A stretch of DNA of 64,000 nucleotides from Gemmatimonadaceae bacterium (lineage in GTDB: Bacteria > Gemmatimonadota > Gemmatimonadetes > Gemmatimonadales > Gemmatimonadaceae), in NCBI GenBank assembly GCA_025934775.1, contig JAICWO010000001.1, forward strand, positions 310,001-374,000, in the 5' to 3' direction. Of the stretch, positions 1 to 64,000 are shown in pieces. Position 1 is the stretch's first letter, and every line of letters starts with the position of its first letter. The notes beneath the pieces were generated by a model. That model was not told where the DNA came from. It was given only the letters and a program-made list of their open reading frames with translations, and made no database searches. The translations under genes were made by a program, and so were the position numbers.

Positions 1-858
1 GTCTGCATGTCCGCGCTCACCGGCGCGGTGCTCGGTGTTTCCGGAACTCTCATGCAAGGATTGTTTCGGAATCCGATCGTCGAGCCCGGGCTCGCCGGCA
101 CGTCGGCGGGCGCCGCGTTCGGCGCCGCGCTCATTTTCGTGCTCGGCAGCGGCACGATGCTGTCGTTCACGACGATCGTGGGCGGCCTCGCCGTGCCCCT
201 GCTCGCATTCCTCGGCGCGTTCGCGGCGACGATGCTCGTTTATCGCGTGTCGACCTCGTTCGGCAAAGTGAACGTGTTCACGCTGCTGCTCGCGGGCATC
301 GCGGTGAACGCGGTCTGCGGCGCCGGCACCGGTTTCCTTTCGTACATCGCGCGCGACCCGCAGGCGCGAAACATCACGTTCTGGAACCTCGGCACGTTCA
401 CGACTGCCGACTGGCGCGGGGTGGCGTTGGTCGCCGTGTGCTTCGCGGCTTGCTACGCGTGGGCGGGTCGATCGGGCAAGGCGCTCAACGCACTCATGCT
501 CGGCGAGGACGAAGCGGCGCTGCTCGGCATCGATCCGGAGAAGCTGATCTTCCGGCTGCTCCTCGTGAACACCGTGATGGTCGCCGCGGCGACGGCGATG
601 GTCGGCGTGATCGCGTTCGTCGGGCTGGTGGTCCCGCACGTGCTCCGCATGCTGCGATCGTCGGACTACACTTTTCTCCTGCCGGCGTCGGCATTGCTCG
701 GCGCGCTCTCGATGGAAGTGGTCGACATCGTCGCGCGCATCGTGATTCCGCCCGCCGAGCTGCCGGTGGGGATCATCACGGCGGTGGTCGGCGCGCCCGT
801 GTTCCTGTGGATTCTGCTGCGCGACTCGCGGCAGGGCAGCTCGGGATTCTATGGTTGA
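1..858 (+). CDS. FecCD-family haem/siderophore ABC permease (5' end outside window)
   Basis: Inner-membrane permease of the BtuC/FecD/HmuU family, which moves haem, ferric siderophore or B12 from a periplasmic binding protein into the cytoplasm. The frame is open from base 1. The first Met in the window lies inside a family-conserved stretch (SGTLMQGLFRNPIVEPGLAG), so roughly 50-60 N-terminal residues are missing. The conserved C-terminal ELPVGIITAVVGAPVF motif is present, and many hydrophobic segments run throughout. The last 8 nt overlap the next gene's start, so the two are translationally coupled. The HmuV-like ATPase that follows and the TonB receptor nearby favour haem or ferric-siderophore as substrate. 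The substrate is inferred; the family is certain. Confidence 0.93.
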   Translation, partial: VCMSALTGAVLGVSGTLMQGLFRNPIVEPGLAGTSAGAAFGAALIFVLGSGTMLSFTTIVGGLAVPLLAFLGAFAATMLVYRVSTSFGKVNVFTLLLAGIAVNAVCGAGTGFLSYIARDPQARNITFWNLGTFTTADWRGVALVAVCFAACYAWAGRSGKALNALMLGEDEAALLGIDPEKLIFRLLLVNTVMVAAATAMVGVIAFVGLVVPHVLRMLRSSDYTFLLPASALLGALSMEVVDIVARIVIPPAELPVGIITAVVGAPVFLWILLRDSRQGSSGFYG

Positions 859-1645
859 GCTCCGCGACGTCTCGTATCGCGCGGGGAGCACGCTCATTCT
901 CCAAGACGTGAGCGTGCGGTTCCGCGCCGGTCGCTTCAACGTGATTCTCGGTCCCAACGGCGCGGGCAAATCGACGCTGCTCCGACTCGCGACGGGACTC
1001 GCGAAGCCGACACACGGCCAGGTGCTCTACGATGATCGGCCGCTCGACGCGTTCGACGCGAGCGAGCTCGCGCGGATGCGCGCCGTGCTCTCGCAGCACG
1101 TCGATCTCGCGTTTCCGCTGCCGACGATCGACGTCGCGATGATGGGCCGGTATCCGCACTACAACCGCGTCCCGACCTCGCACGATCGCGACATCGTTCG
1201 CCGTGCACTGGAGATGGTGGGGATGCGCGAGAAAGCGCAGCAGCCGTATCCCACCCTCTCCGGCGGCGAGCAGCAGAAGGTGCAGCTCGCCCGCGTGCTC
1301 GCGCAGATCTGGAATTATGACGAGCCGCCGCCCGGCGCCTCGCGGCCGCATCGTTTTCTCTTTCTCGACGAGCCGACGAGCAGCCTCGACGTGCACTATC
1401 AGATCCACCTGCTCGACGTCGCGAAATCGCTGCTGGATTTCGACTGCACGGTGGTCGCGATCCTGCACGATCTCAACGTGGCGCTCGAGTACGGCGGACA
1501 TTTCGTGCTGCTCGAGCGAGGCCGCATCGCGCTCGAAGCCGAGTCGCCCGACGCGATCGGCCAGGCGGATCTCGAGCGGATTTTCCAGGTGCGGGCGCGG
1601 CGGCTCGATGACAACGGCCGCGCGTTCTGGCGGTTCGGGCTCTGA
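851..1645 (+). CDS. hmuV: HmuV-like haem/iron ABC transporter ATP-binding protein
   Basis: Cytoplasmic ATPase that powers the FecCD permease. Walker A (GPNGAGKST) is at residues 34-42. The signature LSGGEQQKVQLARVLAQIW is followed by a short insertion and then the Walker B/D-loop region FLFLDEPTSSLD. The insertion between signature and Walker B is typical of HmuV, where FepC/BtuD are shorter. The switch His lies in AILHDLN. Length of 264 aa is normal. The ATG overlaps the permease stop by 8 nt. No periplasmic binding protein is visible; it may lie left of the window. Confidence 0.9.
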   Translation: MVELRDVSYRAGSTLILQDVSVRFRAGRFNVILGPNGAGKSTLLRLATGLAKPTHGQVLYDDRPLDAFDASELARMRAVLSQHVDLAFPLPTIDVAMMGRYPHYNRVPTSHDRDIVRRALEMVGMREKAQQPYPTLSGGEQQKVQLARVLAQIWNYDEPPPGASRPHRFLFLDEPTSSLDVHYQIHLLDVAKSLLDFDCTVVAILHDLNVALEYGGHFVLLERGRIALEAESPDAIGQADLERIFQVRARRLDDNGRAFWRFGL

Positions 1646-1663
1646 GCAGGCGAGCGCTGAGCA

Positions 1664-1758
1664 GCGCGTCATTCCGAGCGTAGGGCGGAATCCCGTGTCA
1701 CGGTCGAGCTCTCGACCTGAAAGAAGATCCCTCGGTCGCGCTGCTCCCTCGGGATGAC
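1664..1758. repeat. Dispersed-type intergenic palindromic element (GTCATTCCGAG...CTCGGGATGAC)
   Basis: The 191-nt gap between the ABC ATPase and the response regulator holds an imperfect long inverted repeat. Its outer arms start GTCATTCCGAG on the left and end CTCGGGATGAC on the right. A perfect inner hairpin (GGTCGAG/CTCGACC at 1702-1708 and 1711-1717) sits in the middle. The GTCATYCCGAG...GGATCT vocabulary is typical of dispersed intergenic repeats in several GC-rich phyla. It may act as terminator or mRNA stabiliser for the transporter operon. Confidence 0.6.
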
Positions 1759-1836
1759 ATCCCGCTCATCTCCTTGGTTCCCTCAGGCCTTTGTCCACGA
1801 CTGGCGCCGCACCACACCGCCAATCACCTTACCGCC

Positions 1837-2568
1837 ATGCGCATTCTCTTCGCCGAGGACGATCGGCAGCTGCGGACGTCGATGCTGCGCGGGCTGCGCG
1901 AGGCGGAGTACGACGTGGATCAGGCGAGCACCGGCACGCAGGCGGAGTCGCTCGCGCGCGCGAATGCGTACGATCTCGTGATTCTCGACGTGCTGCTGCC
2001 GGGCAAGGACGGACTGGAGGTGTGCCGCGGCATTCGCGCGGCGGGCAGCCGCGTGCCGATTCTCATGCTCACCGCGCTCGACGGCGTCGAGCAGCGCATC
2101 GCGGGACTCGACGCGGGCGCCGACGATTATCTCACGAAGCCGTTCGACTTCGGCGAGCTGCTCGCGCGGCTCCGCGCGCTGTCGCGCCGTACGAACGAGA
2201 GCACGCCGGCGAAGATCGTCGTCGGCGATCTGACGATCGACACCGCGCGGCGGAGCGCGCGGCGCAACAAGCGCGAGATTGCGCTGACCGCGAAAGAATT
2301 CGCCCTGCTCACCTATCTCGCGCGCAACGCGGGACGGGTCGTCAATCGCGCGGAGCTGATGCTCCACGTGTGGGACGATCCGCGGAACGCGTACTCGAAC
2401 ATCATCGACGTGTACGCGAGCCGACTGCGCCGCAAGATCGACGAGGGCGAGAAGGTGGCGCTGTTCACGACGGTGCGGGGCGCGGGCTTCATGCTCGAGG
2501 CGCCGTCCAGTCGCGCGGCCGCGCCGCCGCGCGGCGACAAGCGCAAGCCCGCGCGCGAGCGCCGGTAA
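1837..2568 (+). CDS. OmpR-family two-component response regulator
   Basis: DNA-binding response regulator of 243 aa. The receiver domain (residues 1-120) has the acidic pair E7/D8-D9, phospho-acceptor D51 in LVILDVLLPG, and the conserved Lys in YLTKPFDFGELL. A C-terminal winged helix of OmpR/PhoB type follows, with the family pattern LTAKEFALLTYLARNAGRVV and the recognition-helix stretch NIIDVYASRLRRKID. I chose the ATG that begins MRILFAEDD because the open frame upstream is not receiver-like. The kinase gene starts one base after its stop. With an iron transporter on one side and a TonB receptor on the other, envelope or metal sensing is plausible but unproven. Confidence 0.93.
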   Translation: MRILFAEDDRQLRTSMLRGLREAEYDVDQASTGTQAESLARANAYDLVILDVLLPGKDGLEVCRGIRAAGSRVPILMLTALDGVEQRIAGLDAGADDYLTKPFDFGELLARLRALSRRTNESTPAKIVVGDLTIDTARRSARRNKREIALTAKEFALLTYLARNAGRVVNRAELMLHVWDDPRNAYSNIIDVYASRLRRKIDEGEKVALFTTVRGAGFMLEAPSSRAAAPPRGDKRKPARERR

Positions 2569-2569
2569 C

Positions 2570-4012
2570 ATGCTCCGGTGGCCATCGACACTCCGGTGGC
2601 GGCTCACGCTTTGGTACACCGCGCTCCTCGGCCTGCCGCTGATCGCGCTCGCCATCGGCTACTACTTTCTCTTCGCGCGAACGCTCGCGAACCGCACCGA
2701 TCAGTTCATCGGTGACGCACTGACCGCGTTCTCGCGCGAGCTGATCGCCGAGCGGCGCGCGTCGCTCGGGCCGGTGCCCGCGATCCGGAGCACGGTGAAC
2801 GAGGTGCGCTTCCGCGATCTGCACATCGCCGTGCTCGACACCGCGGGCGCGGTGATCGCGATGACGCCGATGCCGGCCGCGGAGCTGCGCGCAGATCGCG
2901 CGCCGCAGGCGAGCTTCGATGCGTGGATCGGCGGCGTGATTCATGGACGCTCATTCGCGGATACGATCGCGACCACGGTGAACAGCCGCGCCGGCGAGTA
3001 CCGCGTCATCGCGCGACCGGTCGTGCTGGAGGGCAGCCGGTTCCAGCTCACGGGCAGCTACTCGCTCGACGACATCGACAGTGTGCTCGAACGCATTCGA
3101 GGCACGTTCGCGCTCCTGATTCCGCTGCTGCTCGTGTGCGCGGCCACGGGCGGCTACTTCCTCGCGACGCGAAGTCTCGCACCGCTCTCCGCGATGGCGG
3201 CGCGCACGGAAGAGATCAGCGCGACCAATCTGCGCGAGCGTCTGCCCGTGTGGGGCGGGCAGGAGCTCGCCGGCCTCGCGCGCGTCGTCAACGACCTTCT
3301 CGGCCGGCTCGAGCAGTCGTTCTCGCAGCAGCGCCGCTTCATGGCCGACGCCTCGCACGAGCTGCGTACGCCGACGGCGATCCTGCGCACCGAGGCCGAC
3401 GTCACGCTCGCGCAGGAGCATCGGATCGAAGCGGAGTACCGCGAATCGATGATGATCATCCGCGACGCCGCGCGCCGGCTCACGCGGATCGTCGACGATC
3501 TCTTTCTCCTCGCGCGCGCGGATTCGGGCAGCGTCGCCGCGCGCCGTGAATCGCTCTACCTCGAGGAGCTGGTGTACGACGCGACGCGCTCGGTGCGCCC
3601 GCTCGCCGATTCGCGCAACGTGCGCGTGGAGCTCGGCGAGGTGATCGAAGCGCCGTTCGACGGCGACGCCGATCTCCTCGGGCGACTGCTGCTCAACCTC
3701 CTCGACAACGCGATCAAGCACTCGCCGCCGGGCAGCACCGTCGCGGTCGAGATGGCGCGTCTCGACGGCCGGTACGCGATCAGCGTGATCGACGCCGGCG
3801 CCGGAGTTCCCGCTGAGGATCGCGAGCGGATCTTCGAGCGGTTCGTGCGGCTCGACAGCGCGAAGGCCGACGGCGACTCGCCGCGTCAGAGCGGCGCCGG
3901 CCTCGGACTCGCCATCTCGCGCCGCATCGCCGAAGCGCACGGCGGTGCGCTCGCCCTCGTCGATTCGCATCAAGGGCGCACCGAGTTCAGGCTCACGCTA
4001 CCGGCTGCTTGA
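2570..4012 (+). CDS. Sensor histidine kinase (HAMP-HisKA-HATPase)
   Basis: Membrane-bound kinase partner of the preceding regulator. One transmembrane helix lies near residues 12-35, a periplasmic sensor loop follows to about residue 175, and a second helix lies near 178-198. HAMP comes next, then HisKA with phospho-acceptor H263 in MADASHELRTP. The ATPase domain shows the N box (LLNLLDNAIKHSPPGS), G1 (DAGAGVP) and G2 (GAGLGLAISRRIAEAHGG). Length of 480 aa is normal for the group. It starts 1 nt after the regulator's stop, so the pair is co-transcribed. The sensor loop gives no clue to the ligand. Confidence 0.93.
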   Translation: MLRWPSTLRWRLTLWYTALLGLPLIALAIGYYFLFARTLANRTDQFIGDALTAFSRELIAERRASLGPVPAIRSTVNEVRFRDLHIAVLDTAGAVIAMTPMPAAELRADRAPQASFDAWIGGVIHGRSFADTIATTVNSRAGEYRVIARPVVLEGSRFQLTGSYSLDDIDSVLERIRGTFALLIPLLLVCAATGGYFLATRSLAPLSAMAARTEEISATNLRERLPVWGGQELAGLARVVNDLLGRLEQSFSQQRRFMADASHELRTPTAILRTEADVTLAQEHRIEAEYRESMMIIRDAARRLTRIVDDLFLLARADSGSVAARRESLYLEELVYDATRSVRPLADSRNVRVELGEVIEAPFDGDADLLGRLLLNLLDNAIKHSPPGSTVAVEMARLDGRYAISVIDAGAGVPAEDRERIFERFVRLDSAKADGDSPRQSGAGLGLAISRRIAEAHGGALALVDSHQGRTEFRLTLPAA

Positions 4013-4095
4013 GGAGGCTTGCTCGACCGCCGGGCCGCGCGTAGCTTGGTGGCGTTCATGAAAAATTCATGATTCGCCTACCCGTTCTTCCGCCG

Positions 4096-6426
4096 ATGAA
4101 GCTCCTCGCCAGACTCGCGCTCTGTCTCGCGCTTCCGCTCACGCTACAGGCGCAGGTGGTCGTGCGCGGCATCGTCGTCGACAAGAGCTCGGGTGCGCCG
4201 GTCGCCGGTGCGCTCCTGCGCGTGCCCGCCACCGCGGTCGCGACCACGACGTCGGATTCCGGCACGTTCTCGCTCACCTCGGCGCGCGAGGTCACCGCGC
4301 TCACGGTGAGCCGCCTCGGCTACGTCACTCAGGACGTGACGGTTTCGGGGATCGAGCCGCTCCGGATCATGCTCGCCCCGACGACCGTGGAGCTGCCCGG
4401 CGTTCAAGTGCTCGCGCACAACCCCGCGCCGTCGACCGCGGAGGTCACGCGCGCGGACATCGAGCGATTCAACGGGATCGATCTGCCGGACGTCGTGAAC
4501 ACCGTTCCCGGCGTGTTCATGCAGTCGCGCACCGCCGCGGGCGGCGCGCGCATCACGATTCGCGGGTACTACCCGAGCACCAGCGGCAATACGCCGAACT
4601 CGAACGGGTTGGGCTATCAGGTTTTTCTCAATCAAATTCCGGTGACCGACGCCACCGGCTCGACCGTGCTCGACGACATCGACTACTCGAGCATGGGCAG
4701 CGTCGAGGTCATCAAGGGGCCGGCGTCGAGCTTGTACGGCTCGCCGATCGGCGGGACGGTGAACTTCACGCTCGCGCGGCCCACGCCGAACCAGACGAGC
4801 GTGCATCAGCTCCTGCTCGGCGGCGGCGACGGACTGCTGCGCACGAACACGAGCGTCGAGCGCGCGAGCGGCACGTCGGATTTCGTCGTCAACTACGGCA
4901 ATCAGCAGGACAACTCCTTCCGGCCGCACAGCCGTTCGCGCAAGAGCTTCGTGCGCACGAATGGCGACGTCGCGGTCGGCTCCGACCAGAACGTGAGCGC
5001 GTTCTTCACATATAATCGCTCCTACGAGGAGCTCGCCGGCGAGATCGACAGCGGTGCGTTCTATGCGCGCCAGCCGGCGGCGAATCCAGTCTACCTCGCC
5101 AACGACTCGCACATCCAGCTCACCAGCTTCTTCACCGGCATCACCGACAACTATCGCATCAGCGATCGATTCACGAACCAAACCTCGGTGTTCGGCAACG
5201 GGCGGTTCAGCAATCAACCGTTCGCGCACGGATACACCGATGCGACGCTCTTCAACTGGGGTGCGCGCACGTCGTTCGGGTACTCGGGCCAGGCGGGGAA
5301 GGTCGACATCTCCGGGCGCCTCGGAGCGCAGGCGCAGCGATCGCAGGTCACGAGCAATGGCGTGTTCATCGTCCCCGCGCCGCCGTTCCCGGAGCGTCCG
5401 AGCGCGAGCGAGAACTACGCGGTGAACGCGTATGCGTTCACGGAATGGAGCTTCTCGCTTCCGGCCGCGGTGACGATCACCGCGGGCGCGGACCTGATTC
5501 ACAACACCTTCGCCGTGCACAACCTGCTCCGGAACAACGTGCTCTTCGACACGACCAAGGCGCAGACGCGGGCGTTCCCGACGGTGCTCGCGCCGCGGAT
5601 TCAAGTGCAGAAGGGCGTCGCGCCGCACGCGTCGGTCTACGCATCGATCAGCACCGGCTACACGCCGCCGCTGCTCACCAACGTCACCGCGAGCGACAAC
5701 ACCGTCGACCTGAACCTGAAACCGGAGCGGGCGGTGCAGTACGAGGTCGGCGCGCAGGGGAGCGCGCTGGATCAGCGACTGACTGGCCAGGTCGCGCTAT
5801 TCGATCTTGATAATACCAATAAGCTCGTGAGCCAGACCGTCAACTCCGTGACGTCCACGGTGAACATCGGCGAGCAGCGAAACGCCGGCGCGGAAGTGTC
5901 CGCGAGCTACGCGCTCCTCTCGAGCGCGGCCGACGCGATCACGCTGCTTCGCCCGTGGCTCTCCTACACGTACCTCGACGCGACGTATGTGAGCTTCAAG
6001 AGCGACAACAACAACACCGCGAGCACGGTCGACTTCTCGGGCAATCGGGTGGCGCGCGTGCCGCGCAGCCAGGTCGCGGCCGGCGTCGATCTCTCGATGC
6101 ACTCCGGCGTGTACCTCAACAGCACTTATCAATACGTCGGCCGCGTCCCGGTCACGTTCGACAATTCGACCTGGGTGCGCTCGTACAACCTCCTCGGCGC
6201 CAAGCTCGGCTACAAATCGACGCTCGCCAAGCGGTACCAGCTCGACCTCGCCGCCGGGGCCGACAATCTCACGAACAGCACGTATTACTCCTTCCTGTTC
6301 GTCGGGCCGAACTATCGCGGCCTGGCGCAGGCGCAGGACGGGGGCATGGGAGACGGGTACATCGTCCCGGGATTTTACAATGGGCGGTATTACTTGAGTG
6401 CGAACGTCTCCGTGCCGATTATGTGA
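4096..6426 (+). CDS. TonB-dependent outer-membrane receptor
   Basis: Outer-membrane beta-barrel receptor for TonB-energised uptake. From the ATG at 4096 the protein begins with a clean signal peptide (MKLLARLALCLALPLTLQA). An in-frame ATG 27 nt earlier is possible but adds a non-signal-like leader. A carboxypeptidase-regulatory-like Ig domain follows (residues ~22-100). The plug domain comes next (DLPDVVNTVPGVFMQSRT..., ITIRGYYP; the EVIKGPASSLYGSPIGGTVNF block is diagnostic). The barrel runs to the C terminus. Length is about 776 aa. Downstream of the permease/ATPase and the two-component pair, it is probably the outer-membrane gate of the same iron or haem system. Confidence 0.92.
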   Translation: MKLLARLALCLALPLTLQAQVVVRGIVVDKSSGAPVAGALLRVPATAVATTTSDSGTFSLTSAREVTALTVSRLGYVTQDVTVSGIEPLRIMLAPTTVELPGVQVLAHNPAPSTAEVTRADIERFNGIDLPDVVNTVPGVFMQSRTAAGGARITIRGYYPSTSGNTPNSNGLGYQVFLNQIPVTDATGSTVLDDIDYSSMGSVEVIKGPASSLYGSPIGGTVNFTLARPTPNQTSVHQLLLGGGDGLLRTNTSVERASGTSDFVVNYGNQQDNSFRPHSRSRKSFVRTNGDVAVGSDQNVSAFFTYNRSYEELAGEIDSGAFYARQPAANPVYLANDSHIQLTSFFTGITDNYRISDRFTNQTSVFGNGRFSNQPFAHGYTDATLFNWGARTSFGYSGQAGKVDISGRLGAQAQRSQVTSNGVFIVPAPPFPERPSASENYAVNAYAFTEWSFSLPAAVTITAGADLIHNTFAVHNLLRNNVLFDTTKAQTRAFPTVLAPRIQVQKGVAPHASVYASISTGYTPPLLTNVTASDNTVDLNLKPERAVQYEVGAQGSALDQRLTGQVALFDLDNTNKLVSQTVNSVTSTVNIGEQRNAGAEVSASYALLSSAADAITLLRPWLSYTYLDATYVSFKSDNNNTASTVDFSGNRVARVPRSQVAAGVDLSMHSGVYLNSTYQYVGRVPVTFDNSTWVRSYNLLGAKLGYKSTLAKRYQLDLAAGADNLTNSTYYSFLFVGPNYRGLAQAQDGGMGDGYIVPGFYNGRYYLSANVSVPIM

Positions 6427-6430
6427 GGTA

Positions 6431-7039
6431 GTGCCGAGACACACTACACCTTCAGCGCGCCCACTGCCGGGCGACATCGACGAGCGCTTCTTCGCGCTCT
6501 CGATCGACATGCTGTGCGTATTGGGGTTCGACGGCTACTTTAAGCGCCTGAACCCGGCGTGGGAGCGAACGCTCGGCTTCAGTGTCGACGAATTGAAAGC
6601 GCGGCCGTTCATCGACTTCGTCCATCCCGACGACCGCGGGCGCACGCTCGGCCAGAATGAGACCGTCCGCGGCGGCGGCCAAGCGCGATCATTCGAGAAT
6701 CGGTATGTCTGCAAGGACGGCTCGTTCCGCTGGCTGCTCTGGAACGCGACGCCGGACGAATCGCAGGGGCTGATCTACTCCGTCGCGCGCGACATCACCG
6801 CGCGCAAGGCCGCCGAAGCCGAGCGCGAGCAGCTCATTGCCGAGGTGCGGTCGCTGCAGGAGATCCTGCCGATCTGCTCGTACTGCCACAAAGTGCGGAG
6901 CGATACCAATTACTGGCTCACCGTCGAGCAGTACTTTTCGCGGCACACCAACACGCTGCTCAGCCACAGCATCTGTCCGGAGTGCGTGAAGACCGTCATC
7001 GAACCGCAGTTCGGAAAGATCGACGAGGAGCCGGATTGA
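6431..7039 (+). CDS. PAS-domain protein with Cys-rich C-terminal motif
   Basis: Small cytoplasmic signalling protein of about 202 aa. An N-terminal PAS fold (DIDERFFALSIDMLCVLGFDG..., NPAWERTLGF, then a PAC-like VARDITARKAAEAER) leads into a short helix. A C-terminal module follows with PICSYCHKVR and ICPECVK, the four-Cys tail seen in many PAS and response-regulator proteins, probably metal binding. There is no kinase or cyclase domain. I chose the GTG 4 nt after the receptor stop; an ATG at 6398 in the same frame would overlap the receptor by 29 nt. It is translationally linked to the next gene (TTGA overlap). Output partner is unknown. Confidence 0.8.
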   Translation: MPRHTTPSARPLPGDIDERFFALSIDMLCVLGFDGYFKRLNPAWERTLGFSVDELKARPFIDFVHPDDRGRTLGQNETVRGGGQARSFENRYVCKDGSFRWLLWNATPDESQGLIYSVARDITARKAAEAEREQLIAEVRSLQEILPICSYCHKVRSDTNYWLTVEQYFSRHTNTLLSHSICPECVKTVIEPQFGKIDEEPD

Positions 7040-7944
7040 TCGCGCGCTGGATCGCCGCGCTCGTGCTGGCGCCCGTCATCGCGGCGGCGCAAGCCGCACC
7101 GCCTCCACCGGCGTCGCAGAACCCGTCGCCGATGGTCGAGCTCACGCGCGCGCACGAACGCCGCGAGCCGCGCGACATCGGCGGGACGCGGCGCACGTTC
7201 AGCGGGCCGCTCGGCAAGCCGGTCGACGTCTGGATTCCGAGCGGGCTGCGCGCGGAGCGGGTGAACCTGGTCGTTCACTTTCTGGGCGCGGCGTGGCTGC
7301 CCGAGTACGCCGTCTCGCGCATCGGCCACAATACCGTCGCGGCGGTCGTGAACCTCGGCGCCGGATCGGGGATCTACGACCGCGCGTTCTCCGAGCCGGC
7401 GGCGTTCGATTCGCTGCTCGCCGGCGTCGCCCGTGAAATCGCCGCGGCGACCGGGCACGGCGCGACGCTCGACCGGATCACGCTCGTCGGCTTCAGCGCC
7501 GGACACGGCGCCGTGCGCGCCATTCTCCGCGACTCGTCGCACTTCGCGCGGGTGCACGACATTCTGCTGCTCGACGGCATGCACACGTCGTACGCGCCCG
7601 AAGGGCTGGTGCTCGAGAAAGGCGGCACGCTCGACCCGCGGAACCTCGACGCCTTCGTGCGGTTCGCGCGCGCCGCGATGCGCGGTGATAAGCGTTTCCT
7701 CGTTACACATTCGGAAATATTCCCCGGGACGTTCGCGAGCACGACCGAGACGGCGGACTATCTCCTGCGGCAGCTCGGGCTTAAACGGACGCCGGTGCTG
7801 CGCTGGGGCCCGCGCGGCATGCAGCAGTTGAGCGAGGTGCGCGCCGGCGGGTTCGAGCTGATGGGATTCGCCGGCAACAGCGCGCCGGATCACATCGATC
7901 AGTTTCAGGGAATGCCGGAGTTTCTCGAGCGGCTGCTGAAGTAG
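7036..7944 (+). CDS. Secreted alpha/beta-hydrolase-like protein
   Basis: Exported protein of about 302 aa with unknown substrate. From a TTG that overlaps the preceding stop (TTGA) it reads LIARWIAALVLAPVIAAAQA, a typical signal peptide. The mature part has a hydrolase-like strand and nucleophile elbow, LVGFSAGHG (GxSxG), and a late His in SAPDHIDQF that could be the third triad member. I do not recognise a named family. The 4-nt overlap with the PAS gene suggests co-translation. Function beyond a putative esterase or hydrolase cannot be given. Confidence 0.72.
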   Translation: MIARWIAALVLAPVIAAAQAAPPPPASQNPSPMVELTRAHERREPRDIGGTRRTFSGPLGKPVDVWIPSGLRAERVNLVVHFLGAAWLPEYAVSRIGHNTVAAVVNLGAGSGIYDRAFSEPAAFDSLLAGVAREIAAATGHGATLDRITLVGFSAGHGAVRAILRDSSHFARVHDILLLDGMHTSYAPEGLVLEKGGTLDPRNLDAFVRFARAAMRGDKRFLVTHSEIFPGTFASTTETADYLLRQLGLKRTPVLRWGPRGMQQLSEVRAGGFELMGFAGNSAPDHIDQFQGMPEFLERLLK

Positions 7945-7952
7945 CGGCTGCT

Positions 7953-7966
7953 ACGGCGCGCGCCGT
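7953..7966. terminator. Short GC palindrome between convergent genes
   Basis: ACGGCGCGCGCCGT is a perfect 14-bp palindrome in the 23-nt gap between two convergent genes and is followed by TTT on the plus strand. Its position suggests a shared weak terminator. Confidence 0.35.
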
Positions 7967-7967
7967 T

Positions 7968-8699
7968 TCACGGCGTGAAGGTCAGTCGTATGCCTGGTAC
8001 GTCTTGTACGGCCGTCAGGCTCGCCGTTTGCGGCCCCGCTCCGCCGGTTCCGGCTGCCGCTCCGAGCGCGAATCGCGTTTGCAACGTCTCGAGCGCGCAC
8101 GTCGCGTGAGCTGTGGCCGCGAATCCAGGGCACGATGCGCCCGACGTTCCATTGGCGAAGTACACGCTCCCGCTGATCGCCATCCACTCCGTCACGTTCG
8201 ATCCAGCGACGCGCAGCATGAGCCCATTCGCCGTTCCGGTGCCGTCCCCGATCACGCCGTTCATCACGGCAGTCGCCGGCGTGGCGGTCGGCGCGTAGCC
8301 GCTCGCCTCGACCAACGTCGTGAGGTGCGCCGGATCGTCGAATCCGACGAGCGACCATGTCTGCCAGGAGCCGCTGGCGCTCGTGAAGACGCGATGCACC
8401 ACGACGAAATACAGCGGCGCCGAGCTCAGACTCGTGGCCCCCGCGAGCTGCTTTGCCTCCACACCCGCTGATAGCGTGAGCAGCGTCGAATCCGCCAGCG
8501 CCGCGAGATCGGGATTCCCCGGGTTCGATTGCCTGATCACGGTCGCCGCGCTGTCGAGCGAGCGCACCATGTCGCTCGTCAGCACGATCGTCCCCGCCGA
8601 TCCGGTCGGCGCGGTCGCGTCCGATCCGCACGCCGCGGATATCGAAAGGGCGAGTGCAGCGCCGGCGGCGCGCGCACGAAGAAGCGTTCGAGTGGGCAT
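7968..8699 (-). CDS. Hypothetical lipoprotein
   Basis: Exported lipoprotein of 243 aa with no family I recognise. The chosen ATG gives MPTRTLLRARAAGAALALSISAACGSD, with Arg-rich n-region, hydrophobic core and lipobox SAAC, so it should be lipidated and membrane-anchored. The mature domain looks beta-rich (YFVVVHRVFTSASGSWQTWSLVGFDD). It has several Cys (ASCPGF, ATCALE) that may form a disulphide. It converges on the hydrolase-like gene and lies 87 nt downstream of the M20 peptidase on the same strand, so it may be a separate unit. Confidence 0.72.
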   Translation of the reverse strand: MPTRTLLRARAAGAALALSISAACGSDATAPTGSAGTIVLTSDMVRSLDSAATVIRQSNPGNPDLAALADSTLLTLSAGVEAKQLAGATSLSSAPLYFVVVHRVFTSASGSWQTWSLVGFDDPAHLTTLVEASGYAPTATPATAVMNGVIGDGTGTANGLMLRVAGSNVTEWMAISGSVYFANGTSGASCPGFAATAHATCALETLQTRFALGAAAGTGGAGPQTASLTAVQDVPGIRLTFTP

Positions 8700-8786
8700 G
8701 TGTACCTCTGATGCGGTCTCATGCCAAACTCGCGCGCGGCAGGCGCGGTCACCGAACAATGCGCCGACGTCTATTGTCCGCGCGGT

Positions 8787-10175
8787 CTATCGCGCGCGTT
8801 CGCTGCCGAGCAACATCCAGTACCGCGCCCACGCCTCGAGTCCCTCGTGCAGCCGGTGCACGCGAAAGAACTCGTTCGGCGCGTGATAATCCTCATCCGC
8901 CGTCGAGAACGAGAAGAACACCGTCTCGAGCCCCATGCGCCGTTGGAAGAGCTCGGAGATCGGCACGGTGCCGCCCATCCGCACGACGAGCGGCTTCACG
9001 CCGTACACCGCCTCGAGCGCCTCTGACGCCGCCGCGAGCGCATAGTGGTCGCTCGGGATCCGCGCGGCACGCGCGCCGTGGTCGCCAGGAGTAATCTCTA
9101 ATCGCGTGCCGGGCGGGATGTGCGCCTCGAGATGCTTGCTCACCAGCGCGACGATCTCCGCCGGATCCTGATCCGGCACCAGACGGCAGGTGATCTTCGC
9201 GTGCGCCTCGCTCGGGATCACGGTTTTGCTGCCGGGGCCTTGATAGCCGCCCCACATCCCGTTCACCTCGAGCGTCGGGCGCGTCCACAGCCGCTCGAGC
9301 GTCGAATAGCCCGGCTCACCAAAGGTTGCCGGCGCGCCGATCTGCGCGAGATATGTCGACTCGTCGAACGGGAGGGCGGCGAGGTCGGCCCGCTCGTTCT
9401 CTGGAAGTTCCTGCACGCGATCGTAGAAGCCCGCGACCGCCACCCGGCCGGTTTCGTCGTGCAGCGACGCGATGAGCTGCGCCATCGCGTGGAGCGGATT
9501 CGCGATCGCGCCGCCGTGGCGCCCGGAGTGCAGGTCCTTGCCCGCCGCGGTGAGCGTGATCTCGAGGCCGGCGAGGCCGCGGCTCGCCACGGTGAGCGAC
9601 GGCTCGTCGATTCGCCACATCGCGCCGTCGGCCGAGATCACGACGTCCGCCGCGAGCAGCGCCTGGTGATCGCGGATGAACGCGTCGAGGCTGGGACTCC
9701 CGATCTCCTCCTCGCCCTCGAACATGCACTTCACGTTGATTGGCAGCGCGCCGGCGGTCTTGAAAAACGCTTCCGCGACCTTGATCGGGATCAGCATCGG
9801 CCCCTTGTCGTCCGACACGCCGCGCGCGTAGAGCCGCCCGTCGCGAAGCATGGGCACGAATGGCGGGCTATGCCACTTCTCTAACGGGTCGGCCGGCTGG
9901 ACGTCATAGTGGCCGTAGACGAGCACCGTCAGCGCGCCGGGCGCGCCGAGCCACTCGCCGTAGACGACGGGATTGTGCGGCGTCTCGATCGTGCGCACCG
10001 CGAATGGCCCGGCGCCCGCCAGCTTCCCGGCGACCCAGCCTGCGGCGGCGCGCATGTCGGCGGCGTGCGCGGGATCGGTGCTCACGCTCGGAATGGACGC
10101 GAGCTCGACCAGCTCGGCGAGAATCCGGTCGCGATTCGACTGTAGACATTCTAGAACGCTATCAGGCGGCGTCAC
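8787..10175 (-). CDS. M20-family dipeptidase
   Basis: Zinc-dependent cytosolic dipeptidase of the CNDP/PepV-like M20 group, 462 aa. The metal-site motif VYGHYDVQPADPLEKW, the RLYARGVSDDKGPMLIPI block (bridging Asp) and the EGEEEIGSPSLDAF block (catalytic Glu) are all present. The dimerisation domain includes HSGRHGGAIANPLH, and a late metal His lies in DEDYHAPNEFF. I chose the GTG whose last bases overlap the SDR stop (GTGA) because the homology starts at once (ILAELVELASIPSVST). It is the last gene of a four-gene operon and may hydrolyse a dipeptide or amide released by the upstream enzymes. Confidence 0.92.
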   Translation of the reverse strand: MTPPDSVLECLQSNRDRILAELVELASIPSVSTDPAHAADMRAAAGWVAGKLAGAGPFAVRTIETPHNPVVYGEWLGAPGALTVLVYGHYDVQPADPLEKWHSPPFVPMLRDGRLYARGVSDDKGPMLIPIKVAEAFFKTAGALPINVKCMFEGEEEIGSPSLDAFIRDHQALLAADVVISADGAMWRIDEPSLTVASRGLAGLEITLTAAGKDLHSGRHGGAIANPLHAMAQLIASLHDETGRVAVAGFYDRVQELPENERADLAALPFDESTYLAQIGAPATFGEPGYSTLERLWTRPTLEVNGMWGGYQGPGSKTVIPSEAHAKITCRLVPDQDPAEIVALVSKHLEAHIPPGTRLEITPGDHGARAARIPSDHYALAAASEALEAVYGVKPLVVRMGGTVPISELFQRRMGLETVFFSFSTADEDYHAPNEFFRVHRLHEGLEAWARYWMLLGSERAR

Positions 10176-10939
10176 TTGCCACCGTCGATCGAGAGCACTT
10201 GGCCGGTGATCCAGCCCGCGTAGTCGGACGCGAAGAAGAGCACGCCGTGCGCGATGTCGTCGGAGGTGCCGAGCCGCTTGAGCGCGATCCGGTCGACGAG
10301 CGCGCGCTGGCCGTCCTCGCCGTACGATGCCCACTGCTTCTCCGTCGCGGGGTTCGACCGCACGAACCCGGGCGCGATGTTGTTGACGGTGATGCCCCAC
10401 GCGCCCAGCTCGTGCGCGAGCTGCCGCGTCAGTCCGATCTGCGCCGCCTTGGCCGACGCGTACGCCTGGATTCCGGTGAGACTCACACCGAGGCCCGCGC
10501 CGCTCGAGATGTTGACGATCCGTCCATAGCGCGCCGCCTTCATGCCCGGTGCGACGGCTTGAGCAAAGTAGAATGCGCCCGTGACGTTGACGTCGAAGAT
10601 GCTCTGCCAATCTGCCGGCGTGATCTCCTCGAGCGGACGCCCGACCTGGCCCAGCACGCCGCCTGCGTTGTTGACGAGAATGTCCACGCGGCCGGTCGCC
10701 GCGGCGGCGTCGGCAGCGACCGATTCGACGGCTGCCTTGTCGCGCACGTCGACGACGCGGCTCTCGCACGTGCCGCCCGCGTCGGCGCACAGCCGCTGCG
10801 TCTCCGCGACCTCGGCACCGAGCACGTCGCAGCTCCACACGCGCGCGCCGAGTTTGGCGAAGGCGATCGAGATCGCGCGGCCGAAGCCGTGCGCTGCGCC
10901 CGTGACGATCGCCGACTTGCCGCTGAAATCGAAATTCAC
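10172..10939 (-). CDS. Short-chain dehydrogenase/reductase (SDR)
   Basis: NAD(P)-dependent oxidoreductase of 255 aa, classical SDR. The cofactor motif TGAAHGFGRAI is near residue 14, NNAGG in the middle, and the catalytic Tyr/Lys in the YASAKAAQ motif (residues ~150-160). The C-terminal DYAGWITGQVLSIDGG is typical of FabG-like enzymes. The start overlaps the upstream ketopantoate-reductase-like stop by 4 nt. Its substrate is unknown. In this operon it may oxidise or reduce a hydroxy or keto intermediate. Confidence 0.9.
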   Translation of the reverse strand: MNFDFSGKSAIVTGAAHGFGRAISIAFAKLGARVWSCDVLGAEVAETQRLCADAGGTCESRVVDVRDKAAVESVAADAAAATGRVDILVNNAGGVLGQVGRPLEEITPADWQSIFDVNVTGAFYFAQAVAPGMKAARYGRIVNISSGAGLGVSLTGIQAYASAKAAQIGLTRQLAHELGAWGITVNNIAPGFVRSNPATEKQWASYGEDGQRALVDRIALKRLGTSDDIAHGVLFFASDYAGWITGQVLSIDGGK

Positions 10940-11967
10940 GCGGCCGTCTCCGCGTTCGCCATTTCAGCGAGTACGTCGAGGTTCTCGGTCGCGAGCGGGC
11001 GCTCGCCGCGTTCGATGTCGTGAATCAGCTCGACGACGCGGGCCGTGAGCGGCGTCGCGACACCAGCCTCGCGTCCCAGCTCGACGACGATGCCGAGCTG
11101 CGCGTCGACTTCCGTCGGCCGTTTGCGCACGGCGAGGTCGCGCCAGATGCCGCTGTGTGATTTCGCCGAGCGGCGGTTGTGCGCGACGAGCGCATCGAGC
11201 GACGCGAGCGCGGCGCGCGGGGGCGCCGTCGGCGCGTAGGCGTTGGGGTCGAAGCCGTCGAACGACTCGGGCGCGACTCGGCGCGCGGCGGCGACGGCGA
11301 GGATCTCGCGCGCGAGCGCGATGTACATGCCATGGTATTTCGGCATCGCGAGCGCGTCGGCGATCGAGTCGTTGGTGAGCGCGGTCGCGAAGAGCATCGC
11401 GCCGTAGGCTTCCTTGCCCCAGAGAAAGCCCCAGATGTTGTCCGTCACGACCGCACGCTCGTCGAAATCCTTCCATGCGTCGAGAATGGCGATCGCGCGC
11501 GGCGTGACGCGTCCATCGATCTCACCCACCACGACGGCGCCGTGTCCGCCGTAGTGAATGACGCCAGGCTCGATGTAATCCGCGCCGAAGTTCACGAACG
11601 CGCCGACCGTGCGGTCCGCGCCGACGATCGCCGAAATGGTTAGCTCATTCAAACCATTCTGCACCGAGATCACGCAGCCGCGTTCCGTGAGGTGCGGTGC
11701 GAGGGCCCGCGTCGCCGCGTCGGTGTGGTGCGCCTTGGTCGCGAGCATGATCGTGTCCCACGTCCCGGTGAGCGTCTCTGGCGTGAACGCCGGGACTCCG
11801 GCGACGGTGAACGCGTCGATCGGCCCGGTGATCTGGAGCCCGCGCTCGCGAATCGCCGCAACGTGCTCGGCGGCGGTGTCGACGAACGTGACGTCGTGGC
11901 CGGCGCGTGCCAGGTACGCGCCCATCGTCCCGCCGATCGCCCCCGCTCCCCAGACGAGCACGCGCAT
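10936..11967 (-). CDS. Ketopantoate-reductase-family (PanE/ApbA-like) oxidoreductase
   Basis: NAD(P)H-dependent 2-dehydropantoate 2-reductase-family protein, 343 aa. The N-terminal Rossmann motif VLVWGAGAIGGTMGAYLARAGHDV and the conserved TKAHHTDAATRAL and VISVQNGLNE blocks are clear. The C-terminal helical domain has the family Lys in WGKEAYGAMLFATALT. It is about 35 aa longer than biosynthetic PanE. It sits in a catabolic-looking operon with a creatininase-family hydrolase, so a role with another 2-keto acid is as likely as pantothenate synthesis. It starts 8 nt after the creatininase stop. Confidence 0.88.
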   Translation of the reverse strand: MRVLVWGAGAIGGTMGAYLARAGHDVTFVDTAAEHVAAIRERGLQITGPIDAFTVAGVPAFTPETLTGTWDTIMLATKAHHTDAATRALAPHLTERGCVISVQNGLNELTISAIVGADRTVGAFVNFGADYIEPGVIHYGGHGAVVVGEIDGRVTPRAIAILDAWKDFDERAVVTDNIWGFLWGKEAYGAMLFATALTNDSIADALAMPKYHGMYIALAREILAVAAARRVAPESFDGFDPNAYAPTAPPRAALASLDALVAHNRRSAKSHSGIWRDLAVRKRPTEVDAQLGIVVELGREAGVATPLTARVVELIHDIERGERPLATENLDVLAEMANAETAA

Positions 11968-11975
11968 GGCGGCGG

Positions 11976-12680
11976 TCAGTCCCCCCAGCCGTCGCTGAGG
12001 AGCGCGCGCGTCTCCGCCACCGCGACGTCCCAGATGGCGAGCATATCCTCATCAGAACGCTGGTAAAAGCCGCCGTAGTTGCCGTCGCCGAGGTAGGCGC
12101 GGAGCGCCACGGGGTCGAGGAGCCGTACGCGCGCGAGGTCGACCATCGGCCGCTGCTCGACCGGTACGGCGACGTCCGGCAGCCGCGTCCACGGAAAGTT
12201 TTCCATCCACGACCCATGCGACGCGACCGGATCGATCGCCTTCACCTTGTCCCACGTGCGCGGCGCGTTCCACCAGTTGTGAAAGATCACGCGGCAGCCG
12301 GCGTGATCCGCGGCCCACTCCTGCGCGAGCTGCGCGACGGCGCCATTTCCGCCGTGGCCGTTCACGATGAGGATTCTTCGAAAGCCGCTGTGCGCGATGC
12401 TGTCGAGAATGTCGCGCACGACGGCGAGGTGCGTCTCGACGCGCAGCGAGATCGTCCCGGGGAATTCGCGAAAGTACGGGGTGACGCCGTACGACAACAC
12501 CGGGAACACGGGAACGCCGAGCGGCTCGGCCGCCTCGGCCGCAACGCGCTCCGGAAGGATGCAGTCGACGGTGAGGCGGAGGTAGCTGTGCTGCTCGGTG
12601 CTGCCGAGCGGGAGAACGGCGCGGTCGTCGTGCTCGAGGTAGCTCGAGACGCGGTGCCAGTTGGAGTCGGAGATGCGCAT
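11976..12680 (-). CDS. Creatininase-family amidohydrolase
   Basis: Metal-dependent amidohydrolase of the creatinine amidohydrolase superfamily, 234 aa. The metal-binding pattern VLPLGSTEQHSYLRLTVDC (Glu, His and Asp ligands), the VNGHGGNGAVAQLAQ block and the following W-rich segment are characteristic. Family members open cyclic amides or lactams or related bonds (creatinine, FAPy, scyllo-inosose derivatives). It is the first gene of the four-gene minus-strand operon. I prefer the ATG beginning MRISDSNW to an upstream TTG that adds only a Pro-rich leader. The actual substrate is not deducible. Confidence 0.88.
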   Translation of the reverse strand: MRISDSNWHRVSSYLEHDDRAVLPLGSTEQHSYLRLTVDCILPERVAAEAAEPLGVPVFPVLSYGVTPYFREFPGTISLRVETHLAVVRDILDSIAHSGFRRILIVNGHGGNGAVAQLAQEWAADHAGCRVIFHNWWNAPRTWDKVKAIDPVASHGSWMENFPWTRLPDVAVPVEQRPMVDLARVRLLDPVALRAYLGDGNYGGFYQRSDEDMLAIWDVAVAETRALLSDGWGD

Positions 12681-12784
12681 GGACGGTGGAGGCGGCAACG
12701 ACAAACTACGCGGAAGGCCTCGGGCGCGCGACTGTGCGGCGGGGCTGGCTCGGGAATAGCATCGCGACGTTGCTGGCCGAGACC

Positions 12785-12821
12785 AGTTACGAGACGTCAG
12801 TCTCGAGACGCGAGATGCGAG
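12785..12821 (+). repeat. GAGACGCGAGA-type repeat, downstream flank of the four-helix-bundle gene
   Basis: The segment contains GAGACCAGTTACGAGAC just before and within its left end, then GTCTCGAGACGCGAGATGCG. It directly abuts the stop codon of the four-helix-bundle gene. It matches the upstream flank at 13275..13319 in opposite orientation. Confidence 0.6.
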
Positions 12822-13190
12822 TTAGATTGGTTCGGCGATGCTCTCGAGGATCTTACGACGGTAGGCGTAGAGCATCTTCCGGATTTCGACCGTTTCAGCG
12901 TTCAGCCTCTGCCACGAGTCGGGCGCGATCAACTCGAGGTCGCGCGCTTCGATCAGATGGTGTTCAGTCTCATTCGCCGATTTGATGGCGATGTCGAGAA
13001 AGCGCGCGAACTCCTTTTGCGTCGCCGCGCCGCAGCCTTCGACGATGTTCGCCGAGATGCTGCTCGCGGATCGCGTGAGCTGCGCGCGGAGCGCTGCGTA
13101 GCCCGCCCCGAATCCGCGCGACGTTTTGTGGAGCGCGATGGACATCGCGTGCGCACGCTGCCACGCGCGAATCTGCCGGAAGTCCTGCAT
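12822..13190 (-). CDS. Four-helix-bundle protein (23S rRNA IVP / S23-like)
   Basis: Protein of 122 aa of the IVP/S23 four-helix-bundle family, which also includes Avd of diversity-generating retroelements. The start MQDFRQIRAWQRAHAMS and the central LTRSASSISANIVEGCGAATQKEFARFLDIAIKSA signature with ETEHHLIEARDL are diagnostic. The homologous region begins at the ATG chosen here; upstream sequence is repeat-derived. Members are often solitary genes of unknown role or lie within 23S rRNA insertions; no rRNA is near. The gene is flanked on both sides by inverted copies of a GAGACGCGAG-rich repeat, which suggests a mobile cassette. Confidence 0.87.
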   Translation of the reverse strand: MQDFRQIRAWQRAHAMSIALHKTSRGFGAGYAALRAQLTRSASSISANIVEGCGAATQKEFARFLDIAIKSANETEHHLIEARDLELIAPDSWQRLNAETVEIRKMLYAYRRKILESIAEPI

Positions 13191-13274
13191 GTCGTACGCT
13201 ACGCGCCATGCGCCGCGCAACATCACCGATCCAACGCACGCCGCGCCATTGCGCCGCCGTTCCCAACAAAAAGT

Positions 13275-13365
13275 CTCGCGTCTCGAATCTCGCGTCTCGC
13301 GTCTGGTAACTAGTCTCACCCAGCGACGTCGCGATCCACGATTTGCGTCTCGCGCCCTCCGCGTC
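13275..13365 (-). repeat. GAGACGCGAGA-type repeat, upstream flank of the four-helix-bundle gene
   Basis: Read on the minus strand, 13319..13275 is GAGACTAGTTACCAGAC followed by several GCGAGAC units. It mirrors the downstream flank (GAGACCAGTTACGAGAC...). Degenerate units (GCGTCTCGCG, CCGCGTCTCACG on plus) continue to about 13365. Nothing else is visible in the 186-nt gap. Confidence 0.6.
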
Positions 13366-13376
13366 TCACGCACCCC

Positions 13377-13949
13377 TCACCACACCGACGCCCTCTTCGC
13401 CCAACTCGTCCCGGCGTACCTCCCCTCGAACCTCCTCCTCAACTCCGCAAGCTCCTCATGCGCATGACTCCCACTGTACCTCGCCACCCCCGCCCAGTAC
13501 TGCCCCTCCGGCCCCGCATCCGTATGCTCCCGGCCCGACGCAGTCTCGAACCACCGCTCTGCCGTGCGCCAATCCTTCTTCGTCGTCGCGAGATGTCCGA
13601 GCGCCAGCTCGAGCTGTCCGATGAACTCGTCTTCCGGCAGGAACCCCTCGATCCGTCGAATCTCCTTGCCTTCGGGTGAGAGCACGAGCACCGTCGGTGT
13701 CCAGCGAATCGCGAAGCGGTGCCACGCCTGCGGTTGCTGCTTGACGTGCTGCCGCACGGGAACGAACTGCGCATCGATCAGCGCCGTGACCGCCGGCGCG
13801 GGGTACACCTCGGCTTCCAGCCGAGCGCAGCCACTTCAGTTCGGGGCGGCGGTGAAGTCGATGAGCAGCGGACGGTTCGTGCGCTTCGCTTCGTCGAACG
13901 CGGCGTCCACGTCGTGCTGCCATGCGATCTCGTGCGCGGTCGTGGCCAT
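13377..13949 (-). CDS. Selenocysteine-containing thioredoxin-family protein (UxxC, in-frame TGA codon 38)
   Basis: Thioredoxin-fold protein of 190 aa when the TGA at 13838..13836 is read as selenocysteine. The N-terminal part reads EAKRTNRPLLIDFTAAPN, then TGA, then SGCARLEAEVYPAPAV. The TGA therefore falls exactly on the first Cys position of a CxxC redox motif (U38-S-G-C41). Homology continues on both sides: the FAIRWTPTVLVLSPEGKE cis-Pro region and GFLPEDEFIGQLELALG, then a C-terminal helical (TPR-like) segment ending WAKRASVW. GGGAG precedes the ATG by 6 nt, supporting the upstream start. A SECIS-like hairpin follows the TGA. The alternative is a nonsense-mutated pseudogene, but codons after the TGA are fully conserved. 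Likely role is thiol-disulphide exchange or peroxide reduction. Confidence 0.85.
13809..13838 (-). promoter_or_regulatory. Bacterial SECIS element with its UGA codon
   Basis: On the minus strand the TGA (13838..13836) is followed by 10 nt and then CTCGGC-TGGAA-GCCGAG (13825..13809), a perfect 6-bp stem with a 5-nt loop. The loop starts 16 nt after the TGA and has G at its second position. Both fit the published bacterial SECIS rules (loop 16-37 nt from UGA; G in the first two loop bases). Confidence 0.78.
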
Positions 13950-14092
13950 GTGATCTCCCAGTCGCTCGGAGCATGGCGGTCGAGCAAGCCGCGTTCCGTG
14001 TTATCGCGCGATCGCGCGATCGTGCTAGCGCCGGCCGGCGGACTCACGCATTCTCTTGCGGTAGCGCTCCCTCCACTCGATCGAGATCTCAC

Positions 14093-16168
14093 ATGCGTCG
14101 CTCGGCGTCGATGCTCTTTCTCATGGTCGTACTCGCGGCGGCAGCAGCGACGGGCTGTGCCGCTCGCGCGAATGCTCCCTCGCTCGCCGGCGACTGGGAC
14201 GCGTACCTCGCGAGCGGCTCGACGACGAATCCCGGGTTCGAGGGCTGGCGGCGGATGGGCTTCGCGCATTTCGCGTCGAATGACTCCGGCGAGATTCGGC
14301 GTCGCACCGGCGAACCGATCCTCGTTCCCGCGCGTGCGATTGCGCACGGCGATTCCATCTTGCTCACGGGTTCGCGCGCGCAATCCATCGCCGGCGCGTG
14401 GCGGGGCGACACGCTCGTTGGCGTGATGATGTCGAACGGCAAGCCCGCTGGCCGCCGCATCCGTCTCGTGCGGCGGAGCTCTCCGTTCACGATCGAGAAG
14501 AATTACGCGCTATGGCCCGGCGCCGTGTCTGATTCGCAATACGCGGTCACGGAAGACACGCTGGTCTTCATGAAGACGCGCGACGGCGCGCGGCTCGCGA
14601 GCTACATCGCGCGCCCGGCGGGGCAGGGCCCGTTCGGTGTGGTGCTGCAGCGAACGCCTTATACGAGAATTCTGCATCCCGCGGGCCGCTTCTGGGCATC
14701 GCGCGGCTACATCTTCGTCGCGCAGCACGTGCGCGGCCGCGACGCGTCGGACGGCGCCGATTTCGGCGACTACGACACCGACGTGCGCGACGGATACGAC
14801 GCCGTGGAGTGGGCGGCGAAGCTGCCCGGCGCGAACGGCAAGGTCGGACTGATCGGCCACTCCGACGAGGGACGTCTTGCGTGGTACGCCGCAGTGAGCG
14901 CACCGCCGCATCTCGCCGCGATCGCGCCGTCGGCGGCGACGGGCGATCCGTGGCGCATCGTGCCGTACGAGGACATGGTCTTCTCGCCGATCAACGTCGA
15001 TTGGGCTTGTCTGATGCGCGCGCGCACGCTCCAGAACACGAGTGAGCTCGACATCGGCTCGGCGCTCACGCACTTGCCGTTGAGCGATTTGCCGCAGCAG
15101 CTCGGCTGCGGCGACGTGAAGCTGTGGGATCGGTGGATCGCGCATCCAACGCTCGACGCGTACTGGCGCGCGCACGCGGTGACGACGAACATCGCGCACG
15201 TGAAGGCGCCCGTGCTCCAGATCTCCGGCTGGTACGACGATTCGCGCGGGCCGATCGACTATACCAATGCGCTGAACATGGTGCGCGGACACCCGTACAT
15301 CCGACTCGTCATGGGCCCCGGCGCGCACAAGGGCGTCGACTACGTCGCGGGCGATTTCGGGCCGCAGTCCCGCGTCGACACCCGCATGCTGCAGCTCCGC
15401 TGGTTCGACCACTACCTCCTCGGCAAGGACAACGGCGTCGATCGCGAGCCGCCGGTCGACATCTTCGTGTTCGGTGACAACGCGTGGCGGAAGGAAAACG
15501 CGTGGCCGCTCGCGAGGACTGTTGAGACAAATTTTTATCTCTCATCGAACGGTCACGCGAACACGAGCACCGGCGACGGTGTGCTCGACACAGTGCCGCC
15601 GGTCGGCGCAGCGGCGGACACGTTCACGTACGATCCCGCGCATCCCACGCCGTTCCTGATCGACTCGCGCGAGCTCGAGACTTCATTGAACGAGGATTAC
15701 ACATCCATAAACGCGAGCCGGCAGGACGAGCTCGCGTTCACGTCCAAGCCGCTGGCGAAGCCGATCGAAGTCACCGGCCAGATGTCCGCGACGCTCTGGG
15801 CGGCGAGCGACGCAACGGACACCGACTGGGACGTCATGCTGCTCGACGTCTTTCCGGATGGCCACGCCCAACGCGTGCAGGACGGCGTTGCCCGGGCGCG
15901 CTTTCGCAAAGGCTTCGATAGAGCCGTTCCGCTCACGCCGGGAAGCGTCGAGCGCTACGACATCGACGTGTGGTTCACGTCGCGCGTATTCGAGCCCGGC
16001 CATCGGATCCGCGTGACGGTCTCGTCCGCGTTGTTCCCCAAGTACGATCGCAATTTGAACACGGGCGGAAGCAACGAGCGCGACAGCACGTTCGTCGTCG
16101 CGCACCAGCGGCTCGTGCACGACGCGGGGCACCTGTCGCACATCACCTTGCCCGTGATTGCGCGCTGA
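14093..16168 (+). CDS. CocE/NonD-family hydrolase lipoprotein
   Basis: Exported serine hydrolase of the X-Pro dipeptidyl-peptidase S15/CocE family, 691 aa. It starts with a lipoprotein signal (MRRSASMLFLMVVLAAAAATGC, lipobox ATGC); GAGA lies about 6 nt upstream of the ATG. After a ~120-residue N-terminal extension the alpha/beta-hydrolase domain begins (VVLQRTPYTR). The nucleophile is S257 in GLIGHSDEGRLAW. Candidate Asp (GWYDDSRGP) and His (GPGAHKGVD) follow. The C-terminal jelly-roll (PIEVTGQMSATLWAASDATDTDW..., GHRIRVTVSSALFPKYDRN) is typical. Probable substrates are acyl esters or amides. It is divergent from the selenoprotein gene across a 143-nt gap. Confidence 0.88.
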   Translation: MRRSASMLFLMVVLAAAAATGCAARANAPSLAGDWDAYLASGSTTNPGFEGWRRMGFAHFASNDSGEIRRRTGEPILVPARAIAHGDSILLTGSRAQSIAGAWRGDTLVGVMMSNGKPAGRRIRLVRRSSPFTIEKNYALWPGAVSDSQYAVTEDTLVFMKTRDGARLASYIARPAGQGPFGVVLQRTPYTRILHPAGRFWASRGYIFVAQHVRGRDASDGADFGDYDTDVRDGYDAVEWAAKLPGANGKVGLIGHSDEGRLAWYAAVSAPPHLAAIAPSAATGDPWRIVPYEDMVFSPINVDWACLMRARTLQNTSELDIGSALTHLPLSDLPQQLGCGDVKLWDRWIAHPTLDAYWRAHAVTTNIAHVKAPVLQISGWYDDSRGPIDYTNALNMVRGHPYIRLVMGPGAHKGVDYVAGDFGPQSRVDTRMLQLRWFDHYLLGKDNGVDREPPVDIFVFGDNAWRKENAWPLARTVETNFYLSSNGHANTSTGDGVLDTVPPVGAAADTFTYDPAHPTPFLIDSRELETSLNEDYTSINASRQDELAFTSKPLAKPIEVTGQMSATLWAASDATDTDWDVMLLDVFPDGHAQRVQDGVARARFRKGFDRAVPLTPGSVERYDIDVWFTSRVFEPGHRIRVTVSSALFPKYDRNLNTGGSNERDSTFVVAHQRLVHDAGHLSHITLPVIAR

Positions 16169-16182
16169 TTCGAAGAACGCTT

Positions 16183-16240
16183 TACCGCGGGGGCGCGGGG
16201 AGCGCGGAGGGCCTCCGCGCCCCCCGCGCCCTCCGCGGTA
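16183..16240. terminator. Long GC hairpin (TACCGCGG...CCGCGGTA), terminator or dispersed repeat
   Basis: An almost perfect inverted repeat with arms of about 29 nt follows the CocE gene. It begins TACCGCGGGGGCGCGGGGA and ends CCCTCCGCGGTA. The following GTATCAAAAAGG has no T-tract on the plus strand. The CCGCGGAGGGCGCGG vocabulary resembles dispersed repeats in related phyla. Confidence 0.6.
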
Positions 16241-16346
16241 GTATCAAAAAGGTTTGCGTTCGTCTGGGAGACATTATGGCCCCCACGGTATCCGATGTGC
16301 GTGAATGGCTGAGTCACCATTCGCTCGCTTTCACTCACATCACGGA

Positions 16347-17915
16347 ATGTCGCTGGAGCGACTCGCAGTTGTGTGCGTTGCAGTCGGACTACTCGCGTGC
16401 GCGCCACCCACGCCGCACATCGATGGCGTGACAGGCGCTCCACAATCGCCATCGCAGCCCTGGCCCACGCCGCCCCAGGTCCGCACGCCCGCGCCCCCCG
16501 CGGCACCGCCGGTCGCGCCCGCTGCGTCCACTGCGCTGCGCGCCGACTCCAGCACCGTGGGACGGCCGATGTCCTTCTCGATGACCGACGTCGTGTCGCT
16601 CGCGCTGCGCAACAATCCGGCGACGCGTGAATCCTGGGCGCTCGCGCAAGCCGCGGCCGATCAGTACGGTGCGGCGCGTGGTCAGCTCTTTCCGACGGTC
16701 AACGGCAACGTCTCGTACTCGCGCACGTCGTCGAGCGCCGGATCGAGCGGCTTTGGTACGACCGGGACCGCGGGCGTGCCGGGTGGCACCGGGAACGGCA
16801 TCGACACCACCGGCGGTGGGGCTCGCGGGTCGGGCGCCGGCGGCAGCGGCATCACGCGATCGCAGCTCACGCCGTCCGTATCACTTTCCTATTTAGTGTT
16901 TGATTTCGGCGGCCGGGCGGGCTCGATCGAGGCAGCGCGCCAGGATGCGATCGTCGCCGATCTCGACCACAACGCCACCCTCGCGAACGTCGTGCTCCAG
17001 GTGGAGTCGGCGCTCTTTTCGTATCAGGCGACCGCCGCGCTGCGCGACGCCGAGCGCACCGCGGTCGCCGAAGCGCGGGCCGATACGGCCGCCGCCGAGG
17101 CGCGCCTGCGTGTAGGAGTGGGGACGCTCGCCGAGGTGCTGCAGACACGCACGGCGCTCGCGCAGGCACTGGTGCAGCTCGCCACGCTCGAGGGCAATCT
17201 GCTCGCGTCGCGGTCGTCGCTCGCGTCGGCGATCGGGCTGCCGTCGAACGCGCGCTTCGACGTGCCGCCCATGTCGGCGAGCGACTCCGTCGCGATGGTC
17301 GCCGCGAGCGTCGACACGCTGATCAACCGAGCGGTCACCGAACGGCCGGAGCTCGCCGCCGCGCGCGCGGACGCGAACGCGCTGGCCGCCGAGATTCGCG
17401 TCGCGCGCTCCGCGGGCTACCCCGCGCTCACCCTCAGCTCGACGGCGAGCTACGTGAAGCCGCTCCAGGGGAGCGGCACGACCAGCAGCCGCAACTACTC
17501 GCTCGTGCTCGGCCTGCAGATTCCGATCTTCAACGGATTCTCACGCGAGTACGATGTCCGCGCGGCGCGCGCCCAATACGAAGCCGGACTGGCGCGCTTC
17601 ACCTCGACTCAGCAGCAGATCTCGGCCGAAGTGTTCACGTCGTACGCGGCGCTCCAGACGTCGACGCAGCGCGTCGCGGCATCGCGCGAGCTGCTCGCGA
17701 GCGCCGCGCAGTCGGCGGACGTCGCGGTGGGGCGCTATCGCGAAGGCGTTGGCACGATCGTGGACGTACTGCTCGCTCGCAGCGCGCTGGAGACGGCGCG
17801 CGCCGAGGACATTCAGGCGCGCTGGGAATGGCGCACGGCGCTCGCGCAGCTCGCGCACGACGCGGGAATGCTCGACTTCACCGGGCACCCCAACGTGCCT
17901 CTGGCGTCACCGTGA
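16347..17915 (+). CDS. TolC-family outer-membrane efflux lipoprotein
   Basis: Outer-membrane channel of a tripartite RND efflux pump, 522 aa. From the ATG at 16347 it reads MSLERLAVVCVAVGLLAC, a short lipoprotein signal. An ATG 42 nt earlier is in frame but would push the lipobox inward. Two OEP repeats of long helices with beta strands are visible (e.g. FSMTDVVSLALRNNPATRES and VTERPELAAARADANAL at corresponding places). A Gly/Thr/Ser-rich loop (residues ~125-175) is unusually long and probably surface-exposed. It is the first gene of the TolC-MFP-RND operon and lies 33 nt before the adaptor. Confidence 0.9.
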   Translation: MSLERLAVVCVAVGLLACAPPTPHIDGVTGAPQSPSQPWPTPPQVRTPAPPAAPPVAPAASTALRADSSTVGRPMSFSMTDVVSLALRNNPATRESWALAQAAADQYGAARGQLFPTVNGNVSYSRTSSSAGSSGFGTTGTAGVPGGTGNGIDTTGGGARGSGAGGSGITRSQLTPSVSLSYLVFDFGGRAGSIEAARQDAIVADLDHNATLANVVLQVESALFSYQATAALRDAERTAVAEARADTAAAEARLRVGVGTLAEVLQTRTALAQALVQLATLEGNLLASRSSLASAIGLPSNARFDVPPMSASDSVAMVAASVDTLINRAVTERPELAAARADANALAAEIRVARSAGYPALTLSSTASYVKPLQGSGTTSSRNYSLVLGLQIPIFNGFSREYDVRAARAQYEAGLARFTSTQQQISAEVFTSYAALQTSTQRVAASRELLASAAQSADVAVGRYREGVGTIVDVLLARSALETARAEDIQARWEWRTALAQLAHDAGMLDFTGHPNVPLASP

Positions 17916-17948
17916 GATGCGTGACATGCGTGAGATGGAGAAGGATTG

Positions 17949-19406
17949 ATGAATAGCAGGATCCTCAGCACTCTGGTCGCCGTGCTCGCGGCCGCGACGT
18001 CGTGCAAGAGCGGCGCGCCGGGCCGCGGCCGGCCGCGCGCGCCGGTCCGCGTGGCGGTCGTCGGCCCGATCGACGCGCCGATCTACGTGCAGGCCAGCGG
18101 GATCGTGGAGCCGGCGCATTCGGTGGCCGTGACGGCGCAGGTGAGCGGGACGCTGCTCGAGGTGCGCTTCGCCGAAGGCGATTTCGTGCAGAAGGGTCAG
18201 ATCCTCTTTCAGATCGATCCGCGGCCGTTGCAGAACGCGGTCGCGCAGGGGCGGGCCGCGCTCGCGCGCGACGAGGCGCAGGCGGCCGCCGCCGCGCGCG
18301 ACGACATGCGATACAAGAAGCTCGCGGACATGGGCTACGTCAGCCGCTCGCAGTCCGATCAGATGCACGCGGCCGCGCTCGCGCAGGCGGCGACCGCCAC
18401 CGCGGATCGCGCCGCGCTCCGCACCGCCCAGGTGGATATGGGCTTCGCGACGATTCGCGCCCCGATCGCCGGACGGACGGGGAGCCTCCTGATCAAAGCC
18501 GGTAACAACGTGAGTCCGAGCAGCGGCGCGCTCGTCGTGATCAATCAACTCACGCCGGTGCTCGTGCGCTTTCCAGTTCTCTCACAAGACTTTCCGGCAG
18601 TGCGGCAGGCGATGGCCGCGCAGCGGCTCCACGTGTCGGCGATGGCGGAGGACAGCACGCAGGCGACCGACGAGGGCGTGCTCTCGTTCCTCGATAACGC
18701 GGTCGACTCGTTGACGGGTACCGTCACGGGCAAAGCAACGTTCGACAATCCTGGCCGGCGGCTCTGGCCGGGCGAGCTGGTGCTGCTGCGCGTGCAGGTG
18801 AAGCTGCTGCACAATGTGCTCGCCGTGCCGAACGAAGCGCTGCAGATGGGGCAGCAAGGTCCGTACGTGTTTCTCGTGGATCGGACGAGCAAGGCGCGCA
18901 TGCAATCCGTGACGCCCGGCGCGCAGGTTGGCGATTCGACGATCATCGCGCAGGGACTCACGGCCGGGGAGCGCGTCGTCATCGATGGGCAGTCGCGACT
19001 CAGTCCCGGCGCGCAGGTCGCGGTGCTTGCACCGGGAACGGATACCGGCACCGCACGCCTGGGACGCAATGCCGCGAGTGGAGTGCAGGGAACGGAAGCC
19101 GGTGACGTGAACGCGGTGCGGCCTGGCGCGGCAGCGGCGACTCCGGGCGGAAGTGGCGGCCCTGGCTCACCGACCACGTTTGGCGCGGGTACCCTGAATG
19201 GCGCGAATGGCGCGAATACCGCGACACGCGCCGGCGGCGCGCCAGGCGCGGGGACGACCCCAGGCGCGGCCACGACTCCAGGCGCGGCGAACACGCCGGG
19301 CGCGGGGACTCCGCCGGGTGCGACCACGCCTGCGCCCAACGTGCCCGCGCCGGCGGCACCTGCGCCCAATCCCGCTACGCCACCATCGCCGGCGCGACGG
19401 CCATGA
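17949..19406 (+). CDS. RND efflux periplasmic adaptor (MFP) lipoprotein
   Basis: Periplasmic adaptor of the HlyD/AcrA family, 485 aa. It starts MNSRILSTLVAVLAAATSC (lipobox ATSC) after a strong AAGGA site. Barrel-sandwich (PAHSVAVTAQVSGTLLEVRFAEGDFVQKGQ), alpha-hairpin, beta-barrel and membrane-proximal domains (LRVQVKLLHNVLAVPNEAL) follow in order. The last ~110 residues are an odd low-complexity tail rich in Gly, Ala, Thr and Pro with imperfect TPGA repeats, ending NPATPPSPARRP. Its stop overlaps the RND start by 4 nt (ATGA). Confidence 0.92.
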   Translation: MNSRILSTLVAVLAAATSCKSGAPGRGRPRAPVRVAVVGPIDAPIYVQASGIVEPAHSVAVTAQVSGTLLEVRFAEGDFVQKGQILFQIDPRPLQNAVAQGRAALARDEAQAAAAARDDMRYKKLADMGYVSRSQSDQMHAAALAQAATATADRAALRTAQVDMGFATIRAPIAGRTGSLLIKAGNNVSPSSGALVVINQLTPVLVRFPVLSQDFPAVRQAMAAQRLHVSAMAEDSTQATDEGVLSFLDNAVDSLTGTVTGKATFDNPGRRLWPGELVLLRVQVKLLHNVLAVPNEALQMGQQGPYVFLVDRTSKARMQSVTPGAQVGDSTIIAQGLTAGERVVIDGQSRLSPGAQVAVLAPGTDTGTARLGRNAASGVQGTEAGDVNAVRPGAAAATPGGSGGPGSPTTFGAGTLNGANGANTATRAGGAPGAGTTPGAATTPGAANTPGAGTPPGATTPAPNVPAPAAPAPNPATPPSPARRP

Positions 19407-22400
19407 CCTTCTCGGAGCTGTTCATCCGCCGGCCGGTCATGACGATTCTGCTCATGGCTGGCATCGTGGTCTTCGGCATCGACGCGTACCGCAGCTTGCC
19501 GATCAGCGATCTGCCGACGGTCGACTACCCGACCATCACGGTGAACGCCAGCTTGCCGGGCGCGAGTCCGGCGACGATGGCGGCCGCCGTCGCGACGCCG
19601 CTCGAGAAGCAGTTCTCCACGATCGCCGGCATCGACAACATGACGTCGACGTCGAGCCTGGGGTCGTCGTCGATCACGCTCCAGTTCACGCTCGACCGGA
19701 GCATCGATGCCGCGGCGCAGGACGTGGAGGCGGCGATCGCGAAGTCGCTGCGCCAACTGCCGCAGGGCATCACACCTCCATCATATCAAAAAGCGAATCC
19801 GGCCGCGTCGCCGATCCTCTTCCTCGCGCTCACGTCGCCGACGTTGTCGATGCCCGCGCTCGACGAGATCGCGGAGAACATGATCGCGCAGCGGCTCTCG
19901 ATGGTGAACGGCGTCGCCGCGGTGCAGGTGTTCGGATCGGCGAAGTACGCCGTGCGCGTCCAGCTCGACCCCACCGCGCTCGCGTATCGCAAGATTGGCA
20001 TCGACGAGGTCGCGACGGCGATCGACGCGCAGAACGTGAGTCAGCCCACGGGCGTGCTCTGGGGACCGACGACGGCGTACACGCTGCTCGCGACCGGCCA
20101 GCTCCAGGATGCGGCCGCGTTCCGCGCGCTCACGGTGAGCTACCGCAACGGCGCCGCGGTGCAGCTTGGCGCGCTCGGCCGCGTGCTCGACGACGTGGAG
20201 AACGACAAGAACGCGAGCTGGTACAATGGCGTGCGCGCCATCGTCCTCGCGGTGCAGCGCCAGCCGGGCACGAACACCGTCGCCGTCGCGCAGGACGTGC
20301 GCGCCGAGCTGGACTCGATGGGCGGCGAGATCCCCGCGAGCGTGCAGGTGCACACGCTGTTCGACCGCTCCGTCGGGATCGAGCAGTCGGTGCGCGACGT
20401 GAAGTTCACGCTGCTGCTCACGCTCGCGCTCGTCGTCGCGGTGATCTTCGTCTTCCTGCGCAACGTGTGGGCGACGCTGATCCCGAGCCTCGCGCTGCCG
20501 CTCTCCGTGCTCGGCACGTTCCCGGTGATGATGCTCCTGGGCTACAGCCTCGATACGCTGTCGCTCATGGCGCTCACGCTGGCCGTGGGCTTCGTCGTCG
20601 ACGACGCGATCGTGATGCTCGAGAACATCGTGCGCCACCTCGAGATGGGGACGCCGCCGATGCAAGCGGCGATCGACGGCGCGGCGGAGGTCGGCTTCAC
20701 CATCATCTCGATGACGATCTCGCTCACCGCGGTGTTCATCCCGCTGCTCTTCCTCGGCGGCGTGGTCGGCCGGCTCTTCCGCGAGTTCGCGGTCGTGATC
20801 GCGACGGCGATTCTCGTCTCGGGGCTCGTATCGCTCACGTTCACGCCGATGCTGTCGAGCCGCTTCCTGCGCGCGGAAGGCAAGGTCGCGCATGGCCGAT
20901 TCTACACGATCACGGAGCGCGGGTGGGACTGGCTGCTCGATCAGTACAAGTGGACGCTCGACTGGGCGATGCGCCGCCGGCGGCTGATGCTGGCGTTCTC
21001 GCTGCTCGTGCTCGTCGGGACGTACGTCATCTTCAAGCTCCTCCCCACCGGATTCATTCCGAATCAGGACACGGGACAGATCAGCGTCACGACGGAAGCG
21101 GCGCAGGGCACGTCGTTCGACGACATGGTGCGGCGGCAGCAGGCCGTCGCCGCGATTGTGCGGAAGGACCCGAACGTCGCCGCGATGATGTCGAGCGTGG
21201 GCGGCGGCTTTGGATCGTCGGGATCGAACACCGGGCGCATTCAGGTCACGCTCAAGCCGCTCGGCCAGCGGCTGTCGGCGCAGGATGTGGCGAACGAGCT
21301 ACGCGGAAAGCTGATGCGGATCCCCGGCATCACCGCGTTCGCGTCGGTGCCGGCGGCGCTCCAGATCGGCGGCCGGCAGTCGAAGAGCCAGTACCAGTTC
21401 ACGATGCAGGGGACGGACGTCTCGGCGCTCTATGCCGGCGCGCAGAAGCTCGTCGACGCCGCGAAGCAGTCGAACCTGCTCCAGGACGTCACGACCGACA
21501 TGCAGAACGACAACCCGCAGATCGAGGTCAACATCGACCGGCTGCGCGCGGCGTCGTTCGGCGTCACGGCGCAGCAGATCGAGAATTCGCTCTACGACGC
21601 CTACGGCTCGCGGCAGGTCTCGCTGCTCTACACGCCGAGCAATGAGTATTCGGTAATACTCGAAGTGCTGCCAACGTATCAGAAAGACGTCGAGGCGCTC
21701 GGGATGCTGTTCATCCGGTCGCAGAGCGGGAGCCTCGTCCCGCTCCGCTCCGTCGCCACGCTGACGAAGAGCGTGGGCCCGGTGACGGTGAATCACTCCG
21801 GGCAGATGCCGTCGGTCACGATGTCGTTCAACCTCGCGCCCGGCGCGTCGCTCGGCGCGGCGACCGCCGAGGTGCAGCGGCTGGCGCTGCAGAGTCTTCC
21901 GTCCGGCGTCACGACGGCGTTCTCCGGCACCGCGCAGGTGTTTCAGTCGACGCAGGCCGGGCTGCTCGTGCTCATCGTGCTCGCGATCTTCGTGATCTAC
22001 GTCGTGCTGGGCGTGCTGTACGAGAGCTTCGTTCACCCGCTCACGATTCTGTCCGGGCTTCCGTTCGCCGCGTTCGGCGCGCTCCTCGCGCTCTGGGTCT
22101 TCCACGTAGAGCTCAGCGTCTTCGCTTTCGTCGGCATCATTCTGCTCATCGGCATCGTGAAGAAGAACGCGATCATGATGGTCGACTTCGCGCTGGAGGC
22201 CGAGCATCGGCAGGGGATGGATCCGGAGCACGCGGTGATCGAGGCGGCGCATATCCGCTTCCGGCCGATCATGATGACGACCGTCGCCGCGCTCGTGGGG
22301 ACGCTGCCGGTGGCGCTGGCGTCGGGCATGGGATCGGAGACGCGCCGCCCGCTCGGCATCGCCGTCGTCGGAGGATTAGCGTTCTCTCAACTCGTGACCC

Positions 22401-22528
22401 TGTACATCACGCCGGTGGTGTACACGTACCTCGATCCGCTCAACAAGCGCATCGAGCGCCGGCTCGCGCGCGAAAAGAAGCGCGAGGCGACGACGCCCGG
22501 CGGGATCGCGGCGGAGCCGCTGGGCTAG
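19403..22528 (+). CDS. RND multidrug efflux transporter permease (AcrB/MdtB type)
   Basis: Inner-membrane proton-driven export pump, 1041 aa, normal for hydrophobic/amphiphilic efflux RNDs. It begins MTFSELFIRRPVMTILLMAGIVVFG, the standard first helix. Transmembrane helix 4 carries the paired acidic residues of the proton relay (VGFVVDDAIVMLENI). The GFIPNQDTGQISVTTEAAQG segment and the late LIGIVKKNAIMMVDFALEAE helix are family hallmarks. The gene overlaps the adaptor by 4 nt. The substrate range is unknown. The sequence looks nearest to the MdtB/MdtC branch, but I cannot separate it from other HAE1 pumps by eye. Confidence 0.95.
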   Translation: MTFSELFIRRPVMTILLMAGIVVFGIDAYRSLPISDLPTVDYPTITVNASLPGASPATMAAAVATPLEKQFSTIAGIDNMTSTSSLGSSSITLQFTLDRSIDAAAQDVEAAIAKSLRQLPQGITPPSYQKANPAASPILFLALTSPTLSMPALDEIAENMIAQRLSMVNGVAAVQVFGSAKYAVRVQLDPTALAYRKIGIDEVATAIDAQNVSQPTGVLWGPTTAYTLLATGQLQDAAAFRALTVSYRNGAAVQLGALGRVLDDVENDKNASWYNGVRAIVLAVQRQPGTNTVAVAQDVRAELDSMGGEIPASVQVHTLFDRSVGIEQSVRDVKFTLLLTLALVVAVIFVFLRNVWATLIPSLALPLSVLGTFPVMMLLGYSLDTLSLMALTLAVGFVVDDAIVMLENIVRHLEMGTPPMQAAIDGAAEVGFTIISMTISLTAVFIPLLFLGGVVGRLFREFAVVIATAILVSGLVSLTFTPMLSSRFLRAEGKVAHGRFYTITERGWDWLLDQYKWTLDWAMRRRRLMLAFSLLVLVGTYVIFKLLPTGFIPNQDTGQISVTTEAAQGTSFDDMVRRQQAVAAIVRKDPNVAAMMSSVGGGFGSSGSNTGRIQVTLKPLGQRLSAQDVANELRGKLMRIPGITAFASVPAALQIGGRQSKSQYQFTMQGTDVSALYAGAQKLVDAAKQSNLLQDVTTDMQNDNPQIEVNIDRLRAASFGVTAQQIENSLYDAYGSRQVSLLYTPSNEYSVILEVLPTYQKDVEALGMLFIRSQSGSLVPLRSVATLTKSVGPVTVNHSGQMPSVTMSFNLAPGASLGAATAEVQRLALQSLPSGVTTAFSGTAQVFQSTQAGLLVLIVLAIFVIYVVLGVLYESFVHPLTILSGLPFAAFGALLALWVFHVELSVFAFVGIILLIGIVKKNAIMMVDFALEAEHRQGMDPEHAVIEAAHIRFRPIMMTTVAALVGTLPVALASGMGSETRRPLGIAVVGGLAFSQLVTLYITPVVYTYLDPLNKRIERRLAREKKREATTPGGIAAEPLG

Positions 22529-22560
22529 CGGGCGGACGCTCCGTCGGAGCTCAGAGCGCG

Positions 22561-22759
22561 TGGGGCACGGGATACACGGAATTGACGGAGAGCAACGGGG
22601 AACGGCTCTGCACCGGGATATCGCGCGCAATGAGCCGGGCTTTCTTAGTGATGGAGCCGTTCCCAGGGCTGATTTTTCCGGGCCCTTTGCGCACCGAGCC
22701 ATCACGCCCCACAGAGCGCTCCGTGTTCCCCGTGCAGTTGCCGTGTACTCCGTGCCCAC
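22561..22759 (+). repeat. Left flank: two units of a CACGG-rich repeat
   Basis: Unit A near 22561-22605 reads GGGGCACGGGATACACGG...GAGCAACGGGGAA. Unit B at 22721..22759 (CCGTGTTCCCCGTGCAGTTG...) is the reverse complement, at about 36 of 39 positions, of 23617..23656 on the other side of the EEP gene. The 243-nt gap holds nothing else recognisable. Confidence 0.7.
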
Positions 22760-22771
22760 GAAACTCGATTC

Positions 22772-23590
22772 TTACCGCAAGACGAGATCGACCACCACCG
22801 GCCGGTGATCCGACGCCTGGGTGTCGGGCACGCGCGCCGAGCGTACGACGAACGCGGGTGAGACGAGCACGTAGTCGATTCGCTCAGCCGGCGCATCCGC
22901 GGGATACGTGAACCCCGGACCGACGGCGCTGTCCCACGCATCGTGGAAGCGCGCGAGCAGCGGCTGAAGCTCCGGCGCGGCCGGCGTCGCGTTCATGTCG
23001 CCGAAGACCAGCGTCGGCAGAGTGTCGCGCTCCATGAACGCGAGCATGTCGTGCACCTGCCGCTCGCGGACACGCGGATCCTTGCGATAGTCCAGGTGCG
23101 TATTGAACACGCGCACGAGGCGACCGCCGACGTCGAGCTCTGCGTCCAAGAGCCCCGGCATCGGCGTGGGGACGGGATGCGGATCCTGCGTCGAGAGGCG
23201 CGTGATCGTGTCATCCACGAAGCGCCGCACCGGAAAGCGCGTGAGGAGCGCGACGCCGAATTCGCGATCCGGTGCGCCCGTCGCGCCCGGAAGATCGTAG
23301 ATCTGCGCGAAGCGCACGTTCATCCCGAGCCGCCGACCGAGCTCCGTCGCCTGGTCGGCGAACGCGCTGCGATCGGCCCAGTGCACGTCCACTTCCTGAA
23401 GCGCGACGATATCGGGAGCTTCGTGCCGGATCGCGGCGGCGGTGTTCGGGAGATCACCGTTGCCGGATCTGATATTGTAGGTCATGACGCGAAGCGTGCG
23501 TGCCGGCGAAACGGTGCCATGATGTACGCCGGCGCAGCCCACGGCGAGGAACGCTGCGAGGCCAAGTCCTAGTCCTAGAGTTCTGTTCAC
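22772..23590 (-). CDS. Endonuclease/exonuclease/phosphatase-family lipoprotein
   Basis: Exported EEP-fold phosphoesterase of about 272 aa. The GTG start gives VNRTLGLGLGLAAFLAVGC, a lipoprotein signal. Frame extends further upstream but there encodes repeat DNA. EEP motifs are in order: LRVMTYNIRSGNG (Asn), IVALQEVDVH (metal Glu), FNTHLDYRKDP, LVFGDMNATP (Asp/Asn), RIDYVLVSP and the C-terminal SDHRPVVVDL (catalytic His). The family includes nucleases, sphingomyelinases and phosphatases; a secreted form favours a lipid or sugar phosphodiester. Inverted repeats bracket the gene 12 nt after the stop and 27 nt before the start. Confidence 0.85.
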   Translation of the reverse strand: MNRTLGLGLGLAAFLAVGCAGVHHGTVSPARTLRVMTYNIRSGNGDLPNTAAAIRHEAPDIVALQEVDVHWADRSAFADQATELGRRLGMNVRFAQIYDLPGATGAPDREFGVALLTRFPVRRFVDDTITRLSTQDPHPVPTPMPGLLDAELDVGGRLVRVFNTHLDYRKDPRVRERQVHDMLAFMERDTLPTLVFGDMNATPAAPELQPLLARFHDAWDSAVGPGFTYPADAPAERIDYVLVSPAFVVRSARVPDTQASDHRPVVVDLVLR

Positions 23591-23616
23591 GAGGAGAATG
23601 TATCGCGCCTGGCGGA

Positions 23617-23715
23617 GTGGGGCACGGAATAGACGGCAACTGCACGGGGAACACGGGGTGGTCGCCACAACGTTGCTCCCCGTTGCTCCCAGTCCAGTCC
23701 GCGTATCCCATGCCC
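23617..23715 (-). repeat. Right flank: inverted copies of the CACGG-rich repeat
   Basis: 23617..23656 (GTGGGGCACGGAATAGACGG...) is the inverted partner of 22721..22759. 23663..23715, read on minus, has GGGCATGGGATACGCGGA and GGGAGCAACGGGGAGCAACG, echoing the outer unit at 22561. Together the four units bracket the EEP gene. Confidence 0.7.
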
Positions 23716-23743
23716 ATTTCCAACTCTGAACGCCATCGGACCC

Positions 23744-23773
23744 TTGACAGGTGAGACTAGTCTAATTTATACT
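23744..23773 (+). promoter_or_regulatory. Sigma-70-type promoter of the VOC-PadR operon
   Basis: TTGACA (23744-23749), an 18-nt spacer and TATACT (23768-23773) lie 28 nt before the VOC start, with a strong AAAGGAG ribosome site in between. Confidence 0.75.
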
Positions 23774-23774
23774 A
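23758..23774 (+). promoter_or_regulatory. Near-palindrome over the -10 box, candidate PadR operator
   Basis: TAGTCTAATTTATACTA is an imperfect 17-bp dyad (TAGTnTAAwTTAnACTA) that overlaps the -10 box. The second gene of the operon encodes a PadR repressor, so autoregulation is the simplest reading. Confidence 0.55.
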
Positions 23775-23800
23775 TACGACCAAACTGAAAGGAGACCACC

Positions 23801-24211
23801 ATGTCGTCCACCTTCTCTGTCACATCGCTCGCGCCTGTGCTCATCGTCGACGCCGTCGAACCCGGAATCGCGTTCTGGTCCGAGCGGTTGGGGTTCGCCA
23901 AGGAGAACGAAGTCCCGGGGCCCGACGGGAAACTGATCTTCGCGAGCGTCAAGAAGGGCAGCGTCGAGATCATGTATCAGACGCGCGCGAGCGTGCTCGC
24001 CGACGACCCGTCGCAGGCCTCGACGATCGAGGGCCATAGCGTCGGGCTCTTCATCACGGTTCCGTCGCTCGCCGATCTCGATGCGATCGAGGCGTGCGTT
24101 CGCGGCGCGCCTGTCGTCAAAGCGCGGCACGAGACATTCTATGGCATGACCGAGATCTACGTTCGCGAGCCGGGCGGCAACGTCGTCGGGTTCGCCGCGC
24201 CGACCAAGTAG
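23801..24211 (+). CDS. VOC-family (glyoxalase/bleomycin-resistance-type) protein
   Basis: Small metalloenzyme-fold or binding protein of 136 aa. It has the vicinal-oxygen-chelate pattern: LAPVLIVDAVEPGIAFWSERLGF in the first beta-alpha-beta unit, and TEIYVREPGGNVVGFA with the conserved late Glu at the C terminus. Members act as lyases, dioxygenases or antibiotic-binding proteins; this one is not specific enough to name. AAAGGAG precedes the ATG by 7 nt. It is followed after 3 nt by a PadR regulator, so induction by the compound it handles is likely. Confidence 0.88.
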   Translation: MSSTFSVTSLAPVLIVDAVEPGIAFWSERLGFAKENEVPGPDGKLIFASVKKGSVEIMYQTRASVLADDPSQASTIEGHSVGLFITVPSLADLDAIEACVRGAPVVKARHETFYGMTEIYVREPGGNVVGFAAPTK

Positions 24212-24214
24212 CGC

Positions 24215-24769
24215 GTGCCTGGCAGTCGCGGGCTCACACTCGCCGATCTCGTCGTTCTCAGCATGCTCGCCGAGCGTGCGATGCATGGCTACGAGCTGTG
24301 GGCGGAGCTCCAGCGCCGCGAGGTGCAGGAGTGGGCGTCGATCTCGAAGCCGCAGATTTATTATTCGCTCAAGAAGCTCGAGACGGCGGCGCACATCGAG
24401 CCCGCCTCTCGCGGCGATCCGTCACTCGGCCCGGAGCGCCGCGCGTATCGCCCGACGCCGTCCGGCCGCCGGGCGCTGGCCGACGCGCTCGCGCGCGCCG
24501 AGTGGGCGACGCGCGACGTGCCGCAGCCATTCACGACGTGGATGGTGCTGTCGTGGCAGGCCCGCCCGCGCGATTTCGCGGCGCAGATCGCGCGCCGGCG
24601 GCGGCACGTGCTCGACAAGCTCGCGTTCGAGCTCGCCGCGCTCGAGTCGATCGTCGCGGAAACGTCGCCGAGCTCCGATGCGGCGATGGTCGTGCGGCTC
24701 GCGATTCGACAGCACGAGGTGGAGCTGTCGTGGCTCGACGACGTCGCGGCACGACAGCGCCCGGGCTGA
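24215..24769 (+). CDS. PadR-family transcriptional regulator (long form)
   Basis: Repressor of 184 aa with N-terminal winged helix and C-terminal helical dimerisation domain (PadR subfamily-1 length). The diagnostic stretch LADLVVLSMLAERAMHGYELW...ISKPQIYYSLKKLE is followed by an AYRPTPSGRRAL wing. The GTG start lies 3 nt after the VOC stop. Probably controls its own operon through the dyad at 23758..23774. Effector unknown. It converges on DinB with a 9-nt gap. Confidence 0.9.
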   Translation: MPGSRGLTLADLVVLSMLAERAMHGYELWAELQRREVQEWASISKPQIYYSLKKLETAAHIEPASRGDPSLGPERRAYRPTPSGRRALADALARAEWATRDVPQPFTTWMVLSWQARPRDFAAQIARRRRHVLDKLAFELAALESIVAETSPSSDAAMVVRLAIRQHEVELSWLDDVAARQRPG

Positions 24770-24778
24770 TTCAGCGGA

Positions 24779-25267
24779 TCAGCCGGCGAGCAGCACCTTG
24801 ATCAACTGGATCTGTCCCGCGTGATAGATGCCGTGACAGGTGATCCCGAGCACGAGATCCATCTGCTCGTCGGCGGTCTTGCTGGAGCCGTGCGGTTTCG
24901 CCACCTGCTCCGCGAGTTGCGACTGGAGTCCATCCAGCAGCGAGGCGACCGCGCTCCAGCTCATCGCGCGTTCGTCGTTCAGCGTGAACCAGTCTTCGCC
25001 TTCGAACGGGAATGCGTCGGGCGAGCCGCCGAGGCGCTCGATCGCCGAGCGCACGTAAAACGCGTGGTGTACGACGATCTCGGCGATGTTGTGCCGGCCG
25101 GGCGCGGGGCGGCGAAATGCCGTCGCCGCCTCGACGCCCGCGATCGCCGCGCGAAGGTCCGCGCCGTGCCATGCGCCGGGGCCGTAGCCCTCGCGCACGA
25201 TGCGCGACGCGAGCGCGGGATCGAGCGAGCTGTTGTTGGATTGTGCGACGGTGCTCGTGCTCATCAT
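24779..25267 (-). CDS. DinB-family protein
   Basis: Four-helix-bundle metal-binding protein of the DinB/YfiT superfamily, 162 aa. Helices carry candidate metal-ligand His residues in IAEIVVHHAFYVR and ITCHGIYHAGQIQLIK, at the spacing usual in the superfamily. Two adjacent ATG codons follow a GAGG site; either may be used. Members include mycothiol-, bacillithiol- and glutathione-dependent transferases and many proteins of unknown role. Divergent from the AraC regulator. Confidence 0.87.
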   Translation of the reverse strand: MMSTSTVAQSNNSSLDPALASRIVREGYGPGAWHGADLRAAIAGVEAATAFRRPAPGRHNIAEIVVHHAFYVRSAIERLGGSPDAFPFEGEDWFTLNDERAMSWSAVASLLDGLQSQLAEQVAKPHGSSKTADEQMDLVLGITCHGIYHAGQIQLIKVLLAG

Positions 25268-25345
25268 ATCCTCGTGATCGAGATTCTGTGTCTGAGGCCA
25301 CCAATCCGAGTTGCGCGCCGGACCGGGAGCGGGAGAGGTTTGAGC

Positions 25346-26272
25346 ATGGTAGCGGCGCACGGACGTACGGTCTTGGGGAAAATTGCAGCCGGGCTCGACG
25401 ACGCGCTCGAGGCGCGGGCAGCGGCGGGCTCGCCGGCGCGGACTCGCGGCGTGACGCTCGCCGCGGGTAGGGGCTGGGAAGTCGCCGACGTGATCTGCAC
25501 CGCCGGCCCGCGCGACCGCGTGTTCGAGGAGCAACACACGCAAGTCGCGGTCGCCGTCGTCGTCGCGGGGAGCTTTCAGTATCGCACCCCACGCGGCGTC
25601 CATCTGATGACGCCCGGCTCGTTCTTCCTCGGGAATGCAGGCGAATGCTACGAGTGCGGTCACGAGCACGCGCCGGGTGACCGCTGCGCCGCGTTTCGAT
25701 TCACGCTGCGCTTCATCGACGATATTGCCGCGGACGTCGGCGTGCGCCGCGCGACGTTCAACGTCTCGCGCGTGCCGCCGGTGCGCGAGTCGTCGGGCGT
25801 GGTCGCGCGCATCGCGGCGGCGTTCGCGGACGGCGGCGACGTCGCGTGGGACGAGGTCGCACTCGACGTGGCGGCCACTGCACTGCGCGCCGCCGTCGAT
25901 GATGCACGCGCTGTCGCGCCGCCGAACCGGGACGTGCTCGGGAGAGTCACGGAGGCGGTTCGCGCGATCGAGCGCGCTCCGAGCGCCGCGCGCGAGCTTC
26001 GCGCGCTCGCCGCGGACGCGGGGTTGAGCGAGTACCAATTCCTGCGCGCGTTCCGGCGGCTGACCGGTGCGACGCCGCATCAGTATCTGCTGCGGGCGCG
26101 GCTTCGCGAATCCGCGGCATCGCTCCGCGCGCGCGACCACAAGATCGCCGAGATCGCGCTCGAGTGCGGATTCAACGATCTCTCCAACTTCAATCACGCG
26201 TTCCGCGGAGAATTCGGCGTGTCGCCGCGCGTCTACCGCGCGCGACACGCGTCACCTTCATCTCACATCTGA
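25346..26272 (+). CDS. AraC-family transcriptional regulator
   Basis: Regulator of 308 aa. The N-terminal half is a cupin-like sensor (VAVVVAGSFQYRTPRGVHLMTPGSFFLGNAGECYECGHEH) with a cluster of Cys and His that could bind metal. The C-terminal double helix-turn-helix is clear: LAADAGLSEYQFLRAFRRLTGATPHQYLLRARL then IAEIALECGFNDLSNFNHAFRGEFGVSPRVYR. GGGAGAGG lies 7 nt before the chosen ATG. It is divergent from DinB (79-nt gap), an obvious target, and precedes the carbonic-anhydrase-like gene by 1 nt. Confidence 0.9.
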   Translation: MVAAHGRTVLGKIAAGLDDALEARAAAGSPARTRGVTLAAGRGWEVADVICTAGPRDRVFEEQHTQVAVAVVVAGSFQYRTPRGVHLMTPGSFFLGNAGECYECGHEHAPGDRCAAFRFTLRFIDDIAADVGVRRATFNVSRVPPVRESSGVVARIAAAFADGGDVAWDEVALDVAATALRAAVDDARAVAPPNRDVLGRVTEAVRAIERAPSAARELRALAADAGLSEYQFLRAFRRLTGATPHQYLLRARLRESAASLRARDHKIAEIALECGFNDLSNFNHAFRGEFGVSPRVYRARHASPSSHI

Positions 26273-26273
26273 C

Positions 26274-26813
26274 ATGGCGACGATCCTTCCCGTCTTCTAT
26301 CGCGACGACATTCTCCCGGAGTATCGGGACACGCCGGTCGCGCTGCTGCTCGAATATCACAACCTCGGCCGCGCACTCGGCTCGGCCTCCGCGCCGCGCC
26401 TGCTGATCGGCATGTGCATGGACAGCCGCAAATCGCTGCGCATCCCGCACGATTTCGCGTTCGTGCTGCGGACGGCGGGCGCGAACATGCGCGACAATGA
26501 ATTCAGGATCTCGTACGCGATCGCCGTGGGCGGCATTCAGACGATCGTGCTCATCGCGCACACCGACTGCGGCATGGCGCGCCTGGCGCAGCGCCACCAG
26601 CAATTCGTCGATGGCATGGTGAGCAACGCCGGCTGGGATCGCGAGCGCGCCGAGCGGCACTTCGCCGAGAGCGCGCCGAAATTCGGGATCAACGACGAGG
26701 TCGGATTCGTGCTCGGCGAATCCGACCGGCTGCGTGGGATCTACCCGAAGATCAACGTCACGCCGCTGCTGTATCGGGTGGAGGACGATCTATTGTATCA
26801 GATCACGCCGTAG
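26274..26813 (+). CDS. Beta-carbonic-anhydrase-like protein
   Basis: Protein of 179 aa with the beta-carbonic anhydrase zinc motif: C48-M-D-S-R52 and H96-T-D-C99 (CxDxR plus HxxC). The strand IQTIVLIAHTDCGMARL is also typical. Carbonic anhydrases interconvert CO2 and bicarbonate. This divergent member (region after the DSR is KSLRIPHDFAF) could have another activity. It starts 1 nt after the AraC stop and is probably co-transcribed. A strong bidirectional hairpin follows. Confidence 0.82.
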   Translation: MATILPVFYRDDILPEYRDTPVALLLEYHNLGRALGSASAPRLLIGMCMDSRKSLRIPHDFAFVLRTAGANMRDNEFRISYAIAVGGIQTIVLIAHTDCGMARLAQRHQQFVDGMVSNAGWDRERAERHFAESAPKFGINDEVGFVLGESDRLRGIYPKINVTPLLYRVEDDLLYQITP

Positions 26814-26833
26814 GCGCGGATTCGGAGAAGCTT

Positions 26834-26865
26834 GGCTGCGGAAGAACGGCCGTTCCTCCGCAGCC
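26834..26865. terminator. Bidirectional hairpin between convergent genes
   Basis: GGCTGCGGA-A-GAACGG pairs with CCGTTC-C-TCCGCAGCC (16-bp arms, one mismatch, no loop spacer). It lies between the stops of the carbonic-anhydrase-like and M13 genes. No clear T-tract. Confidence 0.65.
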
Positions 26866-26890
26866 TGGTGTGCTCCGCGAGCTCCGGCGT

Positions 26891-28960
26891 TTACCAGATT
26901 TTCACGCGATCCTTCGGCGCCAGGTACATCTTGTCGCCCGGCTGCACGTTGAACGCCTTCTGGAACGCGTCGTTGTTGATCAGCGGCACGAACGCGCGGA
27001 CCATGCCCGGCGAGTGCGGGTTCGTCAGGAGCTGCTGGCGCAGCGCGGCGTCGCGCATCTTGGTGCGCCAGATCTGCGCGAAGCCGAGGAAGAAGCGCTG
27101 GTCGCCGGTGAAGCCGTCGATCACGGGCGCTTCCTTTCCGTGCAGCGAGATCTTGTACGCGCGATAGGCCTGTGCGAGGCCGCTCACGTCGCCGATGTTC
27201 TCGCCCATCGTCAGCGTCGGGTTCACGTGCAGATCGTCGATTGGATTGATCGCGGCGTACTCGGCGCCAAGCTTGCTCGCGCGCTCGTCGAACGCTTTCG
27301 CGTCCGCCGGCGTCCACCAGTCGCGGAGATTGCCGTAGCCGTCCGACTTGCGTCCCTGGTCGTCGAAGCCGTGGCCGATCTCGTGGCCGATCACCGCGCC
27401 GATCGCGCCGTAGTTCACGGCATCGTCCGCGTTCACGTTGAAGAACGGCGGCTGGAGGATCGCGGCGGGGAAGACGATCTCGTTGTTCGTCGCGTTGTAG
27501 TACGCGTTCACCGTCTGCGGCGTCATGCCCCAGCGGCTGCGATCGGCCGGCTTGCCGAGCTGGCTGGTCATGTCATCGTACATGAACTCGCGGCCGCGCA
27601 TCGCGTTGCCGAGCGCGTCGCCATTCTTGACCACGAGCTTGGAGTAGTCGCGCCACTTGTCGGGGTAGCCGATCTTCACCGTGAAGTGCGCGAGCTTGTC
27701 CTGCGCCTGCTTTTTCGTGACGGGGCTCATCCACTCGAGGCTGTCGATCCCGACCTTGTACGCCGCGAGGATGTTCTTGACCAGCGCGTCCATGCGCGCT
27801 TTGGCTTCCGGTCTGAAGTAGCGCTGCACGTACAGCTTGCCCGCCGCTTCGCCCATCATGCCTTCGACCTGCGCGACGCCGCGCTTCCAGCGCGGGCTCT
27901 GTTCCTGCTGCCCGCTCAACGTCTTGCCGCGGAACTCGAAGCGCGCGTCGCCGAACGACGCGGGGAGCTCGTCGGCGTAGTCGTCGAGCAGCTTGAACGT
28001 GAGATACTCGCGCCACGTCGACGCCGGCGTCTTCGCGATGATGTCGTTCATCGCTTTCACGTAGTCGGGTTGACGCACGATCACGTCCGTCGTCTTCGCG
28101 AGGCCCGCGTCCTGGAGGTACGTCTTCCAGCCGTACGAGGGCGTGAGCGCCGCGAGCTGCGCGAGCGTCATCTTGTTGTACGAGAGATCGCGGTTGCGGC
28201 TCTTGCCGCGATCCCACTGCGGCGTCGCGATTTCGGTCTCGAGCGCGACGATCCGCTGCGCGGCGCCGGCGGGATCGGGCTGCTTGGCGAGCGTCAGCAT
28301 CCTGGTAATATAGGACTCATACGCTGCGCGCGTCTTCGTCGTCGCGTCATCCTTGCGCAGATAGTAGTCGCGGTCCGGCATGCCGAGGCCCGATTGACTC
28401 ACCTGCGTGATCGTGACGCTCGACTGCTTCTGGTCCTGTCCGACGCTCACCGCGAACGGATTCTGGATGCCGATGCGCGCAAGGTGCGCGAAGGTGGCGG
28501 GGAGCTGCGACGGCGACTGCAGCTTGGCGATCGTACCGACCTCGCTCTGGAGCGGCGTGAGCCCGAGCTGCTCGATGCGCGCCGAGTCCATGTAGCTGGC
28601 GTAGATGTCGCCGATCTTCCGTTCCTCGGTACCAGCGGCGGCGTTCGACTTGGCCGCCTCCTCGACGATCTGATGGATCGCGTCGCGGCTCTTCTCGGTC
28701 AGCTCGTTGAACGAGCCCCAGCTCGACGCGTCGGCGGGAATTTGCGTTTTCTCGAGCCAGGTGCCGTTGACGAAGCGGAAGAAGTCGTCCTGCGGGCGGA
28801 TCTGCCGATCGAAGTTGGCCGTGTCGACGCCGAGCGCACGCGCGGCGCCCTGTTGGCGCTGGGCGTGGGTGGTAGCCGGGAGCACGAGCGCGCCGGCCGC
28901 GAGCGCGAGCGCGGCGCTCGTGGCGAGACGGCCGAGCGCTCTGGGGGAGCTCTGTGGCAT
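26891..28960 (-). CDS. M13-family zinc metallopeptidase (neprilysin/PepO type)
   Basis: Secreted endopeptidase of 689 aa. A signal peptide opens it (ALGRLATSAALALAAGALVLPATTHAQ). Peptidase_M13_N fills residues ~55-430. The catalytic M13 domain holds HEIGH at residues 526-530 (two zinc His plus catalytic Glu) and the third ligand E587 in GENIGDVSGLAQAY. The NAYYN and C-terminal PGDKMYLAPKDRVKIW (family end: C-terminal W) are conserved. AAGGAG lies 10 nt before the ATG. It degrades small peptides in the periplasm or outside. Such paralogues are common in this group. Confidence 0.95.
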   Translation of the reverse strand: MPQSSPRALGRLATSAALALAAGALVLPATTHAQRQQGAARALGVDTANFDRQIRPQDDFFRFVNGTWLEKTQIPADASSWGSFNELTEKSRDAIHQIVEEAAKSNAAAGTEERKIGDIYASYMDSARIEQLGLTPLQSEVGTIAKLQSPSQLPATFAHLARIGIQNPFAVSVGQDQKQSSVTITQVSQSGLGMPDRDYYLRKDDATTKTRAAYESYITRMLTLAKQPDPAGAAQRIVALETEIATPQWDRGKSRNRDLSYNKMTLAQLAALTPSYGWKTYLQDAGLAKTTDVIVRQPDYVKAMNDIIAKTPASTWREYLTFKLLDDYADELPASFGDARFEFRGKTLSGQQEQSPRWKRGVAQVEGMMGEAAGKLYVQRYFRPEAKARMDALVKNILAAYKVGIDSLEWMSPVTKKQAQDKLAHFTVKIGYPDKWRDYSKLVVKNGDALGNAMRGREFMYDDMTSQLGKPADRSRWGMTPQTVNAYYNATNNEIVFPAAILQPPFFNVNADDAVNYGAIGAVIGHEIGHGFDDQGRKSDGYGNLRDWWTPADAKAFDERASKLGAEYAAINPIDDLHVNPTLTMGENIGDVSGLAQAYRAYKISLHGKEAPVIDGFTGDQRFFLGFAQIWRTKMRDAALRQQLLTNPHSPGMVRAFVPLINNDAFQKAFNVQPGDKMYLAPKDRVKIW

Positions 28961-29107
28961 TTAGAAAATTCTCCTTGCGTGGGGAAAGCGGTACGACGAG
29001 AGTCTTACGTTTGGTACACCATTGAGGATCGAAACCGGTCACATCACAGGCAAGCTGAGCCGCTGCTCCCGATCGGGGTAGTGCGAGCTCTGGCGTGTCA
29101 ACGGCAC

Positions 29108-29818
29108 ATGCGGCGAATCCAATCTCTCTCCCCATCGGCCGTCGCATTCGCGGCGGCGGCCATTCTCGCGGTGGGCGGCTGCTCACACGACTCGAAGTCG
29201 TCGGTCACCGAGCCGACGGGCACCGACACATCCAAGTCGAGCGCGGGGGTCGTGATCGCGATCGACTCGGAGGTCACTGGACAAACCGCGGTGGTGGGCA
29301 CCGCCGTGCCGGTCCGCGTTCACGTGACCGAGTCGGGCGCGCCGATTCCGAACACGACGGTGCAGTGGAGTGTGACGGGCGGAAACGGCAAGCTCTCGAG
29401 CGCGTCATCGGTGACCGACGCCAGCGGACTGGCCCAGGTGCAGTGGACGCTCGGCGACACGGCGGGCACGAACGCGATGACGGCGTCGATCACGGGCGCG
29501 CAGGTCACGATCGAGGCGACGGGGACCGCGGCCGCGCCGTCCGCGATCGCGAAGGTGAGCGCTGATTCGCAGACCGTGGTGCCCGGCGGGACCGTTCCAT
29601 TGACCGCGCGCACGGTGGACCGATTCGGGAACCCCGCGGGGGGCGTAACGGTGCAGTGGTCGACGAGCGGCGGGACGCTGAGTGCGACGTCGACGCTGAC
29701 GGGATCGAGCGGCAATGCGACGACGAATCTGACAACGCCGGCGGCGGCGGGGCGGTATCAGGTGACGGCGACGTTCCCGGGGTTGGGGAGTGTGACGTTT
29801 GTGGTGATCGCGCAGTAA
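29108..29818 (+). CDS. Ig-like (Big_1/invasin-type) domain lipoprotein
   Basis: Surface or periplasmic lipoprotein of 236 aa. MRRIQSLSPSAVAFAAAAILAVGGC is a lipoprotein signal (lipobox VGGC). After a Ser/Thr-rich linker come two bacterial Ig-like repeats: the first with VPVRVHVTESGAPIPNTTVQWSVTGGNG, the second with VPLTARTVDRFGNPAGGVTVQWSTSGG. Each has the VQW and TDASGLAQVQW or TGSSGNATTNL core pattern. Such domains scaffold adhesion or extracellular assemblies. Divergent from the M13 gene. Confidence 0.85.
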   Translation: MRRIQSLSPSAVAFAAAAILAVGGCSHDSKSSVTEPTGTDTSKSSAGVVIAIDSEVTGQTAVVGTAVPVRVHVTESGAPIPNTTVQWSVTGGNGKLSSASSVTDASGLAQVQWTLGDTAGTNAMTASITGAQVTIEATGTAAAPSAIAKVSADSQTVVPGGTVPLTARTVDRFGNPAGGVTVQWSTSGGTLSATSTLTGSSGNATTNLTTPAAAGRYQVTATFPGLGSVTFVVIAQ

Positions 29819-30031
29819 GATGCGGGCACACAGTTCTCATCCTCCATTTCGACTCACACTGCGTCGCGATTGAGCTCCCGCACGGCATGGTGCTATTGTG
29901 CGTGCCGCGAATCGCCAAGCCCCGCGGCGTCTTCGTCGGAACAACGCGATTGAAACTCACGGCGGCCTGAGCCTGAGTAACGTGGGGTTTTACGGCCGGT
30001 GCGCCGGTGCGCTCATTAGTGCGAACAGTAG

Positions 30032-30049
30032 TTGTGATACTAATCACAA
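30032..30049 (+). promoter_or_regulatory. CRP/FNR-type palindromic binding site
   Basis: TTGTGATACTAATCACAA is a perfect dyad matching the CRP consensus TGTGA-N6-TCACA. It lies about 75 nt upstream of the TTGACA box, where an activator would bind. Confidence 0.65.
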
Positions 30050-30123
30050 TCTCATTCGAAGCCGAGCTTGCCTCCGTGGATTCGAAATGATCCGACTGTA
30101 ATTCAAGTAGTTCATTAAATTTC

Positions 30124-30152
30124 TTGACAATAATGCATCGTGTTCACAATCT
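30124..30152 (+). promoter_or_regulatory. Candidate promoter of the serine-protease gene
   Basis: TTGACA (30124-30129), 17-nt spacer, CAATCT (30147-30152). The -35 is perfect and the -10 is weak, consistent with an activator-dependent promoter. Confidence 0.4.
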
Positions 30153-30213
30153 AGTCGCTGTCCGATGCCGCCGCCGACTCGGTCATATGTGTATCCCCAG
30201 CTTGGAGCGCGAC

Positions 30214-31560
30214 ATGTCGCGTGCGATAAACAGAATCGGGCGGTTAGGAATCCTTTCCGGACTCGTAACAGCCGCACTCATTGTGGGTGCGTGCACGGAC
30301 CTGGAACAGCCTCATTCAACACTTCGTGCGGCGGTGCGGCAGCGAAGTGCGGCGCAGATTCTGAAGGCGGGAAATTCACGCGGTTACGAGGACAGAATCC
30401 TTGAAATCGAGGCAAAAGTCCCCGGATTCGGCGGCTTATCGATCGACACAGATGGCACCCTAAAGGCCTACCTGACCGACACTTCGCGTGCGCCGGACGC
30501 CCGAGCCGCGGTCGTCGCGATGAGCCACGCGCATCCCGAGTTGTTCACCCGACAGGACGGTTCCACCCCATCGGTCCACATCGTGAAAGGTGAGTACGCG
30601 TTCTCGGACCTGGTGAACTGGGAACAGGCGTTAGTCGACGCGAGATCTCGACCGGCCGGCGTTCGTCTTCTCGATGCGGATGAGTCGCTGAATCGAATCC
30701 GCGTTGGAGTGGCGTCAACATCTGATGAGCCTGCGATCTTGTCGTTCGCGGAAGGCCTGGGCATCGCTGGCGCGGCGATCCATTTCGAGCAGGTCGGAGA
30801 ACTCTATCCGGGCACGAGCGTGCAAGACAAGCTACCCAGGCGTCACGCCGGAATTCAGATTGGCAGTACCGATCCGACTGCGGACACGGCTGTTTGCACG
30901 CTCGGTTTTATGGTACACGTGAACTCGCCGACCGGTACACGCGGCTTCTTGACCGCTTCGCATTGCACTCTGAATTTTTCCGGCCCGACTGGCCAAGTGT
31001 GGCATCAAAACAAACCAGCCAACCGGATCGGCGTTGAATCAAACAATCCCGCTTGGCGAACCACGGGATGCGACATTGGTGCGATGTATTGCGATTCGGC
31101 GGACGTCGCGTTTATGACGTATGATGACAGCATCTCGGTTGATGATTCAGTCGTCCAGACCTCTACGGTCGGGACGAATGGATCCGGTAACACGACGATT
31201 GGAACCCTATATTCGATCGCTGGTGGTAAAGATCCCGCGCCCGGCGACAGCGCGTATAGGACCGGACGAACGAGTGGGACTACTAGAGGAGTGATCGTTG
31301 GCACGTGCGTACTTGTTCCAACGAATGGCTCCCCGACGCGCTCTCTCGATTGTCAAGATGAAGTCCAGGCTTTTGCAAGCGGTGGGGATAGTGGCGGGCC
31401 GGTGTATAATTTCGGCTTTCCGCTGAACCTCTCTGCAAGGTATGCCCTTGGCATCTTCAACACATTTACGGCTGCCGATGGTCAGGGACGATACCACTAT
31501 TACTTTAGTCCGTGGTCGCTTATACAGAGACGGCTCGGCGTCACACTGTTTCCGTTTTAG
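30214..31560 (+). CDS. Secreted trypsin-like serine protease (lipoprotein)
   Basis: Exported S1-fold protease of 448 aa. MSRAINRIGRLGILSGLVTAALIVGAC is a lipoprotein signal (lipobox VGAC). A pro-region of about 190 residues precedes the protease domain. The triad is visible: H250 in GFLTASHC, D297 in SADVAFMTYD, S393 in ASGGDSGGPVY. Cys pairs (AVCTLGF/ASHC, GCDIGAMYC) suggest disulphides. Codon usage and base composition are visibly less GC-rich than the flanks, which suggests acquisition by transfer. It is followed at 92 nt by a BsuPI-type inhibitor-like lipoprotein. Confidence 0.88.
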   Translation: MSRAINRIGRLGILSGLVTAALIVGACTDLEQPHSTLRAAVRQRSAAQILKAGNSRGYEDRILEIEAKVPGFGGLSIDTDGTLKAYLTDTSRAPDARAAVVAMSHAHPELFTRQDGSTPSVHIVKGEYAFSDLVNWEQALVDARSRPAGVRLLDADESLNRIRVGVASTSDEPAILSFAEGLGIAGAAIHFEQVGELYPGTSVQDKLPRRHAGIQIGSTDPTADTAVCTLGFMVHVNSPTGTRGFLTASHCTLNFSGPTGQVWHQNKPANRIGVESNNPAWRTTGCDIGAMYCDSADVAFMTYDDSISVDDSVVQTSTVGTNGSGNTTIGTLYSIAGGKDPAPGDSAYRTGRTSGTTRGVIVGTCVLVPTNGSPTRSLDCQDEVQAFASGGDSGGPVYNFGFPLNLSARYALGIFNTFTAADGQGRYHYYFSPWSLIQRRLGVTLFPF

Positions 31561-31651
31561 TCGCAAGTCACTGATTTCGCAGCCGTTTGGCGACACACTC
31601 CTCGTATGATTGGGTGATCATGCCGAGTGTGTCAGCGTGGTGGAGGAAGAC

Positions 31652-32131
31652 ATGAAGAACGCACGTACCCGCGGGTCCGTCGTGATGGTGACAGCGCTCT
31701 GGGGAATCGCGGGCTGCTCGTCGACGAGCGAACCCCTCCAAGCGCCGATCAAAGTAGTCGTTCAAGCTCCGTCGGCAGTCACGATCGCGGAGCCGGTACC
31801 GATTACGATTCGCGTGATGAATACCTCCGCAAACGCGGAGGTCCTGCACGTGCCGTACGACAGCACATACCGATTCGATGTCGTTGTGCGGGACTCAAAG
31901 GGCAGTGTTGTCTGGGATCGTTTGGCGAACGCATTCATCGCCACGCCGCTGGTCTCAATGACGATCGAACCCGGCGGCGAAAAGGATTTTGCCACCGTCT
32001 GGGACGGTCGTAATCAGTCCGGAACGCCGGTGCCGGCGGGCAGCTACAGTATTACGGGCACGTTTACCCCCGACACCGGACCAATCTCCGCCGACGGCGG
32101 TCCCCTTATCCTGATGGTCGTCGCGCGCTAG
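31652..32131 (+). CDS. BsuPI-type proteinase-inhibitor-like lipoprotein
   Basis: Lipoprotein of 159 aa. GGAGGAA precedes the ATG; MKNARTRGSVVMVTALWGIAGC is the signal. The mature domain has the BsuPI (intracellular proteinase inhibitor) pattern: VPITIRVMNTS, YRFDVVVRDSKGSVVWDRL, MTIEPGGEKDFATVWDG, VPAGSYSITGTFTP. Located directly after a secreted protease and sharing its lower GC content, it may restrain that enzyme. BsuPI-like domains also occur without inhibitor function, so this is inference. Confidence 0.78.
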   Translation: MKNARTRGSVVMVTALWGIAGCSSTSEPLQAPIKVVVQAPSAVTIAEPVPITIRVMNTSANAEVLHVPYDSTYRFDVVVRDSKGSVVWDRLANAFIATPLVSMTIEPGGEKDFATVWDGRNQSGTPVPAGSYSITGTFTPDTGPISADGGPLILMVVAR

Positions 32132-32149
32132 CGACAAAATCATTTGCCC

Positions 32150-32184
32150 AGAGGGCGCGCAGCCATATCGGCGGCGCGCCCTCT
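32150..32184 (+). terminator. Rho-independent-type terminator after the protease/inhibitor pair
   Basis: AGAGGGCGCGC (32150-32160) pairs perfectly with GCGCGCCCTCT (32174-32184), 11-bp stem and 13-nt loop, followed by CATTCT. Confidence 0.75.
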
Positions 32185-32329
32185 CATTCTAGGGAGCTCC
32201 GCAAAATGAACTGCGAAGCGCCGCGATCTGTTCCGTCGCGGCCTGGCGCATAGCCGCGGCCGGCCAACCGCGTCATATTCCGCGAGCAATCCCTACCAAT
32301 CCGAGCCGCACACCCAGGAGGCCGTGCTC

Positions 32330-35300
32330 GTGCGCAGAACCATCCTCGGCATCGCATTCCTTTCCCTCGGCGCGTCCGCCGCCCTCGCGCAGTCGCCCGA
32401 TCTCTATTCCGATCTCCATTGGCGCATGATCGGACCCACCCGCGCCGGCCGTGCGCGCGCCGTGTCCGGCGTCCCCAGCGAGCCAAACGTCGCGTACATC
32501 GGGTTCGACAACGGCGGCGTCTGGCGCTCGACCGACTACGGCTCGACGTGGCAGCCGTTGTTCGATCACGAGTCCACCGGCTCGATCGGCGCGATCGCCG
32601 TCTCGCCGTCGAATCCGAACATCATATATGTAGGGAGCGGCGCCGGGATCATCCGGCCCGACCTCGCGACGGGCGACGGGATGTACAAGTCGACGGACGC
32701 GGGCAAGACGTGGACGCACCTCGGGCTGGGCGAGACGCAGATGATCGCCCAGGTCGACGTCGATCCGACGAATCCCGACCGCGTGTTCGTGGCCGCGCTC
32801 GGGCATCCGTACGGCCCGAACGCCGAGCGCGGCATCTTCCGCTCGACGGACGGCGGCAAGACGTTTCAAAGAGTTTTATATAAAGACGAGTATACCAGCG
32901 GGAACGACGTCCGGATCGATCCGAGCAACCCGCAGATCGTCTACGCGGCGCTCTGGCAGCAGCAGCAGTCGTACATCGAGGGCGGCTCGTTCGGCGGCGC
33001 GAGCGGCGGCATCTTCAAGTCGACCGACGGCGGCACGACGTGGACGCAGCTCGGCGGCGGCCTGCCGACGGTGCTCCAGGCCAACCTCGCGATCGCGCCG
33101 AGTAATCCGAAGGTGATCTACGCCGCGGTGGCCGGCGAATCGGGCGGCGGCCGCGGTGGCGCGGCGGGGTTCGGCAGCGGGACCGTCGCGCTCTACCGCT
33201 CGAGCGACGCGGGCGAGCACTGGTCCCTCGTCGACGGGCCGGGCGTGCAGGGGCATCCGGTGGACAATCGTCCGCTGGCGCGCATCGGCGGCGGCGACCT
33301 GCCGACGCTGGTCGTCGATCCCAAGAATGAGAATTCCGTGTACAGTGCGTCGACGGTCTTCTGGCGCAGCGACGACGGCGGCGCCACGTGGACCGCGGTC
33401 CGCGGCGCGCCGGGCGGCGACGACTATCAGAAAGCTTGGGTCAATCCGAACAATCCAAACATTCTCATCGTCGTCAGCGACCAGGGCGGCGTGATCTCTG
33501 CGAACCACGGGCAGTCGTGGAGCAACTGGTACACGCAGCCCACGGCCGCGATGTACCACGTGTCGACCGACAACACGTACGTCTACCGCGTGTGCGGCGG
33601 CCAGCAGGACTCTGGCTCGGCGTGCGTCGACAGCAAGTCGCCGGACGGCGAGATCACGTTCCACGATTGGCATCCGGTGAACATCCAGGAGTACGGCGAA
33701 GCGGCTCCGGACCCGAAGGACGGCGACAAGGTCTACGGCAGCGCGCGCACCAACGTGTCCCTCTACAACCGCCGTACGGGCCAGACGACGAACGTGGGGC
33801 CGAGCGCCGAGCAGCGCGGCACGGCGTACGGCCGCAACGTGCGGACGATGCCGATCGAGTGGTCGCCGATCAATCCGAATCTTCTGTACTACGCCTCGAA
33901 CGTCGTGTGGAAGAGCACGGACAACGCGCACAGCTGGACGCGCATCAGCCCCGACCTCACGCGCCAGTCATGGGCCGTGCCGGCGAACATGGGCAAGTAC
34001 GCGTCGCAGGTGACGCCGTCGCCGCAGGGCTCGATCACGGCGCTTTCGCCGTCGCCGCGCAGCACGAGCGTGCTCTGGGCCGGGAGCGACGACGGCAACG
34101 TGCAGGTGACGACCGACGGCGGCGCGCACTGGACCAACGTGACGCCGGCGGCGATCAAGCCGTGGACGCGCATCTTCAACGTCGACGCGGGCCACTTCGA
34201 CAACGGCACGGCGTACATCGCGGCCAACACGATGCGCCTGGACGAGATGAATCCGCACTTCTTCCGCACGCACGACGGCGGCAAGACGTGGACGGAGATC
34301 GACAACGGCATCGCGCCGGGCGCGGTGGCGAACTCGATTCGCGAGGATCCGCGGCAGAAGGGCTTGCTCTACGCCGCGACGGACGCACAGGTGTGGGTCT
34401 CGTTCGACGACGGCGACCACTGGTCGTCGCTGCGGCTCGACATGCCGGCGATCTCCGTTCGCGATCTTGAATTAAAGGATGATAGTACCTGTCTGTGCGC
34501 CGACCTGATCGCGGGCACGCACGGCCGCGGCTACTGGATCCTGGACGACGTGACGCCGCTCCGTCAGGAGGACGCCGCGGCGGCGGCGCGCGACGCGTAT
34601 CTCTACAAGCCGGCGACCGCGGTGCGCGTGCGTCTCGCGGCGAACGATCCGACGCCCTGGCCGCCCGAGCTGCCGGCGGGTGAGAACCCGCTCCCGGGCG
34701 GCATCATCGATTACTATCTCGCGAGCGACGTCTCGAGCCCGGTCACGCTGGAAATTCTCGACAAGTCGGGCACGATGATCCGCTCGTACTCGAGCACGGA
34801 CGAGGTGCGGAATCCCGATCCCGCGCTCGATCCCGCGGCGTACGACCGCGTCTGCCGCGCGAATCCGAATGCGCAGGACTGCGCGCTGCCGCTCTACTGG
34901 CCCGCGCCGCCGATGGTCGTGTCGACGAAGAAGGGGATGCACCGCTTCGCCTGGGATCTCCACTACGCGCCGATTCCCGGCGCGGCCGGCCGCGGCGGTG
35001 AAGGCGGCGGCGGAGCGGTGCCGCATCGCACCTACGACGAGCCGTACGCGCCGTGGGCGCCGCCCGGCCAGTACACCGTGCGGCTCACCGTGAACGGCAA
35101 ATCGTACACGCAGCCGCTCACGCTGCGACTCGATCCGCGCGTGAAGACGCCGGCGGCCGGCCTCACGCAGCTCGCGACGTTGACGACCGAGTTGTACTTC
35201 GGCGCGCGCGATACGCGTGCGGCGTACGAGCAGGCGCGTTCCGTCGCGAACAAGCTGGCGAGCGCGCAGGGAGGGGAAGCGGCGTCGCTCGAGGCACGAA

Positions 35301-35575
35301 TCGACTCGATCGCGCCACCGCCACCGGCGGGCGGGCGCGGACGCGGCGGGCGCGGCGGGTTCGCGGGTCGTGGTCGTGGCGGCGCCGCGCCAGGCGGACC
35401 GACGCTCCAGAGCGTGAGCGGCGAGCTGCTCGGCGCGGCGATGGCGATGCAGGGGGCGGACATCACGCCGACGGCGAGTGAAGTCGCGGCGGCGAACAAG
35501 GCGCGAGCCGACGAGCGGGCCGTGATGGCGAAGTGGAAGTCGCTGTCCGCGGCCGCGGCGAAGTTGACGCGCTGA
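32330..35575 (+). CDS. Secreted VPS10/sortilin-type BNR-repeat (glycosyl-hydrolase-like) protein
   Basis: Exported beta-propeller protein of 1081 aa. The start is set by AGGAGG at 32316-32321, 8 nt before the GTG at 32330; a GTG at 32324 is too close. Signal peptide: RRTILGIAFLSLGASAALAQ. The body repeats BNR/Asp-box units such as GGVWRSTDYGSTWQPL, DGMYKSTDAGKTWTHLG, GGIFKSTDGGTTWTQL and FFRTHDGGKTWTEID. A C-terminal Fn3-like part follows (PGQYTVRLTVNGKSYTQPLTLRLDPR), then a Gly/Arg-rich linker near residues 1000-1030. Proteins of this type are abundant in Gemmatimonadota and Acidobacteriota. Substrate unknown. Confidence 0.9.
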   Translation: MRRTILGIAFLSLGASAALAQSPDLYSDLHWRMIGPTRAGRARAVSGVPSEPNVAYIGFDNGGVWRSTDYGSTWQPLFDHESTGSIGAIAVSPSNPNIIYVGSGAGIIRPDLATGDGMYKSTDAGKTWTHLGLGETQMIAQVDVDPTNPDRVFVAALGHPYGPNAERGIFRSTDGGKTFQRVLYKDEYTSGNDVRIDPSNPQIVYAALWQQQQSYIEGGSFGGASGGIFKSTDGGTTWTQLGGGLPTVLQANLAIAPSNPKVIYAAVAGESGGGRGGAAGFGSGTVALYRSSDAGEHWSLVDGPGVQGHPVDNRPLARIGGGDLPTLVVDPKNENSVYSASTVFWRSDDGGATWTAVRGAPGGDDYQKAWVNPNNPNILIVVSDQGGVISANHGQSWSNWYTQPTAAMYHVSTDNTYVYRVCGGQQDSGSACVDSKSPDGEITFHDWHPVNIQEYGEAAPDPKDGDKVYGSARTNVSLYNRRTGQTTNVGPSAEQRGTAYGRNVRTMPIEWSPINPNLLYYASNVVWKSTDNAHSWTRISPDLTRQSWAVPANMGKYASQVTPSPQGSITALSPSPRSTSVLWAGSDDGNVQVTTDGGAHWTNVTPAAIKPWTRIFNVDAGHFDNGTAYIAANTMRLDEMNPHFFRTHDGGKTWTEIDNGIAPGAVANSIREDPRQKGLLYAATDAQVWVSFDDGDHWSSLRLDMPAISVRDLELKDDSTCLCADLIAGTHGRGYWILDDVTPLRQEDAAAAARDAYLYKPATAVRVRLAANDPTPWPPELPAGENPLPGGIIDYYLASDVSSPVTLEILDKSGTMIRSYSSTDEVRNPDPALDPAAYDRVCRANPNAQDCALPLYWPAPPMVVSTKKGMHRFAWDLHYAPIPGAAGRGGEGGGGAVPHRTYDEPYAPWAPPGQYTVRLTVNGKSYTQPLTLRLDPRVKTPAAGLTQLATLTTELYFGARDTRAAYEQARSVANKLASAQGGEAASLEARIDSIAPPPPAGGRGRGGRGGFAGRGRGGAAPGGPTLQSVSGELLGAAMAMQGADITPTASEVAAANKARADERAVMAKWKSLSAAAAKLTR

Positions 35576-35596
35576 TCGCGCGCGCGGCGTGAGGGA

Positions 35597-35634
35597 GCCG
35601 AAGGACCGATCGCGTACGCGATCGGTCCTTCGGC
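35597..35634. terminator. 38-bp perfect palindrome
   Basis: GCCGAAGGACCGATCGCG and its exact complement flank a central TA. It follows the BNR gene by 21 nt and precedes the ABC operon; it can terminate in either direction. No T-tract. Confidence 0.65.
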
Positions 35635-35708
35635 ACATGGGACCATGGCGGGTTCCGCGAACTTTGTAGTATGCTTATGTCGCCCTCTCGCCCTGCCCTC
35701 CCCCACTC

Positions 35709-36497
35709 TTGGCGCCGGCGGTCGACGTGATCTCGGTCCAGCAGCTCAGCAAACGGTACGGCGAGCAGCTCGCGGTCGACCAACTTTCGTTCGCGGTGCC
35801 CGCGGGGCAGATCGTTGGATTCCTCGGCCCCAACGGCGCCGGAAAATCCACGACGCTCAAGATGCTCACCGGCATGATCGCGCCCACGAGCGGCTCGGCG
35901 ACCGTCGCCGGATTCGACCTCGTGACGCATCCGATCGAGGTCAAACGGCGCGTCGGCTTCGTCCCGGAGTCCGGCGCCGTGTTCGAATCGCTCACGGGTC
36001 TCGAGTACCTCGAGATGATCGCCGCGCTCTATGGCATCCCGCACGGCGGCGCGGTCGAGCGCATCAAGCAGTTCATCGCGTTCTTCGACCTCAGCTTCGA
36101 GACGCTCACCGACAAGCTGCTGGGTGCCTACTCCAAGGGCATGCGGCGCAAGGTGGTCATCACGGCGGCGCTGCTCCACAATCCGCCGGTTGTGTTCTTC
36201 GACGAGCCGCTCGACGGGCTCGACGCCAACGCGGCGGTCGGTTTCAAAGCGCTCATTCAAACACTGGCGCGCGAGGGGAAGACGATCGTCTACAGCTCGC
36301 ACATCCTCGACGTCGTCGAGCGCGTCTGCGATCGGGTGATCATCATCGACCAGGGGAAGCTCTTGCTCGACGGCGCGCCCGAGGCGCTCGTGGCGGCGCA
36401 CGGCTCCGGCACGCTCGAGCGGCTGTTCACGGAGCTCACGGGCGGCGCGGAGCTCGAGCGGCGGGCGGAAGACTTCGCGAAGACGTTCCGATCGTGA
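35709..36497 (+). CDS. ABC-2-type transporter ATP-binding protein
   Basis: ATPase of 262 aa for the exporter encoded next. Walker A GPNGAGKST is at residues 40-48; the signature reads LGAYSKGMRRKVVITAALL (degenerate GxSKGM form typical of ABC-2 exporters) and Walker B reads PPVVFFDEPLDGLD. The start is uncertain: a TTG at 35709, or a GTG 18 nt later; no good ribosome site is seen for either. The stop overlaps the permease ATG by 1 nt (TGATG). Substrate unknown. Confidence 0.9.
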   Translation: MAPAVDVISVQQLSKRYGEQLAVDQLSFAVPAGQIVGFLGPNGAGKSTTLKMLTGMIAPTSGSATVAGFDLVTHPIEVKRRVGFVPESGAVFESLTGLEYLEMIAALYGIPHGGAVERIKQFIAFFDLSFETLTDKLLGAYSKGMRRKVVITAALLHNPPVVFFDEPLDGLDANAAVGFKALIQTLAREGKTIVYSSHILDVVERVCDRVIIIDQGKLLLDGAPEALVAAHGSGTLERLFTELTGGAELERRAEDFAKTFRS

Positions 36498-38122
36498 TGC
36501 TGACGCGCGAACGGGAGAACGCAGTCCCGTCGCAGAGCCGCGCGCTGCGGCGGTTGTTCCTGATGCTCTTTCTGCGCGGACGCTCGGCGCGCCAGCTCCG
36601 CGTCGCGAAGATGCCGAAGTCCATCGCGGCGCTCCTGCGCACATCGCTCGTCGTGTACGCGTTCATCGGCGTCACGAGTCTCGGATTCGGCGGTGCAACG
36701 ATCTTCACGCTCGCGGTCTACCTGCACGCGATGACGTTCATCCTCGTTGGGCTGTTCGTCGCGGCCGCGGCCGGCGAAGTCCTGTTCAACGCCGAAGAGG
36801 CCGACATCCTGCTGCACCGGCCGGTGAACGCGGGGGCGCTCCTGCGCGCGAAGATTTTCGTGCTGCTGCAAGTGTCGATTCTCATGGCCGTCGCGTTCAA
36901 CGTCCTTGGCATCGGCGTGGGAGTGTGGGGGCAGCATGGATCGTGGCGCTTTTTGCCGGCGCACCTGCTGTCGCTCACGATCATGGCGCTGTTCTGCGCC
37001 GGCGCGATCGTCCTGACGTACCAGCTCTGTCTCCGATGGTTTGGCCGTGAGCGCCTCGACGGCCTCATGACGACGATGCAGGTCGCCGTCTCGATCTTCC
37101 TCGTGCTCGGGTCGCAGTTGCTTCCGCAAGTCATGGCGCGCACGGGGAATTCGCTTGGCACTCTCGTGCTGCCGTGGTGGGTGCGGCTGCTGCCGCCGGC
37201 GTGGTTCGCCGGTTTCGACGATGTGCTCACCGGCGGTGGTCGGGCCGAATCGTGGCTGCTCGCGGTGATCGGAGTCGTGGCGACGGCGCTCATCCTCTGG
37301 CTGGCCTTCGCGAAGCTCGCGGGCGACTACGAGCGTGGTCTCCAGCAGGTCGGCGAACGATCCGCGCGTGCGCCGCGTGCGCGTCGGCGCTGGCTGGATC
37401 GCGCCGTGGCCGTTCCGCCGCTCTCGTGGTGGCTGCGGGAGCCGGCGTCACGCGCGTCGTTTTTGCTCACGGCGGCGTATCTGGGGCGCGATCGCGACAT
37501 GAAGCTGCGGGTCTACCCCGCAGTCAGCCCGATGCTCGTCTGGCCCGTGCTCTTCCTGCTTCCGTCGCGACACGGCGGTGCGGCGGCCTTCCCGGTCGCG
37601 TTCGCCGGCGTCTACATGGGATTGATTCCGTTGATGGTGCTCAAGCTCGTCCGATATTCACAGAACTGGCAAGCCGCCGACGTGTTTCACATGGTGCCCC
37701 TCGCCGGCCCAGGCGAGCTTTGTCATGGCGCGCGGCGCGCCGTTCTGCTGCTGATCACCGCACCGATGCTGCTGCTCTTCGCGCTGCTCGTGGTCGCGCT
37801 GCGTCACGACCTGGCGAACGTCGCACTCTTGTTGCCCGGCCTGATCGCCATTCCGATCTACGCCATTGTGCCGTGTCTCGGCGGGCGCAGCGTACCGTGC
37901 AGCGCGCCGCCGAACTCGATGGAATCGAGCCGGCGCGGCATGACGATGATGCTCGTCATGCTGCTGTCGGCGGTGTGGGGCGGGATCGCGATCGCGGGAT
38001 GGAAGTTCGGCTTCTTTGGCTGGCTCGTATTCGCGCAAGCCATCGTGGTCGCGGTGGTCTACGCTATGATGCGTGCGTCGGTCGCTCGCGCGGCGTGGCC
38101 CGCTGAGACGGCGATCGGCTAA
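36497..38122 (+). CDS. ABC-2-type exporter permease (large membrane protein)
   Basis: Integral membrane protein of 541 aa with about 12 hydrophobic segments. Helices include LLRTSLVVYAFIGVTSLGFGGATIFTLA-type and late WGGIAIAGWKFGFFGWLVFAQAIVVAVVYAMM-type segments. A cytoplasmic loop near residues 290-320 is Arg-rich. It is the membrane partner of the preceding ATPase, to which it is translationally coupled. It has no solute-binding domain. The role in export is inferred from pairing only. Confidence 0.85.
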   Translation: MLTRERENAVPSQSRALRRLFLMLFLRGRSARQLRVAKMPKSIAALLRTSLVVYAFIGVTSLGFGGATIFTLAVYLHAMTFILVGLFVAAAAGEVLFNAEEADILLHRPVNAGALLRAKIFVLLQVSILMAVAFNVLGIGVGVWGQHGSWRFLPAHLLSLTIMALFCAGAIVLTYQLCLRWFGRERLDGLMTTMQVAVSIFLVLGSQLLPQVMARTGNSLGTLVLPWWVRLLPPAWFAGFDDVLTGGGRAESWLLAVIGVVATALILWLAFAKLAGDYERGLQQVGERSARAPRARRRWLDRAVAVPPLSWWLREPASRASFLLTAAYLGRDRDMKLRVYPAVSPMLVWPVLFLLPSRHGGAAAFPVAFAGVYMGLIPLMVLKLVRYSQNWQAADVFHMVPLAGPGELCHGARRAVLLLITAPMLLLFALLVVALRHDLANVALLLPGLIAIPIYAIVPCLGGRSVPCSAPPNSMESSRRGMTMMLVMLLSAVWGGIAIAGWKFGFFGWLVFAQAIVVAVVYAMMRASVARAAWPAETAIG

Positions 38123-38137
38123 GAAGGACGCACGCGC

Positions 38138-41100
38138 CTACGGCAACGTCATGATCGGACCCCGAAGGAGGCGCTTGATCTCCTCCGGGGTGTAGTCCGT
38201 CGTGATGAACGTGCCGAGGCTGAGGTCCGCGCGGAGCTTCTCCATCTGCGCGGGCGTGAACAGCCCGCGCACCGATGCCGCGAGGTTCCTGGCCGCGATG
38301 TAGTTCGCGATGCCGGCGCGGTGCCAGCGTCCGCGCACCTCGTCGCCGTCGTAATTCCCGCGGCGGGAGACGAGATACCGTGCGAGATCCGTGATCACCG
38401 AATCGCGATAGACGGCGAACACCTTCGAGAGCTTCGTCATCGAATCGACCTGCGCTTCCGTCAGATTCAGAGAATCCTTGCGCTGAAGAATGGCGTCGAG
38501 CGGATTGAACGGCCGAGGCGCGATCTTGTTCTTGATCTGCTGGAGCGAGAGCGAGTCCGGTTTCTCGCCCTTGCCTGGGCGCATGTTGTTCTCGATGTAT
38601 TGCGATTCGCGATCGGGCCCGACTTCGAGCCGCACGTCGAGCGAGACGGTGAACGGAGCGCGGAATGTGCTGCGGAACACGGACGTATTCCCGAACAGCG
38701 GATTCACCGTGTACGTGAATCGATTCGTCGCGTGATCGAAGCCGCGCACCGTGAGCAGCGTGGGATCGGTGTACGCGTACTGGCCCCAGCCGTGGAGGTG
38801 GCCGGCGCCGTGAACCAGTTGATCCGCTCCGCTCAGGATGTTGTTGACATACATGCTCACGTTCGCGCGGTTCCCGAGGTGCAGCAGGTAGGAATCCGGG
38901 GCAAGCGTCAGATTGAGCATCGGCATGGACCATGGACCCGTGCAGCTATTCCGGCCCGCGATCTCTCCGAGCTGGCGGCGCAAGCAATCACGCGCGTACG
39001 ATGGCGCGTTCGACAGGAGCGACTGCATCGCGCTCGCGACTGCGGGATCGGACGTGTGCGCGGGATCGAAGACGAACGCGCGGTCGTTCGAGTAGCCATC
39101 GCCGTTCACGTCGCCGGCGACCATCGGCGAGTACAGGCTCGCCGACTGCGCGCGAGCACTGAGCTGGATGTAGCCGAGCGTCGGGAACCGCACGTTCCCG
39201 GTGAGCGTGACGACATGCCGCGGTGTCGACGACGAGCCTTCCAGCCGCTCGCGTGGATCACCGGCCGTGCTCCCCGCGCCGCTGAATCCATAGAATTGTT
39301 CGCGCGCGTCGGTGTACGCGTACGAGAGCGACCCGTTCCAGAAGACCTGCGTCGCGAACGCGATCCTGGGAGCGAGGCTCACCGTCGCGATCAGGGTTCG
39401 CGCCGTCGCGCTGAGATCGGAGCGCGATTCGGCGACGTGCGAGAACGCGGTGGACACACGCGACTCGGTGTAGGAGGCCGTACCCGTCCCGGGCACGATA
39501 CTGCCCGCCGAGACGTACACCGGGCGGTTCGCCTCATCGCTCAACGTGAACCGCGGCGCGCCGGCGAAATTGACGTCGTAGATCCCGGGCACGTGCCGGT
39601 TGTACGTCATCGTGCCGCCGAGGGTCACGACGGTATTCGGAAAGCGCGACAAGAGTGAGAGCGTCGGCCGCCAGCTCTCGAGCAATTGGTAATCGGGCGC
39701 GAAGAGCGCGACCGGCGGCGCCTGCTGCGCGAGCACGGTCCCCGTGCTGCCGTCCGCACACGCCGACGGGACGCCCGCGCCGGCGACGTACGTACGCCAA
39801 TCCGGTGTCGGCGCCGCCGCGCCCACGCAGAACAATTGCTGGATCGCGTCGGCGAGCCCGGTCTGCCGCGCGTAGCCGTCGATCATGCGCGTCGAGATTG
39901 TGCCGCGATACTCGCGGACGCCGCCGGAGAGTTGGAACCGCGACACGCCGCGCGGTCCGAACGACGGCCCATGCTCGATCGACCACGGCGTCGACCACGA
40001 GAATCCCGCCATGGGCGCCAGGCTCACGGTGCTCGGCACGTGATCCGTTCGCAGCCCGAATGTGGATTCGACGAGCTGGTTGTACGCCGGATGCACGCCG
40101 AGTCGATTCCCCTCGAGCCGAAGTCCGTACTGCGCGCGGAAGCGATCGTTCGGCCCATAGATGTCGCCGAGTCCGATCGCGCCGGTCTCGCCCTCGCCGG
40201 CGCGGACGCTGCCGGTAAGCGAGCGCGAGAAGCTCGCCGGCGCGTCATTGATGAAATCCTCGAGAGAGTTGAATGAAAACGCGCCGAGACCGGAGGATTG
40301 GTCGATCGAGTAGTGGTCGAGGGTGCCGTCGAGCGTGATCGTCGTCTCGTGGTGCCGGTCCCACGTGTAGCGCGACAGCTCCTGCCGGAGCTCCGTCGAC
40401 CAGGCGCGCGTGTCGGTCCGTGCCGCGCCGCTGCCGCCCACCTGGACCGACGAGACTCCGATCGAGCCGTCGTCGAGCGTCGAATTGACGAGAATGCGTG
40501 CCGACGGCGCGAGCAGGTTGGGCTGATTGAGATCGTCGCTCGCGTTGACACTCACGTTGGTCTCGCTCAGCACGTCCCATGGGATGTACTTGGCCGCGGT
40601 GGCCTGCAGCCATCCGTCGCGATGCGTCTGTCCCGCGCCCGTGGCGGGGAGCGACGTGGGACCGATGCCCGCGCCCCCCTGCGACCGCCAGTCGCCGCCG
40701 AACTGGATGTTGTACGCATCGCTCGTCGGATTCAGACTGTTGAACAGAACGAACCCTGGCGGGAGCTGCGGTGGCGTAGGCGCGTAATCGAGCCGGGCGG
40801 CGAAGCGCCCCTCGGTCGTGAACCGGTTTGTCGACGATCCCGAGGTGCGCAGCGGGATGCCGTCGGGACCGAGCGCCGCGAGCAAGCGCGCGACCGAGTC
40901 GGGACTCACGTGCAGCGCGAGGAGCGCTCCCGGGTCGTCGGTCACCAGCGTCGGCAAGTCGCTCGCGCGATGATTGACCTGGTATGAGAACGCGTAGAAC
41001 GCCTTGTCCGGCACGATCGGACCGGAGAGCACGCCACTCACGACCTGCTGGTCGTACTGGTTGCCCAGGTGCGAGGCCACCGGCGTCGTCCACTGCAGCG

Positions 41101-41878
41101 ACGGGGCGTCGAGCGTGCCGTGGACGGACTGCGTGATGAAGTTGCTGCCCGGGCTCATGCGCAGCGCGAGCTGCACGCCGGCGAATCCGCCCCTGCCCGG
41201 ATCGTACGTGGACTGCACCACGCTGACGAAGAATCCATCTCGCGGCGGTTGACTGCCGAACCCGAGGCCGTTGAGTACGGTGTTGTTCTGGCCACCGTCC
41301 ACGCCGAACGCGGAGATGGTCGGCAGGCCGGTCGCGTTCGGCGTGACGGTGATGCCTGGCAGCGTCGAGAGCGCCGCCGTCAGATCGCCGGTGACGTCAC
41401 CGCTCAAGCCTCCACTGAGTCCCAGATAGGATACGCTCGCGCCGGGGGTGAATTCGCCCCGCGCGTCGCTGCGCGTCGCCTTGGGCCGCTGGCCCGTCGA
41501 TCGCACCGCGCTCAGGTTCGCCGCGACCGGCACGAGCTTGAAATCGACGGCCGGAATCGGCTTGTCGCCCTCGCGCGCGATCTGCCGGCGTTGGGGCGCG
41601 TAGCCGAGCATGTTGACGGCGACGGTGTACGCGCCGCCCCCGTTCTCGATCGTGATGGAGTAGGCGCCCCTGGCGTCGGTGCGCGTGATCTTGGGCGGCG
41701 TCCCCGGCGCGACGAGCACCGCGACCGTGGCGCCGGAGATGCCGGCGGTATCCGAGCCGGTGACCCGGCCGTGGACGACGTCGGTGCGCTGCTGCGCGCC
41801 CACGCGGCCGAACGCGAGCGAGAGAAGCAGCGAGGACCAGACCCACAGCCGACCGGTAGCACCCGTGACCCGACGCAT
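38138..41878 (-). CDS. Oar-like TonB-dependent outer-membrane receptor (giant)
   Basis: Outer-membrane protein of 1246 aa. A signal peptide opens it (RLWVWSSLLLSLAFGRVGAQ), then a carboxypeptidase-regulatory-like domain (HGRVTGSDTAGISGATVAVL...RTDARGAYSITI, residues ~35-115). A plug-like domain follows (LTAALSTLPGITVTPNATG, residues ~160-230), then a very long barrel. The C-terminal ~120 residues are atypical: helical and charged (ILQRKDSLNLTEAQVDSMTKLSKVF..., LFTPAQMEKLRADLSLG), predicted periplasmic. No FecA-type regulator is adjacent. It converges on the ABC permease with a 15-nt gap. Confidence 0.87.
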   Translation of the reverse strand: MRRVTGATGRLWVWSSLLLSLAFGRVGAQQRTDVVHGRVTGSDTAGISGATVAVLVAPGTPPKITRTDARGAYSITIENGGGAYTVAVNMLGYAPQRRQIAREGDKPIPAVDFKLVPVAANLSAVRSTGQRPKATRSDARGEFTPGASVSYLGLSGGLSGDVTGDLTAALSTLPGITVTPNATGLPTISAFGVDGGQNNTVLNGLGFGSQPPRDGFFVSVVQSTYDPGRGGFAGVQLALRMSPGSNFITQSVHGTLDAPSLQWTTPVASHLGNQYDQQVVSGVLSGPIVPDKAFYAFSYQVNHRASDLPTLVTDDPGALLALHVSPDSVARLLAALGPDGIPLRTSGSSTNRFTTEGRFAARLDYAPTPPQLPPGFVLFNSLNPTSDAYNIQFGGDWRSQGGAGIGPTSLPATGAGQTHRDGWLQATAAKYIPWDVLSETNVSVNASDDLNQPNLLAPSARILVNSTLDDGSIGVSSVQVGGSGAARTDTRAWSTELRQELSRYTWDRHHETTITLDGTLDHYSIDQSSGLGAFSFNSLEDFINDAPASFSRSLTGSVRAGEGETGAIGLGDIYGPNDRFRAQYGLRLEGNRLGVHPAYNQLVESTFGLRTDHVPSTVSLAPMAGFSWSTPWSIEHGPSFGPRGVSRFQLSGGVREYRGTISTRMIDGYARQTGLADAIQQLFCVGAAAPTPDWRTYVAGAGVPSACADGSTGTVLAQQAPPVALFAPDYQLLESWRPTLSLLSRFPNTVVTLGGTMTYNRHVPGIYDVNFAGAPRFTLSDEANRPVYVSAGSIVPGTGTASYTESRVSTAFSHVAESRSDLSATARTLIATVSLAPRIAFATQVFWNGSLSYAYTDAREQFYGFSGAGSTAGDPRERLEGSSSTPRHVVTLTGNVRFPTLGYIQLSARAQSASLYSPMVAGDVNGDGYSNDRAFVFDPAHTSDPAVASAMQSLLSNAPSYARDCLRRQLGEIAGRNSCTGPWSMPMLNLTLAPDSYLLHLGNRANVSMYVNNILSGADQLVHGAGHLHGWGQYAYTDPTLLTVRGFDHATNRFTYTVNPLFGNTSVFRSTFRAPFTVSLDVRLEVGPDRESQYIENNMRPGKGEKPDSLSLQQIKNKIAPRPFNPLDAILQRKDSLNLTEAQVDSMTKLSKVFAVYRDSVITDLARYLVSRRGNYDGDEVRGRWHRAGIANYIAARNLAASVRGLFTPAQMEKLRADLSLGTFITTDYTPEEIKRLLRGPIMTLP

Positions 41879-42039
41879 TCCGCACCCGGATTGAGGTCCA
41901 AAGGAAACCGTGCAATCTCGGCGAATATATGGATGCCGAGGCCGGCGGCATCCCCTGAATTCTTAAGTACTCATTAAGCTTTGATTGTGGGGCTGGGCAA
42001 ACAGAACTTCGCCGGCCGGGTCCGTGAAACGGCGAGACG

Positions 42040-44628
42040 CTACTCCCGGAGCGCGATCACCGGGTTGACGCGCGCCGCGCGCCACGCCGGGACGATGGCC
42101 GCCGCCAATGCCACGAGCAGCAACACGCCGGCGACCGCGAGCGGCGTCGTGGGATCGCTCGCCGTCACCCGATAAAGCGTCGCCGTCAGCAAGCGCCCGA
42201 AGAACAGCGCGCCCGCGCAGCCGATCACGATGCCGACGGCCGTCAGCCGCAGCGCACCGCCCGCCACGTGCCGCAGGATGCGGCGCGCGCCCGCGCCAAG
42301 CGCGATGCGCACACCGATCTCGCGGGTGCGCTGCGCGACACCGTACGCGACCACGCCGTAGAGTCCCACGATCGCGATGACGAACGTCACCGCCGCGAAG
42401 ACGCTCAGCACGCCCGACATCAACACGAACGCCGACACGTGCCGTGCCTCCATCTCGCGCATCGTCAGCATGCTTCCGATCGCGAGCGTCGGCTCGGCGG
42501 ACGCGATCGCGGCGCGCACGGCGTCCTTCGCGCGCGAGGGATCGCCGGTCGTGAGCACCTCGAGGTCGCCGGTCGCGATCGGAACTTGATCGATCGGACG
42601 GTCGATCTCGGAGCGGAGCGGCTCGTCCAAGCCGCCGTGATACACGTTCGATGCGACGCCGATGATGGTCCACGGATCGCCGCCGATGGTGATCGTCTCA
42701 CCGACCGGATCACGCCCAGGCCAGTAGCGGTTCGCCATGTATGCGTTGATCACGGCGGCTCGCTGCGATCCGGCTACGTCACGCGCGCCGATCCCGCGGC
42801 CTCGGAGCACGCGCACGCCCATGACGCGCGCGTAGTCCGGTGACACGTCCTGCTCGATCGCGCCATTCGGTTGTCCATTGGCGGGGGGCGGCTGGCCTGG
42901 AATCGTGAACGCGACGCCCTGGAAGTTGTTGCTCAACGGCGTCGTAGTGGCGAAGCCGGCCGCCACGATGCCTGGTGCCTCGCCGAGTCGCTCGTCGAGG
43001 TGACGGTACACCGCGCGCTTGGCGCTGTCCGCCACGTCCGACGGCAGCGAGAAGTGCATCGTGAGCACGTTGTCGAGGCGAACGCCGGGATCGCCGGTTC
43101 GCATGTTGCGCACGCTTCGGGTGAGAAGCGCGGCGCTGGAGAGCAGCACGATCGCGACGCTCACCTCGAGGATCACGAGCACCGACCGCAGTCGCGTGCC
43201 ATGCACGCCGCCCGCGCTTCCGCGGCCGCCGTCGGAGAGAACGCTCGCGAGATCGACCCGCGTCGCGCGCGCGATCGGCAGCGACGCGAATACGATCACG
43301 GCACCGATGCACACACAGAGTGTGAAGATGAGCGCGCGACCGTCGATGCCCATGCGCACCCACCCTGGCGCGAACGCGGCGAACGATGCGGGGACGGTAT
43401 CGCGCATGGCGTGCACGCCCCACGCGGCGCCGAGCACGCCGAGCGCGCCACCGGCGATCGCGATGAACGCGGCTTCGGTCGCGAGAAGTCTGGCCAAGCG
43501 CCCGCGGCGGCCGCCGAGCGCGGCACGCACGGCGAACTCACGCCGTCGAACGCTGGTGCGCGCGAGCGCGAGATTCGCCACGCTCACGCAGGCGGCGAGC
43601 AACACGAGCGCGACGGCAACGGCGAGGGGAAGCACGAGCAGGCGCAGATCGTCGGTATGGAACTCGGAGAGCGGTCGCGCGGCGAGCACGGCGCCCGAGT
43701 CGGTGCGGGGTGCCTCGCGCGCGAGCGCGGCACTCACACCCTGCGCTTCGGCGCGTGCTTGGGAGACCGTGGCGCCAGGCGCGAGCCGGCCGAACAGGTC
43801 GAGGAACTGCGCCGTGTGATCGTTCGCCGCGTCCGGCGGCAGCGTGAGCGGCAGATACGCATCGGATTGCGTCGGGAAGACGAGATCGCGCCCGAGCACG
43901 CCGATCACGCGATGTGGCGTGCCGCCCAGGGTGATGCTCGAATCCAGGACGCCGGGGCTGGCATGGAACCGTGATTGCCAGAATGCATATGATAGAACCG
44001 TAACCGGTGCCGCGCCGCTCGCGTCGTCGCCGGCACGAAAGCCGCGGCCGACGGCGAGGGGCGCCTGGAGCAGCGAGAAGAGATTGGCCGACACGCGGTA
44101 GCCGGTCACGAGCTCGCTCCCCGCGGCGTCGCGGAGCGTGCCGCGCCACATCGAAGCGGCGCCGACCGCGGAGAGCGCTCGCGACGCCCGCGACAGCGCG
44201 GCGTATTCCGCCGGCGTGCTCGCGCACGACGCGCACGACGGCGAGCGGCGGACGATCCAGACGAGCCGCGACTCCGGGAGGAGGGGAAACGGCCGGTCGA
44301 TCAAGGGATCGCCCAAGCTGAAGATCGCGGTCGACGCGCCGATTCCCAACGCGAGCGTGATCGTGGCGGTCACGGCGTACACGGGGCTGTGCCGGAGGGC
44401 GCGCCACCCCTGACGTACGTCCTGCCAGAGCTGGTCGACGTGGGCGACGCGCCACACGTCGCGCACCGCTTCAGTGGTGAGCGCGAGATTGCCGAAGCGG
44501 CGGCGCGCGTCGAGGGGCGCCGCGCGCGCTGCGCCGCGCGCACGAAGCTCCTCGGCCTCGAGCTCGAGATGATCGCGTAGCTCGCGCGCGATCTCGGCGT
44601 CGGACGGACGGCGTCGGAACGGCCACAT
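42040..44628 (-). CDS. ADOP-family ABC permease (MacB/FtsX type)
   Basis: Membrane protein of 862 aa. The N-terminal ADOP signature (SDAEIARELRDHLELEAEELRARG) is followed by a first helix (VYAVTATITLALGIGASTAIFSL), a MacB-type periplasmic core domain and an FtsX block (LPLAVAVALVLLAACVSVANLALA). A second core domain and a final FtsX block follow (ERMREMEARHVSAFVLMSGVLSVFAAVTFVIAIVGLYGVVAYGVAQRTREIGVRIALGA). No ATPase is adjacent, as is common for ADOP permeases. It lies 3 nt after the PadR gene. Probable mechanotransmission or export of envelope molecules. Confidence 0.92.
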   Translation of the reverse strand: MWPFRRRPSDAEIARELRDHLELEAEELRARGAARAAPLDARRRFGNLALTTEAVRDVWRVAHVDQLWQDVRQGWRALRHSPVYAVTATITLALGIGASTAIFSLGDPLIDRPFPLLPESRLVWIVRRSPSCASCASTPAEYAALSRASRALSAVGAASMWRGTLRDAAGSELVTGYRVSANLFSLLQAPLAVGRGFRAGDDASGAAPVTVLSYAFWQSRFHASPGVLDSSITLGGTPHRVIGVLGRDLVFPTQSDAYLPLTLPPDAANDHTAQFLDLFGRLAPGATVSQARAEAQGVSAALAREAPRTDSGAVLAARPLSEFHTDDLRLLVLPLAVAVALVLLAACVSVANLALARTSVRRREFAVRAALGGRRGRLARLLATEAAFIAIAGGALGVLGAAWGVHAMRDTVPASFAAFAPGWVRMGIDGRALIFTLCVCIGAVIVFASLPIARATRVDLASVLSDGGRGSAGGVHGTRLRSVLVILEVSVAIVLLSSAALLTRSVRNMRTGDPGVRLDNVLTMHFSLPSDVADSAKRAVYRHLDERLGEAPGIVAAGFATTTPLSNNFQGVAFTIPGQPPPANGQPNGAIEQDVSPDYARVMGVRVLRGRGIGARDVAGSQRAAVINAYMANRYWPGRDPVGETITIGGDPWTIIGVASNVYHGGLDEPLRSEIDRPIDQVPIATGDLEVLTTGDPSRAKDAVRAAIASAEPTLAIGSMLTMREMEARHVSAFVLMSGVLSVFAAVTFVIAIVGLYGVVAYGVAQRTREIGVRIALGAGARRILRHVAGGALRLTAVGIVIGCAGALFFGRLLTATLYRVTASDPTTPLAVAGVLLLVALAAAIVPAWRAARVNPVIALRE

Positions 44629-44631
44629 GAC

Positions 44632-44979
44632 TCAGGACTCCGCGGCGGGCTGCATGACGCGGCCGATCGCCTGCACGAGGGCGCGCCACTTGGATTCCCG
44701 CGCGTGGAGCTGGCGCCGGCCGGCGGCGGTGAGGCGATAGTACTTGAGCTCGCGCTTCTGCCCGGGCGCGGTCTCCCACTTGCCGGCGATCAGCCCTTGC
44801 CGCTCGAGCCGGTGGAGGGCGGGGTAGAGCGATCCGTGCTCGACCTGGAGGAGATCGTCCGTCGCCTGCTGGATGTGTTTCGCGATGCCGCGGCCGTGCG
44901 CGGGGCCGAAGATGAGCGTTTTCAGAATCATCATGTCGAGCGTGCCCTGGAGCAGCTCGAGCTTCTCGCGGCGCGTCAT
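44632..44979 (-). CDS. PadR-family regulator (short form) of the ADOP permease
   Basis: Repressor of 115 aa with only the winged-helix part. LLQGTLDMMILKTLIFGPAHGRGIAKHIQQ...EHGSLYPALHRLERQGLI is the classical PadR pattern and KYYRLTAAGRRQL the wing. This short PadR plus ADOP permease arrangement is recurrent in Acidobacteriota and Gemmatimonadota. A double palindrome lies directly upstream (45000..45036). Confidence 0.93.
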   Translation of the reverse strand: MTRREKLELLQGTLDMMILKTLIFGPAHGRGIAKHIQQATDDLLQVEHGSLYPALHRLERQGLIAGKWETAPGQKRELKYYRLTAAGRRQLHARESKWRALVQAIGRVMQPAAES

Positions 44980-44999
44980 GGGAGGGACTGGAGCGTGGT

Positions 45000-45036
45000 G
45001 GTAGAGTGTCTACCCTACGATGGTAGACACTCTACC
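45000..45036. promoter_or_regulatory. Double palindromic PadR operator
   Basis: GGTAGAGTGTCTACC (45000-45014) and its exact complement GGTAGACACTCTACC (45022-45036) are separated by 7 nt. Each arm is itself a dyad, GGTAGA-N3-TCTACC. It lies 20 nt before the PadR start and also upstream of the divergent membrane-protein gene. Confidence 0.8.
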
Positions 45037-45094
45037 ATCCGTCAAGCGGCGCCCGCGCCGGAACTCGCGGGCCGCCGGCGGGATTGCTGAACAC

Positions 45095-45532
45095 ATGCGC
45101 CGTCGACGACTCGGTCTCGCGCTCGTGGTTGCGCCGCTCGCCGCGCCGTGTGCCGTCTGGCTTGGCGCCCTCGCCCGCGGGCTCGGCACGCCGCGCGCGC
45201 CCGGCGATCCACCGAATTCGGTGCTCGCGGCGCTCGTGATCTTGTTCGCGATCTGTATGTTCGCCGCGCCGCTCGCCTACGCCGCGACGTTCGCCGTGCT
45301 CTGGCCGGCGCTCCGGCTGCTCGGCGCCGCCGCGCGGCCGTGGTGGACGCTCACCCTGCTCGGCGCGGTCGCGGGCGGGGCGCTCATGCCGGTCTATTTG
45401 AGAATGCTCGATCCGCGCGGGAGTTGGGATTTCTTTCCGGGCGTCGGATTCGTGGCGGGCGCGGCGTCGGGATTCGCATTCTGGTATTTCGCCGCGCCGG
45501 CGGGTGACCGCGCGACCGCGGAGCCGGTTTAG
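45095..45532 (+). CDS. Small four-helix membrane protein, hypothetical
   Basis: Integral membrane protein of 145 aa. Predicted helices: LGLALVVAPLAAPCAVWLGAL, LAALVILFAICMFAAPLAYA, the WTLTLLGAVAGGALMPVYL segment and GFVAGAASGFAFWYFAA. The ATG starting MRRRRLG keeps the PadR operator outside the gene; the open frame extends upstream through the operator and is unlikely to be translated. Divergent from PadR, so it may share its regulation. No recognised family. Confidence 0.72.
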   Translation: MRRRRLGLALVVAPLAAPCAVWLGALARGLGTPRAPGDPPNSVLAALVILFAICMFAAPLAYAATFAVLWPALRLLGAAARPWWTLTLLGAVAGGALMPVYLRMLDPRGSWDFFPGVGFVAGAASGFAFWYFAAPAGDRATAEPV

Positions 45533-45558
45533 CGCTTGAACCGCCGTACCGAGGCCCG

Positions 45559-45966
45559 ATGATGAAGCAGACCACATTCATATTCGCGTTCGTCGTCGCC
45601 GCGCTTGCCGCGCTTGCGGGGTGCTCCGATGCGACATCGCCGCCATCCCGCGTGCTCGACGGGCAGTATGGCGGCGACGGCGTCGCCCTCGACGTCGCGG
45701 CGAGCGTGACGCACTTGTCGTTCGACTGCGCCGCCGGCGAGATCGACGCGCCGATCGCGCTCGATGGCGACGGGCGGTTCGATGTGGCCGGCACGTGGAC
45801 CGGCGAAGGCAACGCGGTGAACGCGGACCACACGCCGCACGCGGTGCGCTACGCCGGCCGCGCGACGCGCGACGTGGTCCGGCTCACGATCGTGGGCCTT
45901 GGCGCCGCGCCGACCGACACACTCGTCGCCGTGCTCGACGGTCCGCGGTTCGTCGCCGCCTGCTGA
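45559..45966 (+). CDS. Hypothetical lipoprotein
   Basis: Lipoprotein of 135 aa: MMKQTTFIFAFVVAALAALAGC signal, lipobox LAGC. The mature part is beta-rich (LDGQYGGDGVALDVAASVTHLSFDC...GRFDVAGTW) with one extra Cys pair (SFDCA and terminal AAC). Unrecognised; close after the small membrane gene (26 nt). Confidence 0.72.
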   Translation: MMKQTTFIFAFVVAALAALAGCSDATSPPSRVLDGQYGGDGVALDVAASVTHLSFDCAAGEIDAPIALDGDGRFDVAGTWTGEGNAVNADHTPHAVRYAGRATRDVVRLTIVGLGAAPTDTLVAVLDGPRFVAAC

Positions 45967-46066
45967 TGCGAAGCACTTCTCCGTCCGGCTATCTTCGTCC
46001 GAGGATGCCGACGCAATCGGCGTCCTGGTACCCGAGAGATCTCGAAACGCCAGATGGAGAGGACTC

Positions 46067-46636
46067 ATGTCACATCGCTTCGCCATCGCAGTATGTGCCG
46101 CCTCGATCGCGGTCGCCGCGTCGGCCGGCGCGCAGACCAAGGCCGCCAGCTTCAGACTGACGAGCACGGACGTGCATCGGGGACAGAAGATTGCCGCGGC
46201 GCAGGTGTTCAGCGGCATGGGGTGCACCGGCAGTAACATCTCGCCCGCGCTGTCGTGGAGCGGCGCGCCGGCGGGTACGAAGAGCTACGCGCTTACCGTC
46301 TACGATCCCGACGCGCCGACGGGCAGCGGGTGGTGGCACTGGGTGGTGTACAACATTCCCGCGAGCACGACGAAGCTCGCCGCGGGTGCGGGCGACGCCA
46401 ATAAGCATCTGCTTCCGACGGGCGCCGCGCAGGGGAACACGGACTTCGGGACGCCCGGCTACGGCGGGCCGTGTCCGCCCGCGGGCGACAAGCCGCATCA
46501 CTATCACTTCACCGTCTACGCGTTGAACACGGACAAGCTGGACATCCCCGCGAACGCGACGGCGGCGTACGTTGGCTTCAACGTGCACGGACACCTCCTC
46601 GGGAAAGCGGAGCTCGTGGCGCTCTACGGCCGCTGA
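46067..46636 (+). CDS. YbhB/YbcL-type PEBP (Raf-kinase-inhibitor-like) protein, secreted
   Basis: Phosphatidylethanolamine-binding-fold protein of 189 aa. AGAGG lies 6 nt before the ATG; HRFAIAVCAASIAVAASAGAQ is a signal peptide. PEBP landmarks are all present: NISPALSWSGAPAGTKSYALTVYDPDAPTGSGWWHWVVYNIP, DFGTPGYGGPCPPAGDKPHHYHFTVYAL and a C-terminal LLGKAELVALYGR. The conserved anion-binding pocket residues (DPD, GPCPP, H) are visible. Function in bacteria is unsettled. Confidence 0.92.
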   Translation: MSHRFAIAVCAASIAVAASAGAQTKAASFRLTSTDVHRGQKIAAAQVFSGMGCTGSNISPALSWSGAPAGTKSYALTVYDPDAPTGSGWWHWVVYNIPASTTKLAAGAGDANKHLLPTGAAQGNTDFGTPGYGGPCPPAGDKPHHYHFTVYALNTDKLDIPANATAAYVGFNVHGHLLGKAELVALYGR

Positions 46637-46860
46637 GCTCACGCGAGCGGCCGGCTCGGCGGCGGCGGAATTCGTCGGCGTGAGATTCCGCCGTACGGCC
46701 GAGCTCGCACGCTGGTGCACCCAAAGTCGTTCTTGACGAAACTCGAAAGCGATGTATCACTAGTGGCCCGGCAACGCCGCCGCCCACTGGTTTGGCGCGC
46801 ACGACGACGTCGACGCCCCAGCACTCGCTGCTGACGTACGCTGTTGGTGCATCGCGGGGC
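46637..46860 (+). other. Intergenic region upstream of the sigma-54 activator
   Basis: 224 nt without a recognisable gene, RNA or strong hairpin. GAAACTCGAAAGCGATGTATCACTAG is locally AT-rich, but I cannot assign -35/-10 boxes with confidence. Confidence 0.4.
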
Positions 46861-48264
46861 ATGATCAAGACGATCGTCTGGCATCATCAGCTCGACGGAG
46901 ACGCCGAGCGCGCGCGTGCCATTCTCGATGCATTGCAGCGAGCGGGAATCGGTGCGCTGCCATACGATGCCGGCGAGATCCGCGGCGCGGGCGTCGTCTT
47001 CTTCGAGCGCGTGACCGATGCGCTCTGCGCGTTCGTGCGTGACGCGAGCCGCGGCGGGGCCGAGCGTGTGCTCGCGCTCGCGACGGGCGAGCCGGCGTCG
47101 CCGTCCGCCGTCTGGCGATTGCTGCGCGCGGGCGTGTCGGACGTGTTCGCGCCGGAGCGCGGACGCGACGTTGCCCGCGATGCCGCCGCGCGACTCGAGC
47201 GCTGGCTCGAAGTGGATCACATCCTCGCCTCGTCGCTCGTGCAGGACAATCTCGTCGGCGAGAGCTCAACGTGGCGCGCCGTATTGAGACAGCTGGTGGA
47301 GGCGGCCCGGTTCACCGACGCGCCGATTCTGCTGCAAGGTGAGACGGGCACCGGGAAGGAGCTCGCGGCCCGTCTCGTTCACTCGCTCGACGCGCGGCCG
47401 AACAAGGCGTCGCTCGTCGTGGTCGATTGCGGCGCGATCGCACCCGAGCTGTCGGGGAGCGAATTCTTCGGGCACGAGCGGGGCGCATTCACCGGCGCGG
47501 TCGCGGCGCGCGACGGCGCGTTCGCGCTCGCGAATCAGGGCACGCTCTTTCTCGACGAGCTGGGCGATCTGCCGCTGCGGCTCCAACCGGAGCTGCTGCG
47601 CGCGGTCCAGGAGCGCACGTACAAGCGGCTCGGCAGCAACATGTGGCAGACCACGCACTTTCGGCTGGTGAGCGCGACGCATCGCGATCTCACCGACGGC
47701 GTCGAGCGCGGACACTTTCGCGGCGATCTGTACTACCGCGTCGCGAGCATCACGATTCGACTTCCCGCATTGCGTGACCGGCCCGAGGACGTGCTGCCGC
47801 TCGCGCGCTACTTCATGGCGCAGATGCGCCGCGACCGCGAGCCGCCGCCCGTCGACGAGATTGTAGAGCGCTATCTACTCGAGCGCGCGTATCCGGGAAA
47901 CGTGCGCGATCTGCGCCAACTGGTGACGCGCATCATGCATCGGCACGTGGGCGCCGGCCCGATCACCGCCGGCGACATTCCGGAAGACGAGCGGCCGGAG
48001 TCGGAGTCCGCGGTCGTGTGGCTCGACGCGCCGTTCGAGGGTGCGATCCGGCGCGCGGTCGCACAGGGCGTGTCGCTGCGCGAGATCGGCCAGGCCGCGA
48101 CGGAGACGGCGATCCGGCTCGCGGTCGACATCGAAGGCAATCTCCAGAACGCGGCGCGCCGGCTACACGTGACCGATCGCGCGCTTCAGATGCGCCGCGC
48201 CGCCAAGCGGCAGCAGAGCGGACCGGGCTCCGACGGTGATTCGGTTGTATCTCGCGCCGACTGA
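46861..48264 (+). CDS. Sigma-54-dependent transcriptional activator (AAA+ enhancer-binding protein)
   Basis: Activator of 467 aa that remodels sigma-54 RNA polymerase. The N-terminal 125 residues are a receiver-like fold without a clear phospho-Asp (IVWHHQLDG..., RVLALATGE, GVSDVF), so a non-canonical sensor. The AAA+ core has Walker A GETGTGKE (160-167), the sigma-54-contact loop GAFTGA (208-213), Walker B GTLFLDELGDLPL and the RGDLYYRV block. A C-terminal helix-turn-helix (426-446, GNLQNAARRLHVTDRALQ) follows. It faces, and overlaps the end of, the minus-strand cluster whose promoter is of sigma-54 type, so it is the likely activator. Confidence 0.92.
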   Translation: MIKTIVWHHQLDGDAERARAILDALQRAGIGALPYDAGEIRGAGVVFFERVTDALCAFVRDASRGGAERVLALATGEPASPSAVWRLLRAGVSDVFAPERGRDVARDAAARLERWLEVDHILASSLVQDNLVGESSTWRAVLRQLVEAARFTDAPILLQGETGTGKELAARLVHSLDARPNKASLVVVDCGAIAPELSGSEFFGHERGAFTGAVAARDGAFALANQGTLFLDELGDLPLRLQPELLRAVQERTYKRLGSNMWQTTHFRLVSATHRDLTDGVERGHFRGDLYYRVASITIRLPALRDRPEDVLPLARYFMAQMRRDREPPPVDEIVERYLLERAYPGNVRDLRQLVTRIMHRHVGAGPITAGDIPEDERPESESAVVWLDAPFEGAIRRAVAQGVSLREIGQAATETAIRLAVDIEGNLQNAARRLHVTDRALQMRRAAKRQQSGPGSDGDSVVSRAD

Positions 48265-49002
48265 CGATCGCGACCGGGCGGCCTCGGTCACCCGCAGCCA
48301 GTTGCCGCCGAGGACGAGCGCTTGGTCGTCGGAGCTGAGTCCGAGCGCACGGATCTTCGCGAGCTCGACGCCCGGGTGCAGCCACGGTCCGTCGGAGCCG
48401 AACAACAGCTTGTGCGCGCCGGCGCGTCGTACGACGTCGACCAGGTAGTCGAATCGCTTCACGCCCGAGCTGTCGGTGTGCACGTTGCGATGCCGGACGA
48501 GCTGATCGATCAGCGCGACGTGCGCGCGCCAGTCGTCGTGAAAGCTGCCGATGTGCGGGATGATGAACTGCACGTCCGGATACGACGTCGCGATCATCTC
48601 GACCGATGAGACTTTTCCCATGACGTCGTAGAGCACGGGCAGACGGAAGAAGCGCGCGACGTCGCACACTTCGCGCGTGAGATCGCCGAAGTGGCGGTGC
48701 ACCTTGATGCCCACGAAGCCGTACTGTTCCACTGCCGCGCGCACGAGCGAACGGATGCGCCCGCGATCCGTGACCGTGTTCACGAACGCATAGCCGAAGA
48801 AGCGTTCGGGGCGCGACGCGACGATGCGCGCGACCTGCGCGTTCGCGACGGCAAAGTTCGTGTGGAACGCGGCGAAGAGCACGGTGCGCGTGATCCCGGC
48901 GCGATCCGCGCGCGCGATGTAGCGATCGAGCGGCGCGTTCGTGTCCCACGGCGCGGTGATGCCGTCACCCAAGCCGGCGTGGCAGTGCGAATCGATGATC
49001 AT
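48163..49002 (-). CDS. Amidohydrolase_2-family metal-dependent hydrolase
   Basis: TIM-barrel amidohydrolase of 279 aa. It opens MIIDSHCHAGLGD (HxH metal ligands). GFVGIKVHRHFGD and FIIPHIGSFHDDWRAH carry further metal-site His. LLFGSDGPWLHPGVELAKIRALGL has the final conserved Asp. Family members include decarboxylases and lactonases. I chose the second ATG; a start 27 nt earlier is possible. Its 5' end overlaps the PLP gene by 38 nt (translational coupling). Its last 102 nt overlap the convergent sigma-54 activator gene, which is unusual. Confidence 0.85.
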   Translation of the reverse strand: MIIDSHCHAGLGDGITAPWDTNAPLDRYIARADRAGITRTVLFAAFHTNFAVANAQVARIVASRPERFFGYAFVNTVTDRGRIRSLVRAAVEQYGFVGIKVHRHFGDLTREVCDVARFFRLPVLYDVMGKVSSVEMIATSYPDVQFIIPHIGSFHDDWRAHVALIDQLVRHRNVHTDSSGVKRFDYLVDVVRRAGAHKLLFGSDGPWLHPGVELAKIRALGLSSDDQALVLGGNWLRVTEAARSRSSVGARYNRITVGARSALLPLGGAAHLKRAIGHV

Positions 49003-50104
49003 GGGAGAATGCCATGGAGTGAGAGCCATGCGTCGCGCGATCGAGCACGGCGCGCACCCGTGCCGCGGCGATGTCGATCGCGTGTTCGTCGTGCGCGGCG
49101 GTGATCACGAACGTCAACATCGTCGCGCCGTCATGATTCCGTGTCGGAACCGCTTGGATACCCGCGGCGACGAGCGCTCGATACATCGCGACCGCGTCGA
49201 CATTCGGCGGAAGGCGGAGCGGCTGCACGGGGAAGAGCCAGTGTGTGGCGAGAAGTCCCGTCGCGGCGAGCGGCGCGCGAAAGCGCGCGACGAGCGACGC
49301 GAGGCGATCGCGAATCCGATCGCCGACCGAGCGATTGATGCGGAGCGCGCGATCGGCCGCGAGCAGCGTCGGAATCGACGGCGGACTGCAATGCTCGCGC
49401 GTCGGCGCTTGGCTCCGAAAGCGCGCGGTGAGTGCCGCGTCGGTCGCAAGCACCGCCAGCGGCGCGCCGAAACCCTTCGCGAGCGACGCGATGATGACGA
49501 TTCGGGGATCGCGAACGCCGAGGTGACGCAACGATCCGCCGCCGCCGCGACCATACGGGTTGTCGTCGTCACGCGTGCCGAGCACGCCGAGCGCTTGCGT
49601 GTCGTCGATCACGAGCCGGCCGCCGAATTGGTGTGCGAGGCGGGCGTACGCGGCGAGCGGTGCGACACGGCCGCACGAGGGACAGAGCCCGTCGCAGACG
49701 ACGACGGGCGGATGAGAGAACGGCGCGTCGCGCTCGAGCATCGCGCGGAGCGCGACGGGATCGTGCGTTGGGAAGCTCCGCACACGCGCGCCGAGCGAAC
49801 GCGCGCGATCGATTCCCCACATCGCGATTGGGTAGAGCGAGCGCTCCGTGTAGATCGTCGCACCGCGCGGCGCGAGCAGCGGGAAGAGATCGAGCGCGAT
49901 GTGAAGCGTGGACGTGCCAATCACGGCGTCGTCGGCGCCGACGAGCCGGGCGACGCCGGCGGCAACATCGCGAGCGAGCTGCGGCTCGCGAATCGCCGCC
50001 GGCGTCCCCAAGGTGAGCGCGCTCCACGGCGGCACGTACCTGCTCGGATGAGAGAGCCCGAGGTACAATGCCGACGCGAAGTCGAGCGTCACCGTGTGCC
50101 GCAC
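48965..50104 (-). CDS. PLP-dependent aminotransferase/alpha-oxoamine-synthase-like enzyme
   Basis: Fold-type I PLP enzyme of 379 aa. The fold is shown by SRYVPPWSALTLGTPAA, VVVCDGLCPSCGRVAPLAAYARLAHQFGG, LVIDDTQALGVLG (PLP-ring Asp plus His-like position Q) and the Schiff-base K210 in IIASLAKGFGAPLAVLA. This is the pattern of 8-amino-7-oxononanoate and 2-amino-3-ketobutyrate enzymes, but the sequence is divergent, so no named reaction can be assigned. The GTG start is 2 nt after the 606-aa gene's stop. Fifth-from-promoter position is consistent with one operon. Confidence 0.82.
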   Translation of the reverse strand: MRHTVTLDFASALYLGLSHPSRYVPPWSALTLGTPAAIREPQLARDVAAGVARLVGADDAVIGTSTLHIALDLFPLLAPRGATIYTERSLYPIAMWGIDRARSLGARVRSFPTHDPVALRAMLERDAPFSHPPVVVCDGLCPSCGRVAPLAAYARLAHQFGGRLVIDDTQALGVLGTRDDDNPYGRGGGGSLRHLGVRDPRIVIIASLAKGFGAPLAVLATDAALTARFRSQAPTREHCSPPSIPTLLAADRALRINRSVGDRIRDRLASLVARFRAPLAATGLLATHWLFPVQPLRLPPNVDAVAMYRALVAAGIQAVPTRNHDGATMLTFVITAAHDEHAIDIAAARVRAVLDRATHGSHSMAFSHDHRFALPRRLG

Positions 50105-50106
50105 CG

Positions 50107-51927
50107 CTACACCGTGTGCGGGTTCTGGTGCACCGGTGCCCCGGCCGGCATTGCCGGCTTGAGCAGATTCGACGCGCCGGGACGCACGCCGCCGATCTGC
50201 CGCGGTCCCGGCTGCGCCACCGGCGTGAACGTCCCGCCGGGGCGCGGCACGCGCGACACGACGCCGGTCTGCAGGCGTTCGGTCTGCGTGCGTACTTCCA
50301 TCATCTCGCCGACCGAGAGATCGATCGACGAAACGATCTTGAGCGCATGCGTGTACCGCTGAATCTCCGGACGGAACGCGCGCGCCCAGTTCGCCGCCTG
50401 GTTCTGATCGGTCGTCGTGCTCCAGTCGCCGTAGCGCACCGAGAGCAGGATCTTCTCGCCGAACGCCGCCAGGTCGGCGTAGTTGATCACCGACGCGTCG
50501 TTCCATCCTTGCAGCGACTTCATGGCGTCGACCCGGTCCATCCACTCCTCCGGATACGGCACCATCGTGCGGCCGCGCAGAAAATCCTTCATCTCCGGCC
50601 GCGCGAGGATCCACTGCTGCATCAACATCTCCGCCCGCGCGCGCAGCGTGAGGTCCACGAACTGATTGTGCGCGCCTTCAGAGATCACGAAATGCAGCTC
50701 GCGAAGCGCGTTCAGCATCGGGAACGCGTCGGCGACGATCGTCTTGTCGTCGTCCTCGCGGAAGAAGATCCACGCGAGCCGGAGCAGATCGTGGAACGCC
50801 GGCAGGAACTGCGACCGCACGTCGGCCGGGTGCATCTCGGGAATCGCCTTGCCGACGAGCTGGAGTCCGAGGCCGTGCGCGTACTCGTACGAGCGCCGGT
50901 TCACCGTGAGCCGGTTCACCTCGTCCTGCACGTAGCCCCAGAGCAGATTGCTCAGCGGCCGGAGCGGATCGAGCTCGAAGTTCGCCAGCGGATCGAGGCC
51001 CGCGCCGCGGCGGACGTTCTGGAACCGGAGCGAGATGAGGTTCATCGTCTGCACCATCATCCCCTGCTCGATCCAGTAGTTCCAGATGAGCTCCATGAGC
51101 ACGGGGCTGAGGAGCCGCGAGCGCAGGATGCCGTACGAATCGGGACGCACGCCGAGCTGGAGATTCCGCTTGAACGGCAGCTCGCCCAACCGGCGGCGAA
51201 TGATGTTCATGTACGGCAGCACCTGCGCCGACGTCTGCTCGCTCACGAGATCTCTCAGGTACTCGCCGCGGAAGCGCTCGACGAAATCCTTCGAGAGATA
51301 CGTGCTCGGCGGGTCGAAGCTCGAGACGTCCTCCATCCGTCCGGCCTCGGACATGAGGAAGAAGTCCGTGGCGGCCCGGAGCAGCTGGTACGCGTCGCCG
51401 TTCATCACGCCGTAGGTCGCGATCTTGCGGCGCAGATCGGTGATCTCCTGCGGCAGCTCGCGCGCCTGCGGCGCCGACGACGGATTGAGCTTTGTTTGAT
51501 TGAAGTCCGCTAACGTCTCCTGGGCGTTCCCGGAGAGGCCGGCCGGCGCGAAGCCGGCGTCGACGTCGCTCGCGTCGTCGGTGATCGGCTGTTCATTGCC
51601 GGTCTCGTCGTCGAGCGCGTCGGCCAGGAAGTTCTCCGCGGCGGCGTGCGCGTCGGCCGACGCCCGGTCGTTCCCGAGCGTGGCCTGCGCGTCGAGGATG
51701 CGCTGCCGTTTGCTCACCTGAACGCGCCGCTCTTCCGCCGAGAGCAGCCGGCGCGTGCTGCCCGGCGCCGCGTCGCTCATCACGCGATCAATGAAATCCG
51801 AATACCGGCGGAACGACAGCGCTTCCGTGCGATCCTTCACCACTTCCCAGAGCAGGCGATCGGTGGTGAAAGGAAAGTCGGTGCGCTCGAGCGAGACGTG
51901 GTGGATCGGGGGCAAGTTGTCTGACAT
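50107..51927 (-). CDS. Uncharacterised 606-aa protein of the sigma-54 cluster
   Basis: No family recognised. Predicted cytosolic, mostly helical, without signal peptide or membrane helices. Residues ~85-160 are acidic and probably disordered (ENFLADALDDETGNEQPITDDASDVDAG). The central part (residues ~180-480) is rich in aromatic helices: FFLMSEAGRMEDV, LMELIWNYWIEQGMMVQTMNLI, LLRLAWIFFREDDDKTIVAD. The C-terminal ~60 residues are Pro/Gly-rich and flexible, ending QNPHTV. GGAGG lies 8 nt before the ATG, and the gene starts 12 nt after the HExxH gene. A structural or scaffold role fits its size and composition, but this is speculation. Confidence 0.75.
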   Translation of the reverse strand: MSDNLPPIHHVSLERTDFPFTTDRLLWEVVKDRTEALSFRRYSDFIDRVMSDAAPGSTRRLLSAEERRVQVSKRQRILDAQATLGNDRASADAHAAAENFLADALDDETGNEQPITDDASDVDAGFAPAGLSGNAQETLADFNQTKLNPSSAPQARELPQEITDLRRKIATYGVMNGDAYQLLRAATDFFLMSEAGRMEDVSSFDPPSTYLSKDFVERFRGEYLRDLVSEQTSAQVLPYMNIIRRRLGELPFKRNLQLGVRPDSYGILRSRLLSPVLMELIWNYWIEQGMMVQTMNLISLRFQNVRRGAGLDPLANFELDPLRPLSNLLWGYVQDEVNRLTVNRRSYEYAHGLGLQLVGKAIPEMHPADVRSQFLPAFHDLLRLAWIFFREDDDKTIVADAFPMLNALRELHFVISEGAHNQFVDLTLRARAEMLMQQWILARPEMKDFLRGRTMVPYPEEWMDRVDAMKSLQGWNDASVINYADLAAFGEKILLSVRYGDWSTTTDQNQAANWARAFRPEIQRYTHALKIVSSIDLSVGEMMEVRTQTERLQTGVVSRVPRPGGTFTPVAQPGPRQIGGVRPGASNLLKPAMPAGAPVHQNPHTV

Positions 51928-51939
51928 TCTCTTTCCTCC

Positions 51940-53286
51940 CTAGACGGCGGCGAGCACCGCCGCCGGTGGTAGCTCGGCGCGCTTCCAATGCGACCGGGCA
52001 GGTGGTTGCGCAATCGCGCACACTTCGGCGATGTCGAGCGTGCTGCGCAGCGCCCAATACGTGAGTAGATAGGCGAGCAACTGGCTCTCGGCTTCCGGCG
52101 AGACCACACCGTCGGCGCGCGCCTGTCCGATCGCCGCGAACACGAACGTCGGCGGATAGTCGCGCATCGACATGCGGTTGCCATTCCACGCGCGCCACTG
52201 TTCCATCAACTGCCGCGGATGGCGGTCGCCGAGCCGCATGACCTGGAGCAGCGAGCGTCCGCCGAGCGACGGCGGCGAGTGCGCGAGCAGCACGCGCACG
52301 AATGCGGGAATCGATTCCTCGAGCAGCGCGAACGCTTGCTGCTGCGCCGGCGAGGCCGTGGTCACGGGATAGAGCTCGCCCCAGAGCGTCGCGAGGCGAT
52401 CCCACTGCGGATGCGGATACAGCGCCGCTCCCATCGCGCAGCTCAACTTCACGCGAATCCACGGCGCGGGATGCGGATCTTCAGGATTCACACGAAAGAC
52501 GAACGCGCGCGGCAGACTCACGACGCCGATCAACCCGAGCGGCGCGGCGATGCCGACCTTCGACACCGACCAGAGATCGGCGACGATCTCGGAGATCCAC
52601 CGCTCCCAGAGTTGCCACGCGACCGCCGCCGGGCCGCCGAGCCGCTGTTTACCGTGCAACATCGTGCGCAGCGATTCGACGAGGCCGAGCAGCGCCGCGC
52701 CCTGATGACCGACTTCGTGCACCAGCGACGAGGCAATCCCGCTGCCGACCATGCGCTCCCGCGGCACGCGAATCACCGCGACGGGATTCTCGCCGCCGCC
52801 CGGGAGTCGCGTCCGCGCGCGCCGAATCGCGGCGCCGGGATCGCGCACGAGGTAGCAGATCACCGGCGGCGGCTTCTTGATTCCGGGCAGCTCCAGCGCT
52901 TCGGCGGCGACCACGTCGAGGCCACCGATGAACACGCCGGTCTCGTGCTCGCTGCGCTGTGTCAACACTTCCGCGAAAATGTCGAACTGCGAAAGCACGA
53001 CGTTGAAGCGGAGTCGAAGAAACGTGAATCGACGCTGGAGCTCGACCGCGGTGGCGTGCCGGCCTTCCGGGCTGCGAATCCAGCGCAGAAAACCGGTAAC
53101 GCGCGCGCGCAGCTCCTGACGTCCGCCGGCGAGGTAGCTCTCGATCGCCGATTGCGCGGCGACCGTGACCGACGCCGCCGGCACGGACGGCGTGAGCAGC
53201 GCGAACGGCTTCACGCGCGCGAGTCGCGTGAGCAGCCCTCGAGCTTCCTGCTCGAGGAACCGCGCGGCGGGAGACGTGGTGTTCAC
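51940..53286 (-). CDS. Predicted HExxH zinc metallopeptidase of unknown family
   Basis: Protein of 448 aa without signal peptide. The metal motif HEVGH (190-194) lies in SGIASSLVHEVGHQGAALLG, and a candidate third ligand E233 follows in ERWISEIVADLWSVSKVG, the gluzincin arrangement. The N-terminal half is helical (FLRWIRSPEGRHATAVELQRRFTFLRLRF); the C-terminal half also. GTG start, 9 nt after the acidic-repeat gene. I cannot match it to a named peptidase family. It may process a product of the cluster, most obviously the repeat protein encoded just before it. Confidence 0.78.
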   Translation of the reverse strand: MNTTSPAARFLEQEARGLLTRLARVKPFALLTPSVPAASVTVAAQSAIESYLAGGRQELRARVTGFLRWIRSPEGRHATAVELQRRFTFLRLRFNVVLSQFDIFAEVLTQRSEHETGVFIGGLDVVAAEALELPGIKKPPPVICYLVRDPGAAIRRARTRLPGGGENPVAVIRVPRERMVGSGIASSLVHEVGHQGAALLGLVESLRTMLHGKQRLGGPAAVAWQLWERWISEIVADLWSVSKVGIAAPLGLIGVVSLPRAFVFRVNPEDPHPAPWIRVKLSCAMGAALYPHPQWDRLATLWGELYPVTTASPAQQQAFALLEESIPAFVRVLLAHSPPSLGGRSLLQVMRLGDRHPRQLMEQWRAWNGNRMSMRDYPPTFVFAAIGQARADGVVSPEAESQLLAYLLTYWALRSTLDIAEVCAIAQPPARSHWKRAELPPAAVLAAV

Positions 53287-53295
53287 GGCGCCGCC

Positions 53296-54357
53296 TCAGA
53301 CGCCGACGAGCACGATCTTGCGGCCGCGGCGATACCACCGCCCGGTGCGCGTGAACCCGACGGGCGTCGTGTACGACGAGCCGTTCGTCGAGCCGACGTA
53401 GCTCGGCGTCTCGATGCTGGGCGCGACGTAGCCGGCGCCGAACATGGGGCCCGCGTAGGTCGGTGCCCCGCCGTACGTGGGCGCGCCAACCGCGGCGACG
53501 GCGCCGTACGTGCCGCGGCGATGCGCGCCATGGTGCCGGTGAATCGGATGCGACGGGTGCGTTGGGCGCACCGGCGTCACGGTGTGCGGGCGCGCGGCGT
53601 GCGCCTGCTTGACGGCGTGCGAGATGTTCGCGACGACTTTCGGCCGGAGGAGGCCGGGGATGTGCTTGCGCGCGGCGACGATCGTCGCGGCCTTCAACGC
53701 CTTGGCCGGCGGCACGTGCGTCGGTGTCTTGGACAGCTTCTTCGCGGCGGTGCCGGTGAAGCGAACGACACGCTTCGCGGCTTCGAACTCGCGGTCCTGC
53801 GGGCTCAGTCCCTCGAACTCGAGACCGAACATGTTGCCGGCCGCCGAGGCGAGCTTGCCGCCGATCGCGCCGCCGACGCCGGGCAACACGAGATTGCCGA
53901 GCGCCGCGCCGGCCGCGGGGAGCGCCACCTTGGCCGCCTTCTTCGCGATGCCGCCGAGCGCCTTGCCCACGGGGCTGTTCGCGATGTTGCCGACGAACTT
54001 GCCGGCCTTCTTGATCAGCCCACCGAGGAACTGTTCCAGTTCCTCCTCGCTCTGCACGCCGAGGAGCTCGGAGGCAAGCTCCATCTCGGTGACTTCGTCG
54101 AACACGGGCGCGCTCTCGCCCTCGTACTCGCCTTCGCCGAGGAAGCCCTCGCCCTCGTACTCGCCGCCGAGCAGACCGCCGACGATGTCGCCGAGGAATC
54201 CTTCGCCCTCGCCCTCACCTTCGCCCTCGTACTCGCCGCCGAGCAATCCGCCGACGACGTCACCGAGGAATTCCTCACCCTCGCCCTCGTACTCCTGCGA
54301 CGCATCGAGCTCGCCGAATTCGCTCGCCTCTTGGATCGTGCGGTCCACGTCGTGCAT
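53296..54357 (-). CDS. Acidic Glu-Gly-Tyr repeat / glycine-zipper protein
   Basis: Modular protein of 353 aa, family not named. Residues 22-81 are acidic repeats: FLGDVVGGLLGGEYEGEG (30-47), FLGDIVGGLLGGEYEGEG (54-71) and a half unit (72-81). A short helical segment (VTEMELASELLGVQSEEELEQFLGG) links to a basic, Gly/Ala-zipper-like region (114-178, KKAGKFVGNIAN..., LPGVGGAIGGKLASAAGNMFG) that could insert in or pass a membrane. A basic stretch (residues ~186-235), a His/Pro/Tyr-rich part and the C-terminal GRWYRRGRKIVLVGV follow. GGGAGG precedes the ATG by 5 nt. First gene after the sigma-54 promoter. No signal peptide. Confidence 0.82.
   Translation of the reverse strand: MHDVDRTIQEASEFGELDASQEYEGEGEEFLGDVVGGLLGGEYEGEGEGEGEGFLGDIVGGLLGGEYEGEGFLGEGEYEGESAPVFDEVTEMELASELLGVQSEEELEQFLGGLIKKAGKFVGNIANSPVGKALGGIAKKAAKVALPAAGAALGNLVLPGVGGAIGGKLASAAGNMFGLEFEGLSPQDREFEAAKRVVRFTGTAAKKLSKTPTHVPPAKALKAATIVAARKHIPGLLRPKVVANISHAVKQAHAARPHTVTPVRPTHPSHPIHRHHGAHRRGTYGAVAAVGAPTYGGAPTYAGPMFGAGYVAPSIETPSYVGSTNGSSYTTPVGFTRTGRWYRRGRKIVLVGV
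54145..54270 (-). repeat. In-gene tandem repeat coding FLGD[V/I]VGGLLGGEYEGEG
   Basis: Two 54-nt direct repeats, separated by 18 nt of Glu-Gly codons, encode residues 30-47 and 54-71 of the acidic-repeat protein. They differ by one amino acid (V/I). Copy number could vary between strains. Confidence 0.8.
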
Positions 54358-54413
54358 GGTTGCCTCCCGTTCAGGTGGTGTGAGATGGGACCAGCCAACG
54401 GGACGGCGGACCG

Positions 54414-54429
54414 TGCAGCGGGAGTGCCA
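54414..54429 (-). promoter_or_regulatory. Sigma-54 (-24/-12) promoter of the unknown cluster
   Basis: On the minus strand TGGCACTCCCGCTGCA has GG and GC separated by exactly 10 nt and agrees with the consensus TGGCAC-N5-TTGCA at all but one specified base. Predicted start of transcription is near 54403, 46 nt before the ATG of the acidic-repeat gene. The window encodes a sigma-54 activator at the far end of the same cluster. Confidence 0.8.
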
Positions 54430-54460
54430 CGCTAAGTCATTGATTTTTCATAAGTGGATG

Positions 54461-54474
54461 CGAAGCAGGCTTCG
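54461..54474. promoter_or_regulatory. 14-bp palindrome, candidate activator (UAS) site
   Basis: CGAAGCAGGCTTCG is a dyad with perfect 6-nt arms, 32 nt upstream of the -24 element. It could bind the activator's helix-turn-helix, though enhancer sites usually lie further away. Confidence 0.35.
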
Positions 54475-54551
54475 GTAAACAGGCGACCTCGCGCGAACCG
54501 GACGAAGCCACGTTCGGGGCCGCGAATGTTTGGGAGTGAAATGCAGAACGA

Positions 54552-54577
54552 GCCGGGATCGACGATTCGATCCCGGC
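54552..54577 (-). terminator. Hairpin terminator of the 233-aa gene
   Basis: GCCGGGATCGA-CGAT-TCGATCCCGGC: 11-bp perfect stem and 4-nt loop, 24 nt after the stop codon. It separates this gene from the sigma-54-driven cluster downstream. Confidence 0.75.
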
Positions 54578-54601
54578 CCGTTGTACGTACGGGTGCAGCG
54601 G

Positions 54602-55303
54602 TCAGCGTTTCGCGCGCGCTTTCGACGTCGCGGCCGGCGCTGTAGCGGTTTGAAGCACTTGCTCGCGAACGTACGTGCCGGCCGGCGTTTCGTCGCGGAA
54701 CAGTTCCCGTTCCGTGACCTGCGTGTTCGGGCGATACTCACCGAATCGCACACCGGCGACCGGCCCGGCCTGCGCGACGGGCGCCGGGTTCTCCGCCTTG
54801 GCGGAGAGAGCCTCCAGCCGCTTCGCCCACTCCTGTTTCTGTCCGAGCGTCGCGTCGGCGACGACGAGCTCCGTGTTCGTCTTGAGCAGCTCGTCGCTGA
54901 TGATGCACCGCGCTTCGTCGCCGCAGAGATTCACGCGGAGCTCGATCTCGCGGTCGATCCGCTCGATGACATGCCGTAGCGTGGCGACCGTGGTCTGGAC
55001 GTCCTTCGCTTGCGCGTCGTAGGCGACGCACGCGGCCTGCACCTGGCTCGCGGTGGCGGGATCGACGTCGCAGCCGGCCGCGCGTGGCAGGGAGGCGAAG
55101 CTCGCGGCGAGCCCCGTGACGAGGCTGTGCCCGACGCGCGCGAAGTGGTCGTACTGCTGGACCACGGTGCCGCGCACGCTGAACAGATCGCGGAGGACCG
55201 TCGCGTGGTCGGTCGTGTCGGTGGGGGTGGTGTTCGTGGCGGGTCCGTTCGACGCGAATCCGCTGGTGAAGGTGGAGTCCTGGACTGCCATGAAGTTCGC
55301 CAT
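54602..55303 (-). CDS. Hypothetical helical protein (233 aa) upstream of the sigma-54 cluster
   Basis: Unrecognised protein. After a Thr-rich N terminus (STFTSGFASNGPATNTTPTDTTD) comes a long, mostly helical region (LRDLFSVRGTVVQQYDHFARVGHSLVTGL..., VQTTVATLRHVIERIDREIELRVNL, TLGQKQEWAKRLEALSAKAE), likely a coiled-coil bundle. Cys residues lie in GCDVDPA, AACVAY, NLCGDEARCI. The C terminus is Ala/Lys-rich. GGAGG lies 5 nt before the ATG. It has its own promoter (55456..55483) and terminator. Its position suggests a related role to the cluster, but this is inference. Confidence 0.72.
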   Translation of the reverse strand: MANFMAVQDSTFTSGFASNGPATNTTPTDTTDHATVLRDLFSVRGTVVQQYDHFARVGHSLVTGLAASFASLPRAAGCDVDPATASQVQAACVAYDAQAKDVQTTVATLRHVIERIDREIELRVNLCGDEARCIISDELLKTNTELVVADATLGQKQEWAKRLEALSAKAENPAPVAQAGPVAGVRFGEYRPNTQVTERELFRDETPAGTYVREQVLQTATAPAATSKARAKR

Positions 55304-55455
55304 GTGCCCTCCGTGGAACGTACCGAGCGTTCCCGAATGCGCTCGCGTCGAATCGGCGAGGCGGACCCCACGGCGGCCACGCGCAGCTCGCGATCGACGG
55401 TCGTTGGCGCGCACACGCGCAGAGCGCGGAGTTGAGGCGCGCAACGAGGGCAGCA

Positions 55456-55483
55456 AGAATGAAAGGTCTTACTGATTTGTCAA
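55456..55483 (-). promoter_or_regulatory. Sigma-70-type promoter of the 233-aa gene
   Basis: On minus, TTGACA (55483..55478), 16-nt spacer, CATTCT (55461..55456), in a locally AT-rich island. The predicted leader is about 150 nt. Confidence 0.55.
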
Positions 55484-55532
55484 TACAAACATTCGCATCG
55501 GCGAGCTGAACGGTGGCGATCCGCTCGCACGG

Positions 55533-57476
55533 TCACCGCATCCAATCTCCGTCGACCACCGGCAACTCGACGAAGCTCGCGTGTCCCGGCTCGTGGTAGA
55601 TCCGCTGCTCCGCCTTCTTGTAGTCGCTCGGCTTCGCCCAGAAGATGTTCGGCACGAAGGTTTGCGGGTTACGGTCGTAGAGCGGGAACCAGCTCGATTG
55701 GATCTGCACCATGATCCGGTGTCCCGGCAGGAACACGTGATTCGCGTTCGGCAGCGCGAATTTGTAGAGCAGCGGCTCGTTGGACGCGATCGGCTTGGGA
55801 TTGTCGTAGCCTTCGCGATATCGGCCGCGGAAGATGTCCATCGCGACGGCCAGTTGGTAACCGCCCATCTTGGGATCGTCGGCCACTTCGTCTGGGTACA
55901 CATCGATCACCTTCACCACCCAGTCCGCGTCGGTACCGCTCGTCGAGGCGACGATGTTCGCGATCGGAGCGCCGCTGATCTTCACCGGTTGGGTGAGCAC
56001 ATCCGACACGTACGACAGCACGTCGGTTCGGCCGGACGCCTCGCGCTGATCGTCCACGAGCCAGCACGGCCACTGCTCGCACGTGTCGTAGCCGATCTGC
56101 GCGATCGGGCGCTTGCGGAACGGCACCGGCTTCGCCGGATCAGAGATGTATGAATCGAACGGCGCTCCGGCCGCCGGCGCGGCGAAGCTCGCCTTGAACC
56201 CGCTCTCGAGATAGAACGGCTTCGGTTGGATGGTGCAGCCGTTCGCGCAGCCGCTCGGCCACGTGCTCAATCGCTCCCAGCGGTTCGTGCCCGTCTCGAA
56301 GCCGTTCACCGGCGCGACGTTCATTGGCGGGGCATCATCCTTTAGATAATGCGCGAGAAACGGCCCGAGGACGTTCCGCTGGAAGTACCGCGACGTGTTG
56401 CTGTCCCAATTCAATGCACCCAGGCTGCTGCCGTTCTGGATCTCCTGCCCGTGGAACCACGGACCGAACGAGAGATAGACCATGTTCCCGTTCGTGTCCT
56501 TGGGCTTGAGCGCGTGGTAGACCGCCATCGCGCCATAGATGTCCTCCTGATCCCACAGTCCCGCGACGATCATCGTCGGCACCTGAAGCGGCCGCGCGGC
56601 GAGGATCTTGTCCATCGCTTGGAGCTGCCACCACGAGTCGTAGCTCGGGTGCTCGAGGATCTTCTTCCAGAAGCCGACCTGCTCGAGACCATGCACGCGT
56701 CCGAGCTCGCCCGCGTTCCCGTACTCCATGTATGCGTCGTAATCGTCGTAGTGATCCGTCCACCACTTCGCCGAGTTGTCGCGCGTGGCTTCCTGCTCGA
56801 GGATGTACGGCATGTTCTGCTCGCGGAACGCGCCGTGGTGGAACCAGTCGTCGCCCATCCAGCCGTCGACCATCGGGTTCATCGGGATGGAGACTTTGAG
56901 CGCCGGATGTGGATTGACGAGTCCCATCAGCGGCTCGAATCCATCGTACGAGATTCCGAGCTCGCCGACTTTGCCGTTGGTCTCCGGCACGTTCTTCACC
57001 AGCCAGTCGATCGTGTCGTACGTGTCGGTCGACTCGTCGACTTTCGTGTCGTTGAGCGGACCGACGAGCGGGCGGTTCATCACGAAGTCGCCCTCGGATC
57101 CGTACTTCCCGCGAACGTCCTGCACGACGCGGATGTAACCGCCCGGAATGATCACGTCGAGCGCGTTGTCGTAGCCGTTGAGCTCAGGCGCCAGGTGCGA
57201 GCTGTGCGCGTAGGTCGTCGTCGCGGTGGCGTCGTACGGCGTTCGCGTGAGCAGGATCGGCGCGCGATGCGCGCCCTTGGGCACGAGAATGACCGTGTGC
57301 AGCTTCACTCCGTCGCGCATCGGGATCATGACGTCGCGCCGATCGTAGTTCCACGTCGAGGTGGCGGGCGTGAACTTCGCCGGCGTTTCACTCGGGAGCT
57401 TCTGCGCGTGGGCGCGCACGGGAAGTGCGAGCAAGGCGATGAGAGCGAGCGCGAGTCGCCCGGTGTGGCGGTGCAT
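55533..57476 (-). CDS. Alpha-amino-acid ester hydrolase-type CocE/NonD hydrolase
   Basis: Secreted serine hydrolase of 647 aa (signal peptide HRHTGRLALALIALLALPVRAHAQ). The nucleophile S176 sits in ELGISYDGFEPLMGLVNPHPAL. PMNPMVDGWMGDDWFHHGAFREQN and the Asp region GLWDQEDIYGAM match the alpha-amino acid ester hydrolases known from Xanthomonas and Acetobacter. The jelly-roll domain carries DADWVVKVIDVYPDE and GHRIMVQIQSSWFPLYDRNPQTFVPNIF. These enzymes cleave or transfer alpha-amino acyl esters and can act on beta-lactam side chains. Natural role here is unknown. Second CocE-type hydrolase of the window. Confidence 0.9.
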   Translation of the reverse strand: MHRHTGRLALALIALLALPVRAHAQKLPSETPAKFTPATSTWNYDRRDVMIPMRDGVKLHTVILVPKGAHRAPILLTRTPYDATATTTYAHSSHLAPELNGYDNALDVIIPGGYIRVVQDVRGKYGSEGDFVMNRPLVGPLNDTKVDESTDTYDTIDWLVKNVPETNGKVGELGISYDGFEPLMGLVNPHPALKVSIPMNPMVDGWMGDDWFHHGAFREQNMPYILEQEATRDNSAKWWTDHYDDYDAYMEYGNAGELGRVHGLEQVGFWKKILEHPSYDSWWQLQAMDKILAARPLQVPTMIVAGLWDQEDIYGAMAVYHALKPKDTNGNMVYLSFGPWFHGQEIQNGSSLGALNWDSNTSRYFQRNVLGPFLAHYLKDDAPPMNVAPVNGFETGTNRWERLSTWPSGCANGCTIQPKPFYLESGFKASFAAPAAGAPFDSYISDPAKPVPFRKRPIAQIGYDTCEQWPCWLVDDQREASGRTDVLSYVSDVLTQPVKISGAPIANIVASTSGTDADWVVKVIDVYPDEVADDPKMGGYQLAVAMDIFRGRYREGYDNPKPIASNEPLLYKFALPNANHVFLPGHRIMVQIQSSWFPLYDRNPQTFVPNIFWAKPSDYKKAEQRIYHEPGHASFVELPVVDGDWMR

Positions 57477-57518
57477 ATGAGAGCTCGTGAAAGTGGAGAA
57501 CGAGAGCACCTTCGAAGA

Positions 57519-58952
57519 CTAATCCTGCTCCGCCGAGCGCGCGTCCACAATGGCGGCGACTACTTCGTCGATGTCGGCGTCGGTCATCCGGTGCACCTGC
57601 GTGCAGAGGCGCAGCGAGAACTGGCCGCGGAGTTTGGTGGAGGAGATCAGGAACCGGCCCGTTTCGTTCACGCGGGCATTGATTCGCTCGTTGAACGCGT
57701 CGATCGCGGCCGGATTCTCCTCACCGCGCGGCTTCGCGCGAAAGCACACGATGCCGAATTGCGCGGGCGACAGAATCTCGAACCCGCGGGCGCGCAGCAG
57801 CTCTTCCGCGTACTCGGCGCGATGCACGCCGCGCGCGATCGCTTCGCGCAGCTCGGCGAGCCCGTAGTAGTGCACCGACATCCATACCTTGAGCGCGTGC
57901 GAAGAGCGCGTGAGCTGCTCGCCGTGATCGGCGAAATTCACCTCGTGCTCGCGCGCGCGCACGTCGGTCAGATACTCCGGGTGCACGCTGAACGCCTCCT
58001 CGAGCTTGCGCGGATCGCGCGCGAGCAGGCAGCCGCACTCGAAGGGCACGAAGAACCACTTGTGCGGATCGAGCGTCACCGAGTCCGCGCGCTCGATGCC
58101 GCGGAGCTGCTCGGCACCCGTGGACGTCAGTGCGGCGAATCCCGCGTACGCCGCGTCGACGTGCATCCACAACGACTCGCGTGCGCAGAGATCCGCGATC
58201 GACGACAGCGGGTCGACGGCGCCCGTGTTCGTGGTCCCCGCGCTGCCGACGACGAGAAATGGAAGCATCCCGGTCGCGCGGTCCTCGGCGATCGCGCGCT
58301 CGAGCGCGTCGGTGCGCATGCGATATTCGTCGTCCGTGTCGATCGCACGGACGTTCGCGCGGGGAATGCCGGCGATCCACGCCGCACGCTGCACCGACGA
58401 ATGCGCCTGCTCGGAGGTGTACGCGACGAGCCGTGGCACGTGCGTCCCTTCAGGATCGGCCGCGTGCCGCGCCGCGACGACCGCGGTCAACGTCGCCGTC
58501 GATCCGCCCGACGTGAGCAATCCGCTCGTTCCGGCGGGCATGCCGAGCCACTGCCGAAACCAGTCGAGCACCACGAGCTCCACTTCGTTCGGCCCCGACG
58601 CCACCGACCACACGCCAGCGAAGAAGTTGTAGCCGGTCGCGAGCCAATCGCCGAGCACCGACGGAAACGTCGGCGAGCTGGGGATGTAGCCCATGAAGTG
58701 TGGATGCGGCTCGCGTGCGTGATATGGAAAGACGCGCTCCTCGAGCTGCGAGAGGATGATCTCGAAATCGGTGCCGCGCTCCGGCGGCGCCGCGGCGATC
58801 AGTCGCTGCGCTTCGGCGCGGGAGAGTGAGCGCTGCGCCGGCTGTTCGCGGAGGGAAGCGACGTGGGCGGCGACGACGTCGGCGACGCGATGGCCGAGCT
58901 GCCGCATGGTCTCGCGGTCGAGCTCGAGGTTGGATGACTGGCGGGTTGTCAT
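57519..58952 (-). CDS. PLP-dependent group II amino-acid decarboxylase
   Basis: Decarboxylase of 477 aa in the aromatic-L-amino-acid/tyrosine/glutamate decarboxylase family. N-terminal pattern: HRVADVVAAHVASLREQPAQRSLS and FPYHAREPHPHFMGYIPSSPTFPSVLGDWLATGYN. PLP site: VDAAYAGFAALTSTG and K298 in VTLDPHKWFFVPFECGCLL. The C-terminal domain ends LRLCTQVHRMTDADID. Likely substrates are aromatic amino acids. It is 23 nt after the membrane spermidine-synthase-like gene and 42 nt before the ester hydrolase on the same strand, so co-expression is possible. Confidence 0.9.
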   Translation of the reverse strand: MTTRQSSNLELDRETMRQLGHRVADVVAAHVASLREQPAQRSLSRAEAQRLIAAAPPERGTDFEIILSQLEERVFPYHAREPHPHFMGYIPSSPTFPSVLGDWLATGYNFFAGVWSVASGPNEVELVVLDWFRQWLGMPAGTSGLLTSGGSTATLTAVVAARHAADPEGTHVPRLVAYTSEQAHSSVQRAAWIAGIPRANVRAIDTDDEYRMRTDALERAIAEDRATGMLPFLVVGSAGTTNTGAVDPLSSIADLCARESLWMHVDAAYAGFAALTSTGAEQLRGIERADSVTLDPHKWFFVPFECGCLLARDPRKLEEAFSVHPEYLTDVRAREHEVNFADHGEQLTRSSHALKVWMSVHYYGLAELREAIARGVHRAEYAEELLRARGFEILSPAQFGIVCFRAKPRGEENPAAIDAFNERINARVNETGRFLISSTKLRGQFSLRLCTQVHRMTDADIDEVVAAIVDARSAEQD

Positions 58953-58975
58953 GCGGATAAAGCTAGCCCGAAGGG

Positions 58976-61033
58976 CTACTCTGCCGCGGACGTCCCCATC
59001 GTGCCGAACGGCAGCCAGCGCCTCGAGTCGCCGCGCGCGCTCATCTGCGCGCACGCGTAGATCACCACCGCCAGCACGTACATCGCCTTGATACCGAGCG
59101 CCATCGTGCTGTACTCGAGCACCCCGCCAATGATCGCGCCGAGGAGGTTGTACGCCAGCGCGCGCGCGGCATCGTCGCGCCGCGCGAGCAGCGTCGAGAA
59201 GATGAGCGACGCGAAGAGGATCGGGAGCGCCACCATAGCGCCGCCGGCAATCCACTGCGCGATCGTGCCGAGCGGCAAGAGCGCGTCCGCCGGCACCGCA
59301 TACGCGAGTGCCAGCGCCGCGTACAGTGCGATGAACAGCGGCGTGGTGCGAGCGAGCTGACGCCGCTGCACGACGAGGTTCGCGATGAGCACCGTAATGA
59401 GAATCGCGCCGAACACCAGCAGGTTCACCGTCCACGTCGAGCCGAAGAGGAGCGACATCTCCGTGACGCTCTTCGTCTCGACGAGGAGGAAGCCGGCGCC
59501 CATGAAGAACATCGGCGCGTCCCCTCCGCCGCCGGTGAACGCGCCACGCGCGCCGACGCCGATGAATGCCGCGGCAATGAGCAGCACGACGAGCAACGCC
59601 GCGAGGTAATGGCTCGGGATCGTGGGACCTTTCAGATACAGGTACGGCCAGTCGTCGTGCGGCTGTTCCGTATGGGCGTTGAGCTGCTGAAACACGACGG
59701 AGTTGACCGGCGGCACGTCGCGCGCGCCGTGTCCGGCGACGAATGTGAGATCGAACAGCTGATCGTTCTCATAGAAGACGCCCGGCGGCGCACCGAATGC
59801 GTCACCGATGATCTGATACAGTTTTGCGCCGATCGACGGATTCGCCGTCATGTGATAGGCGATGAGGGTGCCGTCTGGTTTGAGCCGGTTGCGCGCCGCT
59901 CGGAAGGATTCGACCGTGTACACGTAGTTGTCGAGTCGCACGGAGCTCATGCCGGAAAGCAGCGTCTGGCTGTCCAGCGTGCCGAAGATGATGACGTTGT
60001 AATGCTGCGGCGAGGTGCGCAGAAATGCCCGCGCATCGTCGATGTGGCGGTGCACGCGCGGATTGGAGTATGGCTGCTCGGGATGCCCCGCGGCGCCGAT
60101 GTCGGCGATCGTCGGATCGATCTCGACGGCGTCGATGTACTTGGCGCCGTGCTGGAGTAGCAGCGCGAGGTCGTTCCCGGTGCCCGCCCCCACGACGAGT
60201 GCCGTGTCGAGCGACTCGGCGTAGCGATACGGCCGGATGTACGCGGGATAGACCAGGTGCACGTAGCGCGACGTGGCCGCGTGCGCCGAGTCGAGCGGCA
60301 GCATGATCTGATGCAGCGAGCCGTTCACCATCAGCGTGAACCCGCCGTCGTCGCGCTTCAGCACGTTGATCCGATAATATGGCGACCAGAATTCCGGCTG
60401 CACTCGGCTCGTGTTGGACGTCAACAGCAGCGCGGCGGCGGCCGTTGCGCCAAGGCCGAACAGGAACGCGCGGTCGCCGCGCACGGACACGAGCACGAAC
60501 ACCGCGAAGCCTACCGCGAGCCACACGATCGGCGGCTCGCGCAACGCGCTCAGCGCGCCGAAGGCGACGATGCCGGCGATGCTGCCGGCGATGTCCGCCG
60601 CGTACGCACGGAGCGGCGGCAGCGCGCGAAACTGTTCGCCGGCGAGCGCGCCGAGCGGAACGAAAAACAGCGCGGTGAGCGTGAACAGCGTCGCGACGAC
60701 GACGAGGAGCGGGACCGAGTGCGCCGGTCCCACGTTGCCGAAGATGCCCCAGATGAATTCGCTGCTGCTCTCCGGCACCGCGATGCGCACGCGGGTGAAC
60801 AGGTCGACGGCGCCGAGGAGGAGCAGCGTGCCCGGGAGCGCGAGCCACTTGAGCGTTGCGGCGCGTCTTGTCGACAGGAGTCCGACGCCCATGCCGAGGA
60901 ACGTCGCGATGAGCACGAAATTCTGATAGAACCCGAACACGCGAACGTACGCCGACGTGTACCGGATCCAGGCGAGCTCGAAGAAGAGAATGAGCCCGGT
61001 GTAGCAGGCCAGCCGTAGTTGGATGCGTGCCAT
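58976..61033 (-). CDS. Membrane-bound spermidine/spermine synthase-like protein
   Basis: Fusion of about 685 aa. An N-terminal membrane block of about 6-7 helices (LACYTGLILFFELAWIRYTSAYV...) is followed by a cytosolic Rossmann methyltransferase-like domain (residues ~245-470; TALVVGAGTGNDLALLLQHGAKYIDAVEIDP, then YNVIIFGTLDSQTL). A C-terminal membrane block of about 6 helices closes it. The aminopropyltransferase catalytic Asp position appears as FGTLDSQ, so activity is uncertain. The nearby decarboxylase makes an amine-related role possible. I chose the ATG beginning MARIQLRL. Confidence 0.83.
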   Translation of the reverse strand: MARIQLRLACYTGLILFFELAWIRYTSAYVRVFGFYQNFVLIATFLGMGVGLLSTRRAATLKWLALPGTLLLLGAVDLFTRVRIAVPESSSEFIWGIFGNVGPAHSVPLLVVVATLFTLTALFFVPLGALAGEQFRALPPLRAYAADIAGSIAGIVAFGALSALREPPIVWLAVGFAVFVLVSVRGDRAFLFGLGATAAAALLLTSNTSRVQPEFWSPYYRINVLKRDDGGFTLMVNGSLHQIMLPLDSAHAATSRYVHLVYPAYIRPYRYAESLDTALVVGAGTGNDLALLLQHGAKYIDAVEIDPTIADIGAAGHPEQPYSNPRVHRHIDDARAFLRTSPQHYNVIIFGTLDSQTLLSGMSSVRLDNYVYTVESFRAARNRLKPDGTLIAYHMTANPSIGAKLYQIIGDAFGAPPGVFYENDQLFDLTFVAGHGARDVPPVNSVVFQQLNAHTEQPHDDWPYLYLKGPTIPSHYLAALLVVLLIAAAFIGVGARGAFTGGGGDAPMFFMGAGFLLVETKSVTEMSLLFGSTWTVNLLVFGAILITVLIANLVVQRRQLARTTPLFIALYAALALAYAVPADALLPLGTIAQWIAGGAMVALPILFASLIFSTLLARRDDAARALAYNLLGAIIGGVLEYSTMALGIKAMYVLAVVIYACAQMSARGDSRRWLPFGTMGTSAAE

Positions 61034-61110
61034 GTTTCCAGGACGACGCCTGACAACCCCCGTCACGGTGCCCCCTACATTAATGAAAGCACTTTCGCCG
61101 AGCGGCCTTC

Positions 61111-62907
61111 ATGACTTCCGTCGATTCACACGACTCACACGGTTCCGCGCAGCCGCACATCGCCGCGCCGGACATCAACCCGTCATTCACCAAGAGCGTG
61201 TTCCTCGGCGAGATTCGCGAGGAGCTCGTGTTTCCGTTTCCCGCGCTGTCGGCGGACGAGTCAGAGACCCTGCGCGCGATTCTCGACGCGTTCCATGCGT
61301 ACGCGAAGGAGCGCATCGACAGCGCCAAGTTCGATCACGAGGGACAGTTCCCGCCCGGCGTGCGCGAAGGGCTGCACGAGCTCGGAGTGATGGGACTGAG
61401 CATCCCCGAGGCGTACGGCGGCTTTGGCGCGTCGGCCAAGGTGTACAACCGTGTGTTCGGCGAGATCGGCGCGACCGATCCCGCGCTCTGCGTGTACTTC
61501 GGCGCGCACCAGTCGATCGGGTGCAAAGGGATCATGCTCTTCGGCAGCGAGGAGCAGAAGCAGAAGTATCTGCCGCGCTGCGCGACCGGCGAGGTCGTGG
61601 CCGGCTTCTGCCTCACGGAGCCGGGCTCCGGATCCGACGCGCAGGCGATGAAGACGCACGCGGTGCTGAGCGACGACGGCACGCACTACCTGCTCAGCGG
61701 CACGAAGATCTGGATCTCGAACGCCGGCTATGCGGACGTGTTCACAGTGTTCGCAAAAGTGACCGTCGACGCCGGGGGGAAGGCCAAGGATCGCGTGACG
61801 GCGTTCATCGTCGACGCACACGCCGCCGGCGTCACGCTCGGCAAGCGTGAAGAGAAGATGGGGATCAAGGCCTCCGACACGCGGGCCGTCTTCTTCGACA
61901 AGGTGCACGTGCCGGTCGAGGACCGGCTGGGCGCGGTGGGGCAGGGCTTTCACATCGCGCTCGAGGTGCTCAACTCCGGGCGCCTCGGCCTCGCGACCGC
62001 GTCGGCGTTCGGCGCGCGGCGGATCATGCGCGAGGCGCTGGCGTACGCCAAGCAGCGCGAGCAGTTTGGCCGGTCGATCGGCTCGTTCGAGATGATTCAG
62101 CGCAAGCTCGCGACGAACGCGGTGGAGTGCTATGCGGCCGACTCCGCGGCGCTCGTCGCCGCGGGGATGGTGGACCGCGGCGGGATCGACTATTCGCTCG
62201 AGACGGCGGTGTGCAAGGTGTTCGCGTCGGAGCTGGCGTTCCGGGCGTCGAACGACGCGCTGCAGATCGCCGGCGGCATCGGATACTCCAAGGAGTTTCC
62301 GTACGAGCAGGCGGTGCGCGACTCGCGGATCAATCTCATCTTCGAGGGGACGAACGAGATCATGCGGGCGCTGATCGCGCTGAGCGGGCTGCAGCAGCCG
62401 GGCGAGCGGGCGAAGGCACTGGGTGCGGCGTTCAAGGATCCGCTGCGCTCGATCGGCGCGATCGGCAACTACCTCGCCGGCCGGGCGCGGCGCCAGATCA
62501 AGAAACCAGAATTCAAGAACGTGCATCCCGCGCTCGAGCGGGAGGCGGACCTGGTCGCGACGGCCGTCCACGACCTCGCGCTCGGCGTGGAGGACGCGTT
62601 GATCCGGCACGGCAAGGGGATCATCGAGATGCAGTTCCTGCAGGAGCGGATGGCGAACGCGGCGATCGACATCTTCGTCGCGACGGCGGTGCTGTCGCGG
62701 ACGACGTGGGAGATCGAGCGCGCGGGCGGCGTAGAGGCGGCGACGGCGCAGGTGGACTGCGCGCGGGTGTTCGTGCCGATGGCGTACCGGCGGGCGCGGC
62801 GAAATATTCGCGGATTGAGACGAAATCAGGATGCGCGGGTGCAGGCGATCGCGGTGGCGTCGTTGGAGAGCGGGGAGCTGGGACCGAAGGCGCCGCAGGA
62901 CGAGTAG
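61111..62907 (+). CDS. Acyl-CoA dehydrogenase (VLCAD-like, extended)
   Basis: FAD-dependent acyl-CoA dehydrogenase of 598 aa. N-terminal domain (LHELGVMGLSIPEAYGGFG), beta domain (AGFCLTEPGSGSDAQAMKTHAV..., TKIWISNAGYADVFTVFAKV) and C-terminal helical domain are complete. The catalytic-base region is YEQAVRDSRINLIFEGTNEIMRALIALSG (Glu of FEGTNEI). The additional ~180 residues are the VLCAD/ACAD9-type C-terminal extension. Role: first step of fatty-acid beta-oxidation. Divergent from the spermidine-synthase-like gene. Confidence 0.93.
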   Translation: MTSVDSHDSHGSAQPHIAAPDINPSFTKSVFLGEIREELVFPFPALSADESETLRAILDAFHAYAKERIDSAKFDHEGQFPPGVREGLHELGVMGLSIPEAYGGFGASAKVYNRVFGEIGATDPALCVYFGAHQSIGCKGIMLFGSEEQKQKYLPRCATGEVVAGFCLTEPGSGSDAQAMKTHAVLSDDGTHYLLSGTKIWISNAGYADVFTVFAKVTVDAGGKAKDRVTAFIVDAHAAGVTLGKREEKMGIKASDTRAVFFDKVHVPVEDRLGAVGQGFHIALEVLNSGRLGLATASAFGARRIMREALAYAKQREQFGRSIGSFEMIQRKLATNAVECYAADSAALVAAGMVDRGGIDYSLETAVCKVFASELAFRASNDALQIAGGIGYSKEFPYEQAVRDSRINLIFEGTNEIMRALIALSGLQQPGERAKALGAAFKDPLRSIGAIGNYLAGRARRQIKKPEFKNVHPALEREADLVATAVHDLALGVEDALIRHGKGIIEMQFLQERMANAAIDIFVATAVLSRTTWEIERAGGVEAATAQVDCARVFVPMAYRRARRNIRGLRRNQDARVQAIAVASLESGELGPKAPQDE

Positions 62908-63231
62908 CATTCCGGCACTACGCCGGCCGCGGCGCGCAAGAGCAGAAAATATGACCGGCGAGTCAGATTAGAACGCTCTCATAATCACTCTGATACGTTG
63001 ACAGGCGCGGGGCCCCGCCGGATATTCGCGGCGCCTAGCCGAAGCCGGTGCGGCGCGGTGTTCCTGTGTCCACCCGCAGGGTCGATCGCACGAGCCGCAT
63101 GATGCCCGCGTGACGCTCGGGAGCGATCGTGCTCCCGAGTCGCAGCTCCAATCCCCGGCAGGCTCGGCTCCCGACGGATCACTCCGCGCGAGCGCGCGCG
63201 TGCTGCGCCCACACCCATCGCTCGCCCGATC
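62908..63231 (+). other. Intergenic region before the truncated surface-protein gene
   Basis: 324 nt with a single promoter-like element (62998..63026) and a GC-rich palindrome GCGGGGCCCCGC between its boxes. No gene or RNA recognised. Confidence 0.5.
62998..63026 (+). promoter_or_regulatory. Candidate promoter of the last gene
   Basis: TTGACA (62998-63003), 17-nt spacer, GATATT (63021-63026; four of six). A palindrome GCGGGGCCCCGC fills part of the spacer and could be an operator. Leader about 195 nt. Confidence 0.5.
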
Positions 63232-64000
63232 ATGCTGCCCACCTCGCCGCTCTCCCCGCCGCGCCCTCGCTGGTACCATTCCATTTCGACTCTGGCTCGT
63301 TCCGCTGCACGCAGTGTGCGTGCACGCGGCGCGCATGCGCACGGCGTGCGTGTCGCGCGCATTGGTGGAATAACTGGCGCTGCGATCGCCGCGCTGGCGC
63401 TGGCCGGCGTCGGCGCCGCGGTCGTGGCGCCTGCCGCCGCGCGGATGCGCGCCGCACACGGGAGCGTGCGACTGACGCCGGTCCCGCCGGCCCCGGGCGA
63501 CACGACCGTGGTGTACGGGCCGAAGACGTTCGCGACGCCCACCGGCGCATCGACCAACTTCATCGAGCGCCTCGGGATCACTCCGCTCGCCGGCACGCGC
63601 TACGTGCTCGAGGTGCAGAATGGCGCCGGCGGCCCTGGGATCAGCATCGGGACCGTGTCGTACGGCGGCAACACCATCATCTCGACGCCAGATTTTCTCG
63701 GCACCGGACCGATCTACCGCGATCTCATCGTCACCGGGCAGGACACGCTGCGCGCGACGATCAGCGGCACGCCGAACGCGCAGATCCGGGTGTCGGTGCT
63801 CGCGATGGCGGACCCCTACGTCACGGTCTTCTCCAAGACCTATGTGCAGACGACCGGCGTCCCGCTCATCACGAGTGATCACTTCACGGTGCCTGCGGGT
63901 GTCAGCGCACCCTACACGATGTACGTGCAGAACGGAAACCCCGATGGCAGCGCGCGGATCGCGTCCGGGACGCTCGTGCTGAGCAGCGGGAGCACCGGCG
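63232..64000 (+). CDS. N-terminal part of an RHS-associated-type surface protein (runs off the window)
   Basis: The frame is open to the last base; 256 codons are visible. An Arg-rich N terminus precedes a hydrophobic signal/anchor segment (IGGITGAAIAALALAGVGAAVV). Then come two similar extracellular modules: VVYGPKTFATPTGASTNFIERLGITPLAGTRYVLEVQNG and VTVFSKTYVQTTGVPLITSDHFTVPAGVSAPYTMYVQNG. Each ends with the YxLxVQNGnxdG motif. I have seen this module mainly at the N terminus of RHS/YD-repeat proteins, which would explain a very long gene to the right; the RHS part itself is not in view. Start codon is a guess; GTG codons downstream are possible. Confidence 0.65.
   Translation, partial: MLPTSPLSPPRPRWYHSISTLARSAARSVRARGAHAHGVRVARIGGITGAAIAALALAGVGAAVVAPAAARMRAAHGSVRLTPVPPAPGDTTVVYGPKTFATPTGASTNFIERLGITPLAGTRYVLEVQNGAGGPGISIGTVSYGGNTIISTPDFLGTGPIYRDLIVTGQDTLRATISGTPNAQIRVSVLAMADPYVTVFSKTYVQTTGVPLITSDHFTVPAGVSAPYTMYVQNGNPDGSARIASGTLVLSSGSTG

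Follow-up and report, generated by a model that had tools for sequence, protein, structure and literature searches.

The gene at 13377..13949 (minus strand) of the window, the whole 64,000-nucleotide stretch of DNA analysed here, very probably contains a stop codon that is decoded as selenocysteine (Sec), yielding a thioredoxin-like redox protein of 190 residues. We suggest, with a probability of about 0.88, that the product is a cytosolic selenoprotein that receives Sec at residue 38 through SelB and an RNA hairpin, and that it acts as a thiol/disulfide oxidoreductase of the thioredoxin fold. What is decisive for a selenoprotein, on sequence comparison, is the conservation of the TGA codon among relatives together with a hairpin stem that is frozen at its silent positions.

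The gene and its in-frame TGA

The minus-strand frame 13949..13377 starts with ATG at 13949, covers 190 codons to a final TGA stop (13379..13377), and has a single internal stop, the TGA at codon 38 (13836..13838), which would be read as Sec. The codon context is CCG-AAC-TGA-AGT-GGC-TGC, that is APN-U-SGC. The resulting U-S-G-C redox motif occupies residues 38-41 (13827..13838), and its Cys41 is the sole cysteine in the protein. GGGAG, which resembles a ribosome-binding site, lies 5 nt before the ATG (13955..13959), and an alignment of 37 relatives shows conservation over the whole length of the gene. The sequence-only reading had described a well-placed ribosome site and ATG, and a frame broken once, by the TGA of APN-TGA-SGC; both descriptions are exact in the sequence (TGA at 13838..13836). 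It had further warned that a standard gene caller would truncate the gene and lose the catalytic N terminus. The ordinary ORF list indeed holds just a 143-aa fragment, 13377..13808 from a GTG, without the U-S-G-C motif.

The fragment could be taken as a separate downstream gene that starts from GTG 13808, since this is how an ordinary caller lists it. Residues upstream of the TGA are, however, conserved as much as downstream ones, in keeping with the thioredoxin homology that had been claimed for both sides, and in the structural model the thioredoxin fold requires both halves. We regard a separate gene as very improbable. In the region 12822-13373, GAGACGCGAGA-like repeats stand directly downstream of the selenoprotein gene, followed by an ORF (12822..13373, minus strand) that we take to resemble four-helix-bundle proteins.

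Decoding machinery and the SECIS hairpin

The genome of the window, a 4.88-Mb assembly that is 99% complete, was searched with profiles for the components of Sec decoding. SelA (560 bits, cut-off 268), SelB (356 bits, cut-off 242) and SelD (380 bits) were found, as was tRNA-Sec at 74.5 bits against a gathering score of 47, which ARAGORN also called as tRNA-SeC with anticodon tca (UCA). The full kit of selA, selB, selC and selD is present, so the earlier suggestion that this organism decodes UGA as Sec gains the genes it called for; judged from its gene content, the organism can be expected to do so. Rfam and ARAGORN gave no match for tRNA-Sec at the selA, selB and window-gene loci; the tRNA gene lies elsewhere (C15:6956-7049), directly adjoining selD. 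The SelD gene (L021, C15:7147-8067) itself contains an in-frame TGA, in the context CAG-U-AAK, and is a selenoprotein gene too. We take this TGA to be at the catalytic position of SelD. When the SECIS of the genome's own SelD was folded, it had no obvious likeness to the hairpin of the window gene.

In bacteria, the SECIS element is a hairpin just downstream of the UGA with a G within a small apical loop (PMC1088965). Downstream of codon 38 there is a perfect 6-bp stem, CTCGGC/GCCGAG (CUCGGC/GCCGAG in the RNA), with the loop UGGAA (TGGAA in the DNA) placed 16 nt past the UGA (13809..13825, minus strand). The stem, loop and spacing given by the sequence-only reading were thus exact, but agreement with the rule, on which that reading had relied, is too weak by itself, and it is the comparison with relatives that carries the proof. 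The hairpin alone is mildly unusual in its stability (z -1.96; 9 of 200 shuffles were equally stable), and under a lenient rule a SECIS-like stem follows 267 of the 1794 codons in four ordinary genes of the window. In DNA so rich in GC, such stems often arise by chance and are weak evidence alone. Because a stem is so cheap here, the proof must come from the genome and the relatives.

The relatives provide it. Among 44 distinct members, the stretch from codon +4 to codon +9, counted from the UGA, is frozen at its silent positions: GCT occurs in 41/44, CGG, CTG, GCC and GAG each in 44/44, and the one remaining codon, between CTG and GCC, is mostly GAA or GAT. GCT makes up 10% of the Ala codons elsewhere in the family genes. 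The invariant residues just outside the stem (Leu-9, Ala-4, Ala-3, Pro-2 and Val+10) are each written with four codons. Since silent sites are frozen across the stem while the flanking codons vary, selection acts here on the RNA, on a real bacterial SECIS; protein selection would leave the frozen codons unexplained, and a hairpin needed in the RNA would explain them. In the main family no covariation can be measured because the stem hardly varies.

Other versions of the site differ from this pattern. A divergent Sec clade (L125, L127, L152, L153, L155, L157-L159), with the motifs PGULGC and NPHUIGC, has the SECIS-like stem GGAUGC/GUAUCC, and its UGA-to-loop distance of 23 nt is 7 nt longer than in the main family. 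In this clade 98% of the cells pair, and covariation in its SECIS was not significant (99 of 500 shuffles). In the Planctomycetes members L101 and L102, just the 4 innermost base pairs of the stem are kept. At the same place in the Cys versions of the gene, described below, the fold is poor or the stem is absent (L156, -4.7 kcal/mol).

Insertion of Sec at residue 38 by SelB and the hairpin is therefore strongly supported by the comparative data. SelB carrying Sec-tRNA(UCA) would recognise the hairpin, whose loop lies 16 nt beyond the UGA, and Sec would be placed at residue 38 without termination.

Distribution of the family and Cys-for-Sec exchange

We searched 298 genomes of the phylum, 288 of the order, 396 of the phylum of an acidobacterial relative, and the named GTDB collection. 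In the last of these, an alignment query with peptide patterns that exclude residue 38 gave 47 loci; single-sequence scans of genome contigs and viral contigs gave no match. Among named records, the protein's closest relatives come from Gemmatimonadaceae assemblies, so the organism itself probably belongs to this family. Record titles of full-length relatives name Gemmatimonadetes, Acidobacteria, Zixibacteria, Eisenbacteria, Verrucomicrobia, Planctomycetes, Deltaproteobacteria and Terrabacteria ANGP1, where the phylum names are the depositors' labels and most of the records are metagenome bins. By these labels, the family would span about seven phyla, with Gemmatimonadota and Acidobacteriota among them. 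Some assemblies have two copies of the gene, L056 and L057 in G255 and L028 and L055 in G076. In G076 the second copy hardly differs from the copy in G270, so bins may have been mixed in this case.

The motif was located at 65 loci, which make up 46 distinct windows, and all of them have the TGA, as do three further loci. It is also found in nearly all full-length hits from the 396 genomes of the acidobacterial phylum; those order-level hits that show no TGA are fragments which do not cover this position. There are two full-length exceptions, L033 (35% identical) and L156, both with TGC and the motif CKGC. The alignment of homologues that the earlier reading had asked for hence gives Sec at position 38 in all but two, and Cys in those. 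A nonsense mutation, a pseudogene or a sequencing error would leave just such a mark as an in-frame TGA, taken by itself. Yet the same TGA recurs in independent assemblies from several phyla, the downstream frame is intact with conserved residues and the SECIS codons are frozen. The chance that the gene is broken is negligible on these conservation data, which refute a pseudogene or sequencing error in practice; the latter had been named as what would overturn the first reading, and it is excluded by the independent assemblies.

Co-occurrence with selA was then compared between the two versions. All TGA-bearing genomes tested have selA (9/9, 24/24 and 20/20), two of them as fragments only, whereas the genomes with the Cys versions (G285 for L033 and G754 for L156) gave no match in a selA search. 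The association has a Fisher p of 0.004, with fragments counted as absent and two Cys genomes. In the acidobacterial phylum, however, 15/20 genomes without this selenoprotein gene also have selA. Because selA is so common in genomes that lack the gene, its co-occurrence with the gene is modest evidence. The exchange to Cys in genomes with no selA match is the telling part, and it comes from two genomes. It also bears on the idea that UGA encodes some other amino acid: Cys, not Trp or another residue, takes the place of the TGA there, and the Sec machinery is present in the genome of the window. We hold such a recoding, too, to be very improbable. That selA is so widespread in both phyla hints at a wider, still unstudied set of selenoproteins among soil bacteria.

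These findings have some wider importance. Gemmatimonadota and Acidobacteriota are absent from the text of two reviews of prokaryotic selenoproteomes (PMC13188914, PMC9312934). Judging by this family, many uncultured members of the two phyla probably employ a thiol redox protein that contains Sec. The family has real annotation value: since ordinary ORF calling drops the active site, a curated family model would correct many genomes. In addition, Sec in genomes with selA, Cys in those without it, and a frozen SECIS make a clean natural test of how selenium benefits an enzyme of thioredoxin fold.

Fold, proposed function and relation to known systems

Residues 6-115 (13605..13934) form a thioredoxin-fold domain. 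The domain matches PF13098 (Thioredoxin_2) with 53.8 bits against a cut-off of 27, and an AlphaFold2 model based on 37 members has a pLDDT of 94.5. The assignment to the thioredoxin family made from the letters is thus borne out. The closest folds are the C-terminal domain of a Bacteroides protein (3f9u, Z 14.2), DsbD-gamma (1vrs_E, Z 13.8), DsbH (2ju5, Z 13.4) and thioredoxins (Z 13-14). In the model a helix begins at residue 39, with Sec38 and Cys41 on either side of its start. Residues 83-85 are W-T-P (13695..13703), where Pro85 would correspond to the cis-proline position of thioredoxin; positions 38 and 41 and Pro85 are invariant in the 37 members. The protein also has C-terminal TPR-like helices, residues 126-187 (13389..13574), which the first reading had not noticed. 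TPR_6 was matched in this region in 25/37 members, and residues 105-190 superpose on the TPRs of BamD (5efr) with Z 12.7. We looked for a hydrophobic or export-signal-like N terminus in the window protein and found none. The Planctomycetes members L101 and L102 have a signal-peptide-like N terminus, and there the protein may be exported.

We predict that the protein is most likely a cytosolic UxxC thiol/disulfide oxidoreductase. From its fold and motif, the selenolate of Sec38 would attack a substrate at a disulfide or a comparable oxidised group. Cys41 would then resolve the mixed bond, after which a reductant of the cell would restore the Sec38-Cys41 pair. The TPR-like helices at the C terminus probably serve to bind the substrate or a partner protein. 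Clustering of gene neighbours at about 45 loci showed nothing recurrent beyond near relatives; as no neighbour recurs, there is no operon partner that would hint at the substrate. Alternatively, peroxides could themselves be the target that Sec38 reduces, Cys41 then being the resolving residue. Sec is generally known to heighten reactivity towards peroxides and thioredoxin-fold enzymes include peroxidases, but the motif here is UxxC on a Thioredoxin_2 fold, and a weak Redoxin match appeared in only 1/37 members. A selenium peroxidase is accordingly improbable.

A chaperedoxin like CnoX/YbbN is another candidate. In such a protein the TPR part would hold oxidised or unfolded clients and the thioredoxin domain, in which Sec would be a faster nucleophile, would repair their thiols. 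Like CnoX, which consists of thioredoxin plus TPR and which in Caulobacter is also a reductase (PMC6282202), the model has a thioredoxin domain followed by TPR-like helices, and YbbN structures (3qou/3qdn) are among the top Foldseek hits. On the other hand, the chain as a whole superposes poorly on YbbN (rmsd 11), the TPR part is short at only about 60-85 residues, the active site of the window protein carries Sec, and a common domain order does not prove function. After being weighed as an assignment, CnoX/YbbN was retained as a rival, which we find doubtful. A bolder form is a little more doubtful still: that this is an old, almost obligately selenium-dependent Trx-TPR family of soil phyla, a selenium chaperedoxin that rescues oxidised clients, with an exceptionally constrained SECIS. 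We return to the UxxC oxidoreductase as the preferred reading in the comparisons below.

Among other known proteins, DsbD gamma and DsbH, which are near in fold, serve the periplasm and use CxxC, whereas the window protein has UxxC and an N terminus unlike an export signal. The Sec-containing thioredoxin (PF00085, UxxC) is alike in fold, in the position of UxxC and in the proline at the cis-Pro position, but our family has AAPxUxGC instead of WCGPC and extra C-terminal helices. Classical thioredoxin (TIGR01068) was rejected, with 21.4 bits against a cut-off of 96.8 and the motif APNUSGC rather than WCGPC. In an NCBIfam scan of the 37 members no model reached its cut-off. With the window protein, the models TsoB, VPGUxxT types 1 and 2, and Trx7/PDZ scored 47.1, 40.6, 29.3 and 27.8 bits against cut-offs of 805, 275, 350 and 300, respectively, and their E-values for the other 36 members were similarly weak. 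They are distant relatives through their thioredoxin domains, have motifs and architectures unlike those of the window protein, and were likewise rejected.

A Trx-TPR or AAPxUxGC family is not named in the entries consulted of the 2026 catalogue (PMC13188914), and deep-Sep names no such family. Table 1 of that catalogue does contain a Sec "thiol:disulfide interchange protein" with PF13098 Thioredoxin_2 and UxxC, WP_011366075.1. Compared by description only, it shares the Pfam domain and UxxC with the window protein; PMC13188914 does not mention a TPR part, and the phyla Gemmatimonadota and Acidobacteriota do not appear there. As a kind, thioredoxin-fold UxxC selenoproteins are known, and Thioredoxin_2 with UxxC is already catalogued (PMC13188914). 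The window family, which may be a branch of the WP_011366075.1 kind, is a genuine and apparently so far unmodelled family of this known kind.

What the first reader, a model, noticed from the sequence alone, without database searches (positions are those of the whole stretch)
48163..54429. A sigma-54-controlled module of uncharacterised genes with its own activator
Five minus-strand genes with gaps of 12 nt or less, or overlaps (acidic-repeat protein, HExxH protein, 606-aa unknown, PLP enzyme, amidohydrolase), follow a near-perfect -24/-12 promoter. A sigma-54 activator gene faces the end of the cluster and overlaps its last gene. No other clear sigma-54 promoter was seen. Combining a putative protease, a possibly membrane-active repeat protein and two small-molecule enzymes under one inducible promoter suggests a dedicated system, for example a processed secreted or antagonistic product with modification enzymes. 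The function is inference; the layout is visible.
Basis: partly seen in the sequence, partly recalled or inferred. Interest (0 to 1): 0.85.

Follow-up and report, generated by a model that had tools for sequence, protein, structure and literature searches.

The report
Undescribed sigma-54-switched bacterial gene module
A set of six neighbouring genes, three of them matching no known protein family, recurs in the same order in unrelated soil and water bacteria with its own dedicated on-switch, and it often carries wall-cutting, DNA-cutting or protein-cutting enzymes, so it may be an uncatalogued inducible weapon or self-sacrifice system.

Summary
The six-gene block with its sigma-54 promoter at 54414-54429 (-) is a conserved module found in Gemmatimonadota, Acidobacteriota, Pseudomonadota, Bacteroidota and one Streptomyces contig (23 loci), in roughly 1-2% of sampled genomes. 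Its first three genes (acidic/Gly-zipper protein, HExxH zincin, 606-aa helical protein) co-occur in 23/23 loci and match no Pfam, NCBIfam, PADLOC or PDB family. A -24/-12 site precedes the first gene in 21/21 assessable loci. I also found a dyad, CGAA-N6-TTCG, usually paired 41-44 bp apart, upstream of that promoter in 21/21 loci (39 sites, 0.4 expected): the likely enhancer for the convergent activator. Most relatives also carry swappable genes (GIY-YIG nuclease, glucosaminidase, VanY, trypsin, OmpA, M20), several with peptidoglycan-binding domains. A second type (LuxR regulator, no dyads) shares the zincin, amidohydrolase and M20 peptidase. Best functional reading: a tightly silenced, inducible system in which the zincin unmasks an acidic-pro/cationic-Gly-zipper protein that acts with a lytic or toxic cargo. 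The regulation is very well supported; the function is inference (about 0.4). I found no description in the literature I could search.

The parts
54414..54429 (-). sigma-54 (-24/-12) promoter TGGCACTCCCGCTGCA; predicted start of transcription about 54403
   Evidence: only exact match in the window; equivalent site upstream of the first gene in 21/21 assessable relatives
54461..54474 (-). proximal CGAAN6TTCG dyad, candidate enhancer site for the activator
   Evidence: 39 sites in 21/21 loci, 0.4 expected; pairs mostly 41-44 bp apart
54503..54516 (-). distal CGAAN6TTCG dyad, 42 bp from the proximal one
53296..54357 (-). gene 1: 353-aa protein; acidic repeats (net charge -32 in first third), Gly-zipper/Ala-rich middle, basic end with conserved C-terminal GRWxRRGxxIVLxGV
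   Evidence: no Pfam/NCBIfam/PADLOC/PDB family
51940..53286 (-). gene 2: 448-aa zincin-like metallopeptidase, HEVGH (190-194) plus SEIVAD (Glu233)
   Evidence: catalytic residues invariant in 24 sequences; AF2 pLDDT 78; BepA (M48) among VIA-align hits, Z 7.3 over residues 97-410
50107..51927 (-). gene 3: 606-aa core protein of unknown fold; conserved C-terminal 400 aa, variable N-terminal part
   Evidence: AF2 model failed
48965..50104 (-). gene 4: 379-aa PLP enzyme of the alpha-oxoamine synthase fold (BioF-like), active-site Lys conserved, DDxH replaced by DDTQ
48163..49029 (-). gene 5: Amidohydro_2 family metal hydrolase
   Evidence: Pfam 8e-18; HxH, His and Asp ligands conserved in 16 loci
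46861..48264 (+). gene 6: convergent sigma-54 activator: divergent N-terminal domain, AAA+ with GAFTGA, C-terminal helix-turn-helix-like region
   Evidence: Pfam PF00158 1e-54; present next to the module in 19/19 loci whose contig extends far enough

Best explanation
It is a horizontally spread, self-contained inducible module. Shown by sequence conservation: an acidic/Gly-zipper protein, a zincin and a helical core protein form an obligate trio, driven by a sigma-54 promoter preceded by (usually paired) CGAAN6TTCG dyads, with a convergent sigma-54 activator gene in almost every copy. Inferred: the activator binds the dyads and is triggered through its divergent N-terminal domain. Sigma-54 promoters are near-silent without their ATPase activator, so genes without immunity partners can be kept off. 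Once on, the zincin cuts away the acidic N-terminal part of gene 1 and frees a cationic, Gly-zipper, membrane- or polymer-active domain. The core protein assembles or escorts it, together with a locus-specific cargo where one is present (peptidoglycan-binding lytic enzyme, GIY-YIG nuclease, protease). The PLP enzyme, amidohydrolase and M20 peptidase make or remodel a small molecule that tunes or arms the system. None of the proteins examined has an obvious Sec signal, so release is by cell lysis or an unknown route. The net effect would be an attack on neighbours or a self-sacrificing release or killing response. The window holds a minimal copy without the cargo gene.
For: Trio 23/23 and activator 19/19 where the contig extends. 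Promoter 21/21. Dyads 39 found against 0.4 expected, with regular spacing. rpoN in 19/20 module genomes; the exception is the Streptomyces genome, whose contig is cut off before the promoter region. Swappable cargo with PG_binding_1, GIY-YIG, glucosaminidase, VanY, trypsin, OmpA, M20. Fusion of peptidoglycan-binding/GIY-YIG cargo to the gene-1 domain in one Nitrosomonas ORF. Acidic-then-basic charge layout of gene 1 in both system types (-32/+12/+13 here, -46/+9/+28 in L070), and no signal-peptide-like N-terminus. Zincin adjacent in every copy; zincin, amidohydrolase (57%) and M20 (44%) shared with the LuxR-regulated type.
Against: No immunity gene, secretion machine or target is identified. 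No cargo gene in the window's copy. The 606-aa protein has no fold assignment. Cleavage of gene 1 by the zincin is untested. The PLP enzyme and amidohydrolase have no clear place in a purely toxic system. Peptidoglycan-binding cargo could equally remodel the producer's own wall.
Confidence: 0.4

Rival explanations
1. A self-directed envelope programme: under envelope stress the activator turns on a wall-associated protein complex (peptidoglycan-binding proteins, OmpA-like anchors, Gly-zipper membrane protein, M48-like quality-control protease) that repairs or remodels the producer's own envelope or triggers dormancy.
For: M48 peptidases such as BepA act in outer-membrane quality control (own knowledge); the BepA-like fold hit; OmpA and PG_binding_1 domains; no immunity genes next to cargo.
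Against: No Sec signals on the proteins examined, so most components would stay in the cytoplasm; cargo also includes GIY-YIG nuclease-like proteins; very patchy distribution (about 1-2% of genomes) is unusual for envelope maintenance.
Confidence: 0.25
2. A biosynthetic cluster: gene 1 is a large precursor matured by the zincin, and the alpha-oxoamine-synthase-like enzyme, amidohydrolase and M20 peptidase build a small molecule or a modified polypeptide; cargo genes are passengers.
For: PLP enzyme related to BioF/CqsA/serine palmitoyltransferase; amidohydrolase and M20 conserved across both system types; conserved C-terminal motif of gene 1.
Against: PLP enzyme missing in L021, L057, L059 and amidohydrolase missing in L015, L016, L020 although the trio remains, so the small-molecule part is dispensable; no transporter, carrier protein or known modification enzyme.
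Confidence: 0.2
3. An anti-phage or abortive-infection system switched on by a nucleotide or RNA-derived signal sensed by the activator.
For: The activator's AAA+/HTH part is closest to PADLOC's RtcR/PspF2 group; nuclease, protease and lytic cargo; patchy spread.
Against: The RtcR match covers only the AAA+/HTH part, not the CARF sensor; N-terminal domain matches nothing; no PADLOC hits for the core; no close relative found in phage records or viral contigs, though defence genes need not occur there.
Confidence: 0.12

Closest known systems
PVC/eCIS toxin systems (PMC3482391)
   Same: A zincin-family metallopeptidase goes with a swappable set of effectors that includes glucosaminidase, OmpA-type and peptidase domains; the paper notes that many PVC loci lack immunity genes.
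   Different: The zincin is a separate protein and not the PVC-metallopeptidase by Pfam; no sheath gene in the window's genome or in 11 further module genomes of 20 searched; driven by sigma-54.
Zincin plus small-protein peptide-processing systems of multicellular bacteria (PMC7159879)
   Same: A zincin gene paired with the gene of its presumed protein substrate.
   Different: The substrate here is a 200-350 aa acidic/Gly-zipper protein, and there is no VMAP, MoxR-vWA or NTPase core in the module.
RtcR/RtcAB RNA-repair operon
   Same: Cluster controlled by a sigma-54 activator; the AAA+/HTH parts align.
   Different: No CARF domain detected, no RNA ligase or cyclase genes, activator convergent at the far end.
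BioF/CqsA/serine palmitoyltransferase (alpha-oxoamine synthases)
   Same: Same PLP-enzyme family by sequence, active-site Lys kept.
   Different: Short N-terminus and DDTQ in place of the canonical DDxH, Gln invariant in this family.
BepA (M48 peptidase)
   Same: Zincin fold resemblance over the catalytic half, HExxH plus Glu.
   Different: No Pfam M48 match, no signal peptide, unrelated N-terminal helical bundle.

Membership tests
sigma-54/enhancer-binding-protein regulated operon | -24/-12 promoter upstream of the first gene | tested here: met
   window 54414-54429 and 21/21 assessable relatives
sigma-54/enhancer-binding-protein regulated operon | activator with AAA+ domain, Walker A, GAFTGA; rpoN in the genome | tested here: met
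   PF00158 1e-54; conserved motif residues; rpoN at C16, 19/20 module genomes
sigma-54/enhancer-binding-protein regulated operon | upstream enhancer sites | tested here: met
   CGAAN6TTCG dyads, 21/21 loci; binding itself untested
sigma-54/enhancer-binding-protein regulated operon | transcription lost without rpoN or activator | not testable with these tools
   needs transcript measurement in mutants
M48-type zincin peptidase | HExxH and downstream Glu ligand | tested here: met
   H190, E191, H194, E233 conserved in 24 sequences
M48-type zincin peptidase | sequence match to the M48 family | tested here: not met
   no Pfam or NCBIfam match at E <= 1; fold resemblance only
alpha-oxoamine synthase | fold-type I PLP enzyme with active-site Lys | tested here: met
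   BioF-family match 2e-19, K206 of the aligned domain conserved
alpha-oxoamine synthase | His in the DDxH motif next to PLP | tested here: not met
   Gln conserved in the 16 aligned sequences, alignment to 5jay
Amidohydro_2 (PF04909) | profile match above cut-off and metal ligands | tested here: met
   65.6 bits against cut-off 26.4; HxH, H150, D204 of the aligned domain
PVC/eCIS effector system | contractile sheath gene in the genome | tested here: not met
   none in the window's genome, 8 of 20 module genomes positive
PVC/eCIS effector system | PVC-metallopeptidase domain | tested here: not met
   no Pfam match in the zincin
polymorphic toxin system | immunity gene next to the toxin | tested here: inconclusive
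   no room for a further gene between cargo and amidohydrolase in L012 and L055; not examined in every locus
known anti-phage defence system | match to a PADLOC model | tested here: not met
   only the activator's AAA+/HTH part matches; relatives give one weak cargo hit
RtcR-type regulator | N-terminal CARF domain | tested here: not met
   match begins at profile position 165 of 481; N-terminal domain matches no Pfam family

The most novel reading that the evidence does not exclude
An undescribed, widely transferred class of bacterial system with at least two regulatory types (sigma-54 with CGAAN6TTCG dyads, and LuxR-type), built on an acidic-pro/Gly-zipper protein, a dedicated zincin and a helical core protein, which activates and delivers or releases interchangeable lytic, nuclease and protease cargo without a Sec signal and without immunity genes.
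Probability: 0.35. Interest if true: 0.92.

Novelty: categorically new. Interest (0 to 1): 0.8.

Why it matters
Three protein families with no catalogue entry form an obligate unit in several phyla, and the unit comes with a precise regulatory signature that makes it findable in any genome and testable at once. If the cargo reading is right, it is a way of arming cells that current weapon and defence catalogues miss, with tight sigma-54 control in place of immunity genes. Even if the function proves to be different, the module gives a clean case of one activator, one operator pair and one operon moving together between phyla.

Tried and rejected
AF2 of the 606-aa protein failed (pLDDT 38), and searches of the core trio against PDB sequences gave nothing meaningful. 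Foldseek with the zincin model gave no significant hit in PDB or viral models. No close relative was found in phage records or viral contigs, and the full operator-promoter pattern is absent from viral contigs, so phage origin was not pursued. eCIS delivery was set aside because sheath genes are absent in most module genomes. A receiver domain in the activator's N-terminus was suspected by eye but no Pfam domain was detected. Eight other sigma-54-like sites of this genome were inspected as possible members of a larger regulon: none has a dyad pair. Homology of the 606-aa core to the 388-aa core of the LuxR type is only suggestive (hhalign E 0.0016, probability 16%). Nine keyword searches found no paper describing the cluster. 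The library holds open-licence papers only, so prior description elsewhere is not excluded.
Full report
Observation. The six ORFs, their tight spacing and the -24/-12 site are present as described. The PLP gene starts at GTG 50104, 2 nt after the 606-aa stop codon. The promoter sequence TGGCACTCCCGCTGCA is the only exact match of TGGCAYN5YTGCW in the window and one of 9 in the 4.88 Mb genome, where the reversed control pattern occurs 39 times. The genome encodes one RpoN and about 13 complete sigma-54 activator domains.

Conservation. A search with the 606-aa protein and then with a profile of the HExxH protein found relatives in 7 of 298 genomes of the window's own phylum, 5 of 398 in the phylum of a Methylobacterium locus, 4 of 297 in the phylum of an Acidobacteriota locus and 5 of 300 in the order of a Massilia locus (a few of the hits are distant ones), plus single loci in Bacteroidota and on a short Streptomyces contig and on Ensifer, Rhizobium and Paraburkholderia plasmids. 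In 23 loci compared with profiles of all six proteins the order is always acidic protein (1-2 copies), HExxH, 606-aa core. The PLP enzyme is present in 16 of 19 complete loci, the amidohydrolase in 16 of 19, and the sigma-54 activator gene in 19 of 19, convergent with the cluster in all but one (L017, divergent). A tree of the HExxH protein mixes phyla in places but most inner branches are weakly supported, so transfer is likely but not proven branch by branch.

Regulation. In 21 of the 23 loci the DNA upstream of the first gene is available in full (the Streptomyces contig and L053 are cut short); all 21 have a -24/-12-like site, in most of them about 20-90 nt before a possible start codon of the first gene (the mechanical start call is uncertain in some loci, and L051 and L021 have weaker sites). 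Searching for an enhancer, I noticed dyads upstream. The strict motif CGAA-N6-TTCG occurs 39 times in 5,460 bp upstream of these promoters against 0.4 expected from the rest of the same loci, at least once in 21 of 21 loci. Two copies occur in 18 loci, 41-44 bp apart in 17 of them and 31 bp in one, and the proximal copy often lies at about -45, -57 or -79 relative to the -24 element, which is close to whole helical turns. In 769 kb of fetched DNA (with duplicates) such pairs are almost confined to these promoters. The eight other sigma-54-like sites of this genome lack a pair, as do four loci of the LuxR-regulated type in the stretches checked. I therefore assign the dyads to the module's own activator; this is an inference from co-occurrence, binding is untested. 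RpoN is present in 19 of 20 module genomes; the exception is the Streptomyces genome.

Proteins. Gene 1 has a strongly acidic first third, a Gly/Ala-rich middle and a basic rest (net charge -32, +12, +13), with a conserved C-terminal GRWxRRGxxIVLxGV motif. Gene 2 keeps HEVGH and a downstream Glu in 24 sequences; its AF2 model (pLDDT 78) shows BepA, an M48 peptidase, among weak structural matches (Z 7.3, 164 residues), and it has no Pfam match. Gene 3 has about 90 near-invariant positions in its C-terminal 400 residues and a variable N-terminal part, with a SpaA/SdrD-like domain in L012; its fold is unknown. Gene 4 is a BioF-like PLP enzyme with Gln where alpha-oxoamine synthases have His. Gene 5 is an Amidohydro_2 hydrolase with conserved ligands. 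The activator has GAFTGA and Walker motifs and an unassigned N-terminal domain. Genes 1-3 match nothing in Pfam, NCBIfam or PADLOC at meaningful scores; gene 1 has only a weak, probably compositional match to a tape-measure profile in PHROGs.

Cargo. Between gene 4 and gene 5 most relatives have one to three further genes: PG_binding_1 plus a GIY-YIG region, PG_binding_1 plus DUF2272 plus glucosaminidase, PG_binding_1 plus VanY, PG_binding_1 plus OmpA, trypsin-like and M20 peptidases. GIY-YIG motifs with the downstream Arg, Glu and Asn can be read in several of them. In Nitrosomonas (L012) the peptidoglycan-binding/GIY-YIG protein is fused to a gene-1 domain, while in L019 and L064 the two are neighbouring genes, which suggests that cargo and gene-1 protein act together. 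None of the cargo or core proteins examined has an N-terminal hydrophobic segment like a signal peptide. The window's own locus has no gene in this position.

A second type. A Paraburkholderia plasmid (L065) and genomes G403, G475 and G1020 (L058, L070, L063) carry a distant HExxH relative (hhalign 99.8%) next to acidic/zipper/basic proteins and a LuxR-type regulator. L065 also has an M20 peptidase (44% to that of L011) and an amidohydrolase 57% identical to the window's; L070 has GIY-YIG-like and trypsin-like genes. Its 388-aa core is related to proteins on Burkholderia and Tolypothrix plasmids beside subtilase, hydrolase and peptidoglycan-binding genes. Whether the 606-aa core is a distant relative of the 388-aa core is open (E 0.0016).

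Interpretation. Well supported: a dedicated, transferable, sigma-54-switched module with its own activator and operator pair. Inferred: the zincin matures the gene-1 protein, the core protein and cargo act with it, and the product damages cells, either neighbours or the producer. Tight sigma-54 silencing (established knowledge of this promoter class) would explain how nuclease- or lysin-like cargo can be carried without immunity genes. Rivals are an envelope-stress programme, a biosynthetic cluster and a phage-defence system; none is excluded. Closest known designs are PVC/eCIS effector sets (PMC3482391) and zincin-based peptide processing (PMC7159879), but defining features of the first were tested and not met and the core of the second is absent. 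Novelty is judged against the family libraries, PADLOC, the PDB and an open-licence paper library; description elsewhere cannot be excluded.

Noticed in passing
window 54602-55456 (-): A 284-aa ORF directly upstream of the promoter has a 30%-identical relative in the same place in L011 (5495-6148); no Pfam family. It lies upstream of the sigma-54 promoter and is probably not part of the operon.
   Followed up: partly
L065 8561-17459, L058 6981-13237, L070 4178-14692, L063 3-4655: A second, LuxR-regulated type of the system with a distant zincin, acidic/zipper/basic proteins and, in L065, the same amidohydrolase and an M20 peptidase.
   Followed up: partly
L066 2542-14447 and L067 7495-18713: Plasmid clusters in Burkholderia pyrrocinia and Tolypothrix with proteins related to the 388-aa core, beside S8 subtilases, alpha/beta hydrolase, amidase and peptidoglycan-binding genes: perhaps a third type.
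   Followed up: no
L012 11551-13050: One Nitrosomonas ORF joins a peptidoglycan-binding domain, a GIY-YIG region and a gene-1 domain.
   Followed up: partly
L060 6605-13877: Large low-GC proteins with repeated SPFL motifs next to a distant zincin relative; masked stretches prevent full reading.
   Followed up: no
L014 (Streptomyces scabichelini contig, 5.3 kb): The trio in a Streptomyces genome without rpoN; the contig ends before any promoter, so either another regulator is used or the contig is foreign.
   Followed up: partly
window 54552-54577 (-), and L011 at the same place: A strong perfect hairpin (GCCGGGATCGA..TCGATCCCGGC) just after the upstream gene, conserved in L011; looks like that gene's terminator.
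   Followed up: no

Follow-up and report, generated by a model that had tools for sequence, protein, structure and literature searches.

What system does a protein with a strongly acidic head and a basic, glycine-rich remainder belong to, and what might that system do? The question is raised by a gene of a Gemmatimonadaceae bacterium, which was analyzed within a window of 64,000 nt (assembly GCA_025934775.1, contig JAICWO010000001.1, positions 310,001 to 374,000). A preliminary description made from the sequence had paired this gene with a putative protease gene directly after it. The pair is real, yet the larger cassette had been missed, namely a third protein (P3), a PLP enzyme, an amidohydrolase, an activator, a promoter and accessory proteins. 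Wherever genomes were searched with the family profile, this one conserved cassette was the only place encoding the glycine-zipper protein (GZP). We read the cassette, with a probability of roughly 45%, as an inducible, sigma-54-controlled antibacterial or lytic effector system with a processing metallopeptidase.

Layout of the cassette in the window

The gene order on the minus strand of the window is GZP, HExxH protein (after 9 nt), P3 (after 12 nt), PLP enzyme (after 2 nt) and amidohydrolase (overlapping). The features are as follows.

54415..54429, minus strand: match to a sigma-54 -24/-12 promoter (TGGCAC-N5-CTGC), upstream of the GZP gene
53296..54357, minus strand: GZP gene, 353 aa from ATG, first gene of the cassette
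54028..54357, minus strand: acidic N-terminal part of the GZP, residues 1-110, net charge -34, starting with the conserved MHDxDRT motif
54146..54288, minus strand: two imperfect 72-nt direct repeats (54146-54216 and 54218-54288)
53860..53967, minus strand: glycine-zipper stretch, residues 131-166, with conserved G131/G135 and G150/G154/(G158)/G162/G166
53299..53343, minus strand: C-terminal motif RW-RRG--IVL-G, residues 339-353, a predicted beta hairpin; such an end (W-x-R-x-G-x-x-hydrophobic) is found in 83 of 85 adjacent GZPs
51940..53286, minus strand: HExxH protein, a predicted gluzincin-like metallopeptidase of 448 aa
52705..52719, minus strand: HExxH motif, H190-H194 (window sequence HEVGHQGAA)
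52576-52590, minus strand: ExxxD motif, E233-D237, partner of HExxH
50107..51927, minus strand: P3, 606 aa, conserved, with no Pfam or NCBIfam match above cut-off
48965..50104, minus strand: PLP enzyme (Aminotran_1_2), divergent and BioF/Kbl/serine palmitoyltransferase-like
48163..49002, minus strand: Amidohydro_2 family protein with an IIDSHCHAG motif
46864..48264, plus strand: sigma-54-dependent activator (AAA+), convergent with the operon

The GZP gene is single-copy in its 4.88-Mb genome. Two genomes of the same genus encode homologues over the whole length (66% and 53% identity), and the window GZP is therefore taken to be a true gene. Relatives of the core only are encoded in further Gemmatimonadota and on rhizobial plasmids, and in an alignment of 14 sequences the FLGD-VVGGLLGG repeats and the His/Pro stretch were confined to the genus of the window. 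The open reading frame is much as the preliminary description had it, with a Gly/Ala zipper (16 Gly and 15 Ala within residues 111-180), His and Pro concentrated at about residues 211-300 and a basic end, WYRRGRKIVLVGV. The abrupt acidic-to-basic switch that it reported is borne out as well, the net charge being -34 over residues 1-110, +7 over residues 111-180 and positive beyond. Its two 18-residue repeats do exist as two copies, but each measures 71-72 nt or about 24 residues (89% identical); both same-genus relatives carry one copy as opposed to the two in the window.

Upstream of the cassette promoter, a 234-aa protein is encoded at window positions 54602-55306 on the minus strand. Its only relative among the compared loci (30%) lies beside the cassette of a same-genus genome (L017).

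Co-occurrence and distribution

The HExxH protein was used as bait in a collection with one genome per species. This matched 482 stretches and yielded 267 relatives; the best 80 of these were kept, which biases the locus sample toward close HExxH relatives. Together with Gemmatimonadota loci, plasmid loci and the window they make up 89 HExxH loci. One locus on the same contig stretch as L017 (L026) was left out, and two with weak GZP matches (L024 and L025) stand outside the 89 because neither matched a family at 1e-5.

In 85 of the 89 loci the gene immediately upstream of the HExxH gene encodes a GZP, the two being -4 to 47 nt apart, mostly 4-6 nt. In the remaining four the HExxH gene is at most 223 nt from a contig start, and because these misses sit at contig edges the adjacency amounts to 85 of 85. 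P3 is present in at least 87 of the 89 loci, the PLP enzyme in at least 81, the sigma-54 activator in at least 61 and the amidohydrolase in at least 50, these counts being lower bounds because the flanks end early in many loci. A clustered peptidoglycan-binding accessory protein occurs in at least 41. The general plan is one to five GZP matches, HExxH protein, P3, PLP enzyme, variable accessory proteins in many hosts, amidohydrolase and a convergent sigma-54 activator.

Loci found with the HExxH protein cannot show a dependence of the GZP on it, and GZPs were therefore searched directly. Among 395 Gemmatimonadota genomes the GZP was found in eight, all of which contain the HExxH gene. A ninth genome of the 395 (G156) gave a remote HExxH match (E 7e-40) with no adjoining GZP. 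An earlier search with a single GZP sequence had given ten positive genomes, the two weakest of which (G393 and G101) fail the family profile. Twenty genomes from other lineages, chosen because they bear the cassette, gave 51 GZP matches, all 51 on the contig of a full-length HExxH gene and within about 8 kb of it; a second, remote HExxH gene, without a GZP, is present in one of the 20. Co-occurrence with the HExxH protein, on which the preliminary description had staked its reading, has thus survived in all three samples (85/85 loci, 8/8 genomes and 51/51 matches). The two proteins also co-diverge (Mantel r = 0.83, 0 of 1000 permutations), with r 0.58 for pairs below 70% identity; this test and the residue counts below use the 80 loci with all three genes. 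We consider the cassette almost certainly a functional unit.

Judged by record titles, the relatives belong to Gemmatimonadetes, several proteobacterial classes, Nitrospira, Myxococcota, Chloroflexi, Planctomycetes, Verrucomicrobia, Blastocatellia, Rokubacteria and Calditrichia. The cassette ranges from soil Gemmatimonadota to Burkholderiales, Nitrosomonas, rhizobia and myxobacteria. Within the genus of the window (g1), three of the five genomes among the 395 carry it.

The GZP family

Searches of Pfam, NCBIfam, PHROGs and PADLOC placed the GZP, the HExxH protein and P3 in no curated family. For the GZP this agrees with the earlier statement that it is not a known family. The zipper region weakly resembles a phage tape measure (phrog_167, E 5e-5). 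An identity of that kind was rejected, as 50,697 phage records held no GZP match and the neighbours in the cassette are not tail genes. Weak matches to TRI4_N in 15 of 53 GZPs (best E 0.003) and to Gly-zipper_Omp in five of 53 were likewise set aside as scattered or compositional.

Among the 85 adjacent GZPs, 76 start with MHDxDRT under a loose pattern. The same loci contain further GZPs, 62 upstream and 42 downstream, most of which lack the MHD motif. In four downstream paralogues it is replaced by a Cys-rich CxCxxC (L016:18110-18838, L048:14474-16180, L085:12666-15467 and L105:11625-15281), and a single ORF at L101:7773-9980 (+) carries two tandem GZP domains.

The core of the window GZP holds six GxxxG motifs against 3.4 expected from shuffles, which is non-significant for this single sequence (P = 0.08), so it is the family register that argues for a glycine zipper. 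Across 80 homologues, glycine is kept at position 150 in 76, at 154 in 79, at 158 in 62, at 162 in 78 and at 166 in 76; residue 158 of the window GZP is Leu and departs from the register. The earlier expectation that homologues would keep the zipper therefore holds. The charge switch is equally family-wide, with a median net charge of -13 before and +7 after the conserved helix at which 84 proteins were split.

AlphaFold prediction, which had been suggested as a check, was carried out with 53 sequences and gave a GZP model of mean pLDDT 65. The helical domain came out mostly confident (helices at about 88-145 and 186-240), as did the C-terminal hairpin (340-351); the zipper itself (about 150-170) is less certain, and the head and linker are of low confidence. 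Foldseek returned no fold match for this model (best E 0.9). VIA-align found common helical arrangements only (best Z 5.3), and this negative outcome does not establish a new fold. PDB sequence profiles gave designed helical proteins and leghemoglobin only.

The possible membrane-active core of the preliminary description is not supported. The best 19-residue Kyte-Doolittle mean reaches 1.6 in one of the 85 adjacent GZPs (median 1.1), and classical transmembrane helices were ruled out with 84 of 85 below the usual hydropathy threshold. That description had pictured an autoinhibited pore former, its acidic part acting as a shield until the adjacent protease cuts. The conserved charge switch, the near-absolute pairing with the peptidase and the conserved zipper register would suit such a protein. 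However, the low hydropathy and the lack of a recognised immunity gene speak against it, as do acidic stretches on accessory enzymes without a zipper, so the head is no dedicated shield for zippers. We consider a pore former of this type very improbable.

The HExxH protein

The putative protease of the preliminary description is now a predicted HExxH metallopeptidase, encoded 9 nt past the GZP gene. All 80 HExxH proteins compared have H190, E191, H194, E233 and D237 without exception, and we take the HExxH...ExxxD set to be the zinc-ligand and catalytic residues of gluzincin metallopeptidases. M48-type gluzincins, including BepA, carry an HExxH and ExxxD signature; a Pfam peptidase family, M48 included, was matched by none of 61 HExxH members. 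Comparison with PDB sequence profiles likewise gave nothing.

The structural model of the HExxH protein is of good predicted quality (pLDDT 88), and Foldseek placed no zincin near the top of its matches (best E 0.14, unrelated). In a second structural look most matches span helices 1-112 only. BepA (M48) is among the few that reach the catalytic region, with 166 residues aligned over 98-411 of the model (Z 6.1, rmsd 5.0). This partial overlap is suggestive of a zincin-type fold, not proof of one. The HExxH protein is probably an active peptidase. That the GZP is its substrate is a tentative proposal, which we hold to be somewhat more probably wrong than right.

Probable sigma-54 control and the PLP enzyme

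The 350 nt preceding the first GZP contain a -24/-12 site with at most one mismatch in 63 of 85 loci, compared with 56 of 1700 random windows (3%) and three of 85 opposite strands. All 16 genomes examined for rpoN contain it, including eight cassette-negative ones picked by hand. Because the activator and the promoter site are both conserved, control of the cassette by sigma-54 is very likely, and with a dedicated activator and promoter the cassette should be easy to switch on.

The PLP enzyme scores with models of BioF, serine palmitoyltransferase and alpha-hydroxyketone autoinducer synthase, all far below the cut-offs. If it were a signal synthase, its position adjoining a sigma-54 activator would amount to a built-in quorum circuit. 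P3 gave nothing credible against PDB sequence profiles.

The gene order, which could be read as precursor, peptidase and enzymes, and the PLP enzyme found in 81 of 89 loci, alpha-oxoamine synthase-like with model scores far below cut-offs, bring to mind a biosynthetic or signalling cassette. The GZP would then be a precursor or scaffold matured by the metallopeptidase, as in modified-peptide pathways, and the PLP enzyme and amidohydrolase would either produce a small molecule or act on the GZP itself as modifying enzymes. However, such a precursor would be a large protein, partly folded in the predicted model, and the enzyme-bearing accessory proteins would be left unexplained. We regard this explanation as improbable.

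Accessory proteins and fusions

In many loci, proteins with acidic stretches and varied domains are encoded between the PLP gene and the activator. The domain scan covered 80 of 125 such ORFs, most short GZP-only ORFs and many near-duplicates having been left out; the ORFs were called mechanically, and five match Amidohydro_2. Domains identified in the 80 are PG_binding_1 (32), Amidase_2 (7), Trypsin (6), OmpA (6), Peptidase_M74 (4), GIY-YIG (3), DUF2272 (2) and one each of M23, VanY, Glucosaminidase, HNH and M35, with about ten enzyme families represented. An accessory enzyme is lacking from the cassette of the window. Nitrosomonas has the GZP domain fused to domains of this set, in one protein lying between PG_binding_1 and Amidase_2 and in another following PG_binding_1 and a GIY-YIG-like region that is below the Pfam cut-off. 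A constant GZP domain mixed with lytic enzymes suggests an effector system.

The same peptidoglycan-binding, OmpA and hydrolase domains, along with a BioF/Kbl-like enzyme, would also fit envelope work. They could belong to a developmental cassette in which sigma-54 drives the build-up or breakdown of the cell's own envelope or matrix, as in a cyst, a spore-like form or a biofilm coat, with GZPs as a self-assembling scaffold and hydrolases that act on self. No immunity gene was recognised in the cassette, as would be expected for such work, and glycine zippers can drive assembly, as the available text of PMC5380434 describes. However, the GIY-YIG and HNH nuclease and trypsin domains among the accessory ORFs fit it poorly, and the patchy occurrence in the window's genus (3/5 g1 genomes) suggests a dispensable trait. 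We judge this explanation to be unlikely, though it is a serious rival, as is the biosynthetic cassette.

Comparison with known systems

The closest parallels to an effector system of the kind favoured here come from several sources. According to the available text of PMC5380434, CdzC and CdzD of Caulobacter are surface-bound, contact-dependent glycine-zipper bacteriocins of 84-86 aa, with a type I system encoded next to them for export and a membrane immunity protein. Glycine-zipper proteins in a multi-gene cluster, with more than one zipper protein per cluster, are common to both systems, and the GZPs have the GxxxGxxxG register (G150-G166 in the 80 homologues). Unlike the Cdz cluster, the present cassette has no type I secretion or membrane immunity gene, as judged from Pfam for the window cassette and from the recurrent locus neighbours, and it does have a metallopeptidase, P3, a PLP enzyme and sigma-54 control.

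Tde1, a DNase effector of the type VI secretion system (T6SS), needs its N-terminal glycine zipper for membrane permeabilisation and translocation into target cells, as stated in the available text of PMC10240207. A GxxxG region joined to enzyme cargo is shared with Tde1; however, Tde1 requires a T6SS, and the zipper domain here is mostly a separate protein. Delivery by a T6SS was rejected for the genome of the window (G000, 99% complete), which lacks TssB/VipA (PF05591). This sheath gene is present in six of eight cassette-positive Gemmatimonadota (G144, G254, G074, G250, G272 and G346) versus two of eight hand-picked cassette-negative genomes, numbers too few to judge an association.

In the PVC/eCIS systems, the available text of PMC3482391 links a PVC-metallopeptidase to diverse toxins, including those with OmpA and glucosaminidase domains, often without immunity genes. 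Association of a metallopeptidase with diverse enzymatic domains is a likeness to the present cassette. The PVC-metallopeptidase has an HExxHxxQ-E motif and forms part of the toxin proteins themselves, in the company of phage-tail genes, whereas the protein here has HExxHQ...ExxxD and stands on its own. eCIS delivery was also rejected for the genome of the window, where Baseplate_J (PF04865) is absent. The joining of a constant GZP part to varied enzymatic domains further resembles polymorphic toxins.

Proposed function

In the effector reading, the sigma-54 activator would turn the operon on, and GZPs and accessory enzymes would be produced with acidic heads. The metallopeptidase might then trim or mature both. 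The zipper domain may self-associate and/or help enzyme cargo, namely peptidoglycan hydrolases and nuclease-like domains, to reach or cross a target envelope, as the Tde1 zipper does. This scheme builds on observed conservation, gene order and promoter; its processing, membrane action, release and target would be the conjectural parts.

Several findings count against it. In the window, Pfam and NCBIfam revealed neither a recognisable immunity gene nor a secretion system within the cassette, and no immunity-like family recurs among the locus neighbours, where fast-evolving ones would escape. The lack of an accessory enzyme in the window cassette, the low zipper hydropathy and the GZP model without a fold match weigh in the same direction, as do the HExxH protein without a Pfam peptidase or Foldseek zincin match and a remote HExxH homologue (L106) that sits beside an acidic protein without a GZP. 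A pure toxin reading also leaves the PLP enzyme and the amidohydrolase unexplained. We give a role of the cassette in antagonism or lysis a little less than an even chance. A fuller version, which as a whole we find unlikely, would be a sigma-54-switched interbacterial weapon in which acidic-headed zipper carriers, matured by the metallopeptidase, deliver swappable wall- and nucleic-acid-degrading enzymes independently of known secretion machinery, and in which the PLP enzyme might supply a small-molecule signal.

Novelty and significance

Within the open-access PMC literature no description of the cassette was found, subscription papers being outside the scope of the search, and it is apparently undescribed as a gene system. 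GZP, HExxH protein and P3 belong to no curated family, yet stay associated in many phyla. Should the effector reading prove true, the cassette would represent a new kind of antagonism or lysis system; a developmental cassette would instead connect remodelling of the envelope with zipper proteins and a conserved protease. In either case, the co-occurrence points to a predicted substrate for what is otherwise an orphan family of metallopeptidases. Carriers include culturable environmental genera, namely Janthinobacterium, Massilia, Variovorax, Bradyrhizobium and Nitrosomonas.

Remote HExxH homologues

Two remote HExxH homologues of about 29-30% identity occur without a GZP, at L106:6705-7991 (+) and L107:1729-3060 (+). 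The gene in L106 comes after that of an 810-aa protein with acidic stretches and is near a sigma-54 activator and an 867-aa protein resembling the accessory ORFs, surroundings suggesting a second, related cassette type.
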